IMG/VR virus record: IMGVR_UViG_3300020596_000281
Span: 1 to 21,714 of that record
Strand: one strand, 5' to 3'
Length of the DNA stretch: 21,714 nucleotides
DNA from: a virus
Within the stretch, counting starts at the first letter, position 1. The number at the start of each line of letters is the position of its first letter. Made by a program: the position numbers and the translations under genes. Of the stretch, positions 1 to 21,714 are shown one piece after another. The notes under the pieces are model-generated. The model ran no database searches, was not told the DNA's origin, and saw only the letters and a program-made list of their open reading frames with translations.

Positions 1-727
1 CATTGGCCTTTCTGGTTCACTTGATGAATCATTGACAAACAAAATGGTCTTGGAAGGATTATTTGGTCCTGTTTCACAAGTGGCCACAACTAAAGAGTTA
101 ATGGATAAGGGCTATCTTTCCACTCTACATATAAAAGCTTTGGTATTAAAACATCCTACTTCGATTTGTCAGTTGGCACAAAAATGGACATATCAACAGG
201 AGATTGAATATATCATACAGAATGCGTCTAGAAATGTCTTTATCAAAAATCTGGCCTTGTCCCTGACCGGAAATACCTTGGTACTGTACAATTACGTACA
301 TAAACACGGCATTGCATTACATAAACTTATTGAAAAGAACTTACCCGAGGATAAGGTTCTTCATTTAGTTCATGGTAAGACAGATGTTGAAGTGCGCGAG
401 GAAATTAGAAAGATTATTTCACAATCATCAAATAATATAATCGTTGCATCATATGGCACCACCTCAACAGGTATAAACATGCCAAACCTACATAATACTA
501 TATTTGCATCACCAAGTAAATCCAGAATCAGGAACCTGCAATCCATTGGCCGAGGCCTACGTATTGGTACGGATGGATCGGACACACACGTATTGTATGA
601 CATTGCGGATGATCTACGTAAAAACAAGAAAGAAAACCATACACTTAAACATTTCCAGATCCGATTGAAACTATATGCATCGGAAAACTTTGATTATAAA
701 ATTTACAAAATTCAACTTAAGGATTAA
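1..727 (+). CDS. uvsW: UvsW-like RNA-DNA/DNA helicase, 3' part
   Basis: The reading frame is open from base 2, so this gene is cut by the window edge and the first ATG at 32 is internal. The product is the C-terminal half of the T4 UvsW superfamily-2 helicase, which unwinds R-loops and branched DNA and switches replication from origin-dependent to recombination-dependent mode. It opens with a GLSGSL segment (helicase motif III), followed by a stretch resembling T4 UvsW (FGPVSQVATTKELMDKG). Near the C-terminus are motif V (IIVASYGTTSTGIN) and motif VI (QSIGRGLR, with the arginine finger). The N-terminal Walker A/B half lies outside the window. The downstream gene starts 4 bases after the stop, so they probably share a transcript. 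Family assignment rests on motif order and remembered similarity to T4 UvsW. Confidence 0.93.
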   Translation, partial: IGLSGSLDESLTNKMVLEGLFGPVSQVATTKELMDKGYLSTLHIKALVLKHPTSICQLAQKWTYQQEIEYIIQNASRNVFIKNLALSLTGNTLVLYNYVHKHGIALHKLIEKNLPEDKVLHLVHGKTDVEVREEIRKIISQSSNNIIVASYGTTSTGINMPNLHNTIFASPSKSRIRNLQSIGRGLRIGTDGSDTHVLYDIADDLRKNKKENHTLKHFQIRLKLYASENFDYKIYKIQLKD

Positions 728-731
728 CAGA

Positions 732-1214
732 ATGGATATTAAACTATTCCGATTACAGAGCGGCGAGGATATCATAACACATTACGAATACATTAATAAT
801 CAGGAAGATATGCCGGCCCACTACAAGATTACCAATCCTCTAAAGATTGTTTACCTTACCCCAGGTCTAATGAGTAATAAATTCATGGTATCATTATTGC
901 CTTGGATATTCACCTCCCTGACCAAGGATAAGGAATTCATCCTAATGCCACGCGATATATTGACCATGGCTAATCCTTCAGATAAACTACTTGCTTACTA
1001 CATAAGCATTAACACCAAGATAAATGAAATGTTTGAGGATATAGAAATGTCTGATGAGGATAATGAAAAAACACTATCGTCTTTCGGCGGTAGTGTTGAG
1101 GAAGAATTGGATATGATGGATGAGAATGAGGAACAATTACAAGGTGAGGAGTATCTAGAAATGATAAGAAAGACATTAACAAAGGTTCCAACTAATAAGA
1201 AAAGACTACATTAA
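732..1214 (+). CDS. Conserved T4-like phage protein of unknown function
   Basis: A 160-residue protein. I chose ATG 732, just after the uvsW stop, because the protein then begins MDIKLFRLQSGEDIITHYE; the frame is open further upstream to an ATG at 675, but that would overlap uvsW by about 50 bases. A start of this type (K-L-F-R-x-x-S-G-E-D/E-I) followed by a short beta-rich domain (residues about 1-70) is one I associate with small conserved proteins in T4-like cyanophages and relatives, sometimes described as Sm/Hfq-like; that fold is an inference. The C-terminal half (about residues 100-150) is strongly acidic (clusters of E and D) and ends in a basic tail (KVPTNKKRLH). It sits between uvsW and the late sigma factor gene. 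No catalytic motif is visible and I assign no function. Confidence 0.85.
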   Translation: MDIKLFRLQSGEDIITHYEYINNQEDMPAHYKITNPLKIVYLTPGLMSNKFMVSLLPWIFTSLTKDKEFILMPRDILTMANPSDKLLAYYISINTKINEMFEDIEMSDEDNEKTLSSFGGSVEEELDMMDENEEQLQGEEYLEMIRKTLTKVPTNKKRLH

Positions 1215-1305
1215 GAGGTCCTAGTTCCTCCATATAAGGCAATATCAAAAGGGACAGTCCTGTTATAACACGAATGGCAACACTTGGCAAGAAAAAAATG
1301 AGAAA

Positions 1306-2043
1306 ATGACAGAAAAAACAATAAGAAAAAAGAAAAATGTCAATGCAGTGCATTATGTTGATAATAAGAAGTTCCTGGATGAAATTAAGAAGCATAAAGC
1401 TAAGGTCGCGGCGGCGAAGCTGGCAGGCAAGCCCGAACCAAGGCTTAATGATTACCTAGGTGGTTGCATCATGAAAATTGGTGCTAAGGTGTCAACCATA
1501 CCTAAATTCTATGGGTATTCATTCCGTGAGGAAATGGTTTCCGATGGAATTGAAAACTGTATTCTCTATTTTGACCGATTTGATGCGGACAAATATGACA
1601 ATCCATTTGCATATTATACCCAGATCATGGTGTGGGCCTTTGTCCGCCGTATCAATAAGGAAGAAAAGAACCGATATATCATATATAAGAATTTCGAAGT
1701 TTCTATGATTAACAATGGACAAATTGACACATTGACAGATGAAAATGATAACTTGATTTCCGTGCCAATGTATGATAATATATTGGTGTTCATTGCTCGT
1801 TACGAATTCAAGGAACTAAAAAAGAAATTCAAACGGGCCATCATGAAAGGAAACGTTAAGTATTCCGATATTGTTGATTTGTGCTCGGAAATAGTCAAGT
1901 CACAAGGAATCTCTCCCGCTACATTGGTACAAGAGGTACTAGGTGAGATTATAATCACCCAAAAACAACTTGGTTGGTTCCACGAAATAATGAAAAGTCA
2001 TGGACACAATGACACATATAAACCCAAGGAAATTAAAGATTGA
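1306..2043 (+). CDS. 55: Late-transcription sigma factor, gp55-like
   Basis: A 245-residue protein related to T4 gp55, the divergent sigma factor that directs host RNA polymerase to late promoters together with the sliding clamp. The N-terminus is lysine-rich; the segments YVDNKKFLDEIKKHK, EMVSDGIENCI and FDADKYDNPFAYYTQIMVWAFVRRINKEEK line up with T4 gp55 ([50 protein letters not shown]), which is the sigma region-2 core. It is longer than T4 gp55 (185 residues), with extra sequence at the C-terminus. The start is uncertain because the upstream ribosome site is weak (A-rich, no clear GGAG). Its stop overlaps the TTG start of gene 47, so the two are translationally coupled. No T4-type TATAAATA late promoter was noticed in the window, so the target sequence of this sigma may differ. 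Confidence 0.9.
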   Translation: MTEKTIRKKKNVNAVHYVDNKKFLDEIKKHKAKVAAAKLAGKPEPRLNDYLGGCIMKIGAKVSTIPKFYGYSFREEMVSDGIENCILYFDRFDADKYDNPFAYYTQIMVWAFVRRINKEEKNRYIIYKNFEVSMINNGQIDTLTDENDNLISVPMYDNILVFIARYEFKELKKKFKRAIMKGNVKYSDIVDLCSEIVKSQGISPATLVQEVLGEIIITQKQLGWFHEIMKSHGHNDTYKPKEIKD

Positions 2044-3122
2044 AACTAGCCCTTATTACGGATCTTCATTACGGAATACGCAATGACAGCCCTATATTCT
2101 ATAACTATCAAGAGAAATCAAACCAGTTATTTTTTGAAACTCTGCGTAACAGAGGCATAACTGATATTATCTGTCTTGGTGATTTATATGACCGGAAGAA
2201 GTATGTTAATTATGTGACGGCCTCCCGCGCCAGAACGGACTTTTTGGATATAGTTGATGCTAGATTCAATATGTCCATTATTGCGGGCAACCATGATATC
2301 TATCATAAGAATCATTCCGAAATTAATGCTCTAAAAGAATTGGTGCATGGTAGATATACAAATATTGAATGTATATTTGAGTTGAAATCAAAATTCTATG
2401 ATAGCACAGAAATCCTTCTCTTGCCATGGATCAACGATGCCAATTATGATGCAACGTTGCAGGTTATAAACAAGACGACAGCACAAATATGTTTCGGTCA
2501 CCTTGAATTGGATGGTTTTGAAATGGATAAAGGAGTTATAAATCATGGCGGCATGGCGTCTAATATGTTTGATCGTTTTGATCTTGTTTGTTCTGGCCAC
2601 TTTCACCATAAATCTTCGAGAGGAAATATCAACTACCTGGGAGCCGCCTATGAGTTCACTTGGGCTGATTGGAACGACCCCCGAGGATTCACAATCTTTG
2701 ATACGGATACGAGAGAATTAGAGTTCATTAAGAACCCATATAATATGTTTAATATGATTGCATATGATGATGAAAACAACTTGAATGAGTTGCAGAATGA
2801 TGTTAAGAATGGTGATTTTTCCAAGTATAAGGACACCTACGTCCGAATTGTTTCTCTTAAGAAAACCAACCCATATTTGTTTGATCAATTTCTTGATAAG
2901 TTATATAAAGCAGGTCCACAAGACATTACCGTTGTGGAAGATGCCTCGCTTTTTGTTGAGGAATCTGAAACCGAAATGGTAAATCAGGGCGAAGATACGA
3001 TAACTATTTTAAACAAATATATTGACGGACTAAAAATGGATACCGATGCCCCGCGCGTTAAAGAAATGATGAAGTCCATTTACATGGAAGCAATCGCTCT
3101 TAAGGAAACACATGACCAGTGA
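2040..3122 (+). CDS. 47: Recombination endonuclease subunit gp47 (Mre11/SbcD-like)
   Basis: A 360-residue metallophosphoesterase, the nuclease subunit that works with gp46 to resect DNA ends for recombination-dependent replication. The calcineurin-type motifs are intact: D8-L-H10 (TDLHYG), GDLYDRK around D48, GNHD at 83-86, GHLELDG, and the metal-binding SGHFHHKS. NDPRGFTIFDTDTRELEF matches the T4 gp47 segment NDPRGFWMFDTETERTEF. Length is close to T4 gp47 (339). The start is TTG at 2040, which overlaps the TGA of gene 55 (ATTGA); an AAGGA at 2026-2030 gives good spacing, and I see no better in-frame ATG near the conserved N-terminus. The C-terminal part (about 240-360) corresponds to the capping and gp46-binding region. 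Its last bases overlap the next gene. Confidence 0.95.
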   Translation: MKLALITDLHYGIRNDSPIFYNYQEKSNQLFFETLRNRGITDIICLGDLYDRKKYVNYVTASRARTDFLDIVDARFNMSIIAGNHDIYHKNHSEINALKELVHGRYTNIECIFELKSKFYDSTEILLLPWINDANYDATLQVINKTTAQICFGHLELDGFEMDKGVINHGGMASNMFDRFDLVCSGHFHHKSSRGNINYLGAAYEFTWADWNDPRGFTIFDTDTRELEFIKNPYNMFNMIAYDDENNLNELQNDVKNGDFSKYKDTYVRIVSLKKTNPYLFDQFLDKLYKAGPQDITVVEDASLFVEESETEMVNQGEDTITILNKYIDGLKMDTDAPRVKEMMKSIYMEAIALKETHDQ

Positions 3123-3834
3123 TGTAGCATACCTGTTTGATATTGACGGAACACTTACTCCTTCCCGCCAGGCTATGGATGAAAAGTTTCGTCAGAAATT
3201 TATGCAATTTCAAATGCAGAATACCACCTATCTGGTGACCGGTTCTGATTGTGGCAAGACATTAAATCAGGTGGGCTTCCAATGTATATTTCTTGCAAAG
3301 TTGACCTTCCATTGTTGCGGCAATGAAGTACGCGATAAAGGCAAGGTGGTTTTTCGCAATGAGTGGGCGCCAAGTACCGAAGTGATTGAATATCTTAGTA
3401 AACTATTGGAACGTTCCAAGTTTCCTCCTGCATCACGTACCTCTAATTTTATAGAATACCGGGAAGGCTCAATTAATTTTTCAATTGTTGGTCGTAATGC
3501 TAATAAAGATGAACGTCAGTGCTATATAGAGTTTGATAAGAAAAACGGCGATAGAATTCGCATAGCCGAAATCATGAGACAAGAGTTTCCTGAATTGACA
3601 GTACAAGTTGGTGGAGAAACTGGCCTTGATATAATGCCCCTGGGCTTTGATAAGAGTCAAGTATTATCTTATATACACGAAAAGAAACTGGTGTTTTTTG
3701 GTGATGCGATATTCCCATACGGCAATGATTATAGTATAGCAACAATGATAGAAAAGAACCCGCATAATAAGGTGTTTTCCGTTCGTGGCTGGAAAGATGT
3801 GGATGCGTTGTTGTTTAGTGGAGAAAACGATTGA
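3112..3834 (+). CDS. Eukaryotic-type phosphomannomutase (HAD-IIB)
   Basis: A 240-residue HAD-superfamily enzyme resembling eukaryotic PMM1/PMM2, which interconverts mannose-6-phosphate and mannose-1-phosphate, the precursor of GDP-mannose. Visible features: D10-I-D12-G-T ([13 protein letters not shown]), with the catalytic aspartate pair; TGSDCGKT like the PMM GGSDFEK; the cap-domain signature [24 protein letters not shown], matching PMM [40 protein letters not shown]; and [13 protein letters not shown], matching GDKTMPGGNDHEI. It starts with ATG 3112 behind AAGGA, overlaps gene 47 by 11 bases, and its TGA overlaps the TTG of gene 46, so it is fully embedded in the 47-46 operon. Bacterial PMMs of the alpha-D-phosphohexomutase type are unrelated. 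It could equally act on a related hexose phosphate. The downstream glycosyltransferases would be natural users of the product. Confidence 0.88.
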   Translation: [240 protein letters not shown]

Positions 3835-5546
3835 TAATATTTGAAACCTTACGATATAAAAATCTATTAAGTACAGGCAATGTATTCACCGAGATAAATC
3901 TACACAAATCAAAAAATACGCTTATTGTGGGCAAAAATGGTTCCGGTAAAACAACGATTCTTGACGCACTGACCTATGTGCTTTTTGGTAAGCCTTTCCG
4001 CAATGTAAACAAACCAGGTATTATTAACTCCACCAACCGCGAGGAATTGGTAGTTGAACTTGAATTCACTATTGCTGCGCATCGGTATAAAATCATTCGG
4101 GGCATGAAACCAAATATATTTGAAATATACAAAGATGATAAGCTTCTTGATCAAACGACCAAGATGGCCGATTATCAGTCGTTACTAGAAAACTACATTA
4201 TCAAAATGAATTTCAAGACCTTTACGCAGGTCGTTATTCTTGGCGCGGCCACTTTCAGACCATTTATGCAATTAACTCCAGCCACTCGTCGTAGTGTAAT
4301 TGAGGACCTGCTGGACATTCAGATTTTCTCAACCATGAACGTGGTTGCAAAACAGAAATTACAGACTAACAAGGAAGACCTCGAAAAGAACCGCACACTA
4401 TCCGCGTTAACAGAAGAAAAGGTACGAGTTCTCCGCAAAACACTCGACGGTCTAACGGCTGCTGATGATCGTCGGCATGTCGAACTGCTTGACAAGATTA
4501 ATGAAGCACAAGAAAGTATTGATATTCTTGAAGCGGGACAGAAACGTGTGCCCGACCTCGAAGCACTACTTATTGCATATACAAAAGCAATACGCGACCA
4601 AAATGTAGACTTATCGGAATACCAGGATCTACATTCAAAGATCAAGGCCAATGTTGAGCATGAAACGGATGAAAGGTCCTTTTTTCACGACAACGAAACA
4701 TGCCCGACCTGTAAGCAGGGAATGAGCCATGACCTCCGCGCCGAAACGCAGAAAAAGAATGATGGTAAAATAGACGAATATGCCGCGGCCCTATCAAAGA
4801 TAGTGATAAAGATAGCAAACTATAGAAAAGATATCGATGTTATTGAACAAGATAAATTCAAGGCCCAAACCGAGCTATCCACGCTTAGAAGCAAGAAAGT
4901 GGAGATAGACCATTATCGTAAGCAGATAATTAACACCCAAAAACAGATAGACAAGTCAGACGTTGCAATGGACATTTTGCAAGATACCACAGATGCATTG
5001 CAGATGGGTGTGGATGAACGGCAAATCCTTGAAGATGAAAAGTCAGGATTGCTTGTGGACCGTCAATATTATGATATGATTATAAGTCTATTGAAAGACG
5101 GCGGCATCAAGACCAAAATTATCAAACAATATCTTCCGTTAATCAACAAATACATTAATCAGTATCTTGCGGCCATGGAATTTTATGTCGGTTTCAATAT
5201 AAACGAGCAATTTGAGGAAACAATCAAATCTCGTTTCCGTGACGAATTTACCTATGATAACTTTTCCGAAGGTGAAAAGAAACGAATCGACTTGGCCATC
5301 CTTTTTGCTTGGCGTACTATTGCCAAACTTAAGAATTCCATTAATACCAATCTGCTTATGTTTGATGAAACCTTCGATTCCTCACTGGACGGCGAAGGAA
5401 CGGATGAATTTATGAAAATATTAAATACCTTGACTTCCGATAGTAATGTGTTTGTGATTTCACACAAACGCGATCAACTACTTGAAAAATTCGAAAAAGT
5501 AATCCGTTTCGAGAAAATAAAAGATTTTAGCCAGATTGTGGAGTAA
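3831..5546 (+). CDS. 46: Recombination endonuclease subunit gp46 (Rad50/SbcC-like ATPase)
   Basis: A 571-residue SMC/Rad50-type ATPase, partner of gp47. Walker A is G34-KNGSGK-T41; a Q-loop region follows (FKTFTQVVILGAATFRPFMQL). A long charged coiled coil runs from about 180 to 430, interrupted by a zinc hook, C291-P-T-C294. The ABC signature is F478-SEGEKKR and Walker B is LLMFD512-E513, followed by the D-loop SSLDGEG; a switch histidine lies in FVISHKR. Length is close to T4 gp46 (560). The start is TTG at 3831, overlapping the TGA of the phosphomannomutase gene, with GTGGAG at 3818-3823 as ribosome site. Gene 46 is normally next to gene 47; here one extra gene separates them. A consensus promoter begins a few bases after the stop. 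Confidence 0.96.
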   Translation: MIIFETLRYKNLLSTGNVFTEINLHKSKNTLIVGKNGSGKTTILDALTYVLFGKPFRNVNKPGIINSTNREELVVELEFTIAAHRYKIIRGMKPNIFEIYKDDKLLDQTTKMADYQSLLENYIIKMNFKTFTQVVILGAATFRPFMQLTPATRRSVIEDLLDIQIFSTMNVVAKQKLQTNKEDLEKNRTLSALTEEKVRVLRKTLDGLTAADDRRHVELLDKINEAQESIDILEAGQKRVPDLEALLIAYTKAIRDQNVDLSEYQDLHSKIKANVEHETDERSFFHDNETCPTCKQGMSHDLRAETQKKNDGKIDEYAAALSKIVIKIANYRKDIDVIEQDKFKAQTELSTLRSKKVEIDHYRKQIINTQKQIDKSDVAMDILQDTTDALQMGVDERQILEDEKSGLLVDRQYYDMIISLLKDGGIKTKIIKQYLPLINKYINQYLAAMEFYVGFNINEQFEETIKSRFRDEFTYDNFSEGEKKRIDLAILFAWRTIAKLKNSINTNLLMFDETFDSSLDGEGTDEFMKILNTLTSDSNVFVISHKRDQLLEKFEKVIRFEKIKDFSQIVE

Positions 5547-5552
5547 TTACAC

Positions 5553-5581
5553 TTGCTTTCCTTTGATTGCCGTGTTATAAT
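5553..5581 (+). promoter_or_regulatory. Sigma-70-type promoter
   Basis: TTGCTT (5553-5558) and a perfect TATAAT (5576-5581) are separated by 17 bases, just after the gene 46 stop and about 30 bases before the next start. It would drive the DruA-like gene, which ends in a terminator, making a single-gene unit. Confidence 0.8.
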
Positions 5582-5613
5582 AGCCATATTGTCACTAAAG
5601 GAATTGCTTCGCA

Positions 5614-6948
5614 ATGGAAATAAAACAATTGAACGATACTGAGAACCCTGAATCCCTGAATATTGCAATGGGCAAACAAAACAAGATTGATGCCAATCTC
5701 GAAAAGCAATGGGACGAATACCTCGAAGATGAAAAGGACTCGGAACCAGTTGTGGTTGATGAGGCCAAGATGATTGCACGTATCATTAAGGAACTATCCA
5801 ATGTTTCCTCAATGACCGTAGAAGAATATACCCTTTATCAAAAGTGGTGTGAAGTTCATGAGAAATACCCTGCTTCGGAATCTGTAAATCTTTTAGGCAA
5901 GCGGCCACTCTTAAATCATGATCAAATATTGGCCATTGAACATGTTAAACGCAATATCTGGTACCCCGAAACACCAGACGATTATCTTAAGCTACAACCC
6001 GAACTAATATATACCGAGAACAGTTTTGGTGCTATTGAGAACTTCCCCGGACCAGAACTGTGGAATGCTATCCGCACATTTTCGTCCACAATGAAAAACA
6101 ATAATAACATTGGCCGAAACCTAAATTTCATTGTGCAAGATAAAGTTTCAAAGAAGTATCTTGGTACTATTTGTATTTCATCTGATTTCCTTGACTTAAC
6201 GCCACGCGATAAGTTCATAGGCTGGAGCCGAGAGATAAAGACACAAGGTCATATGATTAACCACACCGCAATTGGTTCAACAATTGTGCCGTTGCAGCCC
6301 TTGGGCTTCAACTATGTGGGCGGCAAACTTTTGGCCTTGCTATGTCTTTCGGATACCGTGCAAGAGGAATGGAAGAGGCAATATAAAGACGTTCTGGTAG
6401 GTGTAACCACCACAAGTCTGTACGGCTCCTTTTCCCAGTACCAAAACCTAAAACATTGGCATAAGCGCGGCCATTCTTCTGGTTCAGTGTCTTATGAACC
6501 TATGAAGGAAACAATTTACCTGATCCGGGACTGGCTCAAGTTGAATTACCCCCGCAAATACTTTGAATGGTATGTGGCAACAAAGACAACAGGTCAGCCA
6601 TATAAGCGTGACCATCGCAACAGATCGTTGACCTTTGCATATTCTAAATTGAAGATTCCAAAGGACTTACAGAGGTCAAAACATGAACGTGGCATTTATT
6701 TCTCGGCCTTGTATGATAATTCAAAGGAATTCTTACGCAAGGAAATTACCGAGGAAACATTGGTTAAGTCCTTTGATACGAAAACTGAAACCCTTGTTCA
6801 ACTCTGGAAAGATAAGTACGCAGGAAAGCGCATTAATGCTTTGCTGGCGGACAACAGAACCAATTTTGAAACATTATACTACGATGATCTCATATATATG
6901 GATTGGGAAGAAACTAAGAATAAATATCTAGCCGAAGTGGGAAGATAA
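5614..6948 (+). CDS. DUF4338 / DruA-like protein
   Basis: A 444-residue protein. I recognise features I associate with the DUF4338 family, to which DruA of the Druantia anti-phage system belongs: a segment NLNFIVQDKVSKKYLG (about 169-184), GTICISSDFL, R198-DKFIGWS, then IVPLQPLGFNYVGGKLLALL and the signature T265-TTSLYG. The last third is rich in K, R and aromatic residues (HWHKRGHSSGS; QPYKRDHRNRSL), consistent with nucleic-acid binding. The N-terminal 60 residues are charged and low in complexity. It has its own promoter and is followed by a strong terminator, so it is expressed separately from the 46/47 operon, probably early. Biochemical function is unknown to me; the family link is from memory of motif pattern and needs a profile search. 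ATG 5614 is preceded by AAAGGAA at a longer than usual distance (5597-5603). Confidence 0.7.
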   Translation: MEIKQLNDTENPESLNIAMGKQNKIDANLEKQWDEYLEDEKDSEPVVVDEAKMIARIIKELSNVSSMTVEEYTLYQKWCEVHEKYPASESVNLLGKRPLLNHDQILAIEHVKRNIWYPETPDDYLKLQPELIYTENSFGAIENFPGPELWNAIRTFSSTMKNNNNIGRNLNFIVQDKVSKKYLGTICISSDFLDLTPRDKFIGWSREIKTQGHMINHTAIGSTIVPLQPLGFNYVGGKLLALLCLSDTVQEEWKRQYKDVLVGVTTTSLYGSFSQYQNLKHWHKRGHSSGSVSYEPMKETIYLIRDWLKLNYPRKYFEWYVATKTTGQPYKRDHRNRSLTFAYSKLKIPKDLQRSKHERGIYFSALYDNSKEFLRKEITEETLVKSFDTKTETLVQLWKDKYAGKRINALLADNRTNFETLYYDDLIYMDWEETKNKYLAEVGR

Positions 6949-6949
6949 C

Positions 6950-6966
6950 GTAACTTTTAAAGTTAC
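6950..6966. repeat. Short palindrome after the DruA-like gene
   Basis: GTAACTTT and AAAGTTAC flank a single central T, a perfect 8-bp dyad starting two bases after the stop codon. It lies next to the terminator hairpin and may be part of transcript-end structure or a protein site. Confidence 0.5.
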
Positions 6967-6975
6967 TGATTAATC

Positions 6976-7010
6976 AAAGGTTGTAAGAATTTACTCTTAC
7001 AACCTTTTTT
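6976..7010 (+). terminator. Rho-independent terminator
   Basis: The arms AAAGGTTGTAAGA (6976-6988) and TCTTACAACCTTT (6995-7007) are perfectly complementary over 13 bp around a 6-base loop, and the 3' arm runs into six T residues (7005-7010). It ends the DruA-like transcript. Being flanked by A and T runs, it could also act on the opposite strand. Confidence 0.92.
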
Positions 7011-7026
7011 GTTGCTGAAAGTTATT

Positions 7027-7185
7027 ATGGAGGGTGCGTCGGAATGTCACACTTGTAATTCCACAATTAGTTCTTATATGGAGTGTATGAGACAGTTTAC
7101 TATTGAGACAGAAAACAGCTATGCTTTCCATGCATGTCTGCTATGTCTTTTTGTGTATAGTATAAACCAATTTAATCTGATATAA
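7027..7185 (+). CDS. Possible 52-residue CxxC peptide
   Basis: Small open frame in the about 200-base gap between the terminator and the CobT-like gene. It has two metal-ligand-like pairs: C7-H-T-C10 near the N-terminus and H35-A-C37-L-L-C40, spaced like a small zinc ribbon. The C-terminus is hydrophobic (CLLCLFVYSINQF). There is no clear ribosome site before ATG 7027; a later in-frame ATG at 7078 is an alternative but would lose the first cysteine pair. The stop overlaps the -10 box of the following promoter. No family recognised. It may be a chance frame in a leader region; the paired CxxC motifs are the only reason to list it. Confidence 0.35.
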   Translation: MEGASECHTCNSTISSYMECMRQFTIETENSYAFHACLLCLFVYSINQFNLI

Positions 7186-7186
7186 T
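7178..7186 (+). promoter_or_regulatory. Extended -10 promoter for the CobT-like gene
   Basis: TGATATAAT at 7178-7186 is a full extended -10 (TG-N-TATAAT). There is no good -35 at 16-18 bases, which extended -10 promoters tolerate. It lies 29 bases before ATG 7215, where AGGAAA at 7205-7210 gives the ribosome site. Confidence 0.6.
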
Positions 7187-7214
7187 AATACCAAGAATCG
7201 AATCAGGAAACAAA

Positions 7215-9683
7215 ATGACCTTTGACGTAAACCGCGCCACGACTGTTAAATCCCAACTTGCGAAATTGCTTGCTTCGGAAAACATTAGTATTAGGCACGT
7301 AATGGGAACGGCAACAGCGAGCTTTGATGTTAAGGCTCGCATTTTGCGTTTGCCCGTTTGGACAGGCATCTCCGAAGATTTGTACGATATGCTGGTAGTC
7401 CATGAGGTCGGCCATGCCCTTTATACCCCGGCAGATTTGTGGATAACAGAATTGGAGAGACTTGCGGAAAAGCATAATCCGAAGCCGGGAAATGACCGGG
7501 CCCTGGCGAAAACTCGGGAATCAATTCATAGTTTTTGTAACATTGTGGAGGACGTGCGCGTTGATATTATGCAACGCAAGCGTTACCCCGGTTCAAAACG
7601 AAATTACGTTATAGGCTATAAGGACTTGTTTGATCGGGACTTTTTCCGGACAAGCAAAATGCCAATTCCTGATATGTCTTTCATCAATCGTCTTAATATT
7701 TACAGCAAGGCCGGCTTTTCGGGTATTGTAATTCCGTTCACGGACGAGGAAAAGATTCTTGTCAAACGCACCCAGGAAACCGTAACTTTTGAGGACGTAA
7801 TTGCACTAGCCGAGGAACTGTGGCTTGCTAAGTTGCACGAGGCCGAGAATTCCGAAGGCGAAGAAAATCAGCCAAGTAAGGGTGAAAAATCAGAAGATGA
7901 TTCCGAAGGCGAAGGCCAGGAATCAGAAGATGATTCCGAAGGCGAAGGCCAGGAATCAGAAGATGATTCCGAAGGCGAAGGCCAGGAATCAGAAGATGAT
8001 TCCGAAGGTGAAGGCGAAGGCGAAGAAAATCAGCCAAGCAAGGGCGAAAAATCAGAAGATGATTCCGAAGGCGAAGGCGCCAGTGACAATTCTGACGATT
8101 CTTTAATTCCGCCCGAGGCTCGGGAAGCTATGACTGCCGAAAAGGCCGATGCCCTAGAGAAATCAGAAAAGAATGAGTCCGTCAATCAGGCAAAGCGGCC
8201 GGATGGCCACTTTGGCGGCGTAGGCAGTCAGAACAAAAATCCGGAAGATTATTTACCCAAGGCTGAAACGGACGAGGCATTCCACCAGAATGTTGATAGT
8301 CTTGCTCAATCTGATGGTTGTTCTTATTATTATTCAACTATTCCGGAAGTGCGCGGCGAACCTTGGACCGATTATAAGGTTTATCTTGAGGAACACCGTA
8401 GGGCCGCTGTCGCGGAAGGCTACTCATATAATTTTGATGATCACCAGAAGTATCTTAATACTTTCAAGATTGAAGAAAATCAAGCAATCTCCTTCATGGT
8501 GAAGGAATTTGAAATGCGGAAATCTGCTTCCGCATATCAAAAATCATTGACCGCCAAAACAGGCGTTATCAATACCAATAAGTTGCATTCATACGTATTT
8601 ACCGATGATATTTTTAAGCGCAATACTGTGGTGCCCACGGGCAAAAATCACGGTTTCGTTATGTTTATTGATTGGTCTGGCTCAATGTCCAGTAATATTC
8701 TAAACACAACCCGCCAGTTACTTTCGCTTTGCTTGTTTTGTAAAAGAATTGCCGTGCCATTTGAGGTATATACCTTCACAAGTAACGGTTATGTTTCCTC
8801 ACAAAATAACGATGAAACTAAAGGTTTCGTAAAAACCTCGGAATCACTTCAACTTGATGCCGCTCACCGTATCCGTAATATTCTTTCATCTAGAATGAAA
8901 GTCCGGGAACTCAATGAGGCCATGCTTTATCTAGTAGCAATGGCCCGCACCGAGACCATGCGCCTGACGTCCGGCGTCCCGCTAGATTTTGCACCATATA
9001 GACCAGATTGTGACCGCATGAGCGGAACGCCACTCAATGAAACCATTATTATTGCTGAAAAAATTGTTAAAAAGTTTCAGCGGCAGGCCAAGATTGAAAT
9101 TACCAATGTAATTTTCTTGACCGATGGCGAAGGCGCTTCACCGGCCCTTGGTGGAAATGAATATGCCGTTAAGTCAAAGGAATATGCCATTCTTATTCAG
9201 GACCCCGTAACACGGGAAGAATATATGTTGCCTCCTGTTTCTACCCCCAAAGGCGGCCGTATATCTCCCCGCTATAGCGGCAACACCGGGTGGGATTGGA
9301 CTAATATGCTTTTAAAGGTTCTTAAGAATCGCACCAAGTGCAATCTCGTCGGTTTTTATTTGCTGGACCGCGGTTCAAATTGGAATTCTATTGTTTTTCA
9401 GGGCAAGTACTATAGTCCATCCGATGAAAGAGCTGCTCGTTCTATCTGGAAAACCACAGGATATACGCCAATCCAGAATAGTGGTTATGACGAATATTAC
9501 CTAATTTCTTCTCGTGCCATGCAACTTGATCAAGTTGACTTTGGTAAGGAAGAGGATGATTCCGGCCAAATAGTTTCAAAGGAAATGACTCACGGCAAGA
9601 TTGCCAGTGCCTTTAAAAAGCACATGGGCAAAAAAACAACTAACCGGGTTCTGTTAAGTAACTTTATTAAAAAGATCACTTGA
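7215..9683 (+). CDS. CobT-like VWA protein with HExxH motif
   Basis: An 822-residue protein. The N-terminal domain carries H63-E-V-G-H67-A-L, a zinc-metalloprotease-type HExxH, followed downstream by NIVEDVRVDIM. Residues 213-289 are an extremely acidic repetitive linker (11-residue unit SEDDSEGEGQE). The C-terminal domain is a von Willebrand A fold with a MIDAS D486-W-S488-G-S490 and a later LTDGEG. The order N-domain, acidic linker, VWA matches the CobT subunit of aerobic cobaltochelatase, and similar genes are labelled cobT in some T4-like phages. The next gene encodes the CobS-like AAA+ partner. No CobN is present here, so real cobalt insertion is unlikely; a MoxR/VWA-type remodelling complex, possibly with proteolysis, is the better inference. 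The C-terminus ends in a lysine-rich tail. Confidence 0.85.
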   Translation: MTFDVNRATTVKSQLAKLLASENISIRHVMGTATASFDVKARILRLPVWTGISEDLYDMLVVHEVGHALYTPADLWITELERLAEKHNPKPGNDRALAKTRESIHSFCNIVEDVRVDIMQRKRYPGSKRNYVIGYKDLFDRDFFRTSKMPIPDMSFINRLNIYSKAGFSGIVIPFTDEEKILVKRTQETVTFEDVIALAEELWLAKLHEAENSEGEENQPSKGEKSEDDSEGEGQESEDDSEGEGQESEDDSEGEGQESEDDSEGEGEGEENQPSKGEKSEDDSEGEGASDNSDDSLIPPEAREAMTAEKADALEKSEKNESVNQAKRPDGHFGGVGSQNKNPEDYLPKAETDEAFHQNVDSLAQSDGCSYYYSTIPEVRGEPWTDYKVYLEEHRRAAVAEGYSYNFDDHQKYLNTFKIEENQAISFMVKEFEMRKSASAYQKSLTAKTGVINTNKLHSYVFTDDIFKRNTVVPTGKNHGFVMFIDWSGSMSSNILNTTRQLLSLCLFCKRIAVPFEVYTFTSNGYVSSQNNDETKGFVKTSESLQLDAAHRIRNILSSRMKVRELNEAMLYLVAMARTETMRLTSGVPLDFAPYRPDCDRMSGTPLNETIIIAEKIVKKFQRQAKIEITNVIFLTDGEGASPALGGNEYAVKSKEYAILIQDPVTREEYMLPPVSTPKGGRISPRYSGNTGWDWTNMLLKVLKNRTKCNLVGFYLLDRGSNWNSIVFQGKYYSPSDERAARSIWKTTGYTPIQNSGYDEYYLISSRAMQLDQVDFGKEEDDSGQIVSKEMTHGKIASAFKKHMGKKTTNRVLLSNFIKKIT
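7860..8081 (+). repeat. In-frame 33-bp tandem repeats in the acidic linker
   Basis: Three perfect 33-bp copies (7890-7922, 7923-7955, 7956-7988) encode SEDDSEGEGQE, followed by partial copies from 7989 and 8052. A larger unit of about 60 bp, encoding EENQPSKGEKSEDDSEGEG, occurs at 7860-7919 and again 162 bases later at 8022-8081 with only two base differences seen. All units keep frame, so copy number can change the linker length without breaking the protein. Confidence 0.95.
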
Positions 9684-9708
9684 CCTTTTCCGTAAGACAT
9701 GCTATAAT
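9680..9708 (+). promoter_or_regulatory. Sigma-70-type promoter for the CobS-like gene
   Basis: TTGACC (9680-9685) and TATAAT (9703-9708) are 17 bases apart, with TG just upstream of the -10. The -35 box overlaps the stop codon of the CobT-like gene, so the AAA+ gene can be expressed independently of it. Confidence 0.88.
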
Positions 9709-9740
9709 TAACTCAACAGTGAAATAGGAAATAATATATT

Positions 9741-11030
9741 ATGAAGATGGATATTGCAGCCCGCCAGAAATTTGTGGATGCCGCGTTTGTTATGTTTGGC
9801 AAGAATAAGGCAACTATTAACCGCGCCGAAATTAAGGCGCTGGTTTCTAAAAAGCGTCTTGATTATCCGAATTGGATTACCAATGACCTTGGCTTTCGAA
9901 AGGGCCGCGGCGAATATTTTCTTAGGACGATTCCTGACGCCGCCAATTCTTATGTGAAGCCTGTTAAAGTGACATGCACCAAGACTGACCGCAAGATTCG
10001 CGTTCCGGCTCGGCCGCCTTTGGTAGTCGCTTCTGTTCCTAATATTAATTCTGCGCCGGCTTTGGTGTCAACTATCGAAATGGCTTCACCCGCCACTTCT
10101 GACTTTTTAGGAAAGCAGGTTGAGGAAGTTATCAATCTTGTTCCTGAACAGGCCGAAGGTTATGTGCCTTTTGGTTATTACAATGACGTTAGGGATATTG
10201 TTAAGGCAGGCATCTTTTATCCTGTTTATGTGACCGGTCTTTCCGGCAACGGCAAAACAATGATGATCGAACAAATCCATGCCGACCTTGTTCGGGAAAT
10301 GATTCGCGTCAACATTACAATTGAAACGGATGAGGACGATTTGATTGGTGGTTTTCGGCTTGTGAACGGCGCCACTGTCTGGCAGAATGGACCAGTTGTC
10401 ATTGCCATGCTCCGTGGTTGCACTTTGCTTTTGGACGAGGTTGACTTGGGTTCAAATAAGCTTATGTGTCTCCAGCCAGTCCTTGAGGGCAAGGGCATTT
10501 TTCTTAAAAAGATTAATAAGATGATTCATCCAGTTAAGGGCTTCAACATTTTCGCAACGGCGAATACCAAGGGTAAGGGTTCGGATGATGGCCGCTTTAT
10601 CGGCACCAACGTTTTGAATGAAGCTTTCCTTGAGCGGTTCTCAATTACTCTTGAACAGGAATATCCGAATTCAAAGGTGGAAACCAAGATTCTCCAGAAC
10701 GTTATGCACAGTGTTGGTGTTGAGGATTCTGAATTTGTTAAGATGCTCGTTATGTGGGCGGAATTCATCCGCGACACATATAAGAACGGCGGCATCGGCG
10801 AGATTATTTCTACGCGCCGCTTGGTCCACATTTGCCAAGCTTATGCAATCTTCAAGGGTGATCGGAAGAAATCAATTGGCCTTTGCTTGAACCGCTTTGA
10901 TGATGATACGAAGGCTTCCATGATGCAACTTTATGAAAAGGTGGATGAAACAATCAATCCAATCAAGGCATCGGCCTCCGCGGAAAATGAGGAATTCTCC
11001 ACCATGGACCCAGATGATGCTCCGTTCTAA
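9741..11030 (+). CDS. CobS-like MoxR-family AAA+ ATPase
   Basis: A 429-residue protein. The AAA+ core starts around residue 125: Walker A G166-LSGNGK-T173, DEDDLIGGFRL (pore-loop region typical of MoxR/CobS proteins), Walker B L229-LLDEVD235, sensor 1 in FNIFATANT, and an arginine-finger region around NEAFLERFS. Residues 1-110 are basic and have no recognised fold; they begin with a helical segment and include an Ala/Pro/Val-rich stretch. The C-terminus is acidic. In cyanophages the equivalent gene is called cobS. It follows the CobT-like VWA gene by 57 bases, the classic ATPase/VWA pairing, and has its own promoter. Start ATG 9741 (or 9747) follows AGGAA at 9726-9730. Work on a porphyrin is not implied; substrate unknown. 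Confidence 0.9.
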   Translation: MKMDIAARQKFVDAAFVMFGKNKATINRAEIKALVSKKRLDYPNWITNDLGFRKGRGEYFLRTIPDAANSYVKPVKVTCTKTDRKIRVPARPPLVVASVPNINSAPALVSTIEMASPATSDFLGKQVEEVINLVPEQAEGYVPFGYYNDVRDIVKAGIFYPVYVTGLSGNGKTMMIEQIHADLVREMIRVNITIETDEDDLIGGFRLVNGATVWQNGPVVIAMLRGCTLLLDEVDLGSNKLMCLQPVLEGKGIFLKKINKMIHPVKGFNIFATANTKGKGSDDGRFIGTNVLNEAFLERFSITLEQEYPNSKVETKILQNVMHSVGVEDSEFVKMLVMWAEFIRDTYKNGGIGEIISTRRLVHICQAYAIFKGDRKKSIGLCLNRFDDDTKASMMQLYEKVDETINPIKASASAENEEFSTMDPDDAPF

Positions 11031-11054
11031 GGAATTGAGAGTCCAAAATATGGC

Positions 11055-11083
11055 TTGACATAACACTTTCCATGCGCTATAAT
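11055..11083 (+). promoter_or_regulatory. Perfect-consensus sigma-70 promoter
   Basis: TTGACA (11055-11060), 17-base spacer, TATAAT (11078-11083): both boxes match the consensus exactly. The predicted transcription start near 11090 falls inside an inverted repeat. Confidence 0.92.
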
Positions 11084-11115
11084 AACCGATAATGGCCGAC
11101 AAACATTATCGGTTA
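11083..11115 (+). promoter_or_regulatory. 12-bp dyad at the transcription start, likely operator or 5' hairpin
   Basis: TAACCGATAATG (11083-11094) and CATTATCGGTTA (11104-11115) are perfect complements with a 9-base spacer. The element begins at the last base of the -10 box and covers the expected start site, the place for an operator of a small repressor. It precedes a winged-helix gene, which suggests autoregulation. If transcribed whole it would also form a stable 5' hairpin that does not cover the ribosome site (GGAGAA before ATG 11135). Confidence 0.75.
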
Positions 11116-11134
11116 AATTTATGGAGAATATATA

Positions 11135-11347
11135 ATGACTAATTCACTACGCGCCGGCCTGGAAGCCTTTGTTGAAGTTCTAACGGAAAACAACACAAGT
11201 CCCGGTATTACTGCTTCCCAGCTTGCCAAGAAAACGCGGATGACCCGCAAGTCTGCTATGAATCGTGTGAGCGAATTGCGGACTGCTGGTTTGCGCATTT
11301 TCAGCAACAAAAAGCACAACACAACTTATTATCGCATTGCTGCCTAA
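11135..11347 (+). CDS. Small winged-helix DNA-binding protein
   Basis: A 70-residue protein with a helix-turn-helix pattern: GITASQLAKKTRMTRKSAMNR (residues about 24-44), then VSELRTAGLRIFSNKKHNTTYYRI, which reads as the wing. This is the layout of small MarR/IclR-like or phage early regulators. It is a monocistronic unit: a perfect promoter with a dyad upstream and a strong terminator directly downstream. The ribosome site GGAGAA sits about 10 bases before ATG 11135. The likely role is a transcription regulator, perhaps of itself; targets cannot be read from the sequence. No ligand-binding domain is present because the protein is too short. Confidence 0.8.
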   Translation: MTNSLRAGLEAFVEVLTENNTSPGITASQLAKKTRMTRKSAMNRVSELRTAGLRIFSNKKHNTTYYRIAA

Positions 11348-11358
11348 TACGTAATTAG

Positions 11359-11398
11359 CGGGCGCCTATATATCAGTATAGGTGTCCGTTTTTATTTT
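11359..11398 (+). terminator. Rho-independent terminator
   Basis: CGGGCGCCTATA (11359-11370) pairs with TATAGGTGTCCG (11377-11388) over 12 bp with two G-U wobbles and a 6-base loop, followed by TTTTTATTTT. It ends the winged-helix transcript. The next gene's ribosome site (TTAGGAGTG) follows immediately. Confidence 0.93.
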
Positions 11399-11413
11399 AG
11401 GAGTGACTATTTT

Positions 11414-12208
11414 ATGGAACTAACAATTAAGTCCGATGAATTACGTAAAAAGAAGCTTTTCGTGGCCACCCCTATGTATGGTGGTAAAAACGACGGATTG
11501 TATATGAAGTCTGCATTAGATTTGCAGGCCTTTCTTATAGCACATGGAATTGAATGTCGTTTCTCATTCCTCTTTAACGAAAGTTTGATTACACGCGCCA
11601 GAAATTATCTGGTAGACGAATTCCTCCGATCAGATTTCACTCATCTACTGTTTATCGATAGTGACGTTGAGTTTGATCCTAACGATATTCTGGCCCTGCT
11701 TATCCTTGATAAGGAAGTTAGTGGCGCACCTTACCCCAAAAAATCAATTAACTGGCACGCCATTCGGAATGCAATTGTCAAGAATCCAAAGATTGAAGTT
11801 GGTGAACTTGAAAAATTAGTTGGTGACTATGTATTCAATCCAATTCCGGGAACAAAGGAATTCAAAGTTTCTGAACCTCTTGAAGTTATGGAATTGGGCA
11901 CAGGTTATATGATGGTAAAACGTGAAGTGTTTGACCATTTCAAGACTGAATATCCTCACTTGAGATATAAGCCAGATCATGCTGGTCAGGCCAACTTTGA
12001 TGGCTCGCGCTATATCCATGCTTACTTTGATACGGTCATTGACCCACAAAGTCATCGTTATTTGTCAGAAGATTATATGTTTTGTCAGTATTACCGTGCC
12101 ATTGGTGGCCACGTTTGGTTAATGCCATGGATGAAAACCAAGCACCAAGGAAACTACGCTTTCAGCGGCGACATGCTAGCAATAGCAAATGCCACGGGAA
12201 ATTTGTAA
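11414..12208 (+). CDS. Glycosyltransferase-like protein (GT-A fold)
   Basis: A 264-residue protein with a GT-A arrangement: an N-terminal strand (KKLFVATPMYGG), a segment FLFNESLITRARNYLVDEFL, then LLFID82-S-D84-VEFDP, a DxD motif for the metal and nucleotide-sugar. The middle contains GAPYPKKSINW and the acceptor-side region MELGTGYMMVKREVF, and SEDYMFCQYYRAIGG is a typical conserved acidic motif of such enzymes. Phage homologues are usually annotated as glycosyltransferases or left hypothetical. It follows a terminator and is preceded by TTTTAGGAGTG; no strong promoter is seen directly before it, so it may depend on read-through. No signal peptide or membrane segment. Donor and acceptor are unknown. 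Confidence 0.78.
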   Translation: MELTIKSDELRKKKLFVATPMYGGKNDGLYMKSALDLQAFLIAHGIECRFSFLFNESLITRARNYLVDEFLRSDFTHLLFIDSDVEFDPNDILALLILDKEVSGAPYPKKSINWHAIRNAIVKNPKIEVGELEKLVGDYVFNPIPGTKEFKVSEPLEVMELGTGYMMVKREVFDHFKTEYPHLRYKPDHAGQANFDGSRYIHAYFDTVIDPQSHRYLSEDYMFCQYYRAIGGHVWLMPWMKTKHQGNYAFSGDMLAIANATGNL

Positions 12209-12223
12209 TGGGAGACGAAACAA

Positions 12224-12859
12224 TTGATTATAGGTATTTGTGGGTTCGCCGGTTCTGGTAAAGGAACAGTAGGCGATTATTTAGAGAAAACTTTCCAATT
12301 TGAACAAGTATCATTCGCGGGCGTGTTGAAAGACATTACCGCGATTATGTTTAACTGGGACAGACAACTTGTGGAAGGCGCCACGCCAGAAAGCCGCGAA
12401 TGGCGCGAAAAAGAAGATAAGTTTTGGACCGAGAGATTTGATTACAAAGTAACTCCACGAATCATCTTACAGAAGATGGGCACCGAAGTTATCAGAAACA
12501 ATCTCCATAATTCATTCTGGTTGTTTGCGCTAGAACGAAAACTAGATCCTGCAAAGGATTATGTGATTACAGATGTTAGGTTTGTGAATGAGGTTGCTTT
12601 CCTAAAAAGATTAGATGGCTTACTTGTCCGGGTAAAACGTGGACCGGAACCAGAATATTTACTAGATGCCATTGCAGACCTCAGAGGAATCCGAATGTCT
12701 GAACCAGGAACTCTCATGGCCACAAATTGGCCAGGTGTTCATGCTTCGGAATGGCAATGGCTTGATTCCAGTATGGATTGTGTGCTTGATAATTCAGGAA
12801 CTATTACCGATCTATTATATAAGGTAGACGGAATGATGAAAGCTATTGACAAACGATGA
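12224..12859 (+). CDS. Deoxynucleoside monophosphate kinase-like protein
   Basis: A 211-residue P-loop kinase similar to T4 gp1, which phosphorylates dNMPs (including modified dCMP in T4) to dNDPs. The N-terminus MIIGICG7-FAGSGKGT15 is the Walker A; FERVSFAGVLKD-like sequence (EQVSFAGVLKDI) follows, then ILQKMGTEVIRNN and YVITDVRFVNEV, the TDVR motif being typical of this kinase group. The start is TTG at 12224 behind GGGAG (12210-12214); ATG 12208 is in another frame and runs to an early stop. Length compares with 241 in T4. The perfect promoter of the clamp gene overlaps its 3' end. It and the dUTPase are the nucleotide-metabolism genes here. A hypermodified-nucleotide substrate is possible but unsupported. 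Confidence 0.88.
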   Translation: MIIGICGFAGSGKGTVGDYLEKTFQFEQVSFAGVLKDITAIMFNWDRQLVEGATPESREWREKEDKFWTERFDYKVTPRIILQKMGTEVIRNNLHNSFWLFALERKLDPAKDYVITDVRFVNEVAFLKRLDGLLVRVKRGPEPEYLLDAIADLRGIRMSEPGTLMATNWPGVHASEWQWLDSSMDCVLDNSGTITDLLYKVDGMMKAIDKR

Positions 12860-12874
12860 TAATTATTGTATAAT
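12846..12874 (+). promoter_or_regulatory. Perfect-consensus promoter for gene 45
   Basis: TTGACA (12846-12851), 17 bases, TATAAT (12869-12874). The -35 box lies inside the 3' end of the dNMP kinase gene. It heads the clamp operon. Confidence 0.92.
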
Positions 12875-12906
12875 GAACCTATGAATTGAATTGGAGTGAA
12901 TTTATA

Positions 12907-13584
12907 ATGCAAGTAACGGATAAAACAATCGAAATCCTTAAGAACTTTTCCGCCATTAATAATGGCATGGTTCTGCGCAAGGGCAAACAGCAGACAACCG
13001 CATCCCCGGATGATAACATTTTTGCCGTGGCGCAGTTGGATGAATTTCCGGCTGAGTTTGGACTTTATGATCTACCAAACTTCCTGGCTAACCTATCAAT
13101 ACTCGAATCTCCTGTATTGGAATTCAATGGTAATACGGTTAAAATGACAGATAAGGATGGGTTTAATATGACCTATCGTGGCTGCGCGCCAGAAATTATT
13201 CATATACCGGCGGATGGCTTCATCAACCTCAAGATTGAAAAGCCAGATGGTGAATTGAATTTGTCCTCCGAACAATTGCAGAAGCTTATCAAGGTCGCCG
13301 CAGTCAACACGTTTGTCCACTTAACCATATTCGGCAAAGATGGCAAGCTGGCCATTAAAGTCAATGATCGTACCGCCGACACCTCAAATATCGGTGTTAT
13401 GGTACTAGGCGAACACGCCGGCGCAGACTTTGAGTCAGTGTTTAAGGTCGAGCAACTAAAGATAATCCCGCAAAATTATAACGTGAAAATCATGAAAGAT
13501 GCATATGCCATCTTTGAAACCAGTGATTGCTTGTTGAGATATGTTGTCGCTCTTGAATCTCCAACCAAGAAGAAGGTTAAGTAA
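12907..13584 (+). CDS. 45: DNA polymerase sliding clamp gp45
   Basis: A 225-residue trimeric sliding clamp (T4 gp45 has 228). It tethers the polymerase and also activates late transcription with gp55. The start ILKNFSAINNGMVLRKGK matches T4 LLKNFATINSGIMLKSG, FGLYDLPNFLANLSIL matches VAIYDLNGFLGILSL, LSSEQLQKLIKVAAVN matches the second-domain start, and the C-terminal LLRYVVALES matches ANYVVALEA. I chose ATG 12907 behind GGAG (12893-12896) rather than the in-frame upstream start at 12886, which would add MNWSEFI from the ribosome-site region. It heads an operon with the DsbA-like gene, one base after its stop. Confidence 0.95.
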   Translation: MQVTDKTIEILKNFSAINNGMVLRKGKQQTTASPDDNIFAVAQLDEFPAEFGLYDLPNFLANLSILESPVLEFNGNTVKMTDKDGFNMTYRGCAPEIIHIPADGFINLKIEKPDGELNLSSEQLQKLIKVAAVNTFVHLTIFGKDGKLAIKVNDRTADTSNIGVMVLGEHAGADFESVFKVEQLKIIPQNYNVKIMKDAYAIFETSDCLLRYVVALESPTKKKVK

Positions 13585-13585
13585 T

Positions 13586-13882
13586 ATGGTCAAAACCAAC
13601 AGCAATTCCCAGGTAGATATTAATTCACTCACAAAGGAAGACCGCGAAAAACTTAAGAATGCGGTTAAGAAAATTGATGATTCGCTGACACGCACCGTTG
13701 CCGAACGCGAATTTATCAAAGCCACGATTGATGATTTGGCCGATAAGGTGCCTCTTGATAAGAAGGTAATTCGCCGTTTGGCCAAGACGTTCCATAAAGC
13801 TTCCTTCCAGATGGATCAGGAAGAAAACGAAACGTTTGAAGAATTGTATAGCACACTATACACCACCGAGGTGGCGGAATGA
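13586..13882 (+). CDS. DsbA-like double-stranded DNA-binding protein
   Basis: A 98-residue, charged, mostly helical protein. The C-terminal half (DLADKVPLDKKVIRRLAKTFHKASFQMDQEENETFEELYSTL) has the pattern of T4 DsbA (VDGKMFNRLLALYHKDNRDVFEAETEEVVELYDTVF): basic helix, KKVIRRL, a His-Lys, an acidic run and a final E-x-Y-x-T hydrophobic tail. T4 DsbA binds double-stranded DNA and influences late transcription. In T4 it sits next to gene 33, not after gene 45, so position does not confirm the call. ATG 13586 follows the gene 45 stop by one base; an in-frame ATG further upstream at 13541 would overlap gene 45. Its stop overlaps the start of the next gene (ATGA). Confidence 0.65.
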   Translation: MVKTNSNSQVDINSLTKEDREKLKNAVKKIDDSLTRTVAEREFIKATIDDLADKVPLDKKVIRRLAKTFHKASFQMDQEENETFEELYSTLYTTEVAE

Positions 13883-14160
13883 ATGCCAAAACGGCCGAGG
13901 CCAGTTCTCCGGAAACAAATGACAAGGTAAAGATCACGGTTTATATGACTACCCGCGAAATATATTCTTTTTTTGTTGACAATCATGAGCTAGCCCTTAT
14001 CGAGGCGGTATATATCACAACAAATGGGTACCGTCATATAAATGGTTTAGAAACGATATTTTATCCACTCGCGCTTATTGCCAGAGTAAAAGTAAACGGC
14101 GTACCAGCACAGACCGTTGGCATACGCCAACGGTCTGTGACCGTTGGCGCATCAAACTAA
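13879..14160 (+). CDS. Hypothetical protein, 93 residues
   Basis: Starts with ATG 13879, overlapping the stop of the DsbA-like gene (ATGA), so it is translationally coupled. The first 16 residues are polar; the core (KITVYMTTREIYSFFVDNHELALIEAVYITTNGYRH and FYPLALIARVKVNG) reads as a small alternating helix/strand domain. No family recognised. The last 18 codons (AQTVGIRQRSVTVGASN) coincide with a strong three-armed inverted repeat in the DNA, so this C-terminus is probably shaped by the nucleic-acid element rather than by protein function. It lies directly upstream of gene 44. Confidence 0.78.
   Translation: MNAKTAEASSPETNDKVKITVYMTTREIYSFFVDNHELALIEAVYITTNGYRHINGLETIFYPLALIARVKVNGVPAQTVGIRQRSVTVGASN
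14108..14148 (+). repeat. Three-armed alternating inverted repeat
   Basis: CACAGACCGTTGGC (14108-14121) pairs with GCCAACGGTCTGTG (14126-14139): 14 perfect bp with a 4-base loop. The core GACCGTTGGC then recurs at 14139-14148 and can pair instead with GCCAACGGTC (14126-14135): 10 perfect bp with a 3-base loop. The central arm can therefore join only one partner at a time. There is no T-run after it, so it is not a simple terminator. Confidence 0.9.
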
Positions 14161-14175
14161 TAAATGAATTGCCTT

Positions 14176-14205
14176 TTGACGTTTTATCCTTTACCTTAGG
14201 ATAAA
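14176..14205 (+). promoter_or_regulatory. Possible weak promoter with embedded dyad before gene 44
   Basis: TTGACG (14176-14181) is followed 18 bases later by GATAAA (14200-14205), a modest -10. TTTATCCT (14183-14190) and AGGATAAA (14198-14205) form a perfect 8-bp inverted repeat with a 7-base centre that spans the spacer and the -10. It may be a repressor site or an mRNA hairpin. The gene 44 ribosome site (ATGGAGACG) follows. Confidence 0.45.
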
Positions 14206-14228
14206 CAATTACATAATGGAGACGCATA

Positions 14229-15173
14229 ATGTCGGACGCAAAAGAGTTCCTCTTTGTGGAAAAATATCGGCCACACACTGTTGATGAATGTGTATTGCCG
14301 GCTCGCATTAAGCGAGTATTCCAGGAATACGTAAACAAGAAACAAATTCCTAATATGATGCTATCTGGTGGACCTGGCGTAGGTAAAACTACGGCAGCTA
14401 TTGCCATGTGCGAAGAAATTGGTCTCAGTTACCTGATGATCAATGCTTCCCGCGAACGCGGCATCGATATTCTCCGCGTCAAGGTAATCAATTATGCATC
14501 AACCTTAAGTCTGACTGGTGGTCATAAAGTGATCATCATGGACGAAGCCGATTCACTAACACCCGATACACAGTTGGCTTTGCGTGGAACGATTGAGGAA
14601 TTCTCGTCTAATTGCACGTTTATCCTGACATGTAACTTCAAGTCTAAGCTGCTTGATGCCTTGCATTCCAGGATGCCGGACGTGGATTTCAATTTAACCA
14701 ATGACGAAAAGCAAGGAATGGCCACCGCTTTCTTCAAGAGATTGAAGGAAATTCTTATGCTTGAGGGCATAAAGTATACCGACCCCGCCCTTGTTAAGAT
14801 CATTCAAATGTATTTCCCCGATTATCGGAGAACGTTAGGTGAATTGCAGAGACTATCTATTTCTGGTTTGATTGATGAAACTATATTGGCTCAAATGTCC
14901 GATGTACGAAACATCAAAGAACTGGCCGGCTTCTTAAAGGATAAGAACTTTGGTGAAGTCCGTAAATGGGTAGTTGAGAATGGTGACGTTGATGCTACCC
15001 GTATCTTTAGAAAGATTTACGATGCATTGTATGAATATATGGTTCCCGCCGGCATTCCTATGGCAGTAATCATCATATCAAAATATCAATATCAGTCTGC
15101 TTTTGTTGCCGACCAGGAAATTAATTTAGTTGCTTGCCTGACCGAAATGATGGTCGAATGTGAGTTTAAATAA
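14229..15173 (+). CDS. 44: Clamp loader large subunit gp44
   Basis: A 314-residue AAA+ ATPase (T4 gp44 has 319) that with gp62 loads the gp45 clamp. It begins EFLFVEKYRPHTVDECVLP, matching the T4 clamp-loader start. Walker A is G47-GPGVGK-T54; Walker B is IIMD105-E-A-D108; sensor 1 is FILTCNF; the SRC-like arginine-finger segment is ALHSRMPDVDFNL; sensor 2 lies in PDYRRTLGELQRL. The C-terminal collar domain is present. ATG 14229 follows GGAGACG. The stop (TAA) shares its last A with the ATG of the next gene, so translation is coupled. Upstream lies the alternating hairpin described separately. Confidence 0.96.
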   Translation: MSDAKEFLFVEKYRPHTVDECVLPARIKRVFQEYVNKKQIPNMMLSGGPGVGKTTAAIAMCEEIGLSYLMINASRERGIDILRVKVINYASTLSLTGGHKVIIMDEADSLTPDTQLALRGTIEEFSSNCTFILTCNFKSKLLDALHSRMPDVDFNLTNDEKQGMATAFFKRLKEILMLEGIKYTDPALVKIIQMYFPDYRRTLGELQRLSISGLIDETILAQMSDVRNIKELAGFLKDKNFGEVRKWVVENGDVDATRIFRKIYDALYEYMVPAGIPMAVIIISKYQYQSAFVADQEINLVACLTEMMVECEFK

Positions 15174-16021
15174 TGGCCACAGTTACAACAATATATACCG
15201 ATTATGATTATGACGCGCGCAAAATGAATGAGATTTGTAAAATGGACAGCCATTTATATAGTGAAGTCATTGCCGCATATGTCAAAAAAATAAAAGGCTC
15301 AGGCTCAGGCCGAGGCAAAGACGAAATTGCAGATGATTTTAATGTGGATGAAAATAAAATGGCTGATATTGAAAATTATGTTAAACAAACCGCTTTCGAG
15401 CAAATCAATCTAGAACTTGCGAGAAAGGGCCGGCAACCCATGACACGCAACACTGCACCAACAGATGAGAGTACCCGTATCCAAGCATTGGGTGCCGTTG
15501 GCGAAAAACTGGTGCGTTGGTATTTAACGACTGTTGATAAAATTAAAATCATTGAAGCTTTTGATCCGATGGACAAGGAGAAGGATTTCTCCTTTGAGAA
15601 TGGCGAAACGGCTGAAATCAAGACGCAATCTCCATATTACAATCTTAATGCATTTGCGGTCAGGGATAACCAGCTAAACAAGTTGCGAAAAGTTGATCAC
15701 ATTTATTTTGTGGAAACACCTAGACGCAAAGAAATCTCTTCCGGGAGGTGGACTTTTTCTGTGCGAGGTGAATTTGCGGGGGGGGATTGGTTGGGTAAAA
15801 AAGCCGGTGATTATGAAAGTCGGGTTTATATATTGCATAAGAAAGATAATGATATCCGCAACATCATTGAAGAACTGAAGGTTTATGCCAAGGACGGTTC
15901 GAGCCGCAATATGTTGCTAATACCTATTAAGAAGTTGGAGGTAGCATTCACTATTACGCTGGATAAACATCTTATCCTTTTGGATAAGTACAGCACCAAT
16001 CCAATTGGATTACTTGAATAA
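15173..16021 (+). CDS. PD-(D/E)XK nuclease-like protein between the clamp-loader genes
   Basis: A 282-residue protein with no clear T4 counterpart. The centre shows a PD-(D/E)XK pattern: a helix A-L-G107-AVG-E111-KLVRWYL, then D138 in KEKD-FSFENG, and E148-I-K150-T-Q, i.e. E...D-x9-E-x-K. The following stretch NLNAFAVRDNQLNKLRKVDHIYFVETP suits a nuclease core with a recognition loop, and a further domain (RWTFSVRGEFAGGDWLG) may bind DNA. The N-terminal 95 residues are helical and charged, with a Gly/Ser patch (KGSGSGRGKDE). It starts one base inside the gp44 stop and lies between the two clamp-loader subunits, which are adjacent in T4. A run of eight G at 15778-15785 lies in the gene. Function is inferred only: nuclease, homing-type endonuclease, or an inactive structural relative. 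Confidence 0.72.
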   Translation: MATVTTIYTDYDYDARKMNEICKMDSHLYSEVIAAYVKKIKGSGSGRGKDEIADDFNVDENKMADIENYVKQTAFEQINLELARKGRQPMTRNTAPTDESTRIQALGAVGEKLVRWYLTTVDKIKIIEAFDPMDKEKDFSFENGETAEIKTQSPYYNLNAFAVRDNQLNKLRKVDHIYFVETPRRKEISSGRWTFSVRGEFAGGDWLGKKAGDYESRVYILHKKDNDIRNIIEELKVYAKDGSSRNMLLIPIKKLEVAFTITLDKHLILLDKYSTNPIGLLE

Positions 16022-16052
16022 TGAGCGAACTAGCGGAATAAAAGTTATAATC

Positions 16053-16481
16053 ATGGCTGACCTATTTAAAGAGATAATTCCTGCAATTATGCAAACCAAA
16101 AAAGATGTTCTGGTGACCGAGGAAGATGAAAAAAGCTATGTTCCGTTCATTGTCAACAAAGCACTGTCCTTCCACCTCGACTGTGTTATGCGGGCCAATG
16201 AAATGAACATGCGCCCCGAACTTGATAAAAAGCTGCAAAATCACTACATGCTAAATACTATCAGAGGTTATAAACGACCTTTCCAGAAGTGGTATAAGCG
16301 GAAAACCGAGGAAAACATTGTTATGCTACAAGAGTATTACAATTATTCCAGTGATAAAGCAAAGGAAGCTTTGCGTGTTTTAAGCGATGACCAACTTAAT
16401 GAGATAAGAAGAATATTGAACAAAGGTGGTAGCGATGATAAACTTAAGCAGCCTGGTGTGGGTAAAGCTTCCCGACGATAA
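16053..16481 (+). CDS. 62: Clamp loader small subunit gp62
   Basis: A 142-residue protein matching the short gp62 form of cyanophage-like T4 relatives (T4 gp62 is 187). Recognisable segments are YVPFIVNKALSFHLDCVMRANEMNMRPELDKKLQNHYMLNTIRGYKRPFQKW and ALRVLSDDQLNEIR. It is the non-ATPase subunit that completes the gp44/62 loader. I chose ATG 16053 (MADLFKEI); the frame is open back to 16005 inside the preceding gene. The ribosome site is weak, and a 6-codon reading frame starting at 16021 sits between, so re-initiation is possible. Its 3' end overlaps regA by 47 bases. Confidence 0.9.
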   Translation: MADLFKEIIPAIMQTKKDVLVTEEDEKSYVPFIVNKALSFHLDCVMRANEMNMRPELDKKLQNHYMLNTIRGYKRPFQKWYKRKTEENIVMLQEYYNYSSDKAKEALRVLSDDQLNEIRRILNKGGSDDKLKQPGVGKASRR

Positions 16482-16836
16482 AGCATTCTTGAAAATCAAG
16501 GAAACACTGACTAGAATTGGCGTGGCCTCCAAGAAAGACAAAATTCTATACCAATCCTGTCACATTCTACACAAGCAAGGCCGGTACGCAATCATTCACT
16601 TTAAGGAATTGTTTTCTCTAGACGGCAAGCGGTCAGACTTCTCCGAAGAAGATAAAGCAAGGCGAAACAGCATTGCCAACCTGTTGGCCGAATGGGGACT
16701 TGTAATTCTGGAAGACCCAGAAAAAACAAAAGACCCGGTGGCCAATATGGGATTAATCAAGATTATTTCATTCACCGAGAAGGTTGAATGGCAGCTTGTA
16801 TCAAAATACAACATTGGAAAGAAAAAAACCTATTGA
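16435..16836 (+). CDS. regA: Translational repressor RegA
   Basis: A 133-residue protein (T4 RegA has 122), an RNA-binding repressor of early mRNAs including its own. Strong matches: FLKIKETLTRIGVASKKDKILYQSCHILHKQGRYAIIHFKELFSLDG to T4 FLKVKETLTRMGIANNKDKVLYQSCHILQKKGLYYIVHFKEMLRMDG, and SIANLLAEWGLV and ISFTEKVEWQLVSKYNIG to T4 SIAWLLEDWGLI and ISFKQKHEWKLVPKYTIG. I prefer ATG 16435, behind AAAGGTGG; the in-frame GTG at 16426 lies inside that ribosome site. The start is embedded in the 3' end of gene 62. In T4 gene 43 follows regA; here a dUTPase gene follows. Confidence 0.95.
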   Translation: MINLSSLVWVKLPDDKAFLKIKETLTRIGVASKKDKILYQSCHILHKQGRYAIIHFKELFSLDGKRSDFSEEDKARRNSIANLLAEWGLVILEDPEKTKDPVANMGLIKIISFTEKVEWQLVSKYNIGKKKTY

Positions 16837-16848
16837 TTGGAGTATATT

Positions 16849-17376
16849 ATGGCCTCACCGGCATCTAAACCTACCCTAAAAGTTTTCAGAACATTTCCTA
16901 TTGGTATCGAAATGCCTAAATTTGGCACCGAAGATTCCGCTTGTTTTGACTTGGCTTTTTCCTCATATGGTAAAGCGAGATATGATGGGTTCACGGAGAA
17001 CAGCGGAACCTTCAGCCGGCCTTATGGTGAATATGGCTTTATCAAGCTTATGCCACATGAACGAGTCATGGCGCCCACTGGGTTGATATTTGGAATTCCA
17101 AGGGGTTATTCCTTGCGGATTCATCCACGTTCATCTGTGGCGTATAAGCAGGGCCTTGTCTTGGCCAACTGCGAAGCCGTCATTGACGCTGATTATTTCC
17201 ACGAAACATTCATTTTGCTTCTAAACACCTCCATGATTCCAATTGACATATTCCCCGGTGATCGGGTGGCACAAGCGGAATTAGTTAAGGTCGCAGAGTA
17301 TGTCATCAAAGAAACAAAAGAACAACCAACACAAACAACTGACCGTGTAGGCGGAATTGGTTCAACCGGCACATAA
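16849..17376 (+). CDS. dut: dUTPase (dUTP diphosphatase)
   Basis: A 175-residue trimeric dUTPase that hydrolyses dUTP to dUMP and keeps uracil out of phage DNA. All five motifs are present: motif 1 D29-SACFDL35; motif 2 R90-IHPRSS96; motif 3 NCEAVID113-ADY, with the catalytic aspartate; motif 4 FPGDRVAQAEL; motif 5 RVGGIGSTGT at the very C-terminus. Between motifs 1 and 2 there is an insertion (about residues 40-70, YGKARYDGFTENSGTFSRPY) longer than in compact bacterial enzymes. ATG 16849 follows GGAG; the TTG at 16837 is part of the ribosome-site region. It trails regA by 12 bases and probably belongs to the same transcript. The next gene has its own promoter starting seven bases later. Confidence 0.96.
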   Translation: MASPASKPTLKVFRTFPIGIEMPKFGTEDSACFDLAFSSYGKARYDGFTENSGTFSRPYGEYGFIKLMPHERVMAPTGLIFGIPRGYSLRIHPRSSVAYKQGLVLANCEAVIDADYFHETFILLLNTSMIPIDIFPGDRVAQAELVKVAEYVIKETKEQPTQTTDRVGGIGSTGT

Positions 17377-17382
17377 TAGTGC

Positions 17383-17410
17383 TTGACATTTCCGCTGGTT
17401 ATGTTAATAT
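17383..17410 (+). promoter_or_regulatory. Sigma-70-type promoter of the glycosyltransferase cluster
   Basis: TTGACA (17383-17388), 16-base spacer, TAATAT (17405-17410), with TG upstream of the -10. It is separated from the first start codon by about 130 bases of leader. Confidence 0.8.
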
Positions 17411-17540
17411 ATAAAGAATAGCCGATTATGTAATGCGTACGGCTAATCTCGTCGGGTAGTTTAAAGAAAACGTTTCGGGTACCCCCCGTTTTATGAAGTC
17501 TGCAATGGCTTCCCCCACTCCATTTCCCTAAAGGAATAAT
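17411..17540 (+). promoter_or_regulatory. Structured 5' leader of the glycosyltransferase operon
   Basis: About 130 untranslated bases between promoter and first gene, much longer than other leaders here. Visible pairings: TAGCCG (17419-17424) with CGGCTA (17440-17445); GTTT with AAAC around 17458-17471; GGGTA (17454-17458) able to reach TACCC (17480-17484); GAAGTC (17495-17500) with GGCTTC (17507-17512, one wobble); and TTCC facing GGAA across the ribosome site AAAGGAA before ATG 17541. C-runs at 17482-17487 and 17512-17516 offer alternative partners for the two CGGG stretches. No known riboswitch or tRNA recognised. Confidence 0.5.
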
Positions 17541-18299
17541 ATGAAGATCAATGTTTTGAAAAGTGTTACGGTCGTAACACCTACCGTTGGTAGTGAAAAA
17601 TTGGCAGATGCCATTCGGAGCGTTGCAGATCAAACACACAAAAATATTCAGCACCTTCTAGTGATAGATGGTGCTGAATTTGTTGATAAGGTTGTTCCTT
17701 ATGCTATAACCGAAAAAGGTTTTACCGGCGATATAATGATATTGCCCTATAATGTAGGCGCAAATGGATGGTACGGACACCGAGTTTATGCCGCAATCGG
17801 TCATCTAATCAACACAGATTATGTTGCTTTCCTTGATGAAGATAATTGGTACGACCCAGATCATATTGCGTCACTTGTTGATTGCATTCAGGAAGAACCA
17901 GGAGCCGAATTTGTTTATTCATACCGCAAAGTATGGACTGCCGATAAAACAGAATCATTGGAAGATAATTGCGAAAGCCTAGGCATGTGGCCCGTCTGGG
18001 TTTCAGAACAAGAAGAAAAATTAATGCCGCATTGTCATGTTGATACTTCATCATATCTGTTTAAGCGTGAGTTTTTGATTAATCATGGCCACATGTGGCA
18101 CCATGGTTGGGGTGCCGACCGAAGATTCTTCCAGTATGCTACACAAAAAGCCCGCGTAAAGAACTATTCGACATTCAAACACACCCTGAATTATCGTCTG
18201 GATGGAAATACAGGTTCAGTAAATTTAGACTTCTTTAAAAAAGGAAACAAGTTTATGAAGAAATATTATGGAGAATACCCTTGGATAGAATCCCCTTAG
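17541..18299 (+). CDS. Family-2-like glycosyltransferase
   Basis: A 252-residue GT-A enzyme. The N-terminus VTVVTPTVGSEKLADAIRSVADQTHKNIQHLLVIDGAE is a standard GT2 Rossmann start; NVGANGWYGHRVYAAIG is followed by YVAFLD99-E-D101-NWYDPDH, the metal-binding DxD. SSYLFKREFL and HHGWGADRRFFQYA correspond to the acceptor-side acidic motif of this family. The C-terminus (YRLDGNTGSVNLDFFKKG) is polar with no membrane segment, so it is cytosolic. AAAGGAATAAT precedes ATG 17541. First gene of an operon with a second glycosyltransferase, whose start overlaps its last 19 bases. Confidence 0.87.
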   Translation: MKINVLKSVTVVTPTVGSEKLADAIRSVADQTHKNIQHLLVIDGAEFVDKVVPYAITEKGFTGDIMILPYNVGANGWYGHRVYAAIGHLINTDYVAFLDEDNWYDPDHIASLVDCIQEEPGAEFVYSYRKVWTADKTESLEDNCESLGMWPVWVSEQEEKLMPHCHVDTSSYLFKREFLINHGHMWHHGWGADRRFFQYATQKARVKNYSTFKHTLNYRLDGNTGSVNLDFFKKGNKFMKKYYGEYPWIESP

Positions 18300-19213
18300 T
18301 CTTTGGAGCAATATATGATTATGAATATAAGGACGTCGAGCCTTGGTTAGTATCACTTAAGCAATCCGGCTTTATGGGCAAGGTTGCTTTAATCGTATAT
18401 CGCGGTTCACAGGAACTTATTGATAAGCTGGCCGAGCAAGGAGTACATGTTATTTGTTTTATGCGAACAGATAAAGGTTGTGATTGCGCATTTGACTTGA
18501 CCAATAAGGGCATCATGTCTATTCGTTTCCTGCATATGTGGCATTTTCTAAACAACGACCTATTCCTCAAAGACGTTACGCATGTTATTGCAACAGATGT
18601 TAAAGACGTTATATTCCAACATAATCCAGATAAATTGATTGGCGAGGGCAGCCAAATCGTGGTTGGTCTTGAGGGCTTTACATACGATGTAGAGCCATGG
18701 TCAAAGGCAAATATGAAAACATCCTTTGGTGACGAAATTCTTGAAATGATGAGAGAGGTTCCCATTGTCTGCGCCGGTGTTATCGTTGGCGAAAAACACA
18801 CAATATCAAATTTATTCAATCAAGTATACATACTAACAGAAGGCTCAAAGTATCCAGATAGAGTTCCTGGCGGCGGCGGCCCAGATCAATCAGCATTAAA
18901 CATTGCGCTTACTGCTCCACCATGGAAAGATTTAGTTAAACATACCGAAAGTATCCTTCATGTCGGCACTTCCATGGAATGCATTGCTACTGGCCGCGGC
19001 GCCATTGGCGAATCGGTATTCAGACCAGACGGTAATCCTCGACAAGCATATGATTATTACACATCAAAGATGCTATTGAAATCCAGGCCTCGTATTGAAA
19101 CCGATGGTTACGTGTTTGATGATGACCGTATTGTTGGTGAATATGTGATTATTCACCAATATGACCGAATGAAGCCATGGAAAGATAGCATAACAACAAG
19201 ATATAAGGAATAA
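18281..19213 (+). CDS. Glycosyltransferase-like protein (TDxxDVxFQ family)
   Basis: A 310-residue protein. HVIATD106-VKD109-VIFQHNPD is a DxxD-type metal motif I associate with GT-A enzymes whose active site reads TDxxDVxFQ, in eukaryotes and some phages. The N-terminus PLVFGAIYDYEYKDVEPWLVSLKQSGFMGKVALIVY is an alpha/beta start; a Gly-rich PGGGGPDQSALNIAL follows late in the protein, a common acceptor/nucleotide motif (PDQ). The start is TTG 18281 with GGAG at 18270-18273; it overlaps the preceding gene by 19 bases. The exact family number is uncertain. The donor could be GDP-mannose given the phosphomannomutase elsewhere in the window, but this is speculation. Confidence 0.8.
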   Translation: MDRIPLVFGAIYDYEYKDVEPWLVSLKQSGFMGKVALIVYRGSQELIDKLAEQGVHVICFMRTDKGCDCAFDLTNKGIMSIRFLHMWHFLNNDLFLKDVTHVIATDVKDVIFQHNPDKLIGEGSQIVVGLEGFTYDVEPWSKANMKTSFGDEILEMMREVPIVCAGVIVGEKHTISNLFNQVYILTEGSKYPDRVPGGGGPDQSALNIALTAPPWKDLVKHTESILHVGTSMECIATGRGAIGESVFRPDGNPRQAYDYYTSKMLLKSRPRIETDGYVFDDDRIVGEYVIIHQYDRMKPWKDSITTRYKE

Positions 19214-19214
19214 C

Positions 19215-19823
19215 ATGTTTAGTGAAATTGATTATATGACAGTTGCCGATCACAAAGAAAATGACGATTGGCCGTTTGATTGGCTACCAGTGAAAGGTCT
19301 GATTCCTTATATCAAGAGATTAGGACCAGAAACCGTGGGTGTTGAAATTGGTGTGGCCCGAGGCGAAAGTTCTTATGCAATCCTTGAAGCCTGTTCAAAC
19401 GTTTCAATGTTATTTGGCATTGACCCATATGTTGCTTATGATGATTGGAACGGACCAGTAGATCAAGAGCATAATGATAAAACAAAAGAAATAGCCATAA
19501 CAAATATGGAACCATTCAAAGATCGTTTTGTTTCCTTGTTTGGACTCACGTCCAAAGTGGTTATTCATAGCCAAGATTGCCAGCCGGGGTTTGATTTCGG
19601 AACTCTTGGATTTGTATTCATTGATGGTGATCATTCCTATGAAGGAGCCAAATGGGATATGCAAAATTATTATAGCTTTGTCCGTCCAGGCGGTATATTT
19701 TCTGGTCATGATTATAATCTTAAAACAGTGAGAACCGCGTTGGAAGAATTCAGGGCCGAAAACAAAATTCGTTTACCGGTACAAGTCGTGGATAATAACG
19801 CCTGGTTCTGGACGGTTTTTTAG
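19215..19823 (+). CDS. Class I SAM-dependent methyltransferase (Methyltransf_24-like)
   Basis: A 202-residue Rossmann methyltransferase. Motif I is GVEIGVARGESSYAIL (about 42-57), followed by FGIDPY (motif II acidic end), LGFVFIDGDHSYEGAKWDMQNYYSFVRPGGIFSGHDY (motifs IV-VI), a signature of small-molecule or sugar methyltransferases that occur in glycan clusters. One base separates it from the previous stop, with AAGGAATAAC as ribosome site. Likely methylates a sugar in the product of the neighbouring glycosyltransferases; this is inferred from position. No DNA-methylase motif (DPPY/NPPY) is present. Confidence 0.87.
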   Translation: MFSEIDYMTVADHKENDDWPFDWLPVKGLIPYIKRLGPETVGVEIGVARGESSYAILEACSNVSMLFGIDPYVAYDDWNGPVDQEHNDKTKEIAITNMEPFKDRFVSLFGLTSKVVIHSQDCQPGFDFGTLGFVFIDGDHSYEGAKWDMQNYYSFVRPGGIFSGHDYNLKTVRTALEEFRAENKIRLPVQVVDNNAWFWTVF

Positions 19824-19836
19824 AGGAAACAAAATT

Positions 19837-20403
19837 ATGAGCATTAGAATTATCGATAGTCACCTAAGCCTCGATTACCTTAAGCAGTATAAAAAGGGCG
19901 ATATTTTTATCGAAACGGGAACCTATCGGGGCGATACAATTTATATCGCCCTTGAAGCGGGGTTCGAGCAAATTTATTCATGTGAGATATACCGACCACT
20001 TTATCTTGATGCCGTGGAATTGTACAAAGAAAACAAATCAATTACAATTGATGAATTGGAATCTCCAGAATTTATTGCAACGAGATTGACTTACCTTGGT
20101 CAAATTTTCGATAAAGATGTTGAATGTACCTTCTGGTTAGATGCTCACGCATCTGGACCTTTGGGTGGTGGTAAGTCGGTTGGTTCGCCTGTATTGGATG
20201 AATTGAAAGCCATCCGCGATAATTCAAGTTGCAAAACGCATACAATCCTTATTGATGATAAGCGTTTGTTTGGGTGCGATGAATGGGGCGGCGTAACAGA
20301 AGAAGAAGCCATGACAATTCTGAAAGAAATCAACCCGAATTATAAGATTGCATACCTAGATGGTGTAATCGAAAAGGATATAATATGCGCGTATATCAAT
20401 TGA
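19837..20403 (+). CDS. Methyltransferase-like Rossmann protein
   Basis: A 188-residue protein with a degenerate SAM-binding start: GDIFIETGTYRGDTIYIALEAGFEQIYSCEIYRPLYLDA, where ETGTYRGDT takes the place of motif I and CEI the ribose-binding acidic strand end. Later FWLDAHASGP and SPVLDELKAI are typical of a family of phage and bacterial proteins near glycan genes. IDDKRLFGCDEWGG may be a substrate loop. It is preceded by GAGGAAAC and 13 bases from the previous stop. The last 19 bases overlap a tiny reading frame. Could be an FkbM-like methyltransferase; the assignment is less certain than its neighbour's. Confidence 0.78.
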   Translation: MSIRIIDSHLSLDYLKQYKKGDIFIETGTYRGDTIYIALEAGFEQIYSCEIYRPLYLDAVELYKENKSITIDELESPEFIATRLTYLGQIFDKDVECTFWLDAHASGPLGGGKSVGSPVLDELKAIRDNSSCKTHTILIDDKRLFGCDEWGGVTEEEAMTILKEINPNYKIAYLDGVIEKDIICAYIN

Positions 20404-20459
20404 GTTATCAGAACCGCCGCGCCATGATTGCAGCACCACAGGAGCCAAAGCCATGTTAG
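20385..20459 (+). CDS. Possible 24-residue peptide
   Basis: MRVYQLSYQNRRAMIAAPQEPKPC. ATG 20385 has a good AAGGA at 20374-20378, inside the end of the preceding gene, and the stop lies just beyond the next ATG (20453). Its final QEPKP is encoded by the shared 18-nt start element read in another frame. It may be a leader that couples translation to the next gene rather than a functional protein. Confidence 0.35.
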   Translation: MRVYQLSYQNRRAMIAAPQEPKPC

Positions 20460-20545
20460 AAGTTGCAATTACATTTTGCGTTATAGTTTGCCTCTTAGTG
20501 TTGCTGAAATGGTGGCACGATGTTGGTATTGGTCCCGGGCGATGA
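20453..20545 (+). CDS. Small single-pass membrane peptide
   Basis: A 30-residue peptide behind the first copy of the shared start element. Residues 4-19 (VAITFCVIVCLLVLLK) form one hydrophobic helix, followed by KWWHDVGIGPGR, a tryptophan-flanked interface and polar tail. Likely inserted in the inner membrane with the tail in the cytoplasm by the positive-inside rule, though short. Small membrane peptides of phages often act in lysis control or superinfection exclusion; nothing here says which. Too short for database motifs, but start element and hydrophobicity make it credible. Confidence 0.6.
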   Translation: MLEVAITFCVIVCLLVLLKWWHDVGIGPGR

Positions 20546-20685
20546 CATGACACCATGCAGGGCAACAAATGATGTGGACATGCAATCTACCGCCGGGACA
20601 TAGAGGCCCGTGCAAATCGGGACGCTGGCCTAGTTTCAGGCTTTTGTTGTCTCTTTTCTTCCGCACTCACACAGGAGCCAAAGCC

Positions 20686-20847
20686 ATGACACTTGAGGAT
20701 GCAATTACTATCTGGTTGGCGTTCGCTGACGATCCAGACATCAGCGACGAGGAGCAAGAACTTGTTGATGAGGCTCGCCAAATTATTTGGAAGCGTGGTT
20801 GTGCGCTGCGGAAAATCCGCAGAGACGCCATTATTGATGATGCATAA
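20686..20847 (+). CDS. Small acidic protein, 53 residues
   Basis: Begins MTLEDAITIWLAFADD behind the second copy of the start element. It is helical and acidic at the N-terminus (DDPDISDEEQELVDEAR) and basic at the C-terminus (KRGCALRKIRRDAIID). No family recognised. The frame is also open upstream to ATG 20569, and that extension reads WTCNLPPGHRGPCKSGRW, a Cys/Gly/Pro pattern I have seen in small phage and actinobacterial proteins, then a hydrophobic run and the start element itself in frame (THTGAKAM). The longer 92-residue form is possible and its ATG pair has a modest AGGG upstream; I favour the short form because of the conserved start element. Confidence 0.65.
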   Translation: MTLEDAITIWLAFADDPDISDEEQELVDEARQIIWKRGCALRKIRRDAIIDDA

Positions 20848-20870
20848 CAACCCACACAGGAGCCAAAGCC

Positions 20871-21083
20871 ATGAGCCGCGATGAGGACAAGAAAATTGCC
20901 GAAAGCATGGGTTGGCGCGTGAGCTTTGACCCTTGGTGGAACTGGAACAAGATGGACGATCCTCCGGGATTCTATTTTAATCCACCCGGTGATGAATGGT
21001 GCGTTCGTAAGGATGGCCGCAATGATCTTCCTTGCAATGAGGCATTGCCACAATTTTCAACGAAAACAGAAGGAAACGCATAG
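20871..21083 (+). CDS. Small hypothetical protein, 70 residues
   Basis: Starts behind the third copy of the start element, 23 bases after the previous stop. Residues 14-45 are rich in aromatic and proline residues (GWRVSFDPWWNWNKMDDPPGFYFNPPGDEWCVRKDG), suggesting a small beta domain. It has two cysteines, no membrane segment, and no family I recognise. Accessory early phage gene is the likely class. Confidence 0.75.
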   Translation: MSRDEDKKIAESMGWRVSFDPWWNWNKMDDPPGFYFNPPGDEWCVRKDGRNDLPCNEALPQFSTKTEGNA

Positions 21084-21085
21084 CC

Positions 21086-21238
21086 ATGACACACCCATTT
21101 GATGAGGTTGCACTTGATGCGGCACGGGAGGCTTTTATGTACGACAACGAGGAAGATATTGAGGTCGCATTTGAAGCAGCGTGGGCTTCGCTAATGGAGC
21201 GGGGCTTGGTAGAACTCAAACAGGAGCCAAAGCCATGA
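21086..21238 (+). CDS. Small acidic protein, 50 residues
   Basis: Begins MTHPFDEVALDAAREAFMYDNEEDIEVAFEAAWASLMERG, an amphipathic acidic helical protein, two bases after the previous stop and with a degenerate start element. The last residues KQEPKP are encoded by the fourth copy of the shared start element, and the stop overlaps the next ATG (ATGA), so translation of the last gene is coupled. No family recognised. Confidence 0.7.
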   Translation: MTHPFDEVALDAAREAFMYDNEEDIEVAFEAAWASLMERGLVELKQEPKP

Positions 21239-21714
21239 AACTAATCGCATATCACAACGATCAGTCCATCAAGAACGCAGTCTTGTTGCAGCTTCAAGCG
21301 CACTATGACGCGGATGAAATAGTTAAAGGTCAGTATTGGGAAGAAGGCAAAGGTTGCGCCGTGGGATGCGCAATCCATTCCAACAATCACATGGATTATG
21401 AGAAGCTTTTCGGTATCCATGTCACCTTGGCCCGCCTTGAAGATACGATCTTCGAGGGTTTACGACATGACATTGCAAAAGAGTGGCCCATTCGCTTTAT
21501 GACGGCCATTCAGCCGGGTATGGATTTATCCCTCGTAAGCTGGAAGTTTTTATATTGGATGCTGACCGATGAGGAGGTCAATCCGGGCATTAACCACCCA
21601 CTGGTGAAGGATGCGGTTGCGCAGGCCGCGCAAGTAATCTGCTCCATTTCTAAAGGCGATATGCCAAATATAGAAACGGCGGAATCGGCGGAATCGGCGT
21701 GTAAGGTGGCGAGG
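21235..21714 (+). CDS. Conserved hypothetical protein, 3' cut by window edge
   Basis: Open from ATG 21235 to the last base without a stop (160 codons seen). A central Cys/Gly/His block GQYWEEGKGCAVGCAIHSNNH (residues about 34-54) is followed by YEKLFGIHVTLARLEDTIFEGL and WPIRFMTAIQPGMDLSLVSWKFLYWMLTD. I remember this kind of GKGCAVGC protein as a widespread hypothetical family in alpha-proteobacteria and their phages, with no known function; this is memory, not a search. Two cysteines and two histidines could bind metal. The visible end becomes repetitive (ETAESAESA), where a short tandem GGCGGAATC occurs. Confidence 0.8.
   Translation, partial: MKLIAYHNDQSIKNAVLLQLQAHYDADEIVKGQYWEEGKGCAVGCAIHSNNHMDYEKLFGIHVTLARLEDTIFEGLRHDIAKEWPIRFMTAIQPGMDLSLVSWKFLYWMLTDEEVNPGINHPLVKDAVAQAAQVICSISKGDMPNIETAESAESACKVAR

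Follow-up and report, generated by a model that had tools for sequence, protein, structure and literature searches.

A repeated SAS-type start element, and probable gene joint, in the accessory region of a T4-like phage

SAS elements have been known since 2011 and, in the portions of the reports available here, have been described from actinobacteriophages and one Felix O1-like phage. In the cluster K mycobacteriophages, the SAS is a short asymmetric repeat with the consensus GGGATAGGAGCCC, which contains AGGAG(CC), lies immediately upstream of the starts of unrelated non-structural genes in one orientation, and is conserved beyond the bases that pair with rRNA, its function being putative (Pope et al. 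2011, PMC3203893). About half of the SAS sites have paired 17-bp inverted repeats, termed ESAS, a short distance upstream. According to a 2025 survey, a role of the cluster K SAS in transcription or translation awaits experimental verification (PMC12699233). The accessible part of a report on the Microbacterium cluster EF phages describes approximately 10 repeats, GGGAAAGGACCCC, that occupy the position of the ribosome-binding site (RBS) and are far better conserved than ordinary RBSs (PMC7302621). In one arm of the Citrobacter phage Mordin, a Felix O1-like myophage of a Gram-negative host, eight hypothetical genes carry a 26-bp SAS-like repeat, CCAACAATCCTAAACTGGAGAATCTA, at their starts (PMC4611695).

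The DNA analyzed here (the window) is the complete IMG/VR record IMGVR_UViG_3300020596_000281, a linear fragment of 21,714 bases. T4-type genes fill its core, upstream of an island of small genes, and the fragment shows no structural genes. The best relatives of its clamp loader protein gp44 are 67% identical in IMG/VR and at most 57% identical among named phages, which places the phage in a distant T4-like lineage. The features referred to in the text are given below, with L246 denoting a second contig that is described further on.

1306-2043, late sigma factor gp55, T4-type core gene
Core, upstream of the island, gp47- and gp46-like subunits
Within 12886-13584, sliding clamp, T4-type core gene
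14229-15173, clamp loader gp44, T4-type core gene
Core, upstream of the island, gp62 and dUTPase
16426-16836, RegA, encoded in the core
20404-21714, no strand assigned, small-gene island, G+C 50% versus 41% in the T4-like core
20438-20455, plus strand, element copy 1, followed by T and so without an ATGA overlap
20453-20545, plus strand, small ORF 1, 30 aa, hydrophobic, MLEVAITFCVIVCLLVLLKWW..., no family match
20671-20688, plus strand, element copy 2, followed by A (ATGA)
20686-20847, plus strand, small ORF 2, 53 aa, MTLEDAITIW..., no family or phage match
20825-20874, plus strand, 50-nt piece, 82% identical to L246:5584-5633 (seam b)
20856-20873, plus strand, element copy 3, with an in-frame remnant upstream that reads TAA-QPTQEPKP-stop
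20871-21083, plus strand, small ORF 3, 70 aa, MSRDEDKKIAES..., no family or phage match
21086-21238, plus strand, small ORF, 50 aa, between copies 3 and 4 and without the element at its start
21220-21237, plus strand, element copy 4, whose ATG shares bases with the TGA that terminates the upstream ORF (ATGA)
21235-21714, plus strand, gene of the 'IAYHND' family, running off the contig end, 78% amino acid identity to L246:6205-6963

The G+C content is 49.8% from position 20400 to the end and 40.8% in the rest of the window, where the richest stretch of equal length sampled reached 46.5%. An earlier note on this DNA had called the region richer in G+C than the core from counts in single 60-base lines (30 of 60 and 24 of 60), and those counts were right. 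Elsewhere in the window, a 33-nt tandem repeat (7855-8082) lies within an 822-aa ORF (7215-9683) and encodes an acidic Glu/Ser/Asp repeat linker.

The same note had pointed to 15 identical bases plus ATG in front of genes without protein similarity, with identity ending at the ATG, and both observations were borne out. The sequence ACAGGAGCCAAAGCC-ATG, that is, the 18-mer ACAGGAGCCAAAGCCATG, occurs in four exact copies, all on the plus strand and each ending in a start codon. Pairwise identity among the copies is 100% from -15 to -1 but 26% from +4 to +33 and 24 to 29% upstream of -15, so that the flanks are at chance level on both sides; a few additional upstream bases, CACACAGGAG, are common to some of the copies. 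The four products (30, 53, 70, and at least 160 aa) showed no similarity when compared among themselves. The copies are thus not the result of tandem gene duplication, which is ruled out by the chance-level flanks and the unrelated proteins. Within the window the element stands at starts only: it is confined to the island, is absent from the core starts, and has no further copies even when up to three mismatches are allowed. Each copy has the layout of a complete ribosome-binding start, consisting of AGGAG, an 8-nt spacer, and ATG, often followed by A. The start of the ORF at 21086-21238 is preceded instead by AAGGAAACGCATAGCC-ATG, which has only ...AGCCATGAC in common with the element. No DNA match to positions 19200 to 21714 and no protein match for ORF 2, ORF 3, or the ORF at 21086-21238 was found in named phage records. 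ORF 2 could start further upstream, because a longer in-frame ORF of 92 aa (20569-20847, MMWTCNLPPGHRGPC...) spans copy 2.

The decisive database match for the element was contig 3300020596_000142 (L008/L246), which is 17.2 kb long and is also T4-like, encoding a ribonucleotide reductase and a T4-type RNase H with 49% identity to cyanophages. It carries four copies of the element (with 0, 0, 2, and 3 mismatches) before consecutive small genes within 1.4 kb, in an island with a G+C content of 52% versus 42% elsewhere, so that in both contigs the island is richer in G+C than its surroundings. At one junction, similarity between the two contigs sets in at the element, and at another it ceases there. 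At the first (seam a), window positions 21217 to 21659 match L246 positions 6187 to 6629 with 82% identity over 445 nt that comprise the 'IAYHND' gene and its element; the homologous stretch begins 3 nt ahead of the element (21217/6187), with different genes upstream. At the second (seam b), the 50-nt piece consists of the tail of the preceding region and the element and stops immediately past the start codon of copy 3 (20874/5633), beyond which the genes differ; 22 of its nucleotides are the element and flank, and the other 28 match at 24 positions. The order of genes between copies differs between the window and L246, which answers a check proposed in the earlier note, and, because homology begins or ends at the element next to different neighbors, the element appears to be a recombination seam. 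This gives direct support to the proposal in the earlier note of a seam at which small genes are shuffled as cassettes, as judged by aligning one pair of contigs, the window and L246.

Other observations concern the same two contigs and the 'IAYHND' family. A 57-nt piece with 84% identity (28 bases, TGCGTCGGAATGTCACACTTGTAATTCC, being identical) is common to window 7035-7091 and L246:13572-13628 in otherwise unrelated surroundings; in L246 it ends at the start of a GIY-YIG-like ORF, and in the window it has no tRNA or Rfam match. The initial stretch of the ribonucleotide reductase ORF (L246:51-2330) resembles the end of an intein (...GGIVTGNC). Members of the 'IAYHND' family, found at window 21235-21714, L246:6205-6963, L249:8001-8645, L250:8001-8476, and 44255-44713 of the Xanthomonas phage XapPhi1 record (PP391659.1), have a conserved head (IAYHND...) and, after it, a repetitive Ala/Ser-rich tail. 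The window breaks off within this tail, several contigs and the XapPhi1 record stop inside it or close to it, and assemblies therefore seem to break there. Weak homologs occur on Roseomonas and Roseicitreum plasmids, and a search of 84,980 bacterial and archaeal genomes did not find the family.

Read in the frame in which a TGA shares bases with the ATG (ATGA), the element encodes (T)QEPKP-stop. Copy 4 is in this way the true end of the ORF at 21086-21238 (...KQEPKP-stop), and two L246 copies likewise combine stop and start, ending ...TQETKP-stop and ...TQEPKP-stop. At copies 1 to 3, the EPKP frame is open as remnants only, outside any recognizable gene; the remnants are a short frame that overlaps, an ORF lacking a start codon, or an ORF interrupted by TAA. 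Across IMG/VR, an ATGA overlap with an ORF of 40 or more codons upstream was present at 39 of 58 element-led starts, compared with 54 of 178 other GGAG-N8-ATG starts (P of about 1e-6). Relative to the parts of the published SAS reports available here, stop/start dual coding and homology seams are new.

The element shares with the cluster K SAS its position, the AGGAGCC core, the single orientation, and a putative role. One asymmetric sequence stands before the starts of unrelated genes in four plus-strand copies, and its Shine-Dalgarno core, AGGAG, is accompanied in all of them by an identical CCAAAGCC, with conservation exceeding the bases that pair with 16S rRNA. It differs from the cluster K SAS in reaching and including the ATG, in sometimes overlapping the upstream stop (clearly so at copy 4 only among the window copies), in lying mostly in short gaps, in the type of phage, and in having no paired ESAS repeat, the upstream flanks being at chance identity. 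The gaps to the preceding gene are 49, 140, 23, and -4 nt, whereas gaps of more than 50 bp are typical of SAS without being strictly defining. AGGAGCC alone is in common with the cluster K consensus, a mismatch that excludes the cluster K type but not the wider kind, because the SAS of other groups differ too (PMC7302621, PMC4611695). The cluster EF SAS is likewise a highly conserved repeat at the RBS position but has a different sequence and a linked ESAS, and the accessible part of that report mentions no seams (PMC7302621). The Mordin repeat is similar in its placement at starts and unlike the element in sequence, phage group, and size. We therefore regard the element as a real, new SAS-type element in a T4-like phage, for which the seam evidence is unusually direct and a role in translation is what we infer.

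T4-type phages are reported to have a repeat of their own, the promoter early stem-loop cassettes attributed to Arbiol et al. (2010, Genome Biol Evol 2:140), which are said to form a repeated intergenic unit in accessory regions and to mediate modular gene shuffling. The element resembles them as a repeated unit in an accessory region at which genes are shuffled, the shuffling being seen at the seams of one contig pair. The cassettes, however, are transcription units composed of an early promoter and a stem-loop, whereas the element is a translation start without a stem-loop or promoter signal. Between positions 19700 and 21714, promoter- and terminator-like sites showed no excess over shuffles for the patterns scored, unknown host promoters lying outside them.

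Among 2.9 million viral contigs (IMG/VR), 10 stretches contained the 18-mer and 70 contained the 16-mer AGGAGCCAAAGCCATG, compared with 30 for a control string with the spacer reversed, so that database-wide enrichment is modest. The reversed-spacer string is a poor control because it also reads EPKP-stop, and some of the signal across the database reflects no more than a good start whose codons are compatible. At 44 of 65 distinct element copies, the EPKP frame is the longest of those upstream. The expectation that the element always adjoins a start codon failed at this scale: matches to the 15-mer alone, without ATG, mostly do not lie at starts (of 81 inspected, 10 adjoin ATG, which still exceeds the 1 in 64 expected), and the string is thus not universally a start signal. 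Five unrelated, mostly G+C-rich contigs (L007, L100, L108, L130, and L138) contain two or three exact copies of GGAGCCAAAGCCATG, most of them before adjacent small genes. Contigs with several copies made up 7 of 70 for the element and 0 of 30 for the control, a difference that is not significant (P of about 0.1). The 20-mer ACACAGGAGCCAAAGCCATG had no match in 84,980 bacterial and archaeal genomes, and no match with up to two mismatches adjoined a start at 78 gp44-relative loci, except for three weak variants (AGCAGCC, with ORFs of at most 26 aa). An unrelated 79-kb phage contig, 3300021440_000018 (G003, the source of L007), carries at least eight copies of AAGGAGAACTGA(g)ATG between 26537 and 35262 before unrelated small genes; this repeat is SAS-like and indicates that start elements arise with different sequences.

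Several explanations other than a joint between genes can be weighed against these data. An ordinary ribosome-binding site with a normal start function could have hitchhiked with genes copied from another phage, so recently that its copies are still identical, which would make the repeat a by-product of recombination only. Such an origin would fit the foreign composition of the island, the L246 copy before the shared gene, which has drifted by 2 bases, approximately as the 18% divergence of that gene predicts, and the repetition of the same 15-mer in G+C-rich unrelated phages, which are possible donors. We nevertheless consider it rather unlikely, as the exact unit from Shine-Dalgarno sequence to ATG is retained between unrelated flanks on both sides and the element is enriched at stop/start overlaps. 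The earlier note had taken conservation as a sign of selected function; conservation does extend past AGGAG, but selection is unproven by it, because recent copying would also yield identical copies. Chance, or convergence on the best ribosome-binding site of the host, is hardly credible. The combination of AGGAG and an 8-nt spacer makes a good but ordinary start and the control string likewise occurs at starts, but the copy number already disfavors this reading, no other start in the window uses this spacer, and 100 dinucleotide shuffles of the window gave no instance of the element. Moreover, seven longer T4-like relative contigs (approximately 700 kb) contain no cluster of three or more similar start 15-mers, compared with four copies in the window.

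The element might also be a regulatory site at which a trans-acting factor, such as a RegA-like repressor, another RNA-binding protein, or a small RNA, coregulates the small genes. Conservation beyond the bases that pair with 16S rRNA is consistent with this, the phage encodes RegA, and the same argument has been made for the cluster K SAS (PMC3203893). The starts of the clamp, gp44, regA, and other core genes, which include the classical RegA targets in replication, lack the element, and RegA control is therefore unsupported. T4 RegA sites are AU-rich, and the element, unlike them, has no U before the AUG. No conserved or strong RNA fold was found at the element starts, where the predicted fold of three of the four copies is poorer than the mean of the shuffles, and the only Rfam hits in the window were two subthreshold chance matches away from the element. 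A regulatory site is accordingly improbable. From the earlier suggestion of a shared translation-control site, for instance for RegA, what stands is a plausible role at the start, given AGGAG, the 8-nt spacer, and some overlaps. Finally, the repeat could be kept for the peptide with which upstream proteins end (...QEPKP), as suggested by the EPKP frame ending the upstream ORF at copy 4 and at the L246 junctions and by its prevalence among the IMG/VR copies. At copies 1 to 3, however, that frame lies outside any recognizable gene and yet the bases, including those at wobble positions, are identical, and we consider this explanation very improbable.

Overall, the element is probably a portable joint between genes, located in the accessory part of this T4-like phage. 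With AGGAG, an 8-nt spacer, and ATG, it would supply a complete and strong translation start. At some junctions it also provides the last codons of the preceding small gene, and the overlap of stop and start there would allow the downstream gene to be translated by termination-reinitiation. Because the same 15 to 22 nt are present at every junction, recombination over this short homology could connect the end of one gene with the start of a different one, and joining at the element would leave translation unbroken. Small genes could in this way be gained, lost, or exchanged between phages, and recent copying or conversion may keep the copies nearly identical. Strong initiation, coupling, the recombination mechanism, and homogenization are steps that we infer. 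A broader possibility, which we offer tentatively, is a dual-coded, mobile cassette joint acting at the level of translation that splices tiny genes into polycistrons and has spread among unrelated phages, and that could be regarded, just as tentatively, as the translational counterpart of the T4 promoter/stem-loop cassettes.

To the SAS described previously, the element adds a T4-like example, and it suggests a concrete function for them, that of a joint that preserves translation when small accessory genes are exchanged. If true, the portable-joint reading would help account for the way in which phages build up runs of tiny accessory genes and would provide a handle for finding such runs.
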